A stretch of 64,000 nt of DNA from Deltaproteobacteria bacterium (GTDB lineage Bacteria > Myxococcota_A > UBA9160 > JAJDAL01): NCBI GenBank assembly GCA_029261875.1, contig JAJDAL010000006.1:56765-120764 (forward strand), in the 5' to 3' direction. Numbering within the stretch: position 1 is the first letter of the stretch; the number at the start of each line of letters is the position of its first letter. Under the pieces are notes generated by a model, which worked only from the letters and a program-made list of their open reading frames with translations, was not told where the DNA came from and made no database searches. Below are positions 1 to 64,000 of this stretch, piece after piece. A program made the translations under genes and the position numbers.

Positions 1-1
1 G

Positions 2-652
2 ATCGAGGCCCAGCGCGGCGCGTTGATCGAGGGCAACCATCTGCTCGCCAACCTGCGATCGGGCATCCTTTCTCCGATCACCACCACTCTCGACGTCGGG
101 TCGCTGCTGCGCGCGGAACGCAATGCCATTTGCCAGAGCGGGGAGACCGGGATCTCCGTCGGCGCAAACGCACAGATCATCGAAAACACGGTGGCCTCGA
201 GTCAGGGGGACGGCATCCACGCGGGAGCGGGCGCACTCGTGGTCGGAAGCGTGGCCTTTTCGAACACCGGTCGCGGATTCGACGTCGGCGACGGAAGCGC
301 TGTCCTCGAAAGTGTCGCACGCGCGAATGGCTCGACGGGGATTCGAGGCGGTGAGGGTTGCGTAATCCGTTCGAATCTCGCGCAAAACAGCGGTTCCAGC
401 GGAATTTCAGCGGGCGCTGGCGCTCAGGTCTCGGAGAACGTCAGCAACGACAACGCTCTCGACGGCATCACTCTCGGTGGCGCGGGGCGTGCGTTCGGAA
501 ACGTAACGGCTTCGAACGATCGTTTCGGGTTGGGGCTCAACGCTTCCGCTGGCTATGCGGAGAACATCACCAACGACAACGGAACCGCCGAAGTGTTTTC
601 CGGTGTGTCCACGGGAATCAACGTCTGCGGGGGCAACACGACATGTCCCTGA
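2..652 (+). CDS. Parallel beta-helix repeat protein, 5'-truncated by window edge
   Basis: Frame open to left edge; repeated N/G/S-rich coils (ENTVASSQGDGIHAGAGALV...), C-terminal CGGNTTCP. Confidence 0.75.
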   Translation: MEAQRGALIEGNHLLANLRSGILSPITTTLDVGSLLRAERNAICQSGETGISVGANAQIIENTVASSQGDGIHAGAGALVVGSVAFSNTGRGFDVGDGSAVLESVARANGSTGIRGGEGCVIRSNLAQNSGSSGISAGAGAQVSENVSNDNALDGITLGGAGRAFGNVTASNDRFGLGLNASAGYAENITNDNGTAEVFSGVSTGINVCGGNTTCP

Positions 653-1920
653 AGTCCGCACTCCAGATTTTCCTGTGCATCGCAGCTAGCGTTTTCCCGG
701 GTCTCGCCCAGGCGAGCGGTCCCATCGAAATCGGCCCCGCGTGCGCGACCAGCGGCTGTATGCCGGGCGACGCCCCGGGCCTCCCCATCACGATTGGCGA
801 GCCGGGTTCCTACCGCTTGACGGGCAATCTCGTACAGACGTCGCCGGCCGTGGACGCGATCCTCATCGAAGCATCCGACGTGTGGCTGGACATGGGCGGT
901 TTTCACATTTCGGGCTCCTGCGCGGGCGACCCGCCGTGCGCACCCCAGGGCGTGGGAGCCGGCATTCGGAGCGCGTTCCCGACCGTGAACGTGACCGTTC
1001 GCAACGGAAGCCTGAGGAACATCTCGGGACATGGAATCGACCTGCCCGGTGACCACCATCGCGTCGAAGGCGTGGTGGTCAATCGCACCGGGGGGAGCGG
1101 ATTGAGCCTGGGAAGTGGCTACGTCCACACGTCTCAATTCCTAAGGAACGCCGCGTATGGCGTCATCTTTCAGCACGACTCGATCGTCGCCGATTGCCAG
1201 GTTTCCCTGAACGGCCTGCAGGGAATAGCGAGTATCGGCGCGGGCGCGATTCTCGTGAGGAACGTCGCGCGGGGGAACCTTCGCGGAATCTATTCCATCG
1301 GCGGCGAGGCGGTTGTCGCGGACAATCAACTCGTCGACAACCTCGAACAAGGTCTACTGCTTCTGGGAAATGGAGTGGTCGGGGGAAACGTCGCCCGGGG
1401 GAACGGGGCTGCGGGGATCGAGGCTTCGACCCCGGACTCGGTGCTCGTCCGGAATGTTTCCGCCCAGAACGGTGGACACGGAATCAGCGGTCTGGAAGGG
1501 ACTGTCGCAATCGACAACCTAGCCAGTGAAAACGAAGGCGATGGAATTCATACCGCTTCGGAATCCTTGGCGACGCGAAATCAAACCTTCGACAATGGGG
1601 TTCGCGGCGTGTTCGTCAATGTCGGATCGATTGCGCGCGAGAACACGTCGCGCAGCAACGGCGACGATGGGCTGTTCGCCAATGATTCCAGCAACGTGTC
1701 CGAAAACGCGGCCTCGGAGAACACGGGCCACGGAATTTCGGTCAATGGGCGAAGCCGAATCTTCGGCAACACCAGCCGAGACAACACGCGGACCGGACTT
1801 CGCATGCAATCCAATACGGGGTTTTCGGAAAACCTGAGCTCAGGCAACGGCGAGGGCGAAACCTCGGGCGGCACCGCCATGGGGACCAATATGTGTGGAA
1901 CCAATGTCGTCTGTCCGTAG
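643..1920 (+). CDS. Secreted right-handed parallel beta-helix repeat protein
   Basis: ATG 643 overlaps previous stop; Sec-type signal MSLKSALQIFLCIAASVFPGLAQA; motif ACATSGCMPGDAPGLPITIGEPGSYRLTGNL; beta-helix coils; ends CGTNVVCP. Confidence 0.85.
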   Translation: MSLKSALQIFLCIAASVFPGLAQASGPIEIGPACATSGCMPGDAPGLPITIGEPGSYRLTGNLVQTSPAVDAILIEASDVWLDMGGFHISGSCAGDPPCAPQGVGAGIRSAFPTVNVTVRNGSLRNISGHGIDLPGDHHRVEGVVVNRTGGSGLSLGSGYVHTSQFLRNAAYGVIFQHDSIVADCQVSLNGLQGIASIGAGAILVRNVARGNLRGIYSIGGEAVVADNQLVDNLEQGLLLLGNGVVGGNVARGNGAAGIEASTPDSVLVRNVSAQNGGHGISGLEGTVAIDNLASENEGDGIHTASESLATRNQTFDNGVRGVFVNVGSIARENTSRSNGDDGLFANDSSNVSENAASENTGHGISVNGRSRIFGNTSRDNTRTGLRMQSNTGFSENLSSGNGEGETSGGTAMGTNMCGTNVVCP

Positions 1921-3232
1921 CCCGCTGATCCTGCTGATTTTCGCGCTCGCGACCCTCGTCGCCAGCCTCGGCCACGCCGCCGACGGGGTCATTGGACTGA
2001 ACCACGCCTGCGCGACCCAAACCGGTTGCCTCGAAGGAGACGATCCGGGCTTTCCGATTCAGATCGCGAAACCCGGCAGTTACCGGCTTACCGGAAACAT
2101 CGTGGACCATTTCATTGGCGGTCCCCTCATCCCGAGCATCGGAATCCTCGTCGAATCGCCGGGCGTCTCCATCGACTTGGCGGGCTTCACGCTCCGCAAC
2201 ACCTGTATGGAGGACGAAAGCTGCAGCAACAGCGAGGTGTCTTTCACGGTCGGAATCTTGCACGTCGACACCGCGCTTCGCGTCAGCAACGGCACGGTTG
2301 GAGGCTTCGGCGCTTCCATCGTATCCGCGGGCCAAGAAGGGGGAATCCTCCTGGGTCGCAACCTCCGCTTGTCCCGGGCCAGTCACGATTCCACTGGCAA
2401 TGGATCCAACGACGCAGGCGGTTCACTCCCGAACAGCGGCGTCCTGTGCACCCGGTGCAATCTCCGCGAGGCGCTCGGTGGTCTTCTGCTCCACGATGTC
2501 GAAATCACCGGCGCGCGCTGGCTTGGAGATTCGATGGCGGGGCAGGGAATCGTCCTCGACGGCATCCGACTGGAGGACCCCAAGAACCCGGGCGCCTTCC
2601 CCGGTGCGCCCGTTTCCGCTTCATCGTCAGGAGCCGTTCTACACCGTGTCGTCGGGGACCATTGGCACATCGCGGGCGGATGCGTCGTCATGTCGGACGT
2701 CCACCTCCGGCGGTCGCCGGAGAATCTTCACGCCGTCATCCTCAGCGCGGGACTGATCGTCGATTCCAGCCTGGTGGATTCCCAGGCAACGGGCGTCGTG
2801 GTTGTGGACAGCGTCCTCGTACGTCGCACCACGGTCTCGGGAAGCGACGGTGCAGCTTTCTTTGGTGCGAACGGAACCATTTCCATCTTCGATAGCCAGG
2901 CGAACGACAACGGTTCGGGCGTCACGCTGGAATCCACGGGGTCCGTTCTCGTCGGCCGCTCGTCCATCGACGGAAACGGTGGACTGGGCGTTGGTTCGGG
3001 ACGCGGCCAGGTCTTTGGCAGCACCCTGCGCGGCAACACCGCAGCGGGAATCGCGCTGTCGGATTCGGGACGCGCGGTAGGCAACACGGTCACGGACACA
3101 ACCGGCGGGGGCCTCATTCTGACGACGCGCGGTGGCCAGAGTGAAAACACCCTCTCGGGCAACACGGTCGATTTGAGTGGCGGCTTTCCGCTGGGTTCGA
3201 GCCTTTGCGGCACGAACCTCACCTGTCCCTAA
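1904..3232 (+). CDS. Secreted right-handed parallel beta-helix repeat protein
   Basis: ATG 1904 (alternative GTG 1895); signal peptide; ACATQTGCLEGDDPGFPIQIAKPGSYRLTGNI; ends CGTNLTCP. Confidence 0.85.
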   Translation: MSSVRSPLILLIFALATLVASLGHAADGVIGLNHACATQTGCLEGDDPGFPIQIAKPGSYRLTGNIVDHFIGGPLIPSIGILVESPGVSIDLAGFTLRNTCMEDESCSNSEVSFTVGILHVDTALRVSNGTVGGFGASIVSAGQEGGILLGRNLRLSRASHDSTGNGSNDAGGSLPNSGVLCTRCNLREALGGLLLHDVEITGARWLGDSMAGQGIVLDGIRLEDPKNPGAFPGAPVSASSSGAVLHRVVGDHWHIAGGCVVMSDVHLRRSPENLHAVILSAGLIVDSSLVDSQATGVVVVDSVLVRRTTVSGSDGAAFFGANGTISIFDSQANDNGSGVTLESTGSVLVGRSSIDGNGGLGVGSGRGQVFGSTLRGNTAAGIALSDSGRAVGNTVTDTTGGGLILTTRGGQSENTLSGNTVDLSGGFPLGSSLCGTNLTCP

Positions 3233-4437
3233 TTTCGATTCCCCACATGCCCCGGCGGTTGCGAGACGCTCGTGTGGGTCTTGCTGCGTACCTCGTTCAA
3301 GCGTTTGCGGTTGCGCTCGGCGGCCTCGGGGTCCGTCGGGGGTTGTGCGAAGCCCGTGTAGAGGACTTTGCGCGTGCTCTTCACCGGCGGCTGACTCATG
3401 TGCTGGGTACAACTGAGGTGCACCGTCACATCGCCGGTCTTCGTAGGGAGGTCGATGGGTTCGAGGTCCAGGCCCGGCTGCACGCAGGGCGCGGGCCAAA
3501 CCAGGGCGCGGTGGGTGCCGGGGACGACGCGTAGCTGGCCCGAACCCGCATCGGCACCCGTCACCGAAATACCAACCGTGAGCGAACAGCATTCATAGGA
3601 GTGGCGGCCCAGGCTGCAGTCCTTGTGCCAGGGGACATCCGAGATGCCTTTCACGACTCCGATCGGCTTGATGAGTGCACCGACCCGCGCGCCCGTCCTG
3701 CGCGGCTCGTGTCCGACGCCCGGAATGCGCCCAATCCGCAGGAACCGATCCTCGTCGATCAGCGCGCGCGTCGTTTCGGAGTAGCGCTCGAAACCTTCCA
3801 TGCGGACCAAATGCTCTTCCCCGTCATGGGTCGTGGCGAACCATGCCTTGGGGTCACCTTTCTCGTAGTGAGGAGCTGCGCCGGGATAGTCCGCTTCGAC
3901 GGCCGCCATTTCTTCTCGGGAAAAGAGACCTCGAATATGGAGGTATCCGGCTTGCTCGAGGAAGGCGCGCATGTCCTCGTCGGAGTCTTCCGGTTTAAAA
4001 CTGCGGCGCACGTCGGTGTCGAAGTCGACGTCGCCCCGGGCGTAGATGCGACGACCGTCGAGCGCTGCGCGCAGAACCAGCCACCAGTTGAGAAAGTCCG
4101 GCAGGCCGCCTTCGGGCATGTCGAGCAAGCGGTTACTCATGAGCGCAACGGGTGTGCTTTGATCGTTGACGAGATCACTCCATTGGGGAGCGGTGAGTCG
4201 CGCTCGCGCCTTGCCTTGGTTTCCAGCGCTCACCGCGACGCGGTCCCCATTCCAGGTCAACGTCCAGGGCTCGCCGTCGGTCTCGATGCAGAAGGGCACC
4301 AGTTCGAGTGCACGGGCGCCGGGTTCGATTAACGCCTGATGGTTGTCGAAGAGACCCGGGAGGGTCTCGCCGAAGAACGAAGCCGTTTCGATCGGCGCCT
4401 GCTCGGCGTCCGAACGCGTTCTCAGGTCGACCGACAT
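3229..4437 (-). CDS. Phytanoyl-CoA dioxygenase (PhyH)-family protein with possible SCP2-like N-terminal domain
   Basis: 402 aa; HxD in VPWHKDC, distal HLSCTQHMSQPP...R; N-terminal ~130 aa resembles SCP2-like fold pattern. Confidence 0.75.
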   Translation of the reverse strand: MSVDLRTRSDAEQAPIETASFFGETLPGLFDNHQALIEPGARALELVPFCIETDGEPWTLTWNGDRVAVSAGNQGKARARLTAPQWSDLVNDQSTPVALMSNRLLDMPEGGLPDFLNWWLVLRAALDGRRIYARGDVDFDTDVRRSFKPEDSDEDMRAFLEQAGYLHIRGLFSREEMAAVEADYPGAAPHYEKGDPKAWFATTHDGEEHLVRMEGFERYSETTRALIDEDRFLRIGRIPGVGHEPRRTGARVGALIKPIGVVKGISDVPWHKDCSLGRHSYECCSLTVGISVTGADAGSGQLRVVPGTHRALVWPAPCVQPGLDLEPIDLPTKTGDVTVHLSCTQHMSQPPVKSTRKVLYTGFAQPPTDPEAAERNRKRLNEVRSKTHTSVSQPPGHVGNRN

Positions 4438-4441
4438 CGCG

Positions 4442-4861
4442 CTACCAGTGCCCCGTATTGGGCATGGAGGCCCAGGGCTCCTGGGCGTCGAGGGCGCCGC
4501 CTTTTTGCAAGAGTTCGATCGAGATGTTGTCCGGGGAACGCACGAAGGCCATGTGGCCGTCGCGCGGCGGCCGGTTGATCGTGACGCCCGCGTCCATCAG
4601 GCGTTGGCAGGTGTCGTAGATGTCGTCCACCTGAAACGCCAGATGGCCGAAGTTGCGCCCTTCGTCGAGCTCTTCGGGATCCCAGTTGTAGGTGATCTCG
4701 ATCTGCGCATCCGGGGTTTCCGGTGCGCTGAGGAACACGAGGGTGAAGCGCCCGGCTTCCACTTCGAAGCGGCGATCTTCGCGCAAGCCGAGTTTGTTGC
4801 AGAAGAAATCCAGGCTGGCGTCGAGATCCGTGGCTCGGATCATCGTGTGCAGAAAGCGCAT
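4442..4861 (-). CDS. VOC/glyoxalase I-like protein
   Basis: [26 protein letters not shown]...[22 protein letters not shown]. Confidence 0.85.
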
Positions 4862-4874
4862 GGTCGACCTTTCA

Positions 4875-5636
4875 CTAAACCGATGCCTCCGCGGATTTCC
4901 CGCGGTGGCGTCGGAACATTTCGTAGACCCATTCGGATACGGGGTGCTGTTTCAATCGCTCGCCGTAGGCTTCGAGGGAGGCGGGGAGCGGTTGCGGCAG
5001 CGGGTACGCGTACTCCGGCGCGCGAAGGCCCGCGCCCAACAGCGAGGCCGCGGTCAGGTCCGCAACCGAAAACGCGTCGCCCACCAGATAACCACTCGGC
5101 TGCAACTCGGCTTGAATTCGGTCCATCACCGCTTCGACTTCCTTGGCTCCGCTTTCCGCGGTGGCTTCACTGATGTTGTGACGCGCGCGATAGAAGGGCG
5201 TGAAGATCGGAACGAGCGCGCGAAAGACGCGCCGGTAGTTGTCGGAAAGCCCCATGGTGGCGAAGCGCGCAATGAATTGAGGATCTTCCTGAAACGCACC
5301 CATCAACGCGGCAGCGCGAAATTGGTGTCCCAAGTGTTCGTCGAAAAAGTCTTCGAGTGCGAGGGCCCGCTTGCGCTCGACCGGGTCTTCCGGGTAGAGG
5401 GGCACTTCGGGCCAACGCGCTTCGAGCGTTTCGATGATGCGCGTCGAATCGGAAATGTACTGCCCGTCCAGAACGAGGATCGGCAGCGTGGGTTTCCCGG
5501 TGCGGAACAGGGCGCGCCCGATGTAGCTGGCGGCGAGGATCGTGCGTTTGTGCGCGATGCCCTTGTAGTCGAGGGCCCAGCGCGCCTTCTCACAGAAATG
5601 CGAAATTTGAAAATGCCAGAGTTCGGGCAAGGCCAT
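4875..5636 (-). CDS. Glutathione S-transferase family protein
   Basis: [26 protein letters not shown] thioredoxin-like N-terminus and GST C-terminal domain. Confidence 0.85.
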
Positions 5637-5671
5637 GGGGTGCTCCCTGGGCGCCGCACCATTCTACGCGC

Positions 5672-6862
5672 TTAGCTGCGCGGAAGCTCCTCGAAAGGGA
5701 TGCCCTTGTCGGCCCGCGGCTCCCGGGGCAAGCCCAACACGCGTTCCGCTGCCTGGGTCTTCTGGATCTCGTCGGTCCCCCCGGCGATGCGGAAGGCCGG
5801 CGCCTGGAGAAAATGACTCTGCCAGGGGCCATCGCCGCGCATCGCGTCGGGGCCCAGGATACGCACCGCGAGGTCTCCGCCGCGCATCAGGATCCGCGCC
5901 AGAGCGAGCTTCATCACCGAGCTTTCGGCGTCGGGCATCACGCCTCGGCCCAGCTTCGTGATGATGCGCGCGTTCAGCAGCTCCAGGCTCTTCATGTCGA
6001 TGTAGAGCTTCGCCAGATCGTCGCGCTCCACAGCGGAAACGTTGGCCGCGTACTCGCTAACGTGGGCGAGAAGTTCGTCGAAGCTGTACCGAACCAGCAC
6101 GCCCCCCATGGCCATGCGCTCGTTCATGAGTGTCGTCATGGCCGCGCCCCAACCGGCGCCTTCGGGCCCCAGACGGTTTTCATCCGGGATGCGAACTTCG
6201 TTCAGGAACACTTCGTTGAAATGCGCGTTGCCGGTGACCTGGCGCAAGGGGCGCACTTCGATGCCCGGCGACTTCATGTCCAGCAAGAAGAACGTGATGC
6301 CTTCGTGCTTGGGAACTTGGGTGTTCGTACGCACCAGGACGATCCCGAAGTCGCCGTATTGGGCGCCGGAGCACCAGGTCTTCTGGCCCGTGACGACCCA
6401 CTCGTCACCATCGCGCACGCCGCGCGTCGCCAGGCCCGCCAGATCCGAGCCGGCGCCGGGCTCGCTGAAGAGCTGGCACCAGATTTCTTCCCCGCGCAGG
6501 AGCTTGTCGAGGTAGCGGGTCTTCTGGGCGTCGTTGCCGTGGGCGATGATGGTGGGACCCGCCATCCCAATGCCCACGACGTAGATGGAATCCGTCAGTC
6601 CGGCTTTCGCAGATTCCTGGTTCCAGATGATCTGCTCGATCGGGCCCAGGCCCCGGCCCCCATACTCCTTGGGCCAGACCACCGCCGCCCAGCCGTTCGC
6701 GTACAGGACCTTCTGCCAGGCCCTCGCGCGGGCAATTCCGGCTTCCTCGTCGGCGTTGGGGTCGCCGAACATGTCCATTTTGTCTTTCGGGGCGTGGGTT
6801 TCCAGGAAGTCCCGGGCCTCGCCCCGAAAGGCCGCTTCGCTGGGGGAGTCGCGCAGATCCAT
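5672..6862 (-). CDS. Acyl-CoA dehydrogenase
   Basis: 396 aa; LFSEPGAGSDLAGLATRGVRDGDEWVVTGQKTWCSGAQYGDFGI; FRIAGGTDEIQK. Confidence 0.92.
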   Translation of the reverse strand: MDLRDSPSEAAFRGEARDFLETHAPKDKMDMFGDPNADEEAGIARARAWQKVLYANGWAAVVWPKEYGGRGLGPIEQIIWNQESAKAGLTDSIYVVGIGMAGPTIIAHGNDAQKTRYLDKLLRGEEIWCQLFSEPGAGSDLAGLATRGVRDGDEWVVTGQKTWCSGAQYGDFGIVLVRTNTQVPKHEGITFFLLDMKSPGIEVRPLRQVTGNAHFNEVFLNEVRIPDENRLGPEGAGWGAAMTTLMNERMAMGGVLVRYSFDELLAHVSEYAANVSAVERDDLAKLYIDMKSLELLNARIITKLGRGVMPDAESSVMKLALARILMRGGDLAVRILGPDAMRGDGPWQSHFLQAPAFRIAGGTDEIQKTQAAERVLGLPREPRADKGIPFEELPRS

Positions 6863-6872
6863 GGTCTAAAAC

Positions 6873-6886
6873 TATAACATGTTTCA
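6873..6886. promoter_or_regulatory. KstR-like operator match (TATAACATGTTTCA)
   Basis: Exact match to TNNAACNNGTTNNA in the divergent intergenic region between two acyl-CoA dehydrogenase genes. Confidence 0.5.
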
Positions 6887-6955
6887 ATATTGCCTGCTTC
6901 GGGTTATTCTGGGACCACTGGGCGGCCCTCCAGGTGCGCCCTCAGGGAGACCCCC

Positions 6956-8131
6956 ATGGAAGTGGAATACACGCCGGAACACAAAGCCCTGCGCGACGAG
7001 CTCCGCACCTACTTCGCGCGCATGATGACGCCGGAGCTGGTGGACGAGATCCAGGGCAGCGAGGGCGGCGGCCCCGAATACACCCAAGCGCTCCAGCAAA
7101 TGGGCGCCGACGGTTGGCTCGGTGTGGGTTGGCCGGAAGAGTATGGCGGCCGCGGGCTCGGCCCGATGGAACAGTTCATCTTTTCCGACGAGGTCCAGCG
7201 CGCGGGTTTTCCGTTGCCCTTCCTCACCCTGAATACCGTCGGCCCGACGCTCATGAAATACGGCAACGACGAACAACGCAAAGACTTCCTGCCGAAGATC
7301 CTGCGCGGCGAGCTTCAATTCGCGATCGGCTATTCGGAGCCCGGCGCCGGCACGGACCTGGCGTCGTTGCAAACCCGCGCGGTGCGCGACGGCGACGAGT
7401 GGGTGATCAACGGCAGCAAGGTGTTCACGAGTCTCGCGGATTTCGCGGACTTCATCTGGCTCGCCGCCCGCACGGACCCGGACGCGCCCAAGCACCGCGG
7501 CATTTCCATGTTCCTGGTCCCCACGACCGCGGCGGGATACAAGTGCACCCCCATCCAGACCATGGGCGGTGTTCGCACCAACGCCACCTATTTCGAAGAC
7601 GTTCGCGTGCCCGCCAGCGCGCTGATCGGCGGCGAAAACAACGGCTGGTCCCTGATCGTGGGACAGCTCAACCACGAACGCGTTTCCCTCGTGAACGTCG
7701 GCCCCAGCCAGCGACTCCTCAACGAGACGCGCCAATGGGCCAAGGAAACCAAACTGGCCGATGGACGTCGCGTCATCGATCAGCCCTGGGTTCAAAAGAA
7801 CCTCGCCATCGTTCACGCCAAACTTCAGGTGTTGCGACTGATGAACTGGAAGCAAGCCTGGGCGATGAGCAAGGACAGCCCGCATCCCGCGGAATCCTCG
7901 GCGGTGAAGGTTTTCGGGAGCGAGTTTTACATCGATGGATTTCGGCGTCTGATGGAGATACTCGGGCCCACCGGGCTCGTGCAAGAGCCCTCACCGGGCG
8001 CTTTGCTGCGCGGACGGCTCGAGATGATGTACCGAAACATGTTGATCCTCACCTTCGGCGGCGGCACCAACGAAGTGCAACGCGACATCATCGCCATGGC
8101 GGGCCTCGGCATGCCGCATTACAAAGAATAA
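6956..8131 (+). CDS. Acyl-CoA dehydrogenase
   Basis: ATG 6956; GYSEPGAGTDLASLQTRAVRDGDEWVINGSKVFTS. Confidence 0.92.
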   Translation: MEVEYTPEHKALRDELRTYFARMMTPELVDEIQGSEGGGPEYTQALQQMGADGWLGVGWPEEYGGRGLGPMEQFIFSDEVQRAGFPLPFLTLNTVGPTLMKYGNDEQRKDFLPKILRGELQFAIGYSEPGAGTDLASLQTRAVRDGDEWVINGSKVFTSLADFADFIWLAARTDPDAPKHRGISMFLVPTTAAGYKCTPIQTMGGVRTNATYFEDVRVPASALIGGENNGWSLIVGQLNHERVSLVNVGPSQRLLNETRQWAKETKLADGRRVIDQPWVQKNLAIVHAKLQVLRLMNWKQAWAMSKDSPHPAESSAVKVFGSEFYIDGFRRLMEILGPTGLVQEPSPGALLRGRLEMMYRNMLILTFGGGTNEVQRDIIAMAGLGMPHYKE

Positions 8132-8149
8132 GACGAAGGAATCACCCCC

Positions 8150-9286
8150 ATGGATTTCGAACTCAGCGAAGAGCAGCAGAGCATCCGCGACCTGGCGCGC
8201 AAGATTCTGGAAGATCGCGCCACCCACGAACGCCTGAAGGAAGTCGAAGCGGGCGAAGAATGGTTCGACCGCGACCTCTGGAAGGAACTCGCCAAGGCGA
8301 ACCTGATCGGCACTTCGATCGGCGAAGAATACGGCGGCATGGGGTTCGGCTTTTTCGACACGTGTTTGCTGCTGCAAGAGCTGGGGCGCGCGGTGGCACC
8401 GTTGCCCCTCTACCCGACTCTGGTGCTGGGCGCGTTCCCGATTGCGGAATTCGGCAATGCGGAGCAGAAGCAGCGCTTCTTGCCCGGCGTCGTCAACGGG
8501 GATTGGGTCTTGACCGGGGCGCTCGAAGAATTCGGCAATGCGGAGCCGGGTCGCCCGGTGACCGAAGCCCGCGCCCAGGGCGACGGCTTCGTACTGGACG
8601 GTGAAAAGATCAACGTCTCGGCGGTTCCCCAATCCGAGCGCGTCCTGCTGGCCGCCAAGGTCGACGGCGGCGGCATCGGCTGGTTCCTCGTGAACCCGAA
8701 CGCGCCGGGCGTCGAATTGATCCGGCAGATCACGACCCGGCGCGAGCCCGTCTACAGCGTGCGTCTCTCGCAGGTCGAAGTTCCCGCGTGCGACGTGTTG
8801 GGGGACATCGCAGACGGAGCCGCCATGGCGGAGTGGATCACCCAGCGCGCCATGACGGCGTTGTGCGCGATTCAACTCGGCGTTTCCGAAGTCGCTTTGC
8901 ACATGACCGCCCGCTACACCTCGGACCGCAAACAATTCGATCGGCCGATCGGAAGCTTCCAGGCCGTGCACCAACGCGCGGGCGACGCCTATATCCAGCT
9001 CGAGGCCATGCGGCTCACGCTATGGCACGCGGCCTCGCTCCTCGATGCGGGAGAATCCGCCGGCGATGAAGCGATGCTCGCCAAATACTGGGCCGCCGAG
9101 GGGGGCGAGTTCGTGGGATACGCGGCCCAGCACCTGCACGGCGGCATCGGGCTCGACGTCGACTACCCCGTGCACCGCTACTACCTTTGGACCCGGCAGA
9201 TCGAGCTCAGTCTGGGTTCGGCACCGCAACTACTGGAACGAATCGGCCAGGGACTCGCCGAAGACCCCATCGACGAAGTTCTCTAG
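8150..9286 (+). CDS. Acyl-CoA dehydrogenase, putative partner subunit
   Basis: 378 aa; MDFELSEEQQSIRDLARKIL; C-terminal AAQHLHGGIGLDVDYPVHRYYLWTRQI. Confidence 0.88.
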   Translation: MDFELSEEQQSIRDLARKILEDRATHERLKEVEAGEEWFDRDLWKELAKANLIGTSIGEEYGGMGFGFFDTCLLLQELGRAVAPLPLYPTLVLGAFPIAEFGNAEQKQRFLPGVVNGDWVLTGALEEFGNAEPGRPVTEARAQGDGFVLDGEKINVSAVPQSERVLLAAKVDGGGIGWFLVNPNAPGVELIRQITTRREPVYSVRLSQVEVPACDVLGDIADGAAMAEWITQRAMTALCAIQLGVSEVALHMTARYTSDRKQFDRPIGSFQAVHQRAGDAYIQLEAMRLTLWHAASLLDAGESAGDEAMLAKYWAAEGGEFVGYAAQHLHGGIGLDVDYPVHRYYLWTRQIELSLGSAPQLLERIGQGLAEDPIDEVL

Positions 9287-9303
9287 GCTGCGGACGGCCG
9301 GCG

Positions 9304-10881
9304 ATGCAATTCAACATCGCGGATCTATTCGAGAGTGTGGTCGACGCCTTACCCAACCGCGAAGCGCTGGTCTGCGACGGTGTGCGTCGGACCTTCGCCC
9401 AGCTGGACGAACACGCCAATCGCCTCGCCCACTATCTGTCCGCCCAGGGTGTGGGGGCCGGCGATCACGTGGGCATCTACGCCTACAACTGCGTGGAGTG
9501 GCTCGAAAGCATGATCGCGGCGTTCAAGATCCGCGCCGTGCCTATCAACATCAACTACCGCTACGTCGAAGAAGAGCTCCGTTATCTGTTCGACAATGCG
9601 GACCTGGTTGCCCTGGTACACCATCGCGGGTTTTCTCCGCGGGTAGCGGCGGTCGCGAATCGCGTGGCGCGCTTGACCACCTTCGTTTCGATCGAGGACG
9701 GAAGCGAAGCGGACCTGGGTCCCACCGCCAGCGTTCCCTACGACCGGGCGTTGCAGGAGGGTTCTCCCGATCGCGACTTCCCGGGTCGCTCCGCCGATGA
9801 TCTCTACATCCTCTACACCGGTGGAACCACGGGCATGCCCAAGGGGGTCATGTGGCGCCACGAGGACATCTATTTCGCCGCGCTCTCGGGTTTCGTTCCC
9901 GCCAAGGCACCGGAAGAAGTCGCGGAACGCGCCGCCTCCCATCCCGGTTCGGTAATGCTCACCGGGGCTCCCCTGATCCACGCCGCTGCCCAGTGGGGAC
10001 TCTGGATCTCGCTGCTCGACGGAGCGCGTGTGGTGCTCGGAACCGTTCGCAGTTTCGACCCGGCCACGATCTGGCGACTCGCGAGCGACGAGGGCGCCGC
10101 CGTCCTCTCCATCGTCGGTGACGCCATGGCGCGCCCGCTCGCCGACGTTCTGGCTTTGCGCGGCGGCGAATTCGACTTGTCGGGACTCAAGCTGCTGGCT
10201 TCCGGTGGCGCGGTCTTGTCGCCGGGTGTCGTCGAAGAATTGCAACGCCACATCCCCCACGTCCGCATCCACGACAGCTTCGGCGGATCGGAAACCGGTG
10301 TGCAGGCGCGCGCGGTACCCGCGGGTGAGGGAGGACTCCGCTTTCGAGCCGACGAACGCAATCAGGTGCTGGACGACGATTTGAAACCCCTCGCAGCGGG
10401 CTCGCCGGCGATCGGGCGTCTGGCCAAGAGCGGCCCGATTCCCCTGGGCTACTACAAGGATCCGGAAAAGAGCGCCGCCACGTTCGTCGAAGTCGACGGG
10501 AAGCGCTGGTCGCTGCTCGGCGATCTCGCTCAGGTCGAAGAAGACGGGACCATCTCCGTGCTGGGTCGCGGGTCCATGTGCATCAACACCGGCGGTGAAA
10601 AGGTCTTTCCCGAAGAAGTCGAAGCCGCCCTGAAATCCCACCCGGCCGTCTTCGACGCCCTCGTGGTCGGTCTTGCCGACGATCGCTGGGGAGAACGGGT
10701 CGTCGCGGTGCTCCAGGCCCGGGGCGAGCGTCGTCCGAACGTCGAAGAACTCGCAGACCATTGTCGCGGCCGGATCGCGGGCTACAAAGTGCCCCGATCG
10801 ATTCACTGGGTCGAAACCCTGGAACGCCAACCCAGCGGAAAGCCCGACTACCGCTGGGCGAAAGCCATCGCCTCCCGATAG
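9304..10881 (+). CDS. Acyl-CoA synthetase (AMP-forming), FadD19-like
   Basis: YTGGTTGMPKGVMWRHEDIY P-loop region; GRGSMCINTGGEKVFPEEVE; PSGKPDYRWAK C-terminus. Confidence 0.9.
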   Translation: MQFNIADLFESVVDALPNREALVCDGVRRTFAQLDEHANRLAHYLSAQGVGAGDHVGIYAYNCVEWLESMIAAFKIRAVPININYRYVEEELRYLFDNADLVALVHHRGFSPRVAAVANRVARLTTFVSIEDGSEADLGPTASVPYDRALQEGSPDRDFPGRSADDLYILYTGGTTGMPKGVMWRHEDIYFAALSGFVPAKAPEEVAERAASHPGSVMLTGAPLIHAAAQWGLWISLLDGARVVLGTVRSFDPATIWRLASDEGAAVLSIVGDAMARPLADVLALRGGEFDLSGLKLLASGGAVLSPGVVEELQRHIPHVRIHDSFGGSETGVQARAVPAGEGGLRFRADERNQVLDDDLKPLAAGSPAIGRLAKSGPIPLGYYKDPEKSAATFVEVDGKRWSLLGDLAQVEEDGTISVLGRGSMCINTGGEKVFPEEVEAALKSHPAVFDALVVGLADDRWGERVVAVLQARGERRPNVEELADHCRGRIAGYKVPRSIHWVETLERQPSGKPDYRWAKAIASR

Positions 10882-10923
10882 CCTCCGGTCAAACCCGCCC
10901 GGCGACGGACCGATGTAGGCTGC

Positions 10924-12390
10924 GTGGGAATTTCCGAAAGTCGCAAACAACGCTGGCGCAAGCGGAGCGAGATCTTCGCCCACGTATTCTTCCTCTTGCT
11001 GGGTGCGGGGTTCTTCGTCGGCGGCATCGTTGGGGGCTACGGGAAAGCGCACGCTGCGTTCGCGCGCAGCGATTACTCGGGATTCCTGTTGATCGGGTTC
11101 ATGGGTGGACTGTTCACCTTGCTCGGTGCCCTGATGATTCTGGCCGTGTTCGTGAAACCCAAGAAGCTGCGTGTGGAAAAGCGGCTGCGAAAAACGAATC
11201 CCGACGCTCCTTGGATGTGGAAGCAGGAGTGGGCCGAAAAGAAGATCGAGTCTTTCGGCCGGGGAAACCCGGCCGTGTGGTGGATCGGCGCCGCGCTCTT
11301 TGGACTGATCGGCGCCAAGTTGACGACGGATTTCTCGCGCCACTTCCACGAGCACGGGAATGCCGCCTATGCGCTGGGCGTGCTCGCCCCCCTGACACTG
11401 TGGCTCGTCTGGGGCGGAATCCGCTCCACGGTCCACCGACGTCGCTTCGGTGTTTCAGTCCTCGAACTCACGTCGCTACCGGGGCGTGTCGGGGGAACGC
11501 TCGACTGTGTTCTACACGCGAGTTGGCAGCTCGCAGGCGCAACCTCGTTGAAGACACGGATCGACTGCATCGAAGATCGCAAGCACGACGACCAGGGTGA
11601 ACGCATCGAGTGGCAATCCGATCGCCGCGTAGACCGCTCCGAGTTCCGCATCGAACCCGATGGCGCATCGATCCCGATTCGCTTCGAGATTCCCCGAGAC
11701 GCGCGGCCCTCGCGGAAGCCGGGCGCGCAGGGGGGAATCCTTTGGCGACTCCACGTTCGAGCGCAGCTCGAAGGCGTCGATTTCCACTGCGAATTCGAAG
11801 TTCCGATCTATCGGGTCGAATCGGCGACCCCACCGATACAAACTCCTCGCGAATGCGCCCCGGATGCAGCGCTCGCGTCCGTTCCCACGAAGATTCGCGT
11901 CCGCCCGTGGGGAAACAGCGGGAACGAGTTCATCTTCGGGGCTGCCCGACAGCCGAAAGAGTCACTCTTCGTGAGCGCCGCGGCGCTGATCTTCAGCGCG
12001 GTCACGCTGTACGCGGAGTTGCCCGGGTTCGTTCGCGGACTCGGCGTCCTCACTTCGTTGACCGCCTGGGCGGTGGCGCTCTCGCTTTGGTTCGGCGTCA
12101 CGCGCGTGCGTGTCACACCGGGTCGCCTGGAAGTGATGCGGAGCCTGTTCGGAATCGGTCCACAAAAATCCTTCGACGCCTGGAAGGTGCAGGGGATCGA
12201 AGTCCGGCCCGGCGTGCAGATGCTCGACCGCCTTTTCTACAACCTGGTCCTGGTCACCGAGACGCCGCGCCGACGACGGCCGGGATCCACCGCCCGACAC
12301 ACGACGACGGTGGGCGTGCGCATTCCTTCCGAAGCCCTGGCCGAATCCCTGGCGTCGAAGATGCGCGTCTCCATGGGGATCGAGGGCTAG
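10924..12390 (+). CDS. DUF3592-like membrane protein of unknown function
   Basis: GTG start; 488 aa with N-terminal and central transmembrane segments; family call tentative. Confidence 0.6.
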   Translation: MGISESRKQRWRKRSEIFAHVFFLLLGAGFFVGGIVGGYGKAHAAFARSDYSGFLLIGFMGGLFTLLGALMILAVFVKPKKLRVEKRLRKTNPDAPWMWKQEWAEKKIESFGRGNPAVWWIGAALFGLIGAKLTTDFSRHFHEHGNAAYALGVLAPLTLWLVWGGIRSTVHRRRFGVSVLELTSLPGRVGGTLDCVLHASWQLAGATSLKTRIDCIEDRKHDDQGERIEWQSDRRVDRSEFRIEPDGASIPIRFEIPRDARPSRKPGAQGGILWRLHVRAQLEGVDFHCEFEVPIYRVESATPPIQTPRECAPDAALASVPTKIRVRPWGNSGNEFIFGAARQPKESLFVSAAALIFSAVTLYAELPGFVRGLGVLTSLTAWAVALSLWFGVTRVRVTPGRLEVMRSLFGIGPQKSFDAWKVQGIEVRPGVQMLDRLFYNLVLVTETPRRRRPGSTARHTTTVGVRIPSEALAESLASKMRVSMGIEG

Positions 12391-12391
12391 A

Positions 12392-12510
12392 CGGCCACGC
12401 TTCGAGGTGCCTGAACGGATCGCGTTTCTCGACCAGATTCCCTATACCCGCTCGGCAAGGTGAATCGCAAACCGCTGGCGGGAATCATCGTCCGAGATGT
12501 CGACCCCTGA
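12392..12510 (+). pseudogene. Frameshifted remnant of an AMP-forming acyl-CoA synthetase C-terminus
   Basis: RPRFEVPERIAFLDQIPYTR then, after a -1 base shift, GKVNRKPLAGIIVRDVDP*; one inserted G restores TRSGKVNRKPL, an AMP-binding_C-like lysine motif. Confidence 0.6.
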
Positions 12511-13522
12511 TATCGAGTATCCGATCCGAGTCGCGCAAGTCATCCGAGAGACCGAAGACGCCAGCTCCTTCGTGCTCGAGATCCCCACGGAGCTCGCGGA
12601 GGCCTTCCGCTATCGGGCCGGGCAGTTTCTCACCTTTCGGGTTCCCTTCGGCGAGACGACGCTGACGCGGTCCTATTCGCTTTCGAGTTCTCCGGAATGC
12701 GACGATCACCACAAAGTCACGGTCAAGCGCATCACCGATGGCCGCATTTCCCACTGGTTCAACGACCGGGTCTCCGAGGGAGACGTGCTTCGGGTTCGAG
12801 CACCGGCCGGGCTCTTTTGCCTGCGCGAATCCGATCGGGAGATCGTGCTCTTCAGCGGAGGGAGCGGGATCACGCCCGTCATCTCGATCGTCAAGACCGC
12901 CCTGGCCACGACCGCACGCAAGCTCACTCTCGTATATGCGAACCGCGACGCGAACTCGATCATTTTCCGCGAGGAACTCGAGGCCCTGGAACGCGCGCAT
13001 CCCGAGCGGCTGCAGCTCCTGCACCGACTCGACGCGGATCACGGGTTCGCGCGGGACGACGACATCCGGGAATATGCCGCGGGACACGAAGCTGCGGACT
13101 TCTACATCTGCGGTCCGGACGTTTTCATGGACACCGTGGAACGCACCCTCGAAGCCATGGGTGTGGAGCGTGAGCGGATCTTCATCGAACGCTTCGTTTC
13201 GCCGCCGGACCCAGGGGAATCGGAATCCGCGAACAGCGCTGGTGTCGCGGCTTCGATCTCCGTGCTCTTCAACGGCAAGACCCACGAGCTGCAGGTCGAG
13301 GCGGGGAAAACGATTCTCGAGACGGCGAAGGACGCGGGCATCGACCCGCCGTTCTCGTGCGAGGAAGGGTATTGCTCGTCCTGCATGGCGAAGCTGCTCG
13401 AGGGCAGCGCCGAGATGCGCCAGAACGAATGCCTCACTCAACGCGATGTGGACGAAGGCTGGATTCTCGCCTGCCAGGCGTTGCCCACCACGCCGCGCTG
13501 CCGAATCAGCTGGGACGATTGA
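12497..13522 (+). CDS. Ferredoxin-NAD(P)H reductase with C-terminal 2Fe-2S domain (KshB/PaaE type)
   Basis: YRAGQFLTFRVP...TRSYSLSSSP; GGSGITPVISIVKTAL; C-terminal CEEGYCSSC...C 2Fe-2S motif. Confidence 0.88.
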   Translation: MSTPDIEYPIRVAQVIRETEDASSFVLEIPTELAEAFRYRAGQFLTFRVPFGETTLTRSYSLSSSPECDDHHKVTVKRITDGRISHWFNDRVSEGDVLRVRAPAGLFCLRESDREIVLFSGGSGITPVISIVKTALATTARKLTLVYANRDANSIIFREELEALERAHPERLQLLHRLDADHGFARDDDIREYAAGHEAADFYICGPDVFMDTVERTLEAMGVERERIFIERFVSPPDPGESESANSAGVAASISVLFNGKTHELQVEAGKTILETAKDAGIDPPFSCEEGYCSSCMAKLLEGSAEMRQNECLTQRDVDEGWILACQALPTTPRCRISWDD

Positions 13523-13546
13523 GAATCGTTTCGCGTCCCCGCTCGA

Positions 13547-16500
13547 TCAGGCGACCAGGTCGCCCATCTTCCGCAGCGTCTTCACCGTGTCCGGCGGGAG
13601 CACCGGCGGTTCTTTTCCGACCGCGTAGCAGCCGAGGATCACCTCGCAGGTGCGTTCGATGATCTCCACCATGTCCGCCGCGCGGCGCAGGCTTCTCCCC
13701 GCCACCAGCAACCCGTGGTTCTGCATCAGAACCGCCCAGCCATCGCCAATGGCTTCCGCCAAGGCGTCCGCCAGTTCTTGCGTGCCGGGCATGATGAAGG
13801 GCACGCGCGGGATGTCGGAGAAGAAGGCGGCCTCGGTCGAGATGGGGAGAAAGGGAAGTTCCGAGTTCGCGAGGATCGTGGCGTGGGGCGCGTGGGCGTG
13901 AATGACCGCGTTGGCTTCTGACTTCGCGGCCAGTACGGCGGTGTGCATCAGTCGCTCACTCGATGGCGACCGCGCGCCTTCGTCCAGGGCTTTGCCCGCC
14001 ATGTTCATGCGCACCAGAATCTCGGGCGCGAGATCGCCCTTGAAGAGCTGACTCGGTGTGATCCACACCTCATCGCGCGCATCGGGATCGCGCACGCTCA
14101 CGTTCCCGCCCGTGGCAGTGATGAGCTGTTGGGCAAACAGCTCGTTCACGATCTGAACCAGCTCCTCCCGCACATCGCCGGGCTTTACGGCTTTGGTCGC
14201 GGCCGCCGCCTTCGAGTCCGCGGTTCCGCCGAGGTTCGAGAGATCTCCCGGGTCCCCCACTTCTTCGCGGGCTTCGCGATAGAGGCGGCTCAGGTCGGCG
14301 TTGATCTCCTGCAACGTCATCGCCTTCGCGGTGTCGCCGCTGAAAGCCAGGTCCCCCTCCATCGCGGCGTTCATGGCGTTGACACGCCCGGTGAACATTC
14401 CGTCGAGGACATCGGCCTTCATCTTGAGTTCGACTTCGGCGTCCACGTCCGGCGCCGAGACCGCGGCCGTGGTCTCGCCGCGCAAACGCAGATAGAACTC
14501 GAGACCGAGATCGTTGAGCGTGAAGTGAAGGGTCACGTCCTTGTCGTCGGAAAAACGCTGCATCCCCGGGTCCGCAACGACGCGCTCGAGGAAGTTCGTG
14601 AGGATCTCCCGCATCTTGTTCTGAATGGGTTCTAGATCTACGGCACTCACGCTCGGTTCCTCCGCCGGTTGTCCGGGAGTCGCGTCGACCGCCTTCGCGG
14701 CGGTGTCCGGGTTTTTCTTTTTTGGCTTTTCGTTCTTCTGTAGATCCGTCACCGACGCACCGGGACCCGACAGGATCTCCTGCCAACGCGCGGGGTCGGG
14801 TACACGCCGCGGTCCGGTCCAAGAGAATTCGGACAACACCTCGGGGTTGCGCGCACGCAAGGGGCGGCCACCGCGCAGTAGCAAACCCAGATCTTCGGCG
14901 ATGATCTGACCCTGGTGCGCCGACACCTCGTGCGTATTGCCGCCCACGTGGGGCGTGGCAATCACGTTCGGAAGCTGGATTAGCGGATCGTCCGAAGCCG
15001 GGGGCTCCACTTCGAAAACATCGAGCGCCGCCCCACCCAGGTGGCCGGATTCCAAGGCCGCGCGCAACGCCGCCTCGTCGATCAACGCCGCGCGTGCGGT
15101 ATTGATCACGAAAGCGCCCGCTTTCATCTGTGCGAATTCGCCTTCCCCCAGGAGTCCGCGCGATTCGTCGGTCACCGCGGCGTGGAGGCTCACGAAGTCG
15201 CTTTGCGCCAGAAGGGATTCGAGCGGTGCGGGTTCGGCGCCGGCCAAGCGCACGGCATCGTCGGAGAGGAAGGGATCGTACACGACGACGCGGGTCCCAA
15301 AGGGCTTCACGCGCGCGACGACTTTTCGCCCGACGGCGCCCAGACCGATCATCCCCACGGTCTTCTGCCAAAGCTCGCGGCCGCGAAGTTTCTGGAACGC
15401 CCGCCCCATGCGTCCCATGTCGCCGGCTTCGCCCCCGGGCTCCAACAGGAACCGCCCGGCCTCCGGAAGCTTGCGCGCCAGACTCAACATGAAGGCCAGC
15501 GCGATGTCCGCCACCGCGTCCGCATTGCGACCGGGTGCATTCAAGACCGGAATCCCCAATTCCGTACACGCCGGGATATCGACGTTCACCGCGTCGCCGC
15601 GACACGACGCCACCACGCGCAGCTCCGGGAGTTCGCGCAGCGACTTGGCGTCGACGACGTCGACTTCGGTGATGAAGACCTGATAGCCCTCGAGTGCCTC
15701 GACCAAGCCCGGTCCCGTGAGCAGGCGCATGACGTTTCGAAAGCTCGCGTACTCGACGTCGCCCAGCGCCTCCAGGGCTTCGAGCGCTGCCTCGTCGAGG
15801 TCCGCGGTCACGAGAATGCGCGGCCGAACCTGCGCGCTTGCCAGCGAGGAGGGGCCGGCCTCTGCCAGGGCGACCTTCAAACTGACCTCGCGCGCGATGG
15901 CATCGGCCTCGCTGCGCGCGGCCAACACCCGGCGCCAATCTCCGAAACACGCGTCGTAGGCATCCGCGCGCTCCCGGTCCGGTTGGAATTCCTCGAGATC
16001 CGACGCGAACGCGCGACTCCCCGCCGCCATGTCGTCGAACAACCCGGCCCCGACCCCCGCACAGATCGCAGCCCCCAGCGCGCTCGCGTGGGTGGTGGCG
16101 GCGACCCGCACGGGCTTGCGGATCACGTCCGAAAGGATTTGCAAGAAAACCGGGCTACGCGTCATCCCCCCCGCGGCCCGCAACACCGCCGCGTCGCAAC
16201 CCGCGACTTCGGCGATCTGCTCCAGGTTGGCCCGCACCGCGTACGCCATCCCCTCTAGGGTGGCGCGCGCCAGATGCGCGCGGCGCTCCTCGCTCTTCGA
16301 CAGTGCCGAGGGATTCCAGGTCAAACTCGACAGCGGAAACTGCATGGAGCGCGCGTTCATGATGTCGGCACCGACCGTCGAGAGTGCCCCCATGGCGCCC
16401 ACCGGCGAGCGGCCGGCCTCCGCGGAAAGGTGAATCAGCGGGTGGTCGAGATCGGGATACAGGGCTTCGCCCACCCATTGGAGAGCGTCCCCCATGGAAC

Positions 16501-17404
16501 CGGCGTTGCTCTCGACCACCCAACGGCCCGGTACCAGATGATGCCCTGACCAGGTGCGCGCTTGCGCGTCGACGACGGGTCGGTCGACCACGAGCTGAAT
16601 CGGCGCCGTGGTGCCGATGACCGCACCGACTTCACCGGGTTCGACCACCGCTGCACCTAACAGCCCGCACTGGGTATCGCCGCCGCCCACGCTGACGTGG
16701 ATTCCCGGAGAGAGTCCCAACCAGGCTGCGGCGTCCTTCGACAAAGCCCCCAATCGCGTTCCCGCATCGACGACCGCGGGAAACAGGGAACGCGGCAGCG
16801 CAAGCGCTTCGATCAGCGAATCCGACCACGCGCGCTGCTCGAGTTCGAAGAGCAATGTGCCGCACGCGGTGGTGGGCTCCGCCACCCGTTCACCGCACAG
16901 GCGGTAAGCCAACCACTCGCTCAACCCCAACAGGGTTTCGACGCGCGCGAAACGTTCGGCGTCTTCCGCGGCGAGCATTTGCATCAAGGGCGCGGCGCAG
17001 ACGGGACTGGGCCAGATCCCGGTCTTGCGATGAATCTCCTCGCCGCGTTGGGCGCCCATGATCAAACCCTGGGCGACCGGTCGGGCATCGTGGGTCGGCG
17101 TTGCGATTACGACTTCACCGTCGCGATCGAGCAGCGCCGCACCGTGGCGTTGCGCGGAGGTCGAGATCGCAACCACCTGCTCCGGCGATCCGCCGCTGCG
17201 CGCCAAGGCCTCACGCGAAACTTCGGCCAGGGCCCGCAGCACGTCGTCGACGGCCAGATCGAAGCCCAGGCCGCCGGTGCCCGACACCGTCGGGTGGGAC
17301 CACGCGCGAAAGGCGGAGACGATGGCGCCGGTTTCCGGGTTCGCCACGACGCAGCGCCCGCCGCTACCACCGATGTCGAGACCCATGAGGAGCGGGGAGG
17401 TCAT
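13547..17404 (-). CDS. Four-domain fusion: FGGY carbohydrate kinase / D-2-hydroxyacid dehydrogenase / SCP2 / class II aldolase
   Basis: Single 1285-aa ORF. Kinase GLDIGGSGGRCVV and GGGDTQCGLLG; dehydrogenase GMIGLGAVGRKVV, NTARAALID, DVFEVEPP, TPHVGG; SCP2-like ~aa 922-1050; aldolase HAHAPHAT, MQNHG, PSSERLMH. Confidence 0.9.
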   Translation of the reverse strand: MTSPLLMGLDIGGSGGRCVVANPETGAIVSAFRAWSHPTVSGTGGLGFDLAVDDVLRALAEVSREALARSGGSPEQVVAISTSAQRHGAALLDRDGEVVIATPTHDARPVAQGLIMGAQRGEEIHRKTGIWPSPVCAAPLMQMLAAEDAERFARVETLLGLSEWLAYRLCGERVAEPTTACGTLLFELEQRAWSDSLIEALALPRSLFPAVVDAGTRLGALSKDAAAWLGLSPGIHVSVGGGDTQCGLLGAAVVEPGEVGAVIGTTAPIQLVVDRPVVDAQARTWSGHHLVPGRWVVESNAGSMGDALQWVGEALYPDLDHPLIHLSAEAGRSPVGAMGALSTVGADIMNARSMQFPLSSLTWNPSALSKSEERRAHLARATLEGMAYAVRANLEQIAEVAGCDAAVLRAAGGMTRSPVFLQILSDVIRKPVRVAATTHASALGAAICAGVGAGLFDDMAAGSRAFASDLEEFQPDRERADAYDACFGDWRRVLAARSEADAIAREVSLKVALAEAGPSSLASAQVRPRILVTADLDEAALEALEALGDVEYASFRNVMRLLTGPGLVEALEGYQVFITEVDVVDAKSLRELPELRVVASCRGDAVNVDIPACTELGIPVLNAPGRNADAVADIALAFMLSLARKLPEAGRFLLEPGGEAGDMGRMGRAFQKLRGRELWQKTVGMIGLGAVGRKVVARVKPFGTRVVVYDPFLSDDAVRLAGAEPAPLESLLAQSDFVSLHAAVTDESRGLLGEGEFAQMKAGAFVINTARAALIDEAALRAALESGHLGGAALDVFEVEPPASDDPLIQLPNVIATPHVGGNTHEVSAHQGQIIAEDLGLLLRGGRPLRARNPEVLSEFSWTGPRRVPDPARWQEILSGPGASVTDLQKNEKPKKKNPDTAAKAVDATPGQPAEEPSVSAVDLEPIQNKMREILTNFLERVVADPGMQRFSDDKDVTLHFTLNDLGLEFYLRLRGETTAAVSAPDVDAEVELKMKADVLDGMFTGRVNAMNAAMEGDLAFSGDTAKAMTLQEINADLSRLYREAREEVGDPGDLSNLGGTADSKAAAATKAVKPGDVREELVQIVNELFAQQLITATGGNVSVRDPDARDEVWITPSQLFKGDLAPEILVRMNMAGKALDEGARSPSSERLMHTAVLAAKSEANAVIHAHAPHATILANSELPFLPISTEAAFFSDIPRVPFIMPGTQELADALAEAIGDGWAVLMQNHGLLVAGRSLRRAADMVEIIERTCEVILGCYAVGKEPPVLPPDTVKTLRKMGDLVA

Positions 17405-17430
17405 GGCGGCAAGTGTAGTCGATCGAAGCC

Positions 17431-18588
17431 CTAGGGCTTCTCGCTACCGACGATCCACATGGCGAAGAATTGAGAGCCGCCCCCGTAGGCGTGCCCGAGT
17501 GCTTTGCGCGCACCCTCCACTTGATGTTCGCCCGCTTGCCCGCGCACCTGCATGGCGGCTTCCGCGAAACGCAACATGCCCGACGCGCCAATGGGATTCG
17601 AGGACAGAACCCCGCCCGAGCAATTGACCGGCAAGTCCCCATCGAGCGCCGTGGCGCCCTCATAGGTCATCTCCCAACCGAGCCCCTCTTCCGCGAACCC
17701 GAGGTTCTCCATCCACATGGGTTCGAACCAGGAAAAGGGCACGTAGATCTCCGCGGCATCGATCTCTTTGCGCGGGTTGGTGATGCCCGCCTTCTTGTAG
17801 AGCTCGGCCGCGCAATCCTTCCCCGCTTGGGGGTTCACCTGGTCGCGTCCCGAAAACATGGTGGGCTCGCTCTTCATGGCCGTCGACCACACCCAGGCCG
17901 GCCGCGTCGGTGCGCTCTCGGCGGCTTTCTCGCTCGACAGCACCATCGCGCAAGCCCCGTCCGAGGACGGACAGGTTTCGAGATAGCGGATGGGATCCCA
18001 CAGCATCGGCGAGTTGGCGACTTGATCGAAATCGACGCCGGGAATCTTCAGGTGCGCGTAGGGGTTCTTGAGCGCATTGAGGCGATCCTTCAGCGCAACG
18101 CGAATCCCCGTGTCTTCCGGTGCCTTCGATCGCGCCATGTAGGCGCGAATCAGCGGCGCGAAATATCCACCGGCCCCGGCGACGATCGCTTGTTGGAACG
18201 GAATCTTGATCGTGAGTGCCCACATGGCGTTGCTCTCGGATTGCTTTTCATAAGCCACCGTCAGCACGCGGTCGTGAATCCCCGCTTGGATCAAGCTCGC
18301 CGCCACAACCGCCGTGGAGCCCCCAACACTCCCCGCCGTATGCACGCGCAAGATGGGTTTCCCCGCCGCACCCAGCGCGTCCCCCATGGCGATCTCGGGC
18401 ATCATCACGCCTTCGAACATGTCGGGCGCTTTGCCGATCACGACCGCATCGATGTCACTCCAGGTCAGTTGAGCGTCTTCCAGGGCACGCGTGGCCGCCT
18501 CCCGCAGCAGACCGGGCGCCGACACATCGGTGCGTTTGGCATCGTGTTGGGTCTGACCGATTCCGACGACGCCGCATAGCTCGGCCAT
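17431..18588 (-). CDS. Thiolase family protein (lipid-transfer/Ltp-like)
   Basis: 385 aa; RVHTAGSVGGSTAVVAASLIQAG; C-terminal GGVLSSNPIGASGMLRFAEAAMQVRGQAG. Confidence 0.85.
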   Translation of the reverse strand: MAELCGVVGIGQTQHDAKRTDVSAPGLLREAATRALEDAQLTWSDIDAVVIGKAPDMFEGVMMPEIAMGDALGAAGKPILRVHTAGSVGGSTAVVAASLIQAGIHDRVLTVAYEKQSESNAMWALTIKIPFQQAIVAGAGGYFAPLIRAYMARSKAPEDTGIRVALKDRLNALKNPYAHLKIPGVDFDQVANSPMLWDPIRYLETCPSSDGACAMVLSSEKAAESAPTRPAWVWSTAMKSEPTMFSGRDQVNPQAGKDCAAELYKKAGITNPRKEIDAAEIYVPFSWFEPMWMENLGFAEEGLGWEMTYEGATALDGDLPVNCSGGVLSSNPIGASGMLRFAEAAMQVRGQAGEHQVEGARKALGHAYGGGSQFFAMWIVGSEKP

Positions 18589-19644
18589 CTACTTTGCCTC
18601 CAGGACGCACACGAGATTCTGTTGCAGGCACGGACCGGACGTCGCGTGGGCCAAGCCGCGACCAATGGATCCCCACTGGATTCGGTTGGCGACTTCCGCG
18701 ATGCGGGTCAGCCCCGCCACCATGATGGCGTTGGCGGCGAGCGCACCGCCCGAGGGATTGATCGAGGTACTGGCGTCCAGCCCGAGGGCGTCGCGCAAGA
18801 TCAATTCCTGGTGGGTGAAGGGCGCGTACAGTTCCGCGACCTCGATGCCCCCGGAAGCGACACCCGCCTTTGCGCCCGCCAAAGCGGTCGAGGGCGATTC
18901 GGAAAGATCGCGCACGCCCGGTTGGTGGGGCTCGATCCGGTGATCGATGCCCGTGATCCAAGCCGGCCGTTCGCAAGCGTTTCGCGCCGTATCGTCCGCG
19001 GCCAACACGACCGCCACCGCGCCGTCACTGATCGGCGCACAATCGTGTACGCGCAAGGGCGATACCAGATACGGTTCCGCCAAGAGTTTCTCCAGATCGA
19101 AATCGCCCGCGAGCTGCGCGTTGGGATTGTCCTTTGCACTCTTGCGACTGCGCACAGCGACTTTCGCCAGGTCGCGCTCGGTGTACTGGGTCTTCTCCAA
19201 GAACGCGCGCGCTTGGAGCGCGGCGAGGCTGATGGAATCGATACCCAGAGGAGACAGGTAATAGGGATCGAGCTGGAGATTCAATACGTCGGGAACATCG
19301 CCCATGGAGGACTTCCCGAAGGAGTACACCAGGGCCGAATCCGCCTGACCCGTCTGGATCTTGACCCAGGCTTCGTAGAGCGCCCAGGCACCGTCCATCT
19401 CCACGTGGGATTCGGAAATCGGCGGCCAAGCGCCGATTGCATCCAAAGCGCTCACAAAGGCGAAAGGCTGCCCGGCAAGATAATCGCAACTTCCGGAACA
19501 AGTGAAGCCGATGTCTCCCTTGGGAATGCCCGAGCGCTTCACCGCTTCCTGGACCACCGGCATCAACATTTCGACTTCGTTGCGGCGTTGTTCGCGCCGT
19601 ACGTTCGTCATCTGTGCAGTCGAAACAATGGCGACGTCGCGCAT
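18589..19644 (-). CDS. Thiolase family protein
   Basis: MRDVAIVSTAQMTNVRREQ start at 19644; INPSGGALAANAIMVAGLTRIAEV. Confidence 0.85.
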   Translation of the reverse strand: MRDVAIVSTAQMTNVRREQRRNEVEMLMPVVQEAVKRSGIPKGDIGFTCSGSCDYLAGQPFAFVSALDAIGAWPPISESHVEMDGAWALYEAWVKIQTGQADSALVYSFGKSSMGDVPDVLNLQLDPYYLSPLGIDSISLAALQARAFLEKTQYTERDLAKVAVRSRKSAKDNPNAQLAGDFDLEKLLAEPYLVSPLRVHDCAPISDGAVAVVLAADDTARNACERPAWITGIDHRIEPHQPGVRDLSESPSTALAGAKAGVASGGIEVAELYAPFTHQELILRDALGLDASTSINPSGGALAANAIMVAGLTRIAEVANRIQWGSIGRGLAHATSGPCLQQNLVCVLEAK

Positions 19645-20144
19645 CACAGGTGTTCCTTGTAGGACTCGAAAGGCGCGTCCGGTTCGTCGATGGGTCGAAA
19701 GTATCGGATGGACTCGAAGGTGGGACCCAGGTCCTCCGCGTCGACCCAGACGGCTTCGACCCGCATTCCCATGCGCACTTCGTCGAAGTGACACTCTTGG
19801 ATCAAGGCGAAGAACGGAATGTCGGCACCGTCCAACAAGATGTGTGCGGCCACGAAAGGCGGATCGATGTCCAGGCTGTCGGAGGGAATGCGGACGACGC
19901 AAAAGGTCGTGATGGTTCCCGTGCCGGGCACCTGGACTTCCAGGTCCGTCGCCACCCCGCAGCGCGCACAGGAGCCGCGGGGCGGGACGTAGACTTTCTC
20001 GCACTGGGGACAGCGCTGGCCCAGGATCTTGCCGTCCGCCATGCCTCTCAGGAAACGCGTCGACGCGACCCCGGCCGTGTACTGGTACTCGAGTCGCAGG
20101 GGCGTCGTTATCGATTGGACGAGTTCGCTTTCGGCTTCGCTCAC
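19644..20144 (-). CDS. DUF35 OB-fold/zinc-ribbon protein (ChsH2-like)
   Basis: Zn ribbon CPQCEKVYVPPRGSCARCG followed by OB-fold; GTG start overlapping upstream stop. Confidence 0.85.
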   Translation of the reverse strand: MSEAESELVQSITTPLRLEYQYTAGVASTRFLRGMADGKILGQRCPQCEKVYVPPRGSCARCGVATDLEVQVPGTGTITTFCVVRIPSDSLDIDPPFVAAHILLDGADIPFFALIQECHFDEVRMGMRVEAVWVDAEDLGPTFESIRYFRPIDEPDAPFESYKEHL

Positions 20145-20596
20145 GAGGTGCCCTCCGGTTCGAAGCAGGCCACGTCGTTGATGGACCCCACGGTTTGCGC
20201 GCGCCAACGCGGGGTGACCCGCATGCCGGTCTGCATGGCGGATTCGACCCCGGTATCGACGGCGTGGAGCATGGCGGTGTCGGCGCCGTCGAGTTGAATC
20301 AGCGCCCAGGCAAAGGGGTGATTCAGCGGATGTTTGGCGCGGGGATGGCTCACCCAGGCCCAGGTCGTGACCACGCCGCCGGGCCCGACGGGCACCATTT
20401 CGTCGGCCGCCTCGCCGGTCTGCGGGTCGTATTCGGTCGGCGGCACGAGCACGCGGCCCCGGGCGGTCTTCACCCCCTCGAAACGGCGATCTCGCAGGGC
20501 CGCGAAGAAGCGGCCCATGACCGGTCCGGTGCTGCGCCGATACGGGTATTCCACGATATGGGAGGCGGAGAGGAGCCCTCCGTCACCTGAAGCCAT
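20141..20596 (-). CDS. OB-fold (DUF35-like) protein lacking a zinc ribbon
   Basis: GGVVTTWAWVSHPRAKHPLNHPFAWALIQLDGADTAMLHAVD. Confidence 0.75.
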   Translation of the reverse strand: MASGDGGLLSASHIVEYPYRRSTGPVMGRFFAALRDRRFEGVKTARGRVLVPPTEYDPQTGEAADEMVPVGPGGVVTTWAWVSHPRAKHPLNHPFAWALIQLDGADTAMLHAVDTGVESAMQTGMRVTPRWRAQTVGSINDVACFEPEGTS

Positions 20597-20639
20597 CGAA
20601 TTCCTCCTGCCGCGCCCCCCACAGCCGCAGCCTCATTTT

Positions 20640-20653
20640 TGAAACATGTTCTA
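20640..20653. promoter_or_regulatory. KstR-like operator match (TGAAACATGTTCTA)
   Basis: Exact match to TNNAACNNGTTNNA upstream of the DUF35/thiolase operon. Confidence 0.55.
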
Positions 20654-20719
20654 ACATTATGAAACCCCGGTCAAGAACGCTGGCATTCCGCCGATGAAAT
20701 GTGGTGAGAACGCCACATC

Positions 20720-21088
20720 ATGACCACCAAGAAAACCCCTAGAGAATTCACCCGCTGCGAGACCTCGATGCCGGTCGACTTGCTGCTGCGCGACGGAACC
20801 TGGTTCGCCACGGGCAAGTCGCGCAACCTGAGTATGAATGGGGTGTTCATCGAATGCCGCAAACAGCTCGAGCCGGGCACGGTGTGCAGCGTCGAAATCC
20901 GCACCCACAGTTCGCCGCCGGTCTGCATCGTGGCGCGCGGGGAAGTAGCGCGGGTGGACGAGGGCGGATTGGCGGTGCAGTTCAACGAACTCCCGATGGA
21001 GTGCTACGACCAACTGCGCAACGTCGTGCTCTACCACGCCGTAGACCCGAGCCCGGTCCTCGAAGAGCTGGGCGACCGCCGAAAATAG
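20720..21088 (+). CDS. PilZ domain protein
   Basis: RCETSMPVDLLL...SRNLSMNGVFIEC...GEVARVDEGGLAVQF. Confidence 0.8.
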   Translation: MTTKKTPREFTRCETSMPVDLLLRDGTWFATGKSRNLSMNGVFIECRKQLEPGTVCSVEIRTHSSPPVCIVARGEVARVDEGGLAVQFNELPMECYDQLRNVVLYHAVDPSPVLEELGDRRK

Positions 21089-21109
21089 ACGTCCCGCCGA
21101 AACGATTCC

Positions 21110-21502
21110 CTACGCGGTCACCAGCGCGCGCAGGATATCGAGCATTCCCATCAGGGATGCGACAAATGCGAGGGTGCGGACGTACGGAATTCCCGCCACG
21201 TAGACCGATGCGTGTACGACCCGGCCCCAGAAGAAAAGCATCGCACCCCGCTCGGTGGCTTCGTTCGAAACGCCGGCCGCGTGGGCGACCAATACCAGCA
21301 CCGCAAACGGAAGCAGATACTCGAGCAGGTTGCGCTGGGCCCGCACCGCGCGTTCGCCCCAGACCGGGAGCGCCGCGGCGTCATCCCGGTTGCCCAGGGC
21401 GTAGGGGAGGCCGTGTGTCACGACGAGGGGCACCAATGTGAAGAGCGTCAACGCCACGAAAAGCAGCGAGGTGTAGACCAAAAGCTCGAGTTCGATCGTC
21501 AT
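21110..21502 (-). CDS. MAPEG family membrane protein
   Basis: RAVRAQRNLLEYLLPFAVLVL...GRVVHASVYVAGIPYVRTLAF. Confidence 0.85.
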   Translation of the reverse strand: MTIELELLVYTSLLFVALTLFTLVPLVVTHGLPYALGNRDDAAALPVWGERAVRAQRNLLEYLLPFAVLVLVAHAAGVSNEATERGAMLFFWGRVVHASVYVAGIPYVRTLAFVASLMGMLDILRALVTA

Positions 21503-21686
21503 CGCGATTCTCCTTCGGGTTTCCCAAAGGATGGCAAGCCGGGAGAAAAACGAAAGATCCCCGCCCGGACGACCGGAAGCGAAAAGCACCAGACATCCGG
21601 AACGGGGATCCGGGTGACCCACTGGGTGGAGTAGGTCAATCTGGTAGTGAGAATGGGCGACGGATTGTGACGAAAGAATGCGGGAA

Positions 21687-23702
21687 TCAGAGGGAAGAGC
21701 GGAACGGGACCAAGGGCCGGTTGTCCCCACCGCGGAGGCGAATCACCCCCCCCACGCGCACGATTTCATCGGCGAGGGGCACCAGCCAGGGCGACTGGGT
21801 GTTTCGGAAGGACCAGGAATAGGCGGACCCGGCGATCGAGACGACTTCCTCCACCTCGGCCACGATGTCGACCTGCCAGCCGGCTTCCGTGCGGCGAAGC
21901 AGGTGGGGTGCGATGAACGGGCTGCTGCTGCACAACGCGATCGCCCGGTCGCCGCGTTGATGGATCTCGATGTCCTCGACGGATTCCAGCTCGAAGAGGT
22001 ACGCGAGGTAGCCGGGGGTCATGGGGAAATTCGCGAGAAAGGCCTGGCTCTCTCGCGTGAAGAGCTCGACGTTCGGTTCGTAGCGGGGGGATGAAAGCCA
22101 GCGAACGAATTCATCGTAGGCTTCGCGGGCGGTTCCCCCGGCGGAGAATCGCATGGGCTCGCCATGGGTGCCCCAGCGATCGCCATCGGAATAGCGGCTC
22201 CGCACCGCGCCTCTGGCGCCCGCTCCGCCGGATGCGTAGCGGGTCGCGTGCCGCGCATCGGTCGGTCGCGTTTCGAACTGGTCGATCATCTGCGCGTAGC
22301 GAAGGCGGTCTTCCAGCATGCGAATTGCGAGGCCCAAGGCCGTGGCGGGATCGCTGGATTCGAACAGATAGCCCGCATGTTCTTCGATCAAGCGCCCCAA
22401 CAACGCGTCGGACAGGATCGCTTCGAGTCCGTAACTCACTTCGATGCGCAGTTCCTCCGCACGCGGGTCATAGAGAAAAAGAATCCCTCTTCCCCGCGGA
22501 GAACGGGAACCTACGTCGAGTTGCTCGAAACGCGCGGTCGCGAACGCGTCGAGCGGAGTTGCGTCGGGCGGCGACTCGATCCGGAAGCGCGCATCCACGC
22601 CGGATTCGCGGTAGAAGAGCGCGAGGCGTTCGGACAGGCTTTCGCGCTGTTCCATTTGGAGCGGCGCACCGGCGTCGTGGACGCGGACGATGGGCCGCTG
22701 CGCGGGTTCTTTCCAACCGGAGACGGGGAGGAAGAGCGCGAACGCGGCGAGGACGGCAACGACCGGTCGCAGACCCCGGTAGCGTGAAGGCATCGGCGAA
22801 GCGATACAGCGCGACTCCGCCAGGGCCTCCAGCCTCGAGGCGACTTCCGTAGCGCAGCTCGGTCGATCCCGGGGATCCTTGGACAAGAGCGGCTCGACGA
22901 GCTTGCGAACCCGGGGCGCCAGTCGATCCAAGCCATCGGGTTCGTCGAAGAGAACGCGTTTGAAATGATCGTCGAGGGCGTTCGCCGCGAAGGGTTCTAC
23001 CCCCGTCAGCATGCGGACCAGCATCGCGCCCAGGGAAAAGAGGTCCGCGGTTTCGGAGACCTTTGCGCCCAGCACTTGCTCCGGCGCCAGATAATTGGGG
23101 CTTCCGACGATTGCCCCTGGAGACGTCAGGATCGTGTGTTCGTTTCTGAATTTGCACAATCCAAAGTCGGCGATCTTCGCACCGCCGGTGTCGGGGAGAA
23201 TGACGTTGGACGGCTTCAGATCGCGATGGATACGACCGGCCGCGTGGACGGCGCCGAGACCCCGCGCAATCTGCGCGGCGATGCGAAGCCCGACGGCGGG
23301 ATCGAGGGTTCCGCACTGCTGAAGCTTCTTGTCGAGGGAGATTCCCGGAACCCACTCCATGACGTAGTAGGCCTCCGGGCCGCCTTCGCAATCCGCGAGA
23401 CCGGCATCGAAGGTCGCCACCACGTTTTCGTGGAAGAGCCCGCTCGTCGCCCGCATCTCGCGCAGAAAGCGCGCGGCAAACTCGGCGTGTTCGGACGCGT
23501 CCGCGAAGGGATCCAGTTGAATGACTTTGAGTGCGACCTTGCGTTCGAGCACGGGGTCGAAGGCGCCATACACGACCCCCATCCCGCCGCGACCGAGTTC
23601 GCCCTGCACGCGATAACGTCCGAATTCGCGCTTCGAAGCGAGGAATCGCCGCGTCGCGTTCCGACAGACCGCGGAGAGTCGGGCGCTACTGGAGGAGCTC
23701 AC
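21687..23702 (-). CDS. Hanks-type Ser/Thr kinase fused through a TM segment to a TPM-like domain
   Basis: GRGGMGVVYGAF, IHRDLKPSN, ADFGLCKF, YLAPEQ; TM ~aa 312-329; TPM-like GRGILFLYDPRAEELRIEVSYGLEAILSDALLGRLIEEH. Confidence 0.85.
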   Translation of the reverse strand: MSSSSSARLSAVCRNATRRFLASKREFGRYRVQGELGRGGMGVVYGAFDPVLERKVALKVIQLDPFADASEHAEFAARFLREMRATSGLFHENVVATFDAGLADCEGGPEAYYVMEWVPGISLDKKLQQCGTLDPAVGLRIAAQIARGLGAVHAAGRIHRDLKPSNVILPDTGGAKIADFGLCKFRNEHTILTSPGAIVGSPNYLAPEQVLGAKVSETADLFSLGAMLVRMLTGVEPFAANALDDHFKRVLFDEPDGLDRLAPRVRKLVEPLLSKDPRDRPSCATEVASRLEALAESRCIASPMPSRYRGLRPVVAVLAAFALFLPVSGWKEPAQRPIVRVHDAGAPLQMEQRESLSERLALFYRESGVDARFRIESPPDATPLDAFATARFEQLDVGSRSPRGRGILFLYDPRAEELRIEVSYGLEAILSDALLGRLIEEHAGYLFESSDPATALGLAIRMLEDRLRYAQMIDQFETRPTDARHATRYASGGAGARGAVRSRYSDGDRWGTHGEPMRFSAGGTAREAYDEFVRWLSSPRYEPNVELFTRESQAFLANFPMTPGYLAYLFELESVEDIEIHQRGDRAIALCSSSPFIAPHLLRRTEAGWQVDIVAEVEEVVSIAGSAYSWSFRNTQSPWLVPLADEIVRVGGVIRLRGGDNRPLVPFRSSL

Positions 23703-24348
23703 GGTTCTTCAACGCGTTCGGGATCACTCTGCGCAACAAGGAGCGACGCCAGGAATCGATGCGGGAATGCTGCGGCACAGCGGGACCGGTCGAACCCTCA
23801 CACTCCTCGAGAAACTTCCCCGCGCGCTCCAGCCGCTTCCGACTCGCGGCCGGACTGATTCCGAGTAGCTTGGCGATTTTGTCGTGGGAGAGATTGTCGA
23901 TTCGGTACAGCTCGACGATGATGGCCTGATCGTCCGGAAGCTGTTCCAACGCCGCCATCACGCGTTTCAAACGCTCCGCCCGCACGACCTTGGATTCCGG
24001 GCTTTCCCGCCCGTCGATCCGGGATTCCCATTCTACGATTTCATCCCGCTTGCGATATTTCTCCCAGACCGTGTTTCGCGCCACGCCATAGATCCAGGAT
24101 CGGACACTCGATCCCCCCGCAAAGGAGCAAGCTCCAAACAGAATCCGAAACAGCACCTCCTGGAGCACTTCATCGGTTTCGCTCGGGTGAACGCGACGAT
24201 CGACGAAACGCCGAAGATCTTTCGCGTAGCGGCGATGCAGCTCATCACTCGCCGCGGCATCGCGATCCGCCACCGCCATCAGGAGTTCTTCATCGGACGA
24301 GTGTTCCAGTGAAACAGCCGTATCCATTTTCGACAAATCGTTCTCCAT
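23686..24348 (-). CDS. RNA polymerase sigma factor, ECF/sigma-70 family
   Basis: Region 2 (DEVLQEVLFRI...SWIYGVARNTVWEKYRKRD) and region 4 (LPDDQAIIVELYRIDNLSHDKIAKLLGIS). Confidence 0.88.
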   Translation of the reverse strand: MENDLSKMDTAVSLEHSSDEELLMAVADRDAAASDELHRRYAKDLRRFVDRRVHPSETDEVLQEVLFRILFGACSFAGGSSVRSWIYGVARNTVWEKYRKRDEIVEWESRIDGRESPESKVVRAERLKRVMAALEQLPDDQAIIVELYRIDNLSHDKIAKLLGISPAASRKRLERAGKFLEECEGSTGPAVPQHSRIDSWRRSLLRRVIPNALKNRELLQ

Positions 24349-24357
24349 CCGCGGAAC

Positions 24358-26163
24358 CTACTGTCCCAGCGTTACAAAGAGATTCATGGCGTAAGTGAAG
24401 AATGTCGTGTACGCGGCGACCAGATTCCGCATGAGTTTCTCCAACGAGAAAGCCGGAGCCTCATCGACCGCTGCGACGACGGAGTTCGAAGGATTGGCGG
24501 CAGCGGATCGGGCGACGGGTTCCCATCCTCGTTCCGCTGCCGGGGCACCCGGTGCGTCGAAGGGGAGAGTCACTTGCTGCGCGGGGGTGGAGGCTTCCGC
24601 GATGGGCTCGTTGTTCCGTTCCGCGTTCGCAACGGCTGCGCGGGTCCGCGTCGACTCCGCTTCCGGCGATGCGGCTTCCAGCGTGCCGACACGTCGCACC
24701 AGCGAAGGCAGCTCCGCAGAACCCACGCCCGACTTCTCGATGGACGCGGGAGCAACCGGTTCGCCCGAGCCGGGCTCCGCACTCGTCTGGGCGGACGCTT
24801 CGTCCGTCGTCGCTTCGGTCGGGCCTGGCGACGCCGGCTCTCCAGAATCCACCTCCCTCGCAACCCGGGCGATCGGTTCGTCTGCAATCGCTTCCCTCGG
24901 GTCGGGTGACGCCAACTCCCCGGAATCCGCGTCCGCCGGCGCCGGAACGAGCGGCTCGTCGGAGTGCGTTTGCGTCGTCGCAGATGACACCGGATCACCG
25001 ACGTCTGGAACCATCGGTCGCTGCTCGGCGGCTTCCTGGGGAAACGCTTCCGTTGGCACCGGTGCCTTCAGCTCTCCGAGATCGACCTCCCCCGGTGTCG
25101 GCGCAGGCCGCGTTTCGGACGGTGCGACCGGAATCTCCGGTTCCGCAGCCCGATCGAAGACAGGCGATTCATCGACCGGTGCCGTCAAGTCCACCGGGGG
25201 AACGAACTCCGGCACGTCCGATCGAGGCGGGCTCGTCGGCGTTGCAGATTCCGGAGCGGGTTCGGGAACGGGATCTTGAGCGTCCGGTTCTGGAGGCAAA
25301 GTGGAGCGGAGGTTCGGGTCATCATTGGCGGGGCGGATCGAGGGGTCGCAGCAGGCGACCGCTTCGATTTCGCTTTGCGCTTCCTCCGGCGAGCGACGCC
25401 GCTCGGCATCGAAGACCGAGCGTTCGGTGTACAGCTCGACCGCCGTTCGCCCGCGCCTTCCCGCCCGCCACGGCGGCGGAGGGAGGAGCGGCCACAGTCG
25501 GTTGCGCTTCCAGTTTGCCGACTGAAACCGATCCGAAGCGTTGTATCGGATGAAACCGCGAACGAAGTTCGCGTCGGCGCCCAGGTATTTGAAATCCGCG
25601 GCAAACCGAAACACGCTTCCGTCGGCCGCGAACTCGAGTTCATGGACTCGAAAACCACCGGCGTTGCAGCGACTGGGATGAGAAGGATCCAGCGCGTCTA
25701 CGCGATTCTCGCTTTCGTTCGGTCGCCACCACGGGTGGGTATAGAGGTTCGTCAAGAACTCTTCGTAAGCGAGGATGGCGTGGGGATCGGAGCTTTCCCC
25801 AAAGGTCAGCCGCAGGTTTTCCACAAGGTTTTTCGACCCTCTATACCATCCACAGGCCGTATCCGTGTATTCGCCCGGAACCGGTCGCGACCACCAAGGA
25901 ATGAACTGGACGGTTGCCTTGGAGGGCGAGCGCTCGATCTCGAATGCGACACCATTCGTGCGTTGCGCCGGGACGACGGAAATCGCCCTGCGAGATTGCG
26001 TGTAGAACGCTTCCCCCTGGTCCTCGCCCTGATACTCGAGATGGAACTCGTAGCGGCCTTCGGAATCCGCGTTGCTCACCGGCGCCATCGCAAGGAAGGC
26101 CAGAAAGGCTCCGCTCGCGAGCAGCCATGTGACGTGGTGGTTTGATCGTGTCATGCACCGCAA
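24358..26163 (-). CDS. Secreted/anchored protein with Pro/Glu-rich repeat region and C-terminal TM segment
   Basis: N-terminal signal-like TM; degenerate 26-aa repeats; hydrophobic tail VAAYTTFFTYAMNLFVTL. Confidence 0.7.
   Translation of the reverse strand: MRCMTRSNHHVTWLLASGAFLAFLAMAPVSNADSEGRYEFHLEYQGEDQGEAFYTQSRRAISVVPAQRTNGVAFEIERSPSKATVQFIPWWSRPVPGEYTDTACGWYRGSKNLVENLRLTFGESSDPHAILAYEEFLTNLYTHPWWRPNESENRVDALDPSHPSRCNAGGFRVHELEFAADGSVFRFAADFKYLGADANFVRGFIRYNASDRFQSANWKRNRLWPLLPPPPWRAGRRGRTAVELYTERSVFDAERRRSPEEAQSEIEAVACCDPSIRPANDDPNLRSTLPPEPDAQDPVPEPAPESATPTSPPRSDVPEFVPPVDLTAPVDESPVFDRAAEPEIPVAPSETRPAPTPGEVDLGELKAPVPTEAFPQEAAEQRPMVPDVGDPVSSATTQTHSDEPLVPAPADADSGELASPDPREAIADEPIARVAREVDSGEPASPGPTEATTDEASAQTSAEPGSGEPVAPASIEKSGVGSAELPSLVRRVGTLEAASPEAESTRTRAAVANAERNNEPIAEASTPAQQVTLPFDAPGAPAAERGWEPVARSAAANPSNSVVAAVDEAPAFSLEKLMRNLVAAYTTFFTYAMNLFVTLGQ
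24691..25080 (-). repeat. About five degenerate 78-bp/26-aa in-frame repeats
   Basis: SGELASPDPREAIADEPIARVAREVD / SGEPASPGPTEATTDEASAQTSAEPG / SGEPVAPASIEKSGVGSAELPSLVRR plus two diverged upstream units. Confidence 0.65.
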
Positions 26164-26419
26164 CTCGGATTCGTGTCACATCGGAGGCGCGATCTTCACA
26201 ACCCTTGAGGCGACCCGTGCCTGTCCGATTCCACGACTGAACTTCGCAAGCTACGTGCCATCGGCAGAAGACCGGCAAGCGATGCGCGCCTCAGCGGCCT
26301 ATCTGTGCGGATCCAATCAAGTAGAAATGAAGCCGGTTTGGAAGTGCGGCGGTCCCGGACCCGCTGCGTATAAGAAAGCGGCTTCCGTAGATGGCGAGGC
26401 TGCGTGCGTCCCCGGGTGC

Positions 26420-27430
<1,011 letters not shown>

Positions 27431-27483
27431 TTACACTGGTTTGGACGGGTGGAGCTTCCAAGCCCGCTCCTCGGGGGGAAACC

Positions 27484-27915
27484 ATGGGAATCGAAAGTAT
27501 CAGCCAGGCTGGAGCGGTACTCGCGCTCGCCTCGCTCGTCATCGGATTCACGCTCGGCGTGGTCTTCGGTCGCGGTCGGGGCGGCAACAAACAGCGCATG
27601 GAAGAACTGGAAGGCGAGCTTCGCGACACCCAGGAACAGTTGAACGAAGCCCAATCGCAGATGAGCGAGCAGACCGAGCGCGTGTCCGCACACTTCGGGC
27701 GCACCTCGGATCTCCTCAAAGCCATGACGATGCAATACCGGTCCCTCTACGAACACCTCGCCGAGGGCGCCAACAGTTTGGCGCCAACCGACTCCGCCCA
27801 CTCGCTCGCCAATGGTGACGATTCTCTGCTGCTCGATTTCGACGAAGAGGTGGCGGAGAGTGCCGCCAAGGAAGCGACCGCCGAGAAGGAGCCGGAAGCC
27901 GCTTCGCCTTCCTGA
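27484..27915 (+). CDS. YhcB/ZapG (DUF1043)-like protein
   Basis: N-terminal TM then coiled coil; VSAHFGRTSDLLKAMTMQYRSLYEHLAEGA. Confidence 0.8.
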   Translation: MGIESISQAGAVLALASLVIGFTLGVVFGRGRGGNKQRMEELEGELRDTQEQLNEAQSQMSEQTERVSAHFGRTSDLLKAMTMQYRSLYEHLAEGANSLAPTDSAHSLANGDDSLLLDFDEEVAESAAKEATAEKEPEAASPS

Positions 27916-27927
27916 TCGAGAACGGCT

Positions 27928-28359
27928 TTGGGCGATCTCCTGTTCCTCTGCACCGGCAACTCGTGCCGCAGCCAGATGGCAGAGGGCTTCGCGCGCCGGC
28001 ACGCGCCCCCGGACCAGGCCGTGCACAGCGCGGGCATTGCCCCCACCGCGATTCATCCGCTTGCGATCCACGTCATGGACGAGGTGGGAATCGATATCTC
28101 GGTCCAGCACGCGAAAGACCTGGACGCTGTCCCCCTCGATCGGATCGACCATGTCGTGACCCTGTGCGGTGACGCCGCGGAACGCTGCCCGGCCTTTCCC
28201 GGCAACCCCCGTCGCAGCCATTGGCCCCTCGAAGATCCCGCGCGCGCCCGCGGAACCGAAGCCGACATTCTCGCGGTTTTCCGATCCATTCGAGACGAGA
28301 TTGCGGGGCGTGTACAAGACCTCTGGAAGGACGCCTCTGCGCCGCCTCCCGCGCTATAG
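27928..28359 (+). CDS. arsC: Arsenate reductase, thioredoxin-coupled LMW-PTP type
   Basis: CTGNSCRS catalytic loop plus downstream redox cysteines LCGDAAERCP; TTG start. Confidence 0.85.
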   Translation: MGDLLFLCTGNSCRSQMAEGFARRHAPPDQAVHSAGIAPTAIHPLAIHVMDEVGIDISVQHAKDLDAVPLDRIDHVVTLCGDAAERCPAFPGNPRRSHWPLEDPARARGTEADILAVFRSIRDEIAGRVQDLWKDASAPPPAL

Positions 28360-28389
28360 TGATTGACTCGAAAATCAACACTGGCTCTT

Positions 28390-28405
28390 ATTCAGCACAC
28401 TGAAT
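28390..28405. promoter_or_regulatory. Perfect inverted repeat ATTCAG-CACA-CTGAAT upstream of thiolase
   Basis: 6-bp arms in 5' region of the 28426 gene. Confidence 0.35.
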
Positions 28406-28425
28406 CGACTGAAAGGAGACCCTCC

Positions 28426-29622
28426 ATGGGCAAGAAAGTATTCGTCGTCGGCGTCGGCATGACGAAGTTCGAAAAACCGGGTTCCAAAGAATGGGATTAC
28501 CCCGACATGGCGAAGGAAGCCGGGACCCGCGCGCTCGAAGACTCGGGCGTTCCCTACGACTCCATCGATCAGGTGGCCGTGGGCTATTGCTACGGCGATT
28601 CCACCTGTGGACAACGCGCCGCCTACGAGCTCGGTCTCTCGGGTGTGCCGGTCTACAACGTGAACAACAACTGTGCCACTGGCTCCACCGCACTCTTCAT
28701 GGCCAAGCAGTTCGTCGAAGGCGGACTGGCGGATTGCGCCATGGCGCTGGGCTTCGAGAAGATGGAAAAGGGTTCTTTGGGGATCAAGTATACGGATCGC
28801 ACCAACCCCATGGACAAGCACTTCAAGCTGATGGTGGACCTGCGCGGTTTCGCCAAGGCGCCGGCGGCTCCGCAGATGTTCGGCAATGCAGGGCGCGAGC
28901 ACATGGAGAAATACGGCACCACGGCGGAACAGTTCGCCAAGATCGGCTGGAAGAACCACAAGCACTCGGTCAACAATCCGTATTCGCAATTTCAGGATGA
29001 ATACTCCCTCGAAGACATCCTGAATGCGCCCATGGTTTACGACCCCCTCACGAAGCTGCAGTGCTGCCCCACGTCCGACGGCGCGGGCGCGGCCATTCTC
29101 TGCAACGAAGAGTTCGTGAAGAAGCACAACCTGCAGGCCAAGGCCGTGGAAATCATCGGGATGTCCATGGCGACCGACATGCCGAGCACGTTCGACGAAA
29201 AGAGCTGCATCAAGATGGTGGGCCAGGATCTGACCCGGAAGGCCGCCCAGGAAGTCTACGAGCAATCGGGGCTCGGACCGGAGAATGTCGACGTCGTAGA
29301 ACTACACGACTGTTTCTCCGCCAACGAGATGGTCACCTACGAAGGGTTGGGGCTGTGCCCGGAAGGCAAGGCGGGCCAGTTCGTGGACGAGGGCGCGCAG
29401 ACCTACGGCGGCCAGGTCGTGGTGAACCCGTCCGGTGGGCTGATCTCGAAGGGGCATCCCCTGGGAGCCACGGGTTTGGCGCAATGCGCGGAACTCAATT
29501 GGCAGATCCGCGGCGAAGCCGACAAACGCCAGGTCGAAGACGCCAAGGTGGCCTTGCAGCACAATCTCGGTCTGGGCGGCGCAGCGGTCGTCGCCATGTA
29601 CCGCAAGGCGGACATCGCCTAA
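28426..29622 (+). CDS. Thiolase / SCPx-like lipid-transfer protein
   Basis: [51 protein letters not shown]. Confidence 0.92.
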
Positions 29623-30143
29623 TCGGCCCCCTCCGAGAGGAGGGTTTCGTAGGACGACGGAATCAGCTCGCTCGCGTCGACACCGAGTTCACGCATCAGG
29701 TGTTCGACGCGGGCGAGTTGCGCCGGTTCCCCCGCCTTCTTCCCGTCGAACACCGCTTCGAGTTCCATGAAGTCGCCGAGACCATCCACCCGGTCGAGAT
29801 GAATCCGTACGTTGTCGACCCGGAAGATTTCGCGCTGCTTGCGCACGACGCAGTGCACGCCCAATAGTTCCGTCAGCAGTTCCCGCAGGCCTTCCGGGTC
29901 GTCGATCGCGATGACCTGGTAATCCGCGCGGCGCGGTCCCGCTTGGTTGGGTCTCCGGTAGGGAATGAGTTGCCCGCCCGAAAGACTCGAAATACGCAGC
30001 TTCAAGCGGCCCTGCTGGGTTCGAAAGTAAACATCGGTCTGCTGATCGATTCCGACGTACTGCGTCGCCAAGGCCTCGGCTCGTGCGCGAAGCGCTGCAA
30101 GGTCCCGGCAACGCGCTTTGATCTCGAGATTCGCTGTTCCCAT
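29619..30143 (-). CDS. CYTH domain protein (class IV adenylate cyclase-like)
   Basis: [52 protein letters not shown]. Confidence 0.88.
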
Positions 30144-30243
30144 GGGAATAGGATATACCGGGACCTGCGCCCGCGGAGGATGCTTGCCCGCCACCCCCAG
30201 CGATGACCACTCCGGGGAGGATTCCCGTCTAACCCCCCTGCGC

Positions 30244-31572
30244 ATGAGCGGCTACGCGGTCGGCGACTTCACGGTCAACACCGTCCTCGTCGCGCTTTCC
30301 ATGATCTACACCCTGAAGTTCCTGCCCGAGCACGGTGACATGCGCCCGGCCCTGGCGGGATTGATTCCGTTGATCGGCCGCGTCGTCGACGCTCTCACGG
30401 ATCCCTTCATGGGACGCATTTCGGATCTGACGCGCTGGAAGGCGGGGCGACGTCGCCCGTATTTCCTGATCGGCGCGATCCCCCTGGGCGTCAGCTTCGC
30501 GATGATGTGGGCGCAACCGGGCTTGGAGGCGCAGAGCGCGCGCTTCGCCTACTACACCTTTACCTACGTGCTGATGAGTCTCGCGCTGACGGTGGTGTCG
30601 GTCCCCTACCTGGCCCTGCTTCCCGAAATGGCCGTGGGCTACGACGCGCGCACATCGCTCCATACCTATCGCAACATCGGGTCCGTGATCGGCATCTTCG
30701 CCGCCGTCGCGTTGATCGATGTCGCCAAGGCGTTTGGCGATGGTGCCCAGGGCTTCGCCATGGCGGGCCTGCTCTACGGCGGCATCGTCTCCATTCCCTG
30801 GATTCTCGTCTACTACTCGAGTTGGGAAAATCCGAGCTTCCAATCCACCCAGCCGACGCTCGGCTTCCGCGACGGGTTGCGCGCCCTGTCGAACAACCGT
30901 GCCTTCGTGCGGGTGACGGGCATGTATCTGTTCGGCCGCATGGCGATGGACCTGGTGGGCGCCATGCTGATCGTTTTCCTCGAGCGCTGGATCCGACGCC
31001 CGGAAGACTTTACGAACGTCATGTTCCTGTTTTTCGCGACCGTCATCGCCGCGCTGCCCTTTTGGCTCAAGCAATCGCAGAAGAGCGACAAGGCGCCGGT
31101 TTTCGTGATCGGCTGTGTCTGGTGGGCCTTTACCGTGTCGTTGTTCCTGGGCCTTCAACCCGAGTGGCCGCCTTGGATCCTCTACGTTTGCGTCCCGATT
31201 TCCGCCATCGGGTTCGCGGTCGTCGATCTGATTCCCTGGTCGATGCTGGGCGAAGTCATCGACCAGGACGAACTCGAATCCGGTGAACGCCGGGAGGGCC
31301 TCTACAACGGCGTCTTCATGTTCGTGCGAAAACTCGCCGGCGCCGGGGTGGTCTCCTTGGCGGGCCTTGTCCTCGATCTCTCCGGTTACGACCCCCACCT
31401 CCCCACGCAATCCGAGACCACGCTCTGGTCGATTCGACTGATGACCTCCGTCGGCCCGGCGGCCTTGATCCTCGCCTCGATCTTGTTCGCCCGGAACTAC
31501 CCCATCACGCGGACGGTCCACCAGACCACGCTCGCCGCCCTGACCCGCCGTCGGCAAGAAGACGCTTCGTGA
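30244..31572 (+). CDS. MFS transporter, GPH cation symporter type
   Basis: RVVDALTDPFMGRISDLTRWKAGRRRPYFLIGAIPLG. Confidence 0.88.
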   Translation: MSGYAVGDFTVNTVLVALSMIYTLKFLPEHGDMRPALAGLIPLIGRVVDALTDPFMGRISDLTRWKAGRRRPYFLIGAIPLGVSFAMMWAQPGLEAQSARFAYYTFTYVLMSLALTVVSVPYLALLPEMAVGYDARTSLHTYRNIGSVIGIFAAVALIDVAKAFGDGAQGFAMAGLLYGGIVSIPWILVYYSSWENPSFQSTQPTLGFRDGLRALSNNRAFVRVTGMYLFGRMAMDLVGAMLIVFLERWIRRPEDFTNVMFLFFATVIAALPFWLKQSQKSDKAPVFVIGCVWWAFTVSLFLGLQPEWPPWILYVCVPISAIGFAVVDLIPWSMLGEVIDQDELESGERREGLYNGVFMFVRKLAGAGVVSLAGLVLDLSGYDPHLPTQSETTLWSIRLMTSVGPAALILASILFARNYPITRTVHQTTLAALTRRRQEDAS

Positions 31573-32825
31573 GCGATCCCGCCCCCGCGCGAATTTCGCC
31601 AAGCCGGTTCTACGGCTGGAAAATCGTTGCCGTCGCGTTTCTCGCCGACTTCATCGGTGTCGGCTTCTTCTTCTATTCCTACGGTGTGTTCTTCAAAGCG
31701 TTGGCGGCGGACCTCGACGGTTCCCGGCTCGGCGTCTCCATCGGGCTCGCGCTGGTCAATTTGATGGGTGCGTTGACGGCGCCCTTCATCGGTCGGGCGA
31801 TCGATCGCTACCCCGTGCGCAACATCATGGTGGCCGGAGCGGTGGCGACGGCTGCGGGCTTCGCGTTGTCTTCCCAGGTCGGGTCCCTGTGGCACTACTA
31901 CGTCATCCTGGGAACGCTGACCGCCGTCGGAACTTCCTGCATGGGCAACATTTCTTCGGCCAAGTTGGTCACCAATTGGTTCATCGCCCGGCGCGGGCGC
32001 GCCATGGGGATCGCGACCATCGGCATTTCCCTGTCCGGTGTCGCCATGCCACTGATTGCAACCTGGCTCATCGCCCATTCGGGATGGCGCACCGCGTTTC
32101 TCATCTACGCCGTGGGGACGCTCGTGATCGTGATTCCGCCGGTCCTGCGCTTCGTCCACAACCGGCCCGAAGATCTGGGCCTGTTGCCCGACGGCGATTC
32201 GCCGCCCGAACCCGGCTTTCCCGCCCGCGCCGAGGAACGCACCTGGAGCAGCGGCGAAATCTTCCGCAACGCCAATTTCTGGGCGATTTCCTTCGCGTTC
32301 TCTCTCGTCATCGCATCCATGTCGGCGATCCTCACCCACCTGGTCCCCTACGCGACAGATCTCGGGATTGCGCCCTATCGCGCGGCGTCGGTGCTCTCCC
32401 TCGGCGCGTTGCTGGGAGCCGTCGGGAAGATCTTCTTCGGCTGGCTCTTCGATCGCATGAGTCCACGAATTGCGGTCTGGGTCTGTTTCGGCACGCAACT
32501 CATGGCGGTCCAGTTGCTCATCACGGCGCACTCCTACCCGACGCTGCTCGCAGCCGCGTTGCTGTTCGGCTTCGGCATGGGGGGCATCATCCCCCTGAGT
32601 GGAAGCTTGATCGGTATGGTGTTCGGACGGCTGTCCTACGGGAAAGTGATGGGCCTCATGCGGCCGGTACAAGTACCCATCATCTTCGTGGGCGCGCCCC
32701 TGGCGGGCTGGATCTACGACGATTCAGGAAGTTACGAGTTGGCGTTTCAGATTTTCGCCGTCGCCTACGTACTCGCCATCTTCGGTACCGGGGCGATTCG
32801 AATCCAACGCACGGCGCCGGCCTAG
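31569..32825 (+). CDS. MFS transporter (monocarboxylate / oxalate-formate antiporter-like)
   Basis: 12-TM pattern; NWFIARRGRAMGIATIGISLSGVAMP. Confidence 0.88.
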   Translation: MSDPAPARISPSRFYGWKIVAVAFLADFIGVGFFFYSYGVFFKALAADLDGSRLGVSIGLALVNLMGALTAPFIGRAIDRYPVRNIMVAGAVATAAGFALSSQVGSLWHYYVILGTLTAVGTSCMGNISSAKLVTNWFIARRGRAMGIATIGISLSGVAMPLIATWLIAHSGWRTAFLIYAVGTLVIVIPPVLRFVHNRPEDLGLLPDGDSPPEPGFPARAEERTWSSGEIFRNANFWAISFAFSLVIASMSAILTHLVPYATDLGIAPYRAASVLSLGALLGAVGKIFFGWLFDRMSPRIAVWVCFGTQLMAVQLLITAHSYPTLLAAALLFGFGMGGIIPLSGSLIGMVFGRLSYGKVMGLMRPVQVPIIFVGAPLAGWIYDDSGSYELAFQIFAVAYVLAIFGTGAIRIQRTAPA

Positions 32826-34225
32826 CTCGGCACCAGGCCGGACTCGTGGACGGCGTCGCGCAGCAGGCGTCGCACTTCGGGTTCGCTTCGAAACGTCACA
32901 TGGGCGCCCTGGTACCAGACGATGCGCGGCTTGTCCCAATGCACCCAAAGGTCGTGCACCTGATCCGGCGGTACGAGCCGATCCGCCACGCCGCCAAAGA
33001 GATAGCGATGCGCGTGGGGAACTTTCGGCTCGAGCACGAGGGGAGAGACCACGCTCATCAGCTGCTCGACGTCCGGCCGCGACAACCCGTCGTATTCCGC
33101 ATAACGCAGCCAGAGGGGCGGACCGTGGCGCCAGGTGGCTCGCGCGAAACAAGTCAACGGAATGCCGGGAATCGCGCACGCGAGATCGTTGTCCAGACAG
33201 GACAGGAGCGCCGCGTTGTAGCCCCCGAGCGAAAGCCCGTAGACCCCGACCGCGGGCGCCTCCTGGCTACGCACCCAGGACAGCAAGCGACGCATGTCCC
33301 ACATCGCATTCGCCAGGGCGTGAACCGTATCGAGGTAGTCGCCGGCAACGAAGCCGTCGCCGCTGCGACGTCCCTCGGTGCGGGGCCCGTGCAGGGGCAA
33401 TACCGGCATCACGAGATTGATCCCGTAGCGCTCGTGGAACTCCTTGAAGATCGTGAGATCGATGGGAGCACGGCCGAGCTGAAAACCGTGAATGCACATG
33501 AGCCAGGGCCGGGGCTTGTCGGTTTTGCGCAGCACCCAGGCATGGGCGGTTCGATTTTTCTCGTAACCGAGCCAGCGTTCGCGTCCGGGCTCTTCGGGAT
33601 GCGGGGCGTAACCACTCTCGAATCGGATGTGCTCGTAGTCGACGCCCGCCGCCCGGGCGGTACGGATGCGCGGCGCTTCGAGGATCGGCGGCGCCCGATG
33701 GTAGTCCTCGGGCTTCTCGAGCCAACCGCGCGCTTCGAACAGGTTGCGCGCGACGCCGATTTCCTCGGCGATCTGTCGATGCCGCGACAGTTCGGGCAAA
33801 GGCATGCTGATCATCATGGTGGAGCACAGAACGTCGTCGAGGGCGACCTTGGCGGACAACTTCAGACTGGGCTCCGGCACGGGAACGCCCGCCGTGTGGG
33901 GCTCCTGCCGCACGGCGGCCGCACCGCTGCTGACGAAGCTCGCAATCGAGAGCGCCATCAGCAGTAGCCCCACTCCGAAACCCGCCACGAAGAAAACCGG
34001 CAGGGAGAAGGGGATGCCCAACAGTCCGCCAAGGGCGGAAAATTGCGTGATTCGTCGATCGCCCGCCCAAAGCAGGATCGAAATACCCGAACCCACGAGG
34101 AGCAAGCCTGGAATGATGGAAAATGCGAAGCCCACGACCCCGAAACTCGCGGCATTCCACAACCAGGCGAGGCCGGCGATGGTGGGGAGAATGCCCTCAC
34201 GGGGCCAGCGGCGTTGCTCGAACAT
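32822..34225 (-). CDS. Alpha/beta hydrolase with N-terminal membrane region
   Basis: N-terminal TM helices; PWLMCIHGFQLG; GVYGLSLGGYNAALL nucleophile elbow. Confidence 0.8.
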   Translation of the reverse strand: MFEQRRWPREGILPTIAGLAWLWNAASFGVVGFAFSIIPGLLLVGSGISILLWAGDRRITQFSALGGLLGIPFSLPVFFVAGFGVGLLLMALSIASFVSSGAAAVRQEPHTAGVPVPEPSLKLSAKVALDDVLCSTMMISMPLPELSRHRQIAEEIGVARNLFEARGWLEKPEDYHRAPPILEAPRIRTARAAGVDYEHIRFESGYAPHPEEPGRERWLGYEKNRTAHAWVLRKTDKPRPWLMCIHGFQLGRAPIDLTIFKEFHERYGINLVMPVLPLHGPRTEGRRSGDGFVAGDYLDTVHALANAMWDMRRLLSWVRSQEAPAVGVYGLSLGGYNAALLSCLDNDLACAIPGIPLTCFARATWRHGPPLWLRYAEYDGLSRPDVEQLMSVVSPLVLEPKVPHAHRYLFGGVADRLVPPDQVHDLWVHWDKPRIVWYQGAHVTFRSEPEVRRLLRDAVHESGLVPS

Positions 34226-34266
34226 GATGAACTCCAAGCCCCACGGGGCGCAGGTTTCCAGATAGA

Positions 34267-36696
34267 ATGGGAAGGATGGGCCAGATTGCCCAAACCGGGC
34301 AAGTCCAGGGCGCCGTCGCCCGCGACGGGACCCGCCTACCCGAAGACCCGATGTGGCCCGCCACACCGGGGCGTCGCGTCGTGTTCCTCGTCGACGCCTC
34401 GAGCGGGCTCGAGGCGCGGCTGATCGAAGACTGGATCGCACGCACGCGCCCGGAGGGTGCCGCCAGCGACTCCATCCTCATTCCCGCCTCGCGGCGTCGC
34501 CGGCGCCGCAATCCCATCGACACGCGACTGGAAGACTGTGTCGCGACCGAAGACGAAACGCTCCTGGCCCCGGTCCGCGTGGCGTGGCTCGCGCCCCAAC
34601 GCGGGGGCGTCCGCAGTGCGGGCATCTCGGATCTCTTCACCCTGGGCGATCCGCGAGATCCCGGTCGCTTGCGTCAATCGTTCATTCTGCGCCGCAACCC
34701 CGATCGCTGCCGCATCGTGGCCGGCGACCCGGCTCCGGTGTCGGAGCTGCGCGCGCGCTGGCGTTCGGCCGGCGGCGCCGAGTCCGGCGAGACGACGGGC
34801 TTGGCGGTGTTCGTTTGCCGCCAGGCCACCCTGGCGCTCGAACGCGCCGAACGCCGCCTGCGCGGAGCGCGCTACAAGGTGCCGCGCTTCGTCCACGAAG
34901 ACATCCTGGCGCTTCCGTCTTTCCGCGGCGGCATGGCGCATCTGGCCCGGGAACTCGGCCGCCAACCCGCGCACGTCTCGCGAGACGCCGCGCGCTACCT
35001 GCGCGAGATCGCCGCCACCCACAGCACCTACGTGATCGACCTCGCCGCCCACCTGATTCGCTGGCTCTACACGCGCGGCTATCGGGAGCAGATCAACTAC
35101 GACGGCGACGAGTTGCGGGGCATCTACGCCCTCGCCCAACGCCACCCGGTGGTCTTCCTGCCGAGCCACAAATCGAACCTCGACCATCTGGTTCTCCAAT
35201 ATGTGCTCCACGAGAACGGCCACCCGCCGAACCACACGGCCGGCGGCATCAACATGAATTTCTTCCCCATCGGTCCGCTGGTGCGGCGCAGCGGAACCTT
35301 CTTCATTCGGCGCACCTTTCGGGACAATCCCGTCTACAAATTCGTTCTGAGCAACTACATCGATTACCTGATCGGGAAACGCTTCTCCCTCGAGTGGTAC
35401 ATCGAGGGCGGACGTTCTCGGTCCGGGAAGCTGCTGCCGCCGCGCTTCGGTCTGCTGGCTTCGGTCGTGGACTCCTACCGGCGCGCCAAGAGCGACGACG
35501 TCTACTTGATTCCGGTTTCCATCGCCTACGACCAGATCTCCGATGTCGGGGATTACGTAGCCGAGCAACGGGGCGGCAAGAAACAAACCGAGAGCTTCCG
35601 CTGGTTCGTGGGCATCGTGCGGCGAATGAAACGGCGCTACGGCGAAATCCACATCCGCTTCGGAGAGCCGATCTCCCTGCGCAAATCCCTCGGGCCCCCG
35701 CCTCCGGAAGCCGAGCCGAACCCCGACGAAAGCAGCCTCGACCTGCAAAAACTCGCGTTCGAAGTCGCGGTGCGCATCAACCGCTCGACCCCCATCACGC
35801 CCAATTCCCTCGCCACGCTGGCGTTGCTGGAAGTCGGAGATCGCGCGCTTTCGGTGCGCGAGGTCCGGGAATCGCTCGACCCCTTCATCGACTACGTCCG
35901 CCGCCGGGGCTTGCCCACGACCTTTCCCCTGGAACAACTCGGCAGCAGCCAGGGCATCACCGCGGTGCTCGACACCCTGGTGGAAGGCGGCGTCGTGGAG
36001 TGCTTCGCCGAGGGCCCCGAAGCCGTCTATGCGATCCGCACCGAGCAACATCTCGCCGCCGCGTATTACCGCAACAGCATTCTCCACTTCTTCCTGGATG
36101 CCACCATCGGGGAACTCGCGCTGTTGCGCGCGGCCGAGAACGACGTCGCGCATCCGGAAGTCGAGTTCTGGGACGAAGCCATGCGACTGCGCGATCTACT
36201 CAAGTTCGACTTTTTCTTCTCGGAGAAGGACGAGTTCAAAGGCCAGCTGCGGCGGGAGATCGCCATGCAGGACCCGGAATGGGAAAAACGCCTGACGAGC
36301 AGTCGCGAGGACATCCAGGCGCTCATCCGAAGCCTGCGGCCGTTCGCCGCCCATCGCATGATCCGCCCCTTCCTCGAGGCCTACCGGGTCGTCGCCGATG
36401 CCTTGGAGCAGAGCGACCCTGCGGTGCCGGTGGGGAAAGCGGCCTTCGTGAACGAGTGCCTCGCCCTCGGGAAGCAATATCGCTTGCAGCGTCGCATCCA
36501 GAGCAGTGAATCCGTGTCCCAGGTGCTGTTTGCCACGGCGTATCGGTTGGCGGGCAACCGCGGACTCCTCGACGAGCAGCGTCCGGACCTGGCCGCGGCA
36601 CGCAGTCAATTTGCGGACGAAATCCGACAGGTCATCCGGCGCATCGACGTGATCGACGCACTGGCGGCGGCGCGCCGCGCGGGACTGTTCGATTGA
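34267..36696 (+). CDS. plsB: Glycerol-3-phosphate acyltransferase (PlsB family)
   Basis: HX4D in VVFLPSHKSNLDHLVL; FFIRRTFRDNPVYKFVLSNYIDYLI; WYIEGGRSRSGKLLPPRFG. Confidence 0.9.
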   Translation: MGRMGQIAQTGQVQGAVARDGTRLPEDPMWPATPGRRVVFLVDASSGLEARLIEDWIARTRPEGAASDSILIPASRRRRRRNPIDTRLEDCVATEDETLLAPVRVAWLAPQRGGVRSAGISDLFTLGDPRDPGRLRQSFILRRNPDRCRIVAGDPAPVSELRARWRSAGGAESGETTGLAVFVCRQATLALERAERRLRGARYKVPRFVHEDILALPSFRGGMAHLARELGRQPAHVSRDAARYLREIAATHSTYVIDLAAHLIRWLYTRGYREQINYDGDELRGIYALAQRHPVVFLPSHKSNLDHLVLQYVLHENGHPPNHTAGGINMNFFPIGPLVRRSGTFFIRRTFRDNPVYKFVLSNYIDYLIGKRFSLEWYIEGGRSRSGKLLPPRFGLLASVVDSYRRAKSDDVYLIPVSIAYDQISDVGDYVAEQRGGKKQTESFRWFVGIVRRMKRRYGEIHIRFGEPISLRKSLGPPPPEAEPNPDESSLDLQKLAFEVAVRINRSTPITPNSLATLALLEVGDRALSVREVRESLDPFIDYVRRRGLPTTFPLEQLGSSQGITAVLDTLVEGGVVECFAEGPEAVYAIRTEQHLAAAYYRNSILHFFLDATIGELALLRAAENDVAHPEVEFWDEAMRLRDLLKFDFFFSEKDEFKGQLRREIAMQDPEWEKRLTSSREDIQALIRSLRPFAAHRMIRPFLEAYRVVADALEQSDPAVPVGKAAFVNECLALGKQYRLQRRIQSSESVSQVLFATAYRLAGNRGLLDEQRPDLAAARSQFADEIRQVIRRIDVIDALAAARRAGLFD

Positions 36697-36702
36697 TTGC
36701 GT

Positions 36703-38034
36703 CTAGCGGATGAAACCCGCGATCGCTTTCCACGTGTCGACGGCGGTGTGATACAGCACGAAGCTGAGAATCACGGGAACGACGAATCGGAGCAATCCCC
36801 GCCACAGACCGAACCAACGCACGCCGGGCGCACCCACACCCGCTTCCTCCATGGCTTCGGTCATGATCCACCCGGTGAAGACCGAAAGCGCCAGCCCGCC
36901 GGCGACGAGAAAGAAGTTGCCCGCGATCTGATCCATCAACCCCAGGATGTCGGTGTTCCACGCCGCGGGAATTCCCAGCGCCGCGATCGCGCAGCCGGCG
37001 ACGATGGCGGCGCTTCTGCGTCCCCATCCCAGACCATCCACAGCCGAGGAAACCACGACTTCCAGCAGTGAGATCGCCGAAGTGAGTGCCCCGACGACCA
37101 AGCTGGCGAAGAACATGAAACCCACCACGCGCCCGGCTCCCCCCATTTCCGAGAACGCGGTCGGAAGCGTGATGAACAACGCTCCCACGGTGCTTCCCGA
37201 GACGGCATCCCCGAGGCCGAATGCAAACACCATCGGGAACACCACGAGTCCGGCAATGAACGCCACGGCGAAGTCCGAACCGGCGATGAAAACCGATTCG
37301 TTGGGAAGATGATTCTCGCGCGAGAGATAGCTCGCGAACGTCAGCATGGCGCCCATTCCCAGGCTGAGACTGAAGAACGCCTGCCCCGCGGCATCCTTGA
37401 GAACGTCGGCCGACAGAATTTCCGCGAAACTCGTGTCGAAATAATAGGTGTACCCCGCTCCGGCTCCGTCCAGCGTAGAGGCGTAGATCGCCAAACCGAT
37501 GACGATGGCGAACAGAAGCGGCATCAAGATCAACGCCGTGCGCTCGATTCCCTTTTTGACTCCGCCGGCGACGACGAACACCGTGATCGCCATGAAGACC
37601 AGGTGCCAAAGGATGGCAGGCGTTCCACTCGCGACCGCCCCGAAAGTCGCCTCGGCGTCGCCGCCGAAGCCCGCGACTGCACCTTCGATGGCGTAGCGAA
37701 GGGTCCAGCCCGCGATCACGGAGTAGTACGCAAGAATCACGAAACCCGACGCGATGAAGAGCCCCCCCAACGGACGCCATCCGTTGCCCCCGAAATGGGC
37801 CAGAGCCTGCATGGGGCTGCGGCCCGAGCCGCGGCCGATGACGAATTCGGCGAGCATCACCGGTAGCCCCACCAGCGCCACCATGGCGATATAGAGCACC
37901 AGAAACGCCGCACCGCCGTTTTCCGCTGCGAGATAGGAAAACCGCCACATGTTTCCCAGCCCCACCGCCGAACCGACGGCGGCGAGAATGAATCCGAGGC
38001 GACTGCCCCATTGTTCGCGAGGGAGCTCGCTCAT
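36703..38034 (-). CDS. Sodium-dependent (NSS/SNF family) transporter
   Basis: REQWGSRLGFILAAVGSAVGLGNMWRFSYLAAENGGAAFLVLY. Confidence 0.95.
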   Translation of the reverse strand: MSELPREQWGSRLGFILAAVGSAVGLGNMWRFSYLAAENGGAAFLVLYIAMVALVGLPVMLAEFVIGRGSGRSPMQALAHFGGNGWRPLGGLFIASGFVILAYYSVIAGWTLRYAIEGAVAGFGGDAEATFGAVASGTPAILWHLVFMAITVFVVAGGVKKGIERTALILMPLLFAIVIGLAIYASTLDGAGAGYTYYFDTSFAEILSADVLKDAAGQAFFSLSLGMGAMLTFASYLSRENHLPNESVFIAGSDFAVAFIAGLVVFPMVFAFGLGDAVSGSTVGALFITLPTAFSEMGGAGRVVGFMFFASLVVGALTSAISLLEVVVSSAVDGLGWGRRSAAIVAGCAIAALGIPAAWNTDILGLMDQIAGNFFLVAGGLALSVFTGWIMTEAMEEAGVGAPGVRWFGLWRGLLRFVVPVILSFVLYHTAVDTWKAIAGFIR

Positions 38035-38124
38035 ACACCTTCTCCACGGGAGGAGTCATTGATCCAGGGGGGAAGCCTCCGAGAATCTCGGAAACCTCGC
38101 GGACAGTAGCGGTTCGAATCGCTC

Positions 38125-38133
38125 TGGTATACT
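38125..38133 (+). promoter_or_regulatory. Extended -10 promoter-like element TGGTATACT
   Basis: TGnTATACT 9 nt upstream of ATG 38143. Confidence 0.4.
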
Positions 38134-38142
38134 GCGGCGCTT

Positions 38143-40431
38143 ATGTGGGATCCGGCGCAAGCCCTCCGCGCGCGGGCCACCCTCCCCGGGGTGAGCCCCT
38201 TCCGCGAAGAAAGAGGCGACCGCTGGGCTCTGTTCTTGGATTCCGTCTCTACGGACCGCGAAGCGTTTGCGCTTTCCGTTGCCCGCGGCCTTTCCGACAA
38301 CCCGCGCTGGCTGAACTGTCGGTATCTCTACGACGCCAAGGGAAGCGAGATCTTTTCGAAGATCACCGACCAACCCGAGTATTATCCCACGCGCGCGGAA
38401 GACGAAATCTTGTCCCGTTACGCGGGCGAGATTCGCGAGCGCGTGGGAGCCCTGCCGATCGTCGAGCTCGGCTCCGGAACCTCGGCCAAGACCCGGCGCC
38501 TGCTGGAAGCGTGGACCGAGCAAGGTCCCGCCCATTACGTTCCGATCGACATCGACCCCAGCGTGGTTCGCGACTCCGCCGCAACCCTGACGCGCGACTT
38601 CGACTCGCTGCGCGTCTCCGCACTCGCCACTTCCTATGAACGCGCCCTGGAACAGCTCGATGACCTGTCGCCCAAGATGCTGATGTTCCTGGGTTCCACC
38701 CTGGGCAACTTCTCCCCGCCCGAAGTCGCGCGCTTCCTCGAACGCATCGAAGACGCGCTCCATCCGGGCGACTTCTTCCTGCTGGGCGTCGATCTCGTGA
38801 AATCCGCCGACGTCCTCGAACCCGCCTACGACGACGCCGCAGGTTACACGAGGGCCTTCACGCGCAACCTGTTCGAGCGCATGAACCGAGAACTCGGAAC
38901 CGATGTTCCCCTCGATGCGGTCGAACACGTCGCGTTCTGGAACGACCGCCTCGAACGCATCGAAATCTACGCGCGATTCAGCGAGACCGTCACGATCCGC
39001 CTGAAATCCATCCAACGCGAGTTTCGGATCGCACGCGGCGAAATGGTGATGACGGAGATCAGCCGAAAATTCCGCATCGAACGCCTCGCGACGGAGATCG
39101 GCCACTACGGCTTGCGTCTGGAAAAATTCTATCGCGATTCGGAGCAGCGCTTCGCCGTATTGCTGATTCGGCGCGTTCCCAAGGGCCCCCGCACGACCCT
39201 GCGCCGAAAACTCAACGCCGAGCTCTGGGAAACGCGCGAAAAAACCCGGCAGATCGTCGAACCCCTGGGCGACGAACAGCTCTTTCGCGGTGGCGACCGA
39301 TCCATCGCGCGCCAGCTCGAACACCTGGCGGGCTTCGAAGAGCGCATACGCCTCGAACATCTCGGGGATCCGAACGGAACCACCGATCCCATTTGCACGC
39401 ACTGGACGCGGGCAGCGGCGGTTCACACGCGCCGCGCGAGCATTGCCCAGTACTTGACCGCGGTGCGGGCGCAAACCCTGCGCGAGCTACAGACCGTCGA
39501 TTTCGAAAACGATCATCCCCTCCTGGAGGAAGGACTCTTCTACCGACGCCTGGCCCAGCACGAAGCGCAACATCACGAGCAGATTCTGCAATCGATCCAA
39601 TCCATGGCGATTCCCTACGAACCCGTGTGTCGCGTCAACCCGCCCTCGGTTTTGCGCGCGCCCGAAGGTTCTATGGTGCTGGTACCCGGCGGACCCTGTC
39701 GAATCGGATCCCATCGTTCGTCGCGCGCGCCATTCTCGACGCCCGAGCAATGGGTCAACGTGAGCTCCTTCTGGATCGATACGGTTCCCGTCACCAATGG
39801 CGACATGTTGAATTTCATCGAGGATGGCGGATACGAAAAACGTCGCCTGTGGAGTGACGGGGGTTGGGTCTGGCGCACCGAAGCCAACGCCCATCATCCG
39901 AGCGTCTGGCATCGCGACAACGAAGGCTGGAAGGAACAACACTTTGGCCGCTGGGAACGCCTGGCGCGCTACCGACCGGTGATTCACGTGTCCCAATACG
40001 AGGCCGCCGCCTACGCGCGCTGGGCGGGAAAGCGCCTGCCCAGCGAAGAAGAATGGGAGATGGCTGCGAGTTGGGACCCCGAATACGGCATCGCGCGAAA
40101 ATGGCCCTGGGGCGACGAGGAACCCACCCCCGAACGCGCCAACCTCGACTGCCGCACCTTCGGTCCCGCTCCGGTCGGTGTATATCCCTCGGGGCGGTCC
40201 ATCTACGGCTGCCAGCAGATGATCGGCGACGTTTGGGAATGGACGTCGAGTACCTTCCGCGCGGATTCCGGGTCCTCGCTCGAGACGTCGGATCCATCGA
40301 AAGAACTGCGGGTGGCTCGCGGCGGCTCATGGGCGACCTCCACCCTCTTGGCGTGCAATTCTGCCCGGGCCTTCCACCCCCCCCACGAGCGCAACGCGTT
40401 CGTGGGTTTCCGATGTGCGCGGAGCGCGTGA
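38143..40431 (+). CDS. EgtD-EgtB fusion: histidine N-alpha-methyltransferase plus sulfoxide synthase
   Basis: EgtD half: RYLYDAKGSEIFSKITDQPEYYPTRAE, VELGSGTSAKTRRLL; EgtB half: DinB QLEHLAGFEER, QHEAQHHEQ, and FGE-sulfatase fold RLPSEEEWEMAA...GDVWEWTSS. Confidence 0.92.
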   Translation: MWDPAQALRARATLPGVSPFREERGDRWALFLDSVSTDREAFALSVARGLSDNPRWLNCRYLYDAKGSEIFSKITDQPEYYPTRAEDEILSRYAGEIRERVGALPIVELGSGTSAKTRRLLEAWTEQGPAHYVPIDIDPSVVRDSAATLTRDFDSLRVSALATSYERALEQLDDLSPKMLMFLGSTLGNFSPPEVARFLERIEDALHPGDFFLLGVDLVKSADVLEPAYDDAAGYTRAFTRNLFERMNRELGTDVPLDAVEHVAFWNDRLERIEIYARFSETVTIRLKSIQREFRIARGEMVMTEISRKFRIERLATEIGHYGLRLEKFYRDSEQRFAVLLIRRVPKGPRTTLRRKLNAELWETREKTRQIVEPLGDEQLFRGGDRSIARQLEHLAGFEERIRLEHLGDPNGTTDPICTHWTRAAAVHTRRASIAQYLTAVRAQTLRELQTVDFENDHPLLEEGLFYRRLAQHEAQHHEQILQSIQSMAIPYEPVCRVNPPSVLRAPEGSMVLVPGGPCRIGSHRSSRAPFSTPEQWVNVSSFWIDTVPVTNGDMLNFIEDGGYEKRRLWSDGGWVWRTEANAHHPSVWHRDNEGWKEQHFGRWERLARYRPVIHVSQYEAAAYARWAGKRLPSEEEWEMAASWDPEYGIARKWPWGDEEPTPERANLDCRTFGPAPVGVYPSGRSIYGCQQMIGDVWEWTSSTFRADSGSSLETSDPSKELRVARGGSWATSTLLACNSARAFHPPHERNAFVGFRCARSA

Positions 40432-41174
40432 GCGAAAACCGCTTCGCTGTGCGCCTGGATCACGTCGCCATTGGGGTTCGCTCCATCGCGGAGACCACGG
40501 CGTTCCTGGTCGGCGCGCTGGGCGCCCGCACCTACGAGAAGGGACCGGGCGGCGGTTTTCGTTTCGCACAATGGGAGTTCGATGGCGGTGGGCGGCTCGA
40601 GCTGATCGAGCCGGTTGGCCCTGCGGACGGCTTTTTGCACCGCTTCCTCGACCGCCGCGGCCCCAGCGTGCACCACGTGACGTTCAAAGTTCCCGATCTG
40701 CGCGCGGCGGCCGACCGCGCCGAGGAGATCGGCTACACGATCGTGGGCTACGACGACAGCTACCCCGGGTGGAAGGAATGTTTTCTCCACCCCAAGCAGG
40801 CCCAGGGAATCGTGGTCCAGATGGCCGAATCCAGCCCCGGTCTCGATGTCGAAATTCCCTTCGATTGGGATTGGCCGCCGCTGCCCGCAGACCCGCCGGC
40901 CCCGGTCCGCCTGGTGGGCGTGCGCATTGCCGCGCGCGATGAAGCGACCGCGCACCGGCAGTGGGGAACGCTCCTCGGGGGCGAGCTCCAGCGCAGCGAT
41001 GGATCCCTGGAGTACCGTTGGCCCGAATCACCGCTCCGAATCCGCGTCGACCTCGACCCGAAACGCGAACCCGGCCCCCGCTGGCTCGAGATTCAAGCTG
41101 CGCGGCGCGTCGAAATGCCAACGGATGTCGAGCGCATCTTCGGCACGCCTTTCCGAAACATCGCTCACCCATAG
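40428..41174 (+). CDS. VOC-superfamily protein, tandem two-module
   Basis: RLDHVAIGVRSIAETTAFLVGALGA; VHHVTFKVPDLRAAADRAEEIGY; GTG start overlaps EgtD-EgtB stop. Confidence 0.8.
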   Translation: MSENRFAVRLDHVAIGVRSIAETTAFLVGALGARTYEKGPGGGFRFAQWEFDGGGRLELIEPVGPADGFLHRFLDRRGPSVHHVTFKVPDLRAAADRAEEIGYTIVGYDDSYPGWKECFLHPKQAQGIVVQMAESSPGLDVEIPFDWDWPPLPADPPAPVRLVGVRIAARDEATAHRQWGTLLGGELQRSDGSLEYRWPESPLRIRVDLDPKREPGPRWLEIQAARRVEMPTDVERIFGTPFRNIAHP

Positions 41175-41177
41175 CGA

Positions 41178-41193
41178 GCCGCGGGCCCGCGGC
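41178..41193. repeat. Perfect 16-bp palindrome GCCGCGGGCCCGCGGC
   Basis: Self-complementary over full length; intergenic, followed by TATACT at 41202. Confidence 0.6.
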
Positions 41194-41232
41194 GTTCCCG
41201 GTATACTCCGCCGCTGGAGGTAGGAAGACCAC

Positions 41233-43908
41233 GTGCCGCGCAGCAAGGCGTCCACTCGCACTCCGTCGAAACGACGCAAAACAACCGCCAAACCGAAGTC
41301 CCGCGCGCGGGTCATCTCGGATCCGGGGGGAATTCGCCTATCGCCGGACGTCCGTCCCACGAACGTCGACCTACACGTGGAAGTCGACCCGACGAAGAGC
41401 GAACTCTTTCGAGGCGACGTATCGATCGAGATCGAGATCGACCAAGCCTGCTCGTTGATCGAGCTGCACGCATCGGACCTGAACGTCACCGCCGCTCGGA
41501 TCGAATCGAGCGGAGCGACCGGCGTCGGCAGTATCGAGCCCCGGCCCAAACGGGAAACGATCGCATTGCGCTTCCGCCAGAAAATTCCGGCGGGCACCGC
41601 CACCCTCAAGCTTCGTTTTTCCGGAAACCTGCGCAGCGATCTACGCGGCCTCTACGCTGCATCGTCGGGCACGCGTCGCTATGCGGTCACGCAACTCGAA
41701 GCCGCCGACGCGCGTCGATTCTTCCCCTGCTTCGACGAACCGATCATGAAAGCGCGCTTTGCGATTCGCGTGACCACGGGCGCGCGAAATCAGGTGATCT
41801 CCAACAGCCCGATCCTTCGAACCCAGAAGCTCTCCGGCGGAAAGAAGACGGTCCATTTCGCTCCGACTCCCCCACTCAGCACCTACCTGGTGGCGCTCGC
41901 GGTGGGGGATTTCGAAAGCTCGAAGCCGACCCGGCTGGGCAAGACCGAAATTCGGGTCTGGCACGTTCCCGGCAAGCGGCGGCTCACCGCCTTCTCCCTG
42001 GAGGCGGCCCGCGAAACCCTGGCGCGCCTCGAGAAGTATTTCAATCTCCCGTACCCCTACGCGAAGCTCGACCTGGTAGCGGTACCGGACTTCGAAGCCG
42101 GCGCCATGGAGAATGCCGGAGCGGTCTTCTTCCGCGAAACGCTGCTGCTCGTCGATCCGGAAACCGTCACCTTGACGGAGCAGAAACGCGTCGCGGAAGT
42201 GATTTGCCACGAGCTTGCCCACATGTGGTACGGCGATCTCGTCACCATGGAATGGTGGAATGACCTGTGGCTCAACGAAGCCTTCGCAACGTGGATGGCT
42301 TTCGAAATCGTCGCGAGCTGGAAACCCGAATGGGAAATGTGGCAGGACTTCGAGCTGCATCGCGGTGCCGCTCTGAACCTCGATGCACTGGACAGCACCC
42401 ATCCCATCTACACCGAGGTCAAGACTCCGGACGAAGCCACGGAAAACTTCGATCTGATCACCTACGAGAAGGGTGCTTCCGTCGTTCGCATGCTGGAACA
42501 CTACCTCGGCGCGAAGGCCTTCCGCGCGGGTGTCCGAAAATACATCCGTCGTCACAAGGAATCGAACACCGTGGCATCGGACCTGTGGGACGCTCTGTCC
42601 GACGCTTCCGGAGAACGCGTAGAGGCGGTGGTTCGCGGCTGGATCGAACAGCCCGGCTATCCGGTGTTGAAAGTTCGGCGGCGCAAGAACGGCAGCCGCA
42701 CGGAGATCCGCTTCCGACAGGAACGTTTCTATTCCCGTGCAAAAAAGGCGCGAGGCGTGCCGACGCGCTGGCCGATCCCCTGGGTGGGGCGCGTCGGCGG
42801 CGCCCGCCGAGGCAGTGCGAAGCTCGAGAAGAAGCTCTTGCTCGAGACCCAGGAAAAGCTTTCCCTGCGCGGCGCCGCCCCGCGCTTCATTTACGGAAAC
42901 GCGGACGAGTCCGGTTTCTACCGTCCTCTCCACGACGGAGCCGAGCTCGGGCGCATCGCCAAGTTCCTACCGGAGCTGACTCCGGTCGAGCGAATGGGGC
43001 TCCTCGGACATCAATGGGCCCTGGTTCGCGCAGGCTACGCCGAGATCGAGAGTTTCTTGAAGCTTGCGGATGCGAGCGGTGCCGAACCCGCAGCGCACGT
43101 GCTGCAACTTCTTCGCGCCCCGTTGGCGTTTCTCGACAGCGGGGTCGCGGAGCCCGCGGGCACCAAGGTCCGCGACGCCTACCGAAATTGGCTCGCCGAA
43201 AAATTCGGCACGCAGCTGCTCGACCTGGGCTGGGACCCAGCGGACCGCGAAGACGACGCAACGCGCTTGCGCCGCGCTGCCATCATCGCGCTGCTGGGCG
43301 AAGTGGCGGAATGGGACGCCGTGATGCTGGCCGCCGAAGACCGTTGCGGAGAATACATTCGCGATCGAACTTCCCTCGACGCAAACCTCGCCGACTCCGT
43401 TGTCTCCCTGGCCGCGCGACGCGGCGACGCCGCACTCTACGACGCGTATCTGAACGCCGCAGACGCCTCTTCGACGCCTCAGGGAAGGCGCCGCTTCACC
43501 ATGGCCCTGGCGGAGTTTCGCGATCCCAGCCTGGTGCGCCGAACACTGACCCTCACCCCGACGGACCAGATCCCGACCCAGGATGTAGCGATGTTGCTCG
43601 CGCGTCTGTTCGGAAATCCGGCGGCTCGCGAACTCACCTGGGCGTTCGTGAAGCGCCGATGGTCCTCCTTGCGCCGGCGCATGCCGCCGATGCTCGTGAC
43701 GCGACTGATCGACGCTACGCCGGCGCTCTCGAGCCGCGAATACCGGCGCGAAGTTGCGGCATTCTTCGAAGCGAACCCGGTTCCTACCGGCGCACGCGCG
43801 GTACGCCAGGCGCTCGAACGTTTCGATTTGAATGCGGAGTTTCGCCGGCGCGCGTCACCGGGATTCAAGCGTTGGCTCGCCGCCAACGAGAAGCGAAGCG
43901 CCCGTTAG
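41233..43908 (+). CDS. M1 family metallo-aminopeptidase
   Basis: GAMENAG exopeptidase motif; HELAHMWYGDLVTMEWWNDLWLNEAFA zinc motif. Confidence 0.95.
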   Translation: MPRSKASTRTPSKRRKTTAKPKSRARVISDPGGIRLSPDVRPTNVDLHVEVDPTKSELFRGDVSIEIEIDQACSLIELHASDLNVTAARIESSGATGVGSIEPRPKRETIALRFRQKIPAGTATLKLRFSGNLRSDLRGLYAASSGTRRYAVTQLEAADARRFFPCFDEPIMKARFAIRVTTGARNQVISNSPILRTQKLSGGKKTVHFAPTPPLSTYLVALAVGDFESSKPTRLGKTEIRVWHVPGKRRLTAFSLEAARETLARLEKYFNLPYPYAKLDLVAVPDFEAGAMENAGAVFFRETLLLVDPETVTLTEQKRVAEVICHELAHMWYGDLVTMEWWNDLWLNEAFATWMAFEIVASWKPEWEMWQDFELHRGAALNLDALDSTHPIYTEVKTPDEATENFDLITYEKGASVVRMLEHYLGAKAFRAGVRKYIRRHKESNTVASDLWDALSDASGERVEAVVRGWIEQPGYPVLKVRRRKNGSRTEIRFRQERFYSRAKKARGVPTRWPIPWVGRVGGARRGSAKLEKKLLLETQEKLSLRGAAPRFIYGNADESGFYRPLHDGAELGRIAKFLPELTPVERMGLLGHQWALVRAGYAEIESFLKLADASGAEPAAHVLQLLRAPLAFLDSGVAEPAGTKVRDAYRNWLAEKFGTQLLDLGWDPADREDDATRLRRAAIIALLGEVAEWDAVMLAAEDRCGEYIRDRTSLDANLADSVVSLAARRGDAALYDAYLNAADASSTPQGRRRFTMALAEFRDPSLVRRTLTLTPTDQIPTQDVAMLLARLFGNPAARELTWAFVKRRWSSLRRRMPPMLVTRLIDATPALSSREYRREVAAFFEANPVPTGARAVRQALERFDLNAEFRRRASPGFKRWLAANEKRSAR

Positions 43909-44987
43909 GCTTGGGCGGCGCCCGCCGTCGCCTCGCCCGCCGACTCGAAGCGCGCTTTGTTGTTCGCCTTGGCGAGGGCATCCCGAGCGCTGATCTTCTT
44001 GTCTTTCAGCAACGCTTCCAGGGCATCGTCCATTTCCTGCATCCCGATCTTGCGACCGGACTGAATCAGCGATTGCAACATGGGCGTGTTGCCCTCGCGG
44101 ATCACGTTCGGAAGCGCGCGGGTCCGCAGCAGGATTTCGAGCGCCGCACAGCGGCCGGCTCCATCGGCGGTAGGCAGCAAGAGCTGAGAGACGATGCCCG
44201 CGAGGGATTCCGATAGGGAAAGACGCGCCTGGGACTGGGCGTCGGCGGGAAACGCGTCGATCACGCGATCGATGGTCTTGGTCGCCGAATTCGTGTGAAG
44301 CGTCCCGAAAACCAACACACCCATTTCCGCTGCATCCAGGGCCAGCGAGATGGTCTCGTAATCGCGCATTTCGCCCACGAGAATGACGTCCGCATCCTCG
44401 CGCAGGGCCGCTCGAAGTGCTCCGCGAAACCCTTCCGTATGCGCGCCCACTTCGCGGTGAGAAAAAACACTCTTCTTGTTCAGATGGACGAACTCGACCG
44501 GGTCCTCGATGGTCACGATGTGCTTGGCGGAGTCGCGATTGATCTTGTCGAGAATCGCGGCCAGGGTGGTGGATTTCCCCGAACCCGTGGGCCCGGTCAC
44601 CAAGACCAGGCCTTTCTCGAGGTGGGTGAGGCTTTCGATCGCCGGCGGGAGTTTCAGATCTTCCATGGGGATGATCTTCTCGGGAATGATCCGGAACACC
44701 GCGCCGGCACCGTTTTGCTGGACGAAATAGTTGGCGCGAAACCGCGCTACGCCTTCGAGGCCGTAGGCGAAGTCGAGGTCGCCGGTTTCGACGTAGTCGT
44801 TCCAGTGGGGTGCACTCGCGATTTCTTGCAGCAACCCTCGCACGTCCGCATCGCCCTGCACCCCGGTGTTTTCCAGCGGAGACAGCACACCGTGCAGACG
44901 GATGCGCGGTTCCAAACCGGCCGCCAGGTGGAGGTCGGATCCACCCTGGTCCTTCAATAGGCGAAGCAGTTGATCGATTTTGGCCAC
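43905..44987 (-). CDS. Type IV pilus retraction ATPase, PilT family
   Basis: Walker A GPTGSGKST; VILVGEMRDYETISLALDAAETG-like region; GTLHTNSA. Confidence 0.93.
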   Translation of the reverse strand: MAKIDQLLRLLKDQGGSDLHLAAGLEPRIRLHGVLSPLENTGVQGDADVRGLLQEIASAPHWNDYVETGDLDFAYGLEGVARFRANYFVQQNGAGAVFRIIPEKIIPMEDLKLPPAIESLTHLEKGLVLVTGPTGSGKSTTLAAILDKINRDSAKHIVTIEDPVEFVHLNKKSVFSHREVGAHTEGFRGALRAALREDADVILVGEMRDYETISLALDAAEMGVLVFGTLHTNSATKTIDRVIDAFPADAQSQARLSLSESLAGIVSQLLLPTADGAGRCAALEILLRTRALPNVIREGNTPMLQSLIQSGRKIGMQEMDDALEALLKDKKISARDALAKANNKARFESAGEATAGAAQA

Positions 44988-45002
44988 GTTCGGCTTCCCG
45001 GC

Positions 45003-46448
45003 CTATTCCTCCGCGTCGATTTCGCGCGGATCACCGCCGAAGCGGCGCGGATCTTCACAATGTCGCAGAGCTTCCATCTTCGTAATCGTTCCCGCTTGCA
45101 CGAGCTCCGCCAGAGAATTATCCAACATACACATCCCCTGGGAGCTGCCCGTCTGAAGAATGGATTGGATCTGGAACGTCTTGTTGTCTCGGATCAGGTT
45201 TCCCACGGCGCGGTTGATCACGAGAATCTCGAGGGCGGGCACGCGTCGCGTGCCGTCCGCCGTGGGGACCAGGCGTTGGGAGATGATGCCCTTGAGGGAT
45301 TCCGAGACCATGGTGCGGATCTGGCCCTGCTGATTGGGCGGAAACACACCAATCAAACGATTCAGGGTCCGGATCGTACTGTTCGTGTGGAGTGTCGCGA
45401 GCACGAAGTGTCCCGTCTCGGCCGCGGTGAGGGCCAGAGAGATGGTTTCGAGATCGCGCAATTCACCGATGGCGATGACGTCCGGGTCTTCGCGCAGCGC
45501 TCCCCGCAAGGCGCGTGCAAAGGATTCCGTGTGGCTGCCGACTTGTCTTTGATTGACGAGGCAGCGCTTCGACGGGTGAACGGTCTCGATCGGATCTTCG
45601 ATGGTGAGGATGTGCTCGCGGCGTTCTTCGTTGATGATGTTCACCAACGCCGCAAGCGTCGAAGACTTCCCGCAGCTCGCGGGACCGGTGACGAGCACCA
45701 GGCCCTTATGGTAATTGGTGAAGCGCGCGAGGTCCGTGGGCAGTCCGAGATCTTCCAGCGTCGGGGGCTTCTCGGCGATGCGCCGGAACACGCCATCGGC
45801 GCCGCGCTGCTGTCGGTAGATGTTCCCGCGGAAGCGCGCCAACCCCGAAATCTCGTAGGCGAAATCGATCTCTCCGGATTGTTGATACTGGGTCCACTGA
45901 TCGGCGTTGAGGACTTGCGCGAGCATGCCCTCGACCTGGGGGCCTTCGAACACCTGGGAGCCCGCTTCGATGAAACAACCGTGGATCCGCAAACGCAGGG
46001 GCGCACCGCTGTGGATATGGACGTCGCTCGCCTGCTTGAGGACGGCGTGCTTCAGAATCTCGTCGAGCTTTTCCTTCAGGGCCGGGTCCGCGGGGCGAGG
46101 GGCCGACGACGCTCCAACAGTCGCGGGAACCGGGGCGCTGACGGCTGCCGCCGGGGCTTCCTGGGGCGGAACCGGAGCGGACGGTGCCGGTGTGACACCG
46201 ACTTCCGGCGGGTCCTGGGCCGCGGCGCGTTCGGCGCGCTGCTTGATCATCACCTGTTGCTGAAGTCGGAGCAGCTTCTGCAACTGTTCCGGGTTGATCA
46301 TTTCCTTCTCGACCAACACCTGACCCAGGTTCGTCTCTCCACCCTTGCGGGCTTGGACTCGGGTCGCCTCCGCGAGCTGATCCATACTGATCATCTTGGT
46401 ATGGACCGCAAGCCGGCCGATCAAAGATGTACGCGGGTTGTTGCTCAA
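45003..46448 (-). CDS. PilT/PilU-family ATPase with N-terminal extension
   Basis: Walker A GPASCGKSS; VIAIGELRDLETISLALTAAETGH; TTG start with AGGAGG 6 nt upstream; N-terminal MshEN-like segment plus Pro/Ala linker. Confidence 0.88.
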   Translation of the reverse strand: MSNNPRTSLIGRLAVHTKMISMDQLAEATRVQARKGGETNLGQVLVEKEMINPEQLQKLLRLQQQVMIKQRAERAAAQDPPEVGVTPAPSAPVPPQEAPAAAVSAPVPATVGASSAPRPADPALKEKLDEILKHAVLKQASDVHIHSGAPLRLRIHGCFIEAGSQVFEGPQVEGMLAQVLNADQWTQYQQSGEIDFAYEISGLARFRGNIYRQQRGADGVFRRIAEKPPTLEDLGLPTDLARFTNYHKGLVLVTGPASCGKSSTLAALVNIINEERREHILTIEDPIETVHPSKRCLVNQRQVGSHTESFARALRGALREDPDVIAIGELRDLETISLALTAAETGHFVLATLHTNSTIRTLNRLIGVFPPNQQGQIRTMVSESLKGIISQRLVPTADGTRRVPALEILVINRAVGNLIRDNKTFQIQSILQTGSSQGMCMLDNSLAELVQAGTITKMEALRHCEDPRRFGGDPREIDAEE

Positions 46449-46558
46449 TGCGTTCCTCCTATCGGAGCCTCGGCGCCCGGTTTTGAGTGCCGAAGGCGTT
46501 TCGGGGTTTCTGCGGACCCTCGACCCGGGGGTTCCCCATCGCCTGCTAAGCTGTTTCC

Positions 46559-48310
46559 ATGCAGTCCCCGGCAGCATCGCTTCGCCGCGCGCTGGAGCGA
46601 ATCGATGGACGCGGCTACCGGGCCTACCAAGACCTTCGCGGTGCCTATCTGTTCGACACCCTCTCACTCCATATCGACCACGTCCAAGGCGATCCCTTCG
46701 CGGCGCCCTCGCGCGTGCGCTTGCGCGTTCCAGCACCTTTCGCCGAGTTCCCAACGGAATACTTCGGCGACCGCGACCGGCGCATCGCGCTCGAAGATTT
46801 CCTGGGGCGCGCGGTTCGGCGGGCCATCCGCAACCGGGACCCGCGGCGCAGCGGGTCGGGCAAGAGCGGCCACGTGTCGATCGACGCTGGCGGGCAAGAC
46901 GTTCTCGAGCGCACGGCCGTGGTGGTCCATGCCGAGTTCGTCGAAGCGCGGATCGAGGTGGGGTTACCCGCAGCGGGTAGGCGCGTACTCGGACGCGCCG
47001 CCGAGGAGTTGCTTTGCGACGACCTGCCCGCCATCGCGGAAGAGTCCCTGCGTTTCCAGAATCTAGACGGCGCAGCGCTGAAGCGCTTCATCGAGTGTGT
47101 CGAAAATCAGGCGCGGATCCGCGGCGCGCTTCGCGAACGCGGACTCGTTGCCTTCATCGCCGACGGTTCGATTCTCCCGCGCGAATCGGGCATCAGTGAG
47201 CGACCGCTGCAAGGCGACGACAGCACGCCTTTCCGCTCCCCCGAATCCATGCGCGTCCATTTCGACCTCGCCAACCCGCTGCCCGATGGCCGCACCTCGC
47301 TCTCCGGAATGGGCGTGCCCCGGGGTGTCAGCTTGATCGTGGGCGGCGGCTACCACGGGAAGTCCACCTTGTTGCGGGCCATCGAACGCGGCGTCTATTC
47401 CAAGATTCCGGACGACGGAAGAGAGTATGTGGTCAGCGATTCCGACCTGGTGAAGGTTCGCGCGGAAGACGGACGGCGGGTGGAGTGCGTCGACATCAGT
47501 CCCTTCATTTCGAATCTCCCCCACGGCCGCAGCACCCGCGCATTCTCGAGCGACGATGCCAGCGGCAGCACGAGTCAAGCTGCCAACATCGTCGAAGCGC
47601 TGGAGATCGGCGCGAGCGGGCTATTGCTCGACGAAGACACGTGTGCGACCAATTTCATGGTTCGCGACGCGCGCATGCAAGCATTGGTGGCGAAGAAGCA
47701 GGAGCCCATCACCCCGTTCTTGGATCGCGTGCGATCGCTGTATGAAGATCGCGGTGTCTCCACGGTTCTCGTCATGGGCGGGTGCGGGGATTATTTCGAA
47801 GTCGCCGACCGCGTGATCCGAATGTGCGAGTACGTGCCCGAAGAAGTGACGGAACAAGCGCGTTCGATCGCCGCAACCCATGTCTCCGGCCGCGCCATCG
47901 AGGACGAATCCGAATTCGCGCCGCCGACCGGTCGCATCCCCGTTCCCACGAGCTTCGATTCGTCCCGCGGCCGGCGGGACGTCAAGATCGATGCCCCGCG
48001 CCTCGATCACATTCGCTATGGGTCCGATGACATCGATTTGCGCGGACTCGAACAGATCGTCGACCGCAGCCAGACCCGAGCCATTGGCTACGCGATCCAT
48101 TTCGCAAGTCAGAAGTGGATGGGAGCGGACGTCGAGCTACAACAGATTGCGGCGAAGCTCGATCCCTTCTTCGACGATTGCGGTCTCGATGCGCTGGACC
48201 CGTTTCATCGCCCCGGTAACCACCCGGGAAATCTGGCGAGGCCCCGACGATTCGAAGTCGCGGCGGCGATCAACCGCCTGCGCTCGGTTCGCATGGAGTC
48301 CGCGAAATAG
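46559..48310 (+). CDS. Predicted ATPase of the ABC class (COG3044-like)
   Basis: GVSLIVGGGYHGKSTLLRAIERGVYSKIPDDGREYVV; LLLDEDTCATNFMVRD. Confidence 0.88.
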   Translation: MQSPAASLRRALERIDGRGYRAYQDLRGAYLFDTLSLHIDHVQGDPFAAPSRVRLRVPAPFAEFPTEYFGDRDRRIALEDFLGRAVRRAIRNRDPRRSGSGKSGHVSIDAGGQDVLERTAVVVHAEFVEARIEVGLPAAGRRVLGRAAEELLCDDLPAIAEESLRFQNLDGAALKRFIECVENQARIRGALRERGLVAFIADGSILPRESGISERPLQGDDSTPFRSPESMRVHFDLANPLPDGRTSLSGMGVPRGVSLIVGGGYHGKSTLLRAIERGVYSKIPDDGREYVVSDSDLVKVRAEDGRRVECVDISPFISNLPHGRSTRAFSSDDASGSTSQAANIVEALEIGASGLLLDEDTCATNFMVRDARMQALVAKKQEPITPFLDRVRSLYEDRGVSTVLVMGGCGDYFEVADRVIRMCEYVPEEVTEQARSIAATHVSGRAIEDESEFAPPTGRIPVPTSFDSSRGRRDVKIDAPRLDHIRYGSDDIDLRGLEQIVDRSQTRAIGYAIHFASQKWMGADVELQQIAAKLDPFFDDCGLDALDPFHRPGNHPGNLARPRRFEVAAAINRLRSVRMESAK

Positions 48311-48329
48311 CGCGTTGGGGACTCCGTCC

Positions 48330-48986
48330 CTATTGGGGCTGAATCAATCCCTCGATGGGGCAACGACCCCGGTTCGCCAGCAGGGCGAGAACGTTCTGGC
48401 CGCGGGGATAGAATTCGAGGGAGGCGACACCGTCTTCGATCGCGGATTCGCACAAGGCGGTGCGGGGAACCAGCGCCAGCGTATCTCCGAGTCCCACCCA
48501 GCCCACACGCGATGCCAGGGGAAATCTTCCACGCAGGAAAATCACGTCCCCATCGCGGTGAACCTCGCGGAAGGTCGCCTGACTGCGCGGCACCGGCGAG
48601 CCCGCACCTCCGCCGCTCGGCCGACGATCGCGCCATTGCGAAAGAGAGCCGATCCCCACCGCGTCACAGCGCTCGTCCTCGCGTTCGAGGGATCCGTAGG
48701 CCCCTCCGGCGACCCAATCCACTCTCGCCTCGGACGCAACGATTCGCGCACAGCGCTCGTTCGCCGGCAAGAATGTGTGCAGACGCAGACCGCCGCCCGA
48801 TAGCAAGACGTCGAGAACCTGGTGGCGCGCTTTCACGTCGACGACCGACAGGGGAATGCGCGTACCCGGCAATCCGGACTGCCATTGATTGCGCGCGGGA
48901 TTGGCGCCGAGCCAGGCGCAAGCCGGAAAGAGCGCAAGCACCGCGACCCCGCTGACGCGACGTCGCCATCGAGAACGCGTTCCCAC
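48330..48986 (-). CDS. Hypothetical exported protein
   Basis: Possible lipoprotein-like N-terminus VSGVAVLALFPACAWLGA; no family recognised; start uncertain. Confidence 0.5.
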   Translation of the reverse strand: MGTRSRWRRRVSGVAVLALFPACAWLGANPARNQWQSGLPGTRIPLSVVDVKARHQVLDVLLSGGGLRLHTFLPANERCARIVASEARVDWVAGGAYGSLEREDERCDAVGIGSLSQWRDRRPSGGGAGSPVPRSQATFREVHRDGDVIFLRGRFPLASRVGWVGLGDTLALVPRTALCESAIEDGVASLEFYPRGQNVLALLANRGRCPIEGLIQPQ

Positions 48987-48994
48987 TACAGCAC

Positions 48995-49741
48995 CTAGCG
49001 ATGCTCGGGATTCGGAGCGTCGAAACGACAGCCCGCGTCCCATTCCGAGCGCTGATTGCCGTGGGCGGGAACGCCACCGGCTTCCTTCAGCATCCTTGCA
49101 AGATGCAACAAATTCCAGGTCATGAAGGTCGTGTTGCGATTGGTGAAGTCGTTCTCCGGACCGCCGGACCCCTCGTCCAAATAGGAGGGTCCCGGTCCCG
49201 CTTCCCCGAGCCACCCCGCATCCGCCTGGGGGGGAATCGTGTACCCCAGATGCTGAAGGGAATACAGGATGTTCATGGAACAGTGCTTCGCGCCGTCCTC
49301 ATTGCCGGTGATCAGGCAGCCACCCACCCGCCCGTAATACGCGTATTGACCGTGGCGATTCAAATCCCCGGAGGTGGAATAGAGACGCTCGATCACCTTG
49401 GTGCAAACGGACGACTTCTCCCCGAGCCAGATCGGAGAAGTCAGCACCAGAATGTCCGCGGCCTTGACCTGCTCGTAGATCTCCGGCCATTCGTCCTGCT
49501 CGTAGCCGTGTTCCTTCATGTCGCCGTACACCCCATAGGCGATGTGGAAATCCACGGGACGCAGGACGTCGACCGCAACTCCGTTCTTCTCCATGATGGT
49601 TTTCGAGATTTCGATCAACCCCTGGGTGTGGGAGCGCTCGGGTGTGCGCTTCAGGGTGCAGTTGAGAAACAGTGCGCGCAGATTCGAGAAATCCCAACGG
49701 CTCGATTCGCACATTGCTTCCTGGCGGTCCGACAGTTTCAC
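48995..49741 (-). CDS. Flavodoxin-like NAD(P)H-dependent oxidoreductase
   Basis: LRALFLNCTLKRTPERSHTQGLIE; ADILVLTSPIWLGEKSSVCTKVIER; GRVGGCLITGNEDG. Confidence 0.85.
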   Translation of the reverse strand: MKLSDRQEAMCESSRWDFSNLRALFLNCTLKRTPERSHTQGLIEISKTIMEKNGVAVDVLRPVDFHIAYGVYGDMKEHGYEQDEWPEIYEQVKAADILVLTSPIWLGEKSSVCTKVIERLYSTSGDLNRHGQYAYYGRVGGCLITGNEDGAKHCSMNILYSLQHLGYTIPPQADAGWLGEAGPGPSYLDEGSGGPENDFTNRNTTFMTWNLLHLARMLKEAGGVPAHGNQRSEWDAGCRFDAPNPEHR

Positions 49742-49813
49742 GGGTCTCTCCTCGTTTGGAACGGTGGCAATAGCTTCTCCGGCTTCCCTGTGATGCCATC
49801 CCGCGCAACTCGG

Positions 49814-50275
49814 TTACATCGGAATCCAGCGCCCCACCCGGTCGCAATAGGACCGGTACTCCTCGCCAAAGAGCGTCCGCAAATGCGGTTCTTCGTAGAG
49901 GACCACGAAGGCTTGAAACAGGCTCCAAACCGCCGCCAGGTACCCGAGCAGCCAAGCTTCGCCGAAATAGATCGACCAACCCAGGATTGTCGTCAGTACG
50001 CCGACGTACATGGGATTGCGGGAATACCGGTAGAGCCCCCGAATGACCAGACGCACGGGCGCGTCGATGGGGGCAGGCGTTCCGCGCCCGAAGGACGCGA
50101 AGTCGTAGAGACACCACAGGTAGATCGCCCCGCCGAGTCCCAAGACGGCACTCGCCAGAGCCAGCTGCAATCCGGTGGAGGAAACGCTATCGCGTGCGAT
50201 GAAGAGCGGGAGGTACCCGGCGACGGTTCCGGGAACCAACACCGTAAACAGGAGGTTCTTTAGTATCAGAACCAT
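49814..50275 (-). CDS. Isoprenylcysteine methyltransferase/PEMT-like membrane protein
   Basis: RGLYRYSRNPMYVGVLTTILG; EEPHLRTLFGEEYRSYCDRVGRWIP. Confidence 0.88.
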   Translation of the reverse strand: MVLILKNLLFTVLVPGTVAGYLPLFIARDSVSSTGLQLALASAVLGLGGAIYLWCLYDFASFGRGTPAPIDAPVRLVIRGLYRYSRNPMYVGVLTTILGWSIYFGEAWLLGYLAAVWSLFQAFVVLYEEPHLRTLFGEEYRSYCDRVGRWIPM

Positions 50276-50295
50276 CCGTCACTCCCTTCGCGAGG

Positions 50296-50631
50296 CTACT
50301 CCGCGCCTTGCTTGGCGCATTTGGCGGGAGCACTGGTCATGAACATGCCCGCCTGCATGGCGTCTTCGACGCCGAGTTGACCGCGCAGCTCGACGGTTTT
50401 TTCTTCGTTGCCACTCATGGATGCGACCAGGAAGCCGAAGGCCGTGGGCGTCAGTTCTTCCACGGCGTGTTCGGCAATGCATTCGCAGATCTCGTCATTC
50501 AGGTTCGTGGTCTTCGCACAGGCTGCGGCGAATTCAGCGATTCCAGAATCGCCCCCACCCCCACAACCCGCCGTGAATCCAAGCAGCGCGCCAAGCGCTG
50601 CAATGCGTACGATTCCTGTTTCGCGGGACAT
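50296..50631 (-). CDS. Small lipoprotein, hypothetical
   Basis: Lipobox-like LGFTAGCGGG after MSRETGIVRIAALGALLG. Confidence 0.65.
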   Translation of the reverse strand: MSRETGIVRIAALGALLGFTAGCGGGGDSGIAEFAAACAKTTNLNDEICECIAEHAVEELTPTAFGFLVASMSGNEEKTVELRGQLGVEDAMQAGMFMTSAPAKCAKQGAE

Positions 50632-50774
50632 CGTCCCTCCTTCTCGAAGATGTTCGCGGGCGAAGATACCCCACAATTCGCGCCGCACCCGACAAACCCG
50701 TCGTCCCCCACCTTTGTCCGGTTCCGCCCCGTTCGCATGCCGTGTACGTTTCTGTCCCAGCTACCGGAGGCCCC

Positions 50775-52133
50775 ATGCGCAGACTGGATCCCGCGCTTCT
50801 ACTCGACGCTACCCAACGCGCGCAACGTTACATCGACGCGCTGCCCGAACGGTCGGTTCCGCCGGATGCCCCGGCCGTGGCGCGACTCGCGCAGTGGGTG
50901 GGACGCCCGCTCCCGGACGGCCCCCTCCCGCCGGAACAGGTTCTGGCGGAGCTCGATGAATTCGCGGGTCCGGCCACGATGGCGAGCGCGGGACCGCGCT
51001 TCTTCGGCTTCGTCGTCGGCGGGGCGCTACCCGCGAGCCTTGCGGCCAGCTGGCTCGCCAACGCCTGGGATCAGAATGCGTTCATGCACGCGAGCTCACC
51101 CGCCGCCGCGTTGATCGAGCAAACCGTGCTCGGCTGGAGCCTCGACCTGTTCGACCTACCGCGTGAATGCGCCGGCGCATTCACGACCGGCGCGACGCTC
51201 GCCAACTTGACCGGCCTGGCGGCCGCGCGCCACGCACTCCTGGAACGCGCCGGGTGGTCCGCGGAAGAGCGCGGACTTTTCGGAGCGCCCGAAATCCCCG
51301 TCTTTGCGAGCGAAGAATCCCATCCGACCGTGCGCAAAGCGCTCGGCGTGCTGGGACTCGGCCGCGCCCGGGTCACCAGCGTAGCGACCGACGATCAAGG
51401 CCGGATTCGCGCAGATGCCCTACCTCGCCTGACCGCGCCCTCGATCGTCTGCAGCCAAGCGGGCAACGTCAACGGTGGAGCGTCGGACCCCTTCGACGCG
51501 CTGGCGGATTGGTGCAGCGCTTCGGGGTCCTGGCTTCACGTGGACGGCGCTTTTGGTCTCTGGGCCGCCGCCACACCGAGCCTGCGCGACCAGGTGTCCG
51601 GCATCGAGCGCGCGGACTCCTGGGCGACGGATGCCCACAAATGGCTCAACGTTCCGTACGACAGTGGCATCGCCTTCGTGAAAGATGCAAACGCTCTGCG
51701 CGAAACCATGTCCTTCGACGCCGCCTACTTGCCCGTCGACGGCCCCCGGGAGCCGTTCCACTACAGCATCGAGGCCTCGCGTCGCGCGCGCGGTATCGAG
51801 ATCTGGGCCGCGCTGCGTTCGCTTGGACGCTCGGGTGTGGAAGCCTTGATCGACGGTTGCTGCCGCCACGCCCGACGCTTCGCCGCGGGATTCGAAGCCG
51901 CGGGCTTTTCGGTTCTGAACGATGTCGTGCTCAACCAGGTCGTGGTTTCGTTTGGCGACGAGGCGGAGAATACGCGGGTGATTGCCGAGGTTCAGCGCGA
52001 AGGCGTCTGTTGGTGCGGCCCGACGCGCTGGCGCGGACAACCCGCCATGCGGATCAGCGTCTCGAGCTGGGCGACAGAGGAGGAGGACGTGGATCGCTCC
52101 CTGGCATCCATTCTCCGCTGCGCGAGGGGATAG
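50775..52133 (+). CDS. PLP-dependent group II decarboxylase-like protein
   Basis: DAHKWLNVPYDSG PLP lysine; GAFTTGATLANLTGLAAARHALL. Confidence 0.88.
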   Translation: MRRLDPALLLDATQRAQRYIDALPERSVPPDAPAVARLAQWVGRPLPDGPLPPEQVLAELDEFAGPATMASAGPRFFGFVVGGALPASLAASWLANAWDQNAFMHASSPAAALIEQTVLGWSLDLFDLPRECAGAFTTGATLANLTGLAAARHALLERAGWSAEERGLFGAPEIPVFASEESHPTVRKALGVLGLGRARVTSVATDDQGRIRADALPRLTAPSIVCSQAGNVNGGASDPFDALADWCSASGSWLHVDGAFGLWAAATPSLRDQVSGIERADSWATDAHKWLNVPYDSGIAFVKDANALRETMSFDAAYLPVDGPREPFHYSIEASRRARGIEIWAALRSLGRSGVEALIDGCCRHARRFAAGFEAAGFSVLNDVVLNQVVVSFGDEAENTRVIAEVQREGVCWCGPTRWRGQPAMRISVSSWATEEEDVDRSLASILRCARG

Positions 52134-52142
52134 GGGTCGCGC

Positions 52143-52556
52143 TCAACTTCCCGGCGGGATGGAATACGTCACGCTCGCATGGGCGACCAATGCCGGATGA
52201 CCCTCGGAATAGATTCGGACTTCCGCCACCACCAGGCGTTTTCCGCGCTTGATCAAATTCGCTTCGGCGACGATCGCACAATCCGGCGCGGGCTTGCGCA
52301 GGAAATGGATGTTGAGGTTCGTCGTCACCGCCAGCGGGACGCGCCCGATCTGTGCCAACAGCGCTGCATAGGTCGCGGTATCGGCAACGGACATCATGAC
52401 CGGACCGGAAACGGTCCCGCCGGGACGCAAATGCGCTTCGCCGATCTCCTGTCGAACGCGGGCGAAATCGTTTCCGACGGACTCCACCCGGACCGTGGTC
52501 TGGGGAAACTCCGTATCGAGAAACCGCTGGAGTTCGTCGCGATCGAGTGCGGTCAC
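52143..52556 (-). CDS. PaaI-family hotdog thioesterase
   Basis: HLRPGGTVSGPVMMSVADTATYAALLAQIG...TNLNIHFLRKP. Confidence 0.85.
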   Translation of the reverse strand: MTALDRDELQRFLDTEFPQTTVRVESVGNDFARVRQEIGEAHLRPGGTVSGPVMMSVADTATYAALLAQIGRVPLAVTTNLNIHFLRKPAPDCAIVAEANLIKRGKRLVVAEVRIYSEGHPALVAHASVTYSIPPGS

Positions 52557-53363
52557 GATGTGGAGATGGAGACGGCGCGCTTCGACGCGCGCCCCATGAT
52601 GGATACCGCCGCGCGCCGCGGAATCAGGCGCTGCAGAAAGAAAGAAGCCGCTCGATTCACCGTCCCCGGAATCATGCTGGGCTGCTTTCCGAACGCCGCC
52701 AACGCCTCGCGCACCACCTGATCCGGCTCCATCTCCGGGATCCCCTTCGTACCCTCCTCGGGCCGCTCGGCGAGATAGCGCGGCGTCTTCGTCGCGCCCG
52801 CGCTACACGCCATGGCGTCGAGCCCCGCGGCGCGCAATTCACCCCACAGGCCTTCCGCGAAAATGCGGTTCCACGCTTTGGTCGCTCCGTAGTGGGCGAT
52901 GTAGGGCGAACCCTGAGAGCCGGCCAGCGAGGACATGAGGAGAACCCCGCCGCGGCCGCGCGCAGCCATCTGGCGCGTGAAGTGATGAGTGAGCTCCAGG
53001 GGGCGACGACAATTGACCTCTTGTTCTGCGACATAGCGATCGAGGGATTCGCCGAGGAAGGAACCGACGACGGAAACCGCCGCGTTGTAGATCAACAGCC
53101 CTACGTCGAGATCCTTCGTTCGATCGACGATGGCCTCGCTGGCCGCGGGCTCCGCGAGGTCCGCCGCGATCCAGCGAACTTCCACGTTCTGTTTCGACTC
53201 GATCTCTTTCGCCAATTGCGCGAGCAGCTCGCCGCGGCGCGCTACGAGCACGAGATGAATTCCCCGCGCCGCAACCTGGCGGGCAAACGCCGCCCCCAGC
53301 CCCTCGGAGGCGCCAGCGATCACCGCCCAGGGACCGTATCGCGCGCGAAATGCGTCGTCGGAC
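52553..53363 (-). CDS. Short-chain dehydrogenase/reductase
   Basis: WAVIAGASEGLGAAFARQVAARG; LLMSSLAG; YGATKAW. Confidence 0.9.
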
Positions 53364-53364
53364 A

Positions 53365-53754
53365 TCACAGCGGACTCCCTTCGGGAAACTCCCAATCTAC
53401 GCGATCTGCGTAGAAGGCCACGAAATCTTTCAGGCCCGCAACTTCGGGAAAAGGATCCTCGTAGGTCCAGACCGCATTCTCTGCCGCGCGTTCCGCGGAT
53501 TGAATCGTCCAATAGGACGCCTCTCCCTTGAAGGGACACGTCGTACGGTGGTCGGTTCGCGCCAAGCGTTCGAGGCGCACATCTTCGCGGGGGAAATACA
53601 GAACCGGGTCATGTCGGGTTTCCCGGACCAACAGGGCGCGGCGACTCTCGGCCAGGACTTCCCCCGCGAACCGGACCCGGACCGGAAGCGCTATGGGTTC
53701 GAGCTCGACCCGATAACCGGGAACTTTGTGATAGAGCGACTCGCCCTTGGGCAT
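53365..53754 (-). CDS. DUF427 family protein
   Basis: VRVRFAGEVLAESRRALLVRETRHDPVLYFPREDV...CPFKGEASYWTI. Confidence 0.88.
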   Translation of the reverse strand: MPKGESLYHKVPGYRVELEPIALPVRVRFAGEVLAESRRALLVRETRHDPVLYFPREDVRLERLARTDHRTTCPFKGEASYWTIQSAERAAENAVWTYEDPFPEVAGLKDFVAFYADRVDWEFPEGSPL

Positions 53755-53768
53755 CGCGGCCTCCTCGA

Positions 53769-54395
53769 CTAGGCGGATACGAGTGTACCGACGCTTGCGG
53801 TGATCTCGACATGGCGCGGTTGCGCGGCGACCCGCGCGAGCCAGCGCGCAACGGCGGGGAAACCCTCGAGTTCGAAGCCCCCTTCGCGGGCAACGTGGGT
53901 GTAGGCGTAGAGTGCGATGTCGGCGATGGAGTACCGATCCCCCACGAAGAATTCCGATTGCGCGAGTTGCTGTTCCATGACGCGGAGCGCGTGGTAGCCC
54001 GCCTCCATCTTCGCGGGAAGCGCATCGCGGTTCGCTTCGAGTTGCTTCGCAAAATGCCAGAAGCGAACCACCGCAATGTTGGGTTCGTGGCTGTATTGCT
54101 CGAAACACATCCATTGGAGAACCTGTGCGCGTTCGAAGGCAGCGTCGGGCCAATAGGGTGTGTCTTGGGACAAGTAGAACAGGATCGCGTTGGATTCCGC
54201 GAGTCGCCGCCCGTCGGGCCACTCCACCACCGGGACCCGGTGATTCGGGTTCTTGGCGAGAAATTCCGCAGTGCGGGTTTCCCCGGCGAGGATGTCGAGA
54301 TGTACGCGCTCGAAGGGAATGTCCAACAGCGAGAGCAGCAACCGGACTTTGTACGCGTTCCCGGACTCCCAGTAGTCGTAGAGCCGCAGCATCAC
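53769..54395 (-). CDS. Glutathione S-transferase
   Basis: MLRLYDYWESGNAYKVRLLLSLLDIPFERVHLDI. Confidence 0.92.
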   Translation of the reverse strand: MMLRLYDYWESGNAYKVRLLLSLLDIPFERVHLDILAGETRTAEFLAKNPNHRVPVVEWPDGRRLAESNAILFYLSQDTPYWPDAAFERAQVLQWMCFEQYSHEPNIAVVRFWHFAKQLEANRDALPAKMEAGYHALRVMEQQLAQSEFFVGDRYSIADIALYAYTHVAREGGFELEGFPAVARWLARVAAQPRHVEITASVGTLVSA

Positions 54396-54400
54396 CCGCT

Positions 54401-55360
54401 CTACAACCAGCGACGCACTCGCGCTTTGTAGGCGCGGTATTCCTCGCCGAACGTGCGCTCGAGGTACGCTTCTTCGCGATGGATCACGCCGTATTGCATG
54501 ATCAGGACGGTCGGAATCACGGCGAGCAGGATCCAGGGGTTGTCGAGCAGTAGCCCGAGCCCCGCCAAGATGGCCGTGAGCCCCACGTAGGCGGGGTTGC
54601 GCGAGTACCGGTAGAGCCCGTGGGTCAGAATTTCGGGGGAGGGCTCGCGGGGGCTGCGGTCCTGGCCCGAGGCCTCGAAGGCCCGCGAGAACCAGATGAC
54701 GAAGCCGATCCCCACCCCGAGCGAGACGACACCGGCGAGGGTGCGCAGCGTGCTTCCCGGAAGGATCGTCCCGCCGAGAATCCCCTTCGCCACCACACCC
54801 AATACCAGGGACACGAGGTACAGGGCCGGCGGCATCACGATCACGTCGGCGTGATCGACTTCCGCGTTTTCTCGAACTTCCGTCATGGGGTCGCTCCGGC
54901 GGGCGCGCTCGGGAACCGCTTCAGCATCGTCCAATTTCACAGGATCGCCAATCCGGACCCTTCCCGGGGTCACGATCCGGCAGCTCACGCCGCCGCGCCA
55001 CTCGGGAGCGAGCGCCTTGCGGAGCCCCGAGCGTTGTCGTTCCATTCTGCGACAGGGTTTGGTCTCTTCGGAGATTTGGAGCACCGCATCTCCGATATGG
55101 AGAAAGCGGCCTACGGTCTCTTCGAACTCCAACCCCTCGACCAGGAGATTCGCGCGACGCAGGGTCCAGGGAACCTCCGCACCCAAATCCGTACACGCGC
55201 GCTGCCAAGCATCGCGGGACAACACCGATACCTGTCTGGGCCCGGGTTTTCCCCTCGCGTCGCGCCCAACGCCAAACTCCAGCGAGAGGTCGGCGCTGTC
55301 GGTTTCCCGCATCGGCCCTCGAGGTGCGTCCTTGGTCGCAATCCCCACCAGCGTCCCCAT
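54401..55360 (-). CDS. Fusion: MOSC domain plus ICMT/PEMT-like membrane methyltransferase
   Basis: MOSC: RRANLLVEGLEFE...KPCRRMERQRSGL...GGVSCRIVTPGRVRIGDPV; C-terminal HGLYRYSRNPAYVG; strong SD before ATG 55360. Confidence 0.85.
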   Translation of the reverse strand: MGTLVGIATKDAPRGPMRETDSADLSLEFGVGRDARGKPGPRQVSVLSRDAWQRACTDLGAEVPWTLRRANLLVEGLEFEETVGRFLHIGDAVLQISEETKPCRRMERQRSGLRKALAPEWRGGVSCRIVTPGRVRIGDPVKLDDAEAVPERARRSDPMTEVRENAEVDHADVIVMPPALYLVSLVLGVVAKGILGGTILPGSTLRTLAGVVSLGVGIGFVIWFSRAFEASGQDRSPREPSPEILTHGLYRYSRNPAYVGLTAILAGLGLLLDNPWILLAVIPTVLIMQYGVIHREEAYLERTFGEEYRAYKARVRRWL

Positions 55361-55470
55361 CGCGCGCTCCTCCGCTGCCATGGTATCGCGCGAAAAACCG
55401 CCTCGCTTCGCGTTCCATCTGCGTAGTAGACTGTCCCGCGAACACGCAACGGATTCGCACACCACCGAAC

Positions 55471-56457
55471 ATGACACGCTTCGCCCGTCGATCGATCGTC
55501 GTCGGAATCCTCTTGGGATTCCTGATTTTCCTGGCTTGGCGTTCGGGCGATCGCCCCGCAGTGGACGAAATCGCCTTGGCCCAAGCGGCCCTGGGGATCG
55601 AACTCGAATCCCACCGCATCGACACCGGGGAAATCACCCTTCACGTCGTCATGGCGGGACCGAAAGACGGTCCGCCGGTTTTGCTCCTGCACGGCTTCCC
55701 CGAGTTCTGGTACAGCTGGCGCAACCAAATCGCGGCCCTGGCGCGCGCGGGGTTCCGCGCCATGGCGCCGGATCTACGCGGCTACAATCGTTCGGACAAG
55801 CCGAGTGACTCGGAGCAATATCGCCAATCCGTCTACGCCGGCGACGCCCTGGCGCTGCTCGACCAACAGGGATACGAAACCACCTTCCTCGCCGGCCATG
55901 ACGTCGGCGGCGGCGTCGCTTGGCGTCTGGTCCTGCTGCACCCGGAACGCGTCCGCAAAGCCGTGATCTTCAACGCCGCCCATCCCTTCGCCGGATCCCA
56001 GGCGCGTCCCGAGGACCACGAAGAAACCATCAGTTGGTTTCGAACTTTCTTTCGGATGCCCTGGCTGCCGGAACTCGTGAGTCGCAGCGGTGATTGGTGG
56101 CTCTTGGCCCGCAATCTACGTCGGACCAGCAACCCGGGCTCCTTCGACGATGCGGAGATGGACGTCTACAAGGCCGCCTGGAGTCGCGACAACGCGATCT
56201 CGACCATGATCCACTCCTATCGCGCTTCGCGCTCGATGATTCCCGAAGCGAAGGGGCAACCCACGATTCCCGTGCGCGTCGTGTGGGGCGCCAACGATGC
56301 GTTCTTCAATCCCGCGGCCGTGGCGTTCACGCGGGATCGCGTGGGCAGCGGCGCATTCGTGGAAGTGCCCGACGCCAGCCATTGGGTCCTGCTCGACGAG
56401 CCCGAACTCACCAGCCGCGAAATGATCGCGTTCTTCGGTCCGCCAACGACGCCCTAG
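55471..56457 (+). CDS. Alpha/beta hydrolase, epoxide hydrolase-like, with N-terminal TM anchor
   Basis: VLLLHGFPEFWYSWRNQIAALARAGFRAMAPDLRGYNRSDKP; LAGHDVGGGVAW. Confidence 0.9.
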   Translation: MTRFARRSIVVGILLGFLIFLAWRSGDRPAVDEIALAQAALGIELESHRIDTGEITLHVVMAGPKDGPPVLLLHGFPEFWYSWRNQIAALARAGFRAMAPDLRGYNRSDKPSDSEQYRQSVYAGDALALLDQQGYETTFLAGHDVGGGVAWRLVLLHPERVRKAVIFNAAHPFAGSQARPEDHEETISWFRTFFRMPWLPELVSRSGDWWLLARNLRRTSNPGSFDDAEMDVYKAAWSRDNAISTMIHSYRASRSMIPEAKGQPTIPVRVVWGANDAFFNPAAVAFTRDRVGSGAFVEVPDASHWVLLDEPELTSREMIAFFGPPTTP

Positions 56458-56939
56458 AGCAATGGCTCCAGCTCCGGGGAGTGGATCCGCATCGCTTGCA
56501 AGGCGTCGGGATCCTGGCGAAGCAGGCGGAAGTCCGCGAAATCGAAGCCGGGTCCCACCACGCAACTCACGAAGGTGTAATCGCCCGTGGTGCGCGCCCC
56601 TTGCCAGGCATCGGCCGGAACGACTGCTTGGGGACGCGCATCGGCCGACACGTCAGCGAGCCGAATGCGGACCGGCTTTGCGAAATCCACGTCGGCCCAG
56701 GTGAGTTCCAGCGCAGCCCCTTCGTGAAAATTCCAGACTTCGTCCGAGCGGACCTGGTGCAAGCGACTGCATTCTCCGCGTCGCAGAAGAAAGTAGATCG
56801 TCGTCAGGGCGGATCGCGCATCGCGACCGTCGTCGGGAACCACTCGGCGCAAGGAACGAAACACTTCGCGGTAGTGCCCACCTTCCGGGTGCGGTTCGAG
56901 GGACAGAGTACGGATGAGTTCCGCCGCGCGATCGGGCAT
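56454..56939 (-). CDS. Cupin (DUF985) family protein
   Basis: LSLEPHPEGGHYREVFRS...IYFLLRRGECSRLHQVRSDEVWNFHEGAALEL. Confidence 0.9.
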   Translation of the reverse strand: MPDRAAELIRTLSLEPHPEGGHYREVFRSLRRVVPDDGRDARSALTTIYFLLRRGECSRLHQVRSDEVWNFHEGAALELTWADVDFAKPVRIRLADVSADARPQAVVPADAWQGARTTGDYTFVSCVVGPGFDFADFRLLRQDPDALQAMRIHSPELEPLL

Positions 56940-57005
56940 GTCGGCATTCTAGCGACGGGATGCGGAGCCTCCTAACCTCCAGCGCCCAGGAGGCACGAAT
57001 TCGCG

Positions 57006-57488
57006 ATGAACCCGACTTTCGCCCAAGCGTTCGAATCCAAAGGCGGCGCATTCACACAGCTGCTCGACATGAAGGTCGAACAGGCCTCCGGCGACGAAGT
57101 GACGATCTCGTGTCCGATCTCGGAGAAGCACCTCCAGGGTTACGGCATCGTGCACGGCGGCGTGTATGCGTCCATCGTCGAAACCGTCTGCTCGATCGGC
57201 GCTGCGCTCTGGGCCATGGAGCGCGGCAAAGGCGCCGTCGGGCTCGAGAACCACACGAGCTTCCTGCGCGCCGTGCGGGACGGGAACTTGACCGCCGTCG
57301 CTACGCCGGTCACGCGCGGGCGGCGATCTCAAGTGTGGGAAACGAAGATCACCGACGCAGCGAAACGCGTGGTGGCCACGGGGACCGTGCGCTTCCTGTG
57401 CATCGATGAGGGCTCACACCTGGCGGGACAATCCTTCGATCAGAACCGGCCCCCCGCCGAGCCCGGAGCCGTCGCCTCGGATCAATAG
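57006..57488 (+). CDS. PaaI-family hotdog thioesterase
   Basis: GYGIVHGGVYASIVETVCSIGAALWA. Confidence 0.88.
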   Translation: MNPTFAQAFESKGGAFTQLLDMKVEQASGDEVTISCPISEKHLQGYGIVHGGVYASIVETVCSIGAALWAMERGKGAVGLENHTSFLRAVRDGNLTAVATPVTRGRRSQVWETKITDAAKRVVATGTVRFLCIDEGSHLAGQSFDQNRPPAEPGAVASDQ

Positions 57489-57721
57489 GGTTCTTCCGGT
57501 TCGTAGAAGTCGCCTTCCAGGTCTTCGAGTTTTTCCTGGACGAACTTGCGCGCGTCCTGAATCGCCTGGTTGTAGACTGGTGCCCCCAATTCGCGAATGA
57601 AGAAATCCAGCAGCAGACCGGCCTGAAACTCGCTGACTTCGCGATCGAGTTCATCGCGACAAAAGCGGCGTACCGCTTCCAGGGTACTGGCGCGGCGTTC
57701 GTCATCGAGCGCAATCCGCAT
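57482..57721 (-). CDS. DUF2164 family protein
   Basis: FCRDELDREVSEFQAGLLLDFFIRELGAPVYNQAIQDARKF. Confidence 0.85.
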   Translation of the reverse strand: MRIALDDERRASTLEAVRRFCRDELDREVSEFQAGLLLDFFIRELGAPVYNQAIQDARKFVQEKLEDLEGDFYEPEEPY

Positions 57722-57741
57722 GGGTTTAGCGCCGGCCACGG

Positions 57742-58050
57742 TTAGCGCCCCGGACGCTCGAAGAGGGACTCGCGTGCGGGCTCGCACACGTGAAGCTTGT
57801 ACTCGGAATAGAAGCGCTCACGACCGATGCGTTGTGCTTCGATGTGTTGCGGATGGTCGCGCCACGCCTCGAGCTGCGCGGCGGTCTCGAATTCCACGAT
57901 GCTCGCCCGTTCCCCGTCCGCTGCCACGTACACCTTGTAGGAAAGGAATCCCGGCATGGCCTGAGCGATCGCCATCATCTCGTCGGCGAGTGCCTGGAAA
58001 TCGGCCTCGTTCTCGGGCAGCAGGCGCGAGCGGAAAACCGTAATCACCAT
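57742..58050 (-). CDS. Antibiotic biosynthesis monooxygenase (ABM)-like protein
   Basis: MVITVFRSRLLPENEADFQALADEMMAIAQAMPGFLSYKVYVAADGERASIVEFET. Confidence 0.85.
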   Translation of the reverse strand: MVITVFRSRLLPENEADFQALADEMMAIAQAMPGFLSYKVYVAADGERASIVEFETAAQLEAWRDHPQHIEAQRIGRERFYSEYKLHVCEPARESLFERPGR

Positions 58051-58110
58051 GGCAGCCTCCCAGACACTTGGAAGACGCGAACGTACCATAGGCGGCGCTT
58101 CGGGTTCGCT

Positions 58111-58821
58111 TCAGGCCGGAGCGACTTGCGGGGGACCAGCTCGGTCCCGGAGCACCGAATCCACGACTTCGCGATCCTCGGGACGGATCGGGATCCTCGA
58201 CTCGCTGAATCCGGGAAGCCCGCGCCGGACGACGATGGCGAGCACCGGGCCGTCGGCCGAAAGCCAGCGCCAGGATTGGATCTGCTCCCAGCGAAGTCCA
58301 AATACGTTCTGAACGATCCCGCCCTCCGTCAAGGCGATGCGGTTGCGCGCGAAGGAGATGAAGTAGACGCCGGCCAGAACGAAGAACACGGCTTCGGTGC
58401 GGTCGAGCGCATCGCCCCAGCGCGCGGACTCGTAGGCCTTCATGAGACCCATCCCGAGCCAGAACAATCCGAATACCGCGACATGCCGGGTGGGTGCGGC
58501 GGTCAGCCGGTGCAGCGCGTCCCCCATACGGCGGGCGCGCAGGACCTGAAAAACCATCCAAATCACGCTCCCCGTGAGGGCAAGCAGATAGAGGGTGTTG
58601 GCGAGACCGGGCCAGGCCCAGAGCAACGCGGAAAACGGAGCCACGATGGCGACCAATGTGCCGATCCGCAGCGCCACGTCACGGGCGGGGGGCAGGCCGA
58701 CCTCGCGCTCGGCCTGGCGCCGGACGTAGACCACCATCATCACCGAGAGGACGGCGATCAGCCCCAACGGGACCAAGACCATCAACCAAAAACGCGCCTC
58801 CATGTGTAGCCTTTTCGACAC
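58111..58821 (-). CDS. Membrane protein of unknown function
   Basis: Multiple TM segments; C-terminal PH-like IALTEGGIVQNVFGLRWEQIQSWRW. Confidence 0.65.
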   Translation of the reverse strand: MSKRLHMEARFWLMVLVPLGLIAVLSVMMVVYVRRQAEREVGLPPARDVALRIGTLVAIVAPFSALLWAWPGLANTLYLLALTGSVIWMVFQVLRARRMGDALHRLTAAPTRHVAVFGLFWLGMGLMKAYESARWGDALDRTEAVFFVLAGVYFISFARNRIALTEGGIVQNVFGLRWEQIQSWRWLSADGPVLAIVVRRGLPGFSESRIPIRPEDREVVDSVLRDRAGPPQVAPA

Positions 58822-58880
58822 ATTCCAGGGAGGACTTTAGGGCCCGGAGCCCTGTGGGCTTCGATCGCCGAAGGAACCGT

Positions 58881-58911
58881 TTGACTTCAAGTTCACTTGA
58901 AGTCGTATGCT
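58881..58911 (+). promoter_or_regulatory. MerR-family-type promoter/operator
   Basis: TTGACT-19 bp-TATGCT with perfect dyad GACTTCAAGT-TC-ACTTGAAGTC at 58883-58904. Confidence 0.8.
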
Positions 58912-58941
58912 GGGTGAAATCGTTTTTCCACTGGAGGTCCC

Positions 58942-59307
58942 ATGCCGGATATTTCCGAGGTCTGCACGCTGTCGAAGCCCGAACTCGAGGATCGCAGCGC
59001 CGCGATTCGAAGCGAGATTTTGCCCCTAGCGGTACGCGGCGATGCGAGCAGCAGCGGATTCGTGATCGAGTTCGACCACAGCGAGTCCTTGCAGGCCAAA
59101 CTCGAAAATTGGGTCGCCCTCGAACGCGAATGCTGCGGAAGTGTCGCTTGGAAATTGAGCAGCGATCCGCTGGCCAGGAGTCTCCGCCTCGAAGTCGCGG
59201 GTTTGACTCCGCCCGATGCCCTCGCGGAAACCCTGCGCGCGTTGCCGGCCGCCACCCAACCCCTGGCATCTCCGAACGGGTCCGATGCCTGCTGTGGCGG
59301 AACGTAG
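58942..59307 (+). CDS. Small Cys-Cys protein, possible metal-response (mer-associated-like) protein
   Basis: 121 aa; LENWVALERECCGSVAWKL, C-terminal DACCGGT; directly downstream of MerR-type promoter. Confidence 0.7.
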   Translation: MPDISEVCTLSKPELEDRSAAIRSEILPLAVRGDASSSGFVIEFDHSESLQAKLENWVALERECCGSVAWKLSSDPLARSLRLEVAGLTPPDALAETLRALPAATQPLASPNGSDACCGGT

Positions 59308-59319
59308 ACGGGAAACCGC

Positions 59320-60846
59320 TTAAGGGGCTTGCGCGGCGACATCCGCCGCCGCCGCCAAAGCGGCCTTGCCCGCCGGCGTATCGACACCATAGAAATGGGC
59401 CGCCCATTCCATCAAGCGCGCGCTGCGCTGGCGCTGCCCATCGCGGGCGAGCAGAAACGCGACGAAACGCGCGACGTCCCCCATGTGGGGATCGATGGCG
59501 CTGGCCTCGCGCATTCGGCGCCGGGCCACATCCGGAGCGACACTGAGATCCAATGCGCCGAGCCTTCGAAACTCGAGATTCACTTCGAGGAGCTGCAAAT
59601 AGGAACGCGTGGTGGCCCCGACATCGATTGTCGGAAAGATGTTCTCTTCGAGCCCCCCCGCAGAAAATCGTCGCTGCCGAAGCTCTCGCGCGATGCGCAT
59701 ATTCAACCCGTCGAGACTGCTGCGATCGCCGCTGGGGTTCATGAGGGAGCCGACTTCGTCTACCACGTGGACCGCGCCGAACAGATGCAAGGTCTCGTGG
59801 GCCAGAACACGCCGGTCCGCAGCGGGATTCTCGAGCCGGAGCGCGATGCGGCGTCCGAGAAAATCCGCTTGGCCGCGCCGGTACGATCCCGCCCGCGCGT
59901 TCGGTGGTCGCGCCGAGAAGATCGCGTACAAGCCGGAGGCCTCGGACGCGCTTTCGAAATCGCGGAAGCGTTCCGCCAGGGGTTGGAAACTTCCGTCGGC
60001 CTCGACGTCGAAGGTTTCGATCGCCGCTGGAACCAGAGCGATTCCCAAGACCGGGTCGAGGGTGTTGGAAACACTTTGCCAGAGTAGACGCAAGCGGAAG
60101 CGCCAGCCGGGATCCGCACGCACGCTCGCATCCGCGTAGGAGAATGCCGGAACGATCTGGCGCCGCGACCAACCCGCATCGAGCTTCTGGAGCAAGGTGA
60201 CGGTGCGCTTCAGTCCCTGTGGATCGAGGTCCGACAACCAGAGTGCGCGCTCGAGTTTCGCTACCGCGCCGCTGCGATCGCCCATTTCGAGGAGCGCACC
60301 GGCGGCGCCGATCAACGCGTGGCCGTCGTAGGGACGCGCCTCGGCGGCCATCAGCGCGTTGCTTCCTCCCGAGTCTCGAACCGGAACGTCGCGCGTCAAC
60401 TCCCACAAGGCCGCGTGGGCCGGCGCCAACTCCGGATCGATGGCGAGCGCGGACTCGAGCAATCCCCGGGCAAGCGCCGAATGGCCGCGGCGACTCTCGA
60501 TCCCCGCCAAGCTCGTATAGGCGGGCGCCGCACCCGGGTCCGCGTCGAGGATTTCGCGCAGCCAGGGTTCCGCGGCTGCATCGTTCCCCTGTTTCAACGC
60601 GAGGCGCGCCATCCCCATGCGCGCCTCGGTCGAGCCCGCGTCGATCGCCAAAGCGCGTTGATATTTCGTTCGCGCACCCGCGAGTTCCCCGCGCTCCAGG
60701 GCCTGGTCACCCAAGCGCACCAGGGAGGACACCAAGGCGGGCGCGCGCGGCCCCGGGTCCGGCCATTCCGGCGCGGAACGGCAGCCCAGGGCGAGCGCCG
60801 CCAGAAGCAGACAGAGGGGGAGGGACGCGGTACCCGCGCGCCTCAA
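59320..60846 (-). CDS. TPR lipoprotein with metzincin-like metalloprotease motif
   Basis: LLLAALALGC lipobox; TPR repeats; HETLHLFGAVH (HExxHxxGxxH) then SLMNP. Confidence 0.75.
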   Translation of the reverse strand: MRRAGTASLPLCLLLAALALGCRSAPEWPDPGPRAPALVSSLVRLGDQALERGELAGARTKYQRALAIDAGSTEARMGMARLALKQGNDAAAEPWLREILDADPGAAPAYTSLAGIESRRGHSALARGLLESALAIDPELAPAHAALWELTRDVPVRDSGGSNALMAAEARPYDGHALIGAAGALLEMGDRSGAVAKLERALWLSDLDPQGLKRTVTLLQKLDAGWSRRQIVPAFSYADASVRADPGWRFRLRLLWQSVSNTLDPVLGIALVPAAIETFDVEADGSFQPLAERFRDFESASEASGLYAIFSARPPNARAGSYRRGQADFLGRRIALRLENPAADRRVLAHETLHLFGAVHVVDEVGSLMNPSGDRSSLDGLNMRIARELRQRRFSAGGLEENIFPTIDVGATTRSYLQLLEVNLEFRRLGALDLSVAPDVARRRMREASAIDPHMGDVARFVAFLLARDGQRQRSARLMEWAAHFYGVDTPAGKAALAAAADVAAQAP

Positions 60847-63641
60847 TCGAGCCCGGAGAAGGCGACCGCCAGCAACTTGGCTTGGCGTTCCTTGTGAACC
60901 CGTTGGGAACCGCCAGCGGGGCTCGCGCTCTCGGTGCGCCCCGCGTAACCGATCTTTTGATTGGGACGCAAGACGTCGGTCAAGCGCTCACGGACGAAGG
61001 TCCAACACCCCATGTTGGCCGGTTCTTCTTGCACCCACATGACCGTGTCGGCGTTTTCGTAGCGGGGAACGATCTCCGCGAGTTCCACTCCCGGCCACGG
61101 ATAGATCTGTTCGACGCGGATGACCGCGACGTCGGCGGCGCCTTCCGGCCGTTTCTTCTGAGCTTCCCGAATGTCGTAGAAGACCTTGCCCGAACACAAG
61201 AGCACGCGGCTCACCCGGTCGGGCCTTTCCGAAACTCGATCGTCGTCGATCACCCGCTGAAAATTCTTGGCTGTGAAATCGGCCACGTGCGATGTCGCCT
61301 CGGGCAGCCGCAACAGACTCTTGGGCGTAAAGATGATCAGGGGCGAGCGGTAGGCCCCCTTCATTTGACGGCGCAACACGTGGAAATACTGCGCGGGCGT
61401 CGTGCAATTGACCGCTTGAATGTTGTCCTCTGCGCACAGTTGCAGGAAACGTTCGATGCGCGCGGAGGAGTGTTCGGGCCCTTGCCCTTCGTAACCGTGG
61501 GGAAGCAACATGACGAGGCCACTCATGCGTTGCCATTTCACGTGGGCGGAGCTGATGAACTGATCGATGATCACCTGGGCGCCGTTGGCGAAATCGCCGA
61601 ATTGCGCCTCCCAGATCGTCAGCGTACTGGGATCCGCCAGGCTGTAGCCGTATTCGAAGCCGAGCACCGCGGCTTCGGACAACGGGCTGTCGTACACCTC
61701 GAAGCGAGCCTGGGTCGACGAGAGATGGGCCAGGGGCGCGTACTCTTCGCCCGTGCGCTGATCGACCAGGGATGCGTGACGTTGGCTGAAGGTACCGCGC
61801 GCCGAATCCTGTCCCGACAGACGAACGTTGCTTCCCTCCATCAGCAGCGTTCCGAACGCCAGCGCTTCTCCCGTGGACCAATCGATGGGACTGTCTTCAG
61901 CCACCACCTTGCAGCGACGATCCAGCAGGCCCTGAAGTTTCTTGTGGACTTCGAATTCAGCGGGCACCCGTCCCACACCTTCGGCGACCTGGGCCAGTCT
62001 CTCGACCGTCACCGCGGTTACCGGCGGTGCTTCGGGCCGGGTGCGCGAGAAACCGCTCCAGGGACCGCGCGGGTCGTAGGGTTCGTCGGGCTCGGGAGCC
62101 CGGGTCTTGATGGCCGCCAACGCGTGGGTGAGCTGCTGATTCAGGTCTTCCTCGATCCGCCGCGCATCCTCCTGGGTGAGAATGCCGATCTCCATCAACT
62201 TCTCGGTGTATTGCTGCCGAACCGGCGTAACCGCTTCGATCTGCTTGTAGAGCAGCGGCTGGGTGAAACGCGGCTCGTCGCCTTCGTTGTGACCGTGGCG
62301 GCGAAAACAGATCAATTCGATCACGACGCACTCGGCGAACCGGTGTCGATAGGCCAAAGCGAGCTTCACGCAATGGGCGACGGCTTCGGGGTCGTCACCG
62401 TTCACGTGAAGGATGGGAATCTGAATCATCTTCGCCACGTCCGTGGCGTACAGGGTGGAGCGCGCTTCCGCCGCCGTGGTGGTGAATCCAATCTGGTTGT
62501 TCACCACGATGTGGATCGAGCCCCCGGTCGAGTACCCGGCGAGGCGAGCCAGGTTCAGGGTTTCCGCCACGATGCCCTGACCTGAAAACGCGGCTTCGCC
62601 GTGGATCTGAACCGGCAGAATCGCGTGTCCGCGCTCGTCTCCCGCCCTCAATTGCTTGGCTCGAACGCGCCCTTCCACCACCGGATCGACGGCTTCGAGG
62701 TGGGACGGATTCGACGTCAGGGAAAGATGGACGCGCTCTCCGGATTGGGTGTCGCGGTCCGACGAATACCCCTTGTGGTACTTCACATCTCCGGAGCCGA
62801 AGGGGGCATCCAACAGCGGCGCATCTTCGAACTCGGAGAAGATCGATTCGAGCGACTTGCCCAGGATGTTCGAGAGAACGTTGAGTCGTCCTCGATGCGC
62901 CATACCCAACACGATTTCTCGCGCGCCGTGGGCCGGCGATTCTTCGACGATCGCATCGAGGAGCGGGATCAGAGACTCGGCTCCCTCGAGCGAGAAACGC
63001 TTCTGTCCCAGGAACTTCGTGTGGAGAAACTTTTCGAAGAGCGACGCGGCGGAGAGCCGTTCGAGAATCCGCAAACGCTCGTTGGCGCTAAGCGCCGGCG
63101 TATTGGAGTTTTCCTCCATGCGCTGCTGGAGCCACGCCTTGCGACCCGGATCCTGGATATGGGTGAACTCGACACCCACCTTCCGGCAATAGGTGGCGCG
63201 CAAACGATCCAAGATCTGGCGCAGGGTCTGAAGCGGTCCGCCCGGCAGATCCCCGGCGATGTATTGGGTGTCGAGGTCTTCTTCGCCAAACCCGTAGTGA
63301 GCAGGATCGAGCTCCGGGAAATAGATGTTCGGATTAGATAGGGGGTTCGTATCCGCGATGCGGTGACCGCGGGCACGATAGGAATGAATCAGCCGCAGAA
63401 CCTTGGCGTTCTTCTCGGCCACGCGCGAGTCGAGTGCCTGCTGGCGGCCCGCATCGTCCGCACCGGTGGATGTGGCGGCAACCTTGGCGGGGGTTTTCGT
63501 TTGCGGCGCACCGGGATCGAACAGATCGGCCCAGCTGGGATGAACCGAGGAAGGATCGACGTCGTAACGCTGACGGATTTCTTCCACGAGGGCCGCGTTG
63601 ACCCCAAAACGCGCAAGATCTTGCTTGCCCTCGCGACTCAT
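60843..63641 (-). CDS. sucA: 2-oxoglutarate dehydrogenase E1 component
   Basis: GMAHRGRLNVLSNILGKSLESIFSEFE; HINVNGDDPEAV-type ILHVNGDDPEAVAHCVKLALAYR; LLPHGYEGQGPEHSSARIERFLQL. Confidence 0.97.
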   Translation of the reverse strand: MSREGKQDLARFGVNAALVEEIRQRYDVDPSSVHPSWADLFDPGAPQTKTPAKVAATSTGADDAGRQQALDSRVAEKNAKVLRLIHSYRARGHRIADTNPLSNPNIYFPELDPAHYGFGEEDLDTQYIAGDLPGGPLQTLRQILDRLRATYCRKVGVEFTHIQDPGRKAWLQQRMEENSNTPALSANERLRILERLSAASLFEKFLHTKFLGQKRFSLEGAESLIPLLDAIVEESPAHGAREIVLGMAHRGRLNVLSNILGKSLESIFSEFEDAPLLDAPFGSGDVKYHKGYSSDRDTQSGERVHLSLTSNPSHLEAVDPVVEGRVRAKQLRAGDERGHAILPVQIHGEAAFSGQGIVAETLNLARLAGYSTGGSIHIVVNNQIGFTTTAAEARSTLYATDVAKMIQIPILHVNGDDPEAVAHCVKLALAYRHRFAECVVIELICFRRHGHNEGDEPRFTQPLLYKQIEAVTPVRQQYTEKLMEIGILTQEDARRIEEDLNQQLTHALAAIKTRAPEPDEPYDPRGPWSGFSRTRPEAPPVTAVTVERLAQVAEGVGRVPAEFEVHKKLQGLLDRRCKVVAEDSPIDWSTGEALAFGTLLMEGSNVRLSGQDSARGTFSQRHASLVDQRTGEEYAPLAHLSSTQARFEVYDSPLSEAAVLGFEYGYSLADPSTLTIWEAQFGDFANGAQVIIDQFISSAHVKWQRMSGLVMLLPHGYEGQGPEHSSARIERFLQLCAEDNIQAVNCTTPAQYFHVLRRQMKGAYRSPLIIFTPKSLLRLPEATSHVADFTAKNFQRVIDDDRVSERPDRVSRVLLCSGKVFYDIREAQKKRPEGAADVAVIRVEQIYPWPGVELAEIVPRYENADTVMWVQEEPANMGCWTFVRERLTDVLRPNQKIGYAGRTESASPAGGSQRVHKERQAKLLAVAFSGLD

Positions 63642-63738
63642 TGGAATGCGCCCTCACGCCGCGTCCCGCGAACGGCGCGGGGTAATATACCCATCGGCCT
63701 GCCTGCGCGGGACTTGAAGTTGCTCCGGCCCTTTCGGG

Positions 63739-64000
63739 CTACTCCGGTACTGCCATACCTTTTTGCACCGCCGGTCGCTCGGCGATGCGCTCCATCCACG
63801 CGACGACGCGGGGCAGTTCCATCAGCATCGGGGCCTTGAGGCCAAACACCGGGTGGAGCCAGGGGTAATGCATAATGTCGCCGATCGAATACTCGCCGGC
63901 CAGATAGGCGCGACCGTCCGACAGAATTCGGTCGATCACCTTGAGAAGCCGCTGACACTCGTCGCCAAAGATTTGAATCATCTCCGTGTTGCGTTCCCCT
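63739..64000 (-). CDS. Glutathione S-transferase C-terminal part, truncated by window edge
   Basis: Open to right edge (GERNTEMIQIFGDE...AYLAGEYSIGDIMHYPWL). Confidence 0.75.
   Translation of the reverse strand, partial: GERNTEMIQIFGDECQRLLKVIDRILSDGRAYLAGEYSIGDIMHYPWLHPVFGLKAPMLMELPRVVAWMERIAERPAVQKGMAVPE

Follow-up and report, generated by a model that had tools for sequence, protein, structure and literature searches.

What reaction, and on which substrate, is carried out by a single polypeptide that joins an FGGY kinase, a D-2-hydroxyacid dehydrogenase, an SCP2 domain, and a class II aldolase domain? Such a protein is encoded in a 64,000-nucleotide stretch of a Deltaproteobacteria bacterium genome (the whole stretch analyzed, hereafter the window), and an original prediction interpreted it as a pathway in one chain, with a substrate that may be lipid-linked or SCP2-delivered. 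We find it to be a real, conserved, and uncharacterized multifunctional enzyme; all four of its parts come from known domain families, and it is not a new kind of system. The fusion, its domains, and the adjoining genes are as follows.

12497 to 13522, plus strand: PaaE-like protein of the ferredoxin-NAD(P) reductase type, its gene converging on the fusion
13547 to 17404, minus strand: fusion open reading frame, kinase-dehydrogenase-SCP2-aldolase, 1285 aa, stop codon included
13550 to 14179, minus strand: class II aldolase/adducin domain (residues 1076-1285), with the highest conservation of any part (66-78% identity)
14255 to 14632, minus strand: SCP2 domain, residues about 925-1050 (Pfam and AlphaFold)
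14825 to 15829, minus strand: D-isomer-specific 2-hydroxyacid dehydrogenase domain, residues 526-860 (Pfam)
15890 to 17404, minus strand: FGGY kinase domain (residues 1-505), with LsrK as its nearest solved structure
17431 to 18588, minus strand: same-strand gene 26 bp upstream of the fusion, encoding a thiolase-like protein (above the cut-off of NCBIfam PRK08313)
18589 to 19644, minus strand: Ltp lipid-transfer thiolase (PRK07937, above cut-off); the reading frame is open to 20004, and homology begins near 19644
20141 to 20596, minus strand: DUF35/ChsH2 OB-fold protein (Pfam), a partner-type subunit of Ltp aldolases

One open reading frame encodes four domains

The segment from 13547 to 17404 is a single open frame of 1285 codons plus a stop when read on the minus strand, and the plus-strand reading contains stops; the original prediction gave no strand. 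All four domains score above their Pfam cut-offs, in the order FGGY kinase, D-2-hydroxyacid dehydrogenase, SCP2, and class II aldolase. GC content by codon position is equal in all four domains and broadly so in the linkers, and this uniformity gives no sign of a frameshift or chimera. The claim of an uninterrupted four-domain frame is thus confirmed by the open frame, the Pfam matches, and the same domain order in independent assemblies, with no stop and no sign of a frameshift between the domains. AlphaFold models residues 1-880 as two folded N-terminal domains (pLDDT 87.0), confidence being low chiefly in the 515-523 linker and in two short loops, and it confirms the SCP2 fold.

The gap that separates the stop of the thiolase gene from the start of the fusion (window 17404-17431) contains a perfect 16-bp palindrome, GAAGCCCTAGGGCTTC, which is possibly an operator or a weak hairpin.

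Domain families and active sites

The predicted catalytic signatures proved intact, as the catalytic residues of the kinase, dehydrogenase, and aldolase are invariant in the alignments. In the kinase, FGGY_N (residues 6-250; 4e-35) and FGGY_C (261-452; 9e-21) both exceed their cut-offs, and D10, R86, D106, R108, and D243 are invariant in the aligned relatives; both Pfam domains, together with D10 and D243, place it among the FGGY carbohydrate kinases. Its best-scoring characterized and solved relative is the autoinducer-2 kinase LsrK (PDB 5ya0), with which it shares the FGGY fold and the GGGDxQ signature, and the suggestion of an LsrK-like kinase holds to the extent that LsrK is the closest of the solved structures. 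Unlike LsrK, however, it is joined to three other domains and lacks an lsr operon, and at ~31% identity it scores 232 bits against the LsrK equivalog cut-off of 528 (NF008187). We therefore reject an AI-2 kinase identity, and the proposal of AI-2 or sugar acids as substrates gains no support from so distant a match.

The dehydrogenase matches 2-Hacid_dh (530-850) and its NAD-binding domain (636-821; 4e-53), both over cut-off, and R602, R771, E800, and H819 are invariant in the aligned relatives, the last three supporting membership of the D-2-hydroxyacid dehydrogenases. It has the Rossmann domain and Arg/Glu/His catalytic triad of phosphoglycerate dehydrogenase (PGDH) and glyoxylate reductase but falls under every equivalog cut-off, and its RG[GD]xVN[VI]D...PGRN motif is common to 2-hydroxyacid dehydrogenases that adjoin FGGY kinases.

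The third part belongs to the SCP2 superfamily by both profile and fold: PF02036 matches residues 958-1034 (4e-11; 43.5 bits, cut-off 21.3), the AF2 model is confident (pLDDT 89.8), and Foldseek matches it to SCP2 proteins, UbiJ, and the SCP2 domain of alkylsulfatases. Sixteen columns are invariant among relatives. A precedent comes from bacterial alkylsulfatases, whose SCP2 domain is joined to a catalytic domain for amphiphilic substrates (PMC5426288). Both these enzymes (SdsA1/Pisa1) and peroxisomal MFE-2 combine an SCP2 fold with catalytic domains for lipids or amphiphiles, although there the partner is a metallo-beta-lactamase or a hydratase/dehydrogenase, and neither a kinase nor an aldolase. 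By analogy, the SCP2 domain of the fusion may hold the hydrophobic part of the substrate.

The fourth domain (Aldolase_II, 1080-1256; 2e-45) is a member of the class II aldolase/adducin family, with invariant zinc ligands H1169, H1171, and H1230 and catalytic E1150. It has the fold of L-fuculose-1-phosphate aldolase (FucA), together with its catalytic Glu and the three His that bind zinc, but differs at the position of FucA Tyr113', which we take to act as an acid/base and where a Glu (E1191) is aligned, invariant in 17 aligned relatives; it also falls under the cut-offs of the named aldolases listed. The family takes in aldolases, epimerases, a dehydratase, and a decarboxylase, and with Glu replacing Tyr113', dehydration, epimerization, and decarboxylation are possible activities of the domain. 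The name aldolase is thus a fold assignment, and aldol cleavage is only predicted. A standalone protein 72% identical to this domain is encoded next to an enoyl-CoA hydratase gene (L065, 9259-10113, minus strand; L017), and no close match to the kinase was found in its genome.

Distribution and variant architectures

Translated searches recovered the complete fusion at 50-57% full-length identity in many Myxococcota metagenome-assembled genomes (MAGs) of the same order and class, and one further genome elsewhere in Myxococcota carries it; within a broad sample of that phylum, a close kinase match is present in 33 of 379 genomes. The fusion also occurs in 5 of 199 Mycobacterium genomes, including cultured isolates of the M. 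kansasii complex, with M. ostraviense, M. innocens, M. attenuatum, and M. persicum among the species. The same fusion is present in more than 15 independent assemblies, and the four-domain order and linkers are conserved over two phyla. On a midpoint-rooted tree, the four mycobacterial copies included cluster as a single clade (100/100) amid Myxococcota sequences, a placement suggestive of interphylum transfer, and the fusion has probably passed between Myxococcota and mycobacteria; the deep Myxococcota branches lack resolution, so a donor of the mycobacterial copies cannot be named.

Partial and unfused forms exist. One family carries a three-domain form without the aldolase (L059, L060, and L062), which looks like a derived loss within that family; kinase and dehydrogenase occur as a two-domain form in L061 and L102, and in L098 the aldolase, dehydrogenase, and kinase are separate genes. 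Paracoccus, Shinella, Sagittula, and G087 have operons in which genes for these three enzyme families lie side by side, in the same order in G087, but the genes are unfused, and G087 has no SCP2 match. A Haladaptatus plasmid (L114; a haloarchaeon) has a class II fructose-bisphosphate aldolase gene followed by an FGGY kinase and a 2-hydroxyacid dehydrogenase, a triad with another aldolase fold.

The literature searched yielded no paper describing or characterizing the four-domain architecture, and a review of the FGGY family has no mention of the fusion, LsrK, or hydroxyacid. The architecture is conserved, and we found no characterization of it that would make it a familiar enzyme.

Genomic context in the window and in relatives

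In the window, the only steroid-type genes adjoining the fusion are DUF35, Ltp, and thiolase, directly upstream and co-directional. The reductase on its other side had been called KshB-like; it is convergent and not co-directional, and we reject the KshB identity, the nearest family being PaaE, whose own cut-off the protein does not reach. At greater distance, the plus strand carries genes for two acyl-CoA dehydrogenases and one acyl-CoA synthetase, and the minus strand one for a third acyl-CoA dehydrogenase. The window also contains a further Ltp gene followed by GPH-type and MFS transporters (28363-32825, plus strand; PRK08256, above cut-off), and a Ser/Thr protein kinase fused to a TPM_phosphatase domain (21687-23702, minus strand); protein kinases are also near the fusion in L050 and L012.

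Neighbors in relatives were placed by homology, and several gene strings recur. In L056 the string is DUF35, Ltp, P450, fusion, a KshA-like Rieske oxygenase, and a CasG-like acyl-CoA synthetase; L103/L015 has the same string from the P450 onward, and in both the P450, fusion, KshA-like, and CasG-like genes abut or overlap by a few bases. Shorter strings are DUF35-Ltp-P450-fusion-CasG-like (L058), P450-fusion-CasG-like (L051), and fusion-CasG-like (L052, L064, L066, and G023). Overall, a P450 gene lies directly upstream of the fusion in seven genomes, and DUF35-Ltp lies upstream in L056, L058, L059, and L062, as in the window, where the Ltp subfamilies are different. A CasG-like gene adjoins the fusion downstream in eight genomes of five families, and since this gene is usually single-copy, such adjacency is far beyond chance (binomial about 1e-14 even when only families are counted). 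In the family that includes the three-domain forms, a dihydroorotate-dehydrogenase-like gene directly follows the fusion (L057, L059, L060, and L062).

Across 91 genomes, with relatedness ignored, presence of the fusion is associated with KshA_C (31/34 versus 35/57; p 0.003) and with a CasG-like gene (30/34 versus 34/57; p 0.004). The genes flanking the fusions included no identified sugar transporter; the recurrent neighbors are P450, Ltp, KshA-like, and CasG-like genes. At the four mycobacterial loci examined, a divergent ALDH-like gene is directly downstream, and P450 and CasG neighbors are absent.

Ltp/DUF35 pairs are sterol side-chain aldol lyases (PMC10398937), and CasG, a steroid-24-oyl-CoA synthetase, activates the bile-acid side chain (PMC12882949). 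The CasG-like proteins of the relatives score 647-706 bits with the CasG model NF052580, nearly twice the next family but under the equivalog cut-off of 750. PDB relatives of the P450s are uninformative as to substrate, with macrolide, steroid, and other P450s scoring alike. Homologues of steroid side-chain genes (CasG, Ltp/DUF35, and KshA) flank the fusion in relatives, but no steroid pathway is known to use an FGGY kinase, a 2-hydroxyacid dehydrogenase, or a class II aldolase, and searches for papers found none either.

Proposed function and alternatives

The occurrence of P450, Ltp/DUF35, KshA-like, and CasG-like genes in one string with the fusion strengthens the link to lipids or steroids. 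We tentatively favor, at somewhat less than even chances, a conserved multifunctional enzyme of an uncharacterized branch of steroid or polycyclic-lipid catabolism, in which SCP2 would hold the substrate through kinase, dehydrogenase, and aldolase steps. The prediction of a lipid-linked or SCP2-delivered substrate thereby gains from a genuine SCP2 fold and from a steroid and lipid context stronger than its author knew; the substrate class itself, a steroid or similar lipid, is what we infer. In such a scheme, the SCP2 domain would hold the hydrophobic part of the substrate, the LsrK-type kinase would phosphorylate a hydroxyl group at its polar end, and the dehydrogenase would oxidize a neighboring hydroxyl. 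The aldolase domain would then release a small phosphorylated piece, and the shortened lipid could next be activated with CoA and have its side chain cleaved by Ltp/DUF35, through the products of the neighboring genes. A more specific version, doubtful as it stands, is phosphorylation-dependent shortening of polyhydroxylated steroid or lipid side chains, such as those of bile alcohols and polyhydroxysterols, with the internal lipid carrier passing the substrate between active sites; we know of no steroid or lipid side-chain pathway with phosphorylation-dependent kinase, dehydrogenase, and aldolase steps.

Several observations weigh against a steroid or lipid substrate. The CasG-like proteins are under the equivalog cut-off, the CasG-like and KshA-like genes of the source genome are not beside the fusion but elsewhere (C49 and C5), with no P450 adjoining the fusion, the mycobacterial loci are likewise without P450 and CasG neighbors, and 2-hydroxyacid dehydrogenases normally use 2-hydroxy acids, not plain hydroxyl groups. 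As for a pathway in one polypeptide, the three intact catalytic domains stand, and it is their sequential action on one substrate that is conjectural; forms lacking the aldolase exist elsewhere, so the aldolase step need not sit in the same chain, and three-step chemistry in one chain is not obligatory.

A somewhat unlikely alternative is that the three activities work on a water-soluble C5-C6 sugar acid or polyol, with SCP2 serving only in oligomerization or membrane docking. Sugar derivatives are the usual substrates of all three enzyme families, separate kinase, dehydrogenase, and aldolase genes accompany sugar ABC transporters on the Paracoccus, Shinella, and Sagittula plasmids, and the two-domain forms do without SCP2. 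The kinase of those alphaproteobacterial operons is, however, from an FGGY clade farther removed (about 60-95 bits, versus 183 for LsrK), the fusions have P450, Ltp, KshA-like, and CasG-like genes where those operons adjoin transporters, and the 16 invariant columns argue against SCP2 as a mere accessory.

The domains might instead be bundled for coexpression in the same pathway while catalyzing different reactions, with the kinase and dehydrogenase, for example, making or recycling a small phosphorylated cofactor and the aldolase fold performing an unrelated dehydration or decarboxylation. We judge this unlikely: the two- and three-domain forms, the standalone aldolase relative (L065), the several chemistries hosted by the aldolase fold, and the Glu at the Tyr113' position all fit it, but two phyla share the four-domain order and the linkers, and the three-domain form looks like a derived loss in one family. 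Breakdown of hopanoid polyol side chains (bacteriohopanetetrol) is very improbable; the four domains would all fit a lipid bearing a sugar-like tail, but the fusion is not associated with HpnH in the same 91 genomes (8/34 versus 16/57; p 0.81; relatedness ignored), and the source genome has no HpnH above cut-off, results that would still leave room for uptake of foreign hopanoids. An assembly chimera or read-through of adjacent genes, conceivable in that many relatives are MAGs, is rejected as virtually impossible by the Mycobacterium isolate genomes, the independent assemblies, and the uniform codon composition.

Implications

The fusion is of interest for its conservation across two phyla and for a context suggesting an undescribed reaction. 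On the plainer interpretation it is still a conserved multifunctional enzyme, and one for which current annotation predicts no substrate. If the steroid or lipid function suggested by the operons is correct, SCP2 would be the substrate-holding arm of a four-part enzyme, offering a testable path to a new catabolic reaction, and environmental Myxococcota would share with a few mycobacteria from the M. kansasii group, some of whose members are opportunistic pathogens, an unrecognized lipid breakdown that employs the chemistry of sugar metabolism.
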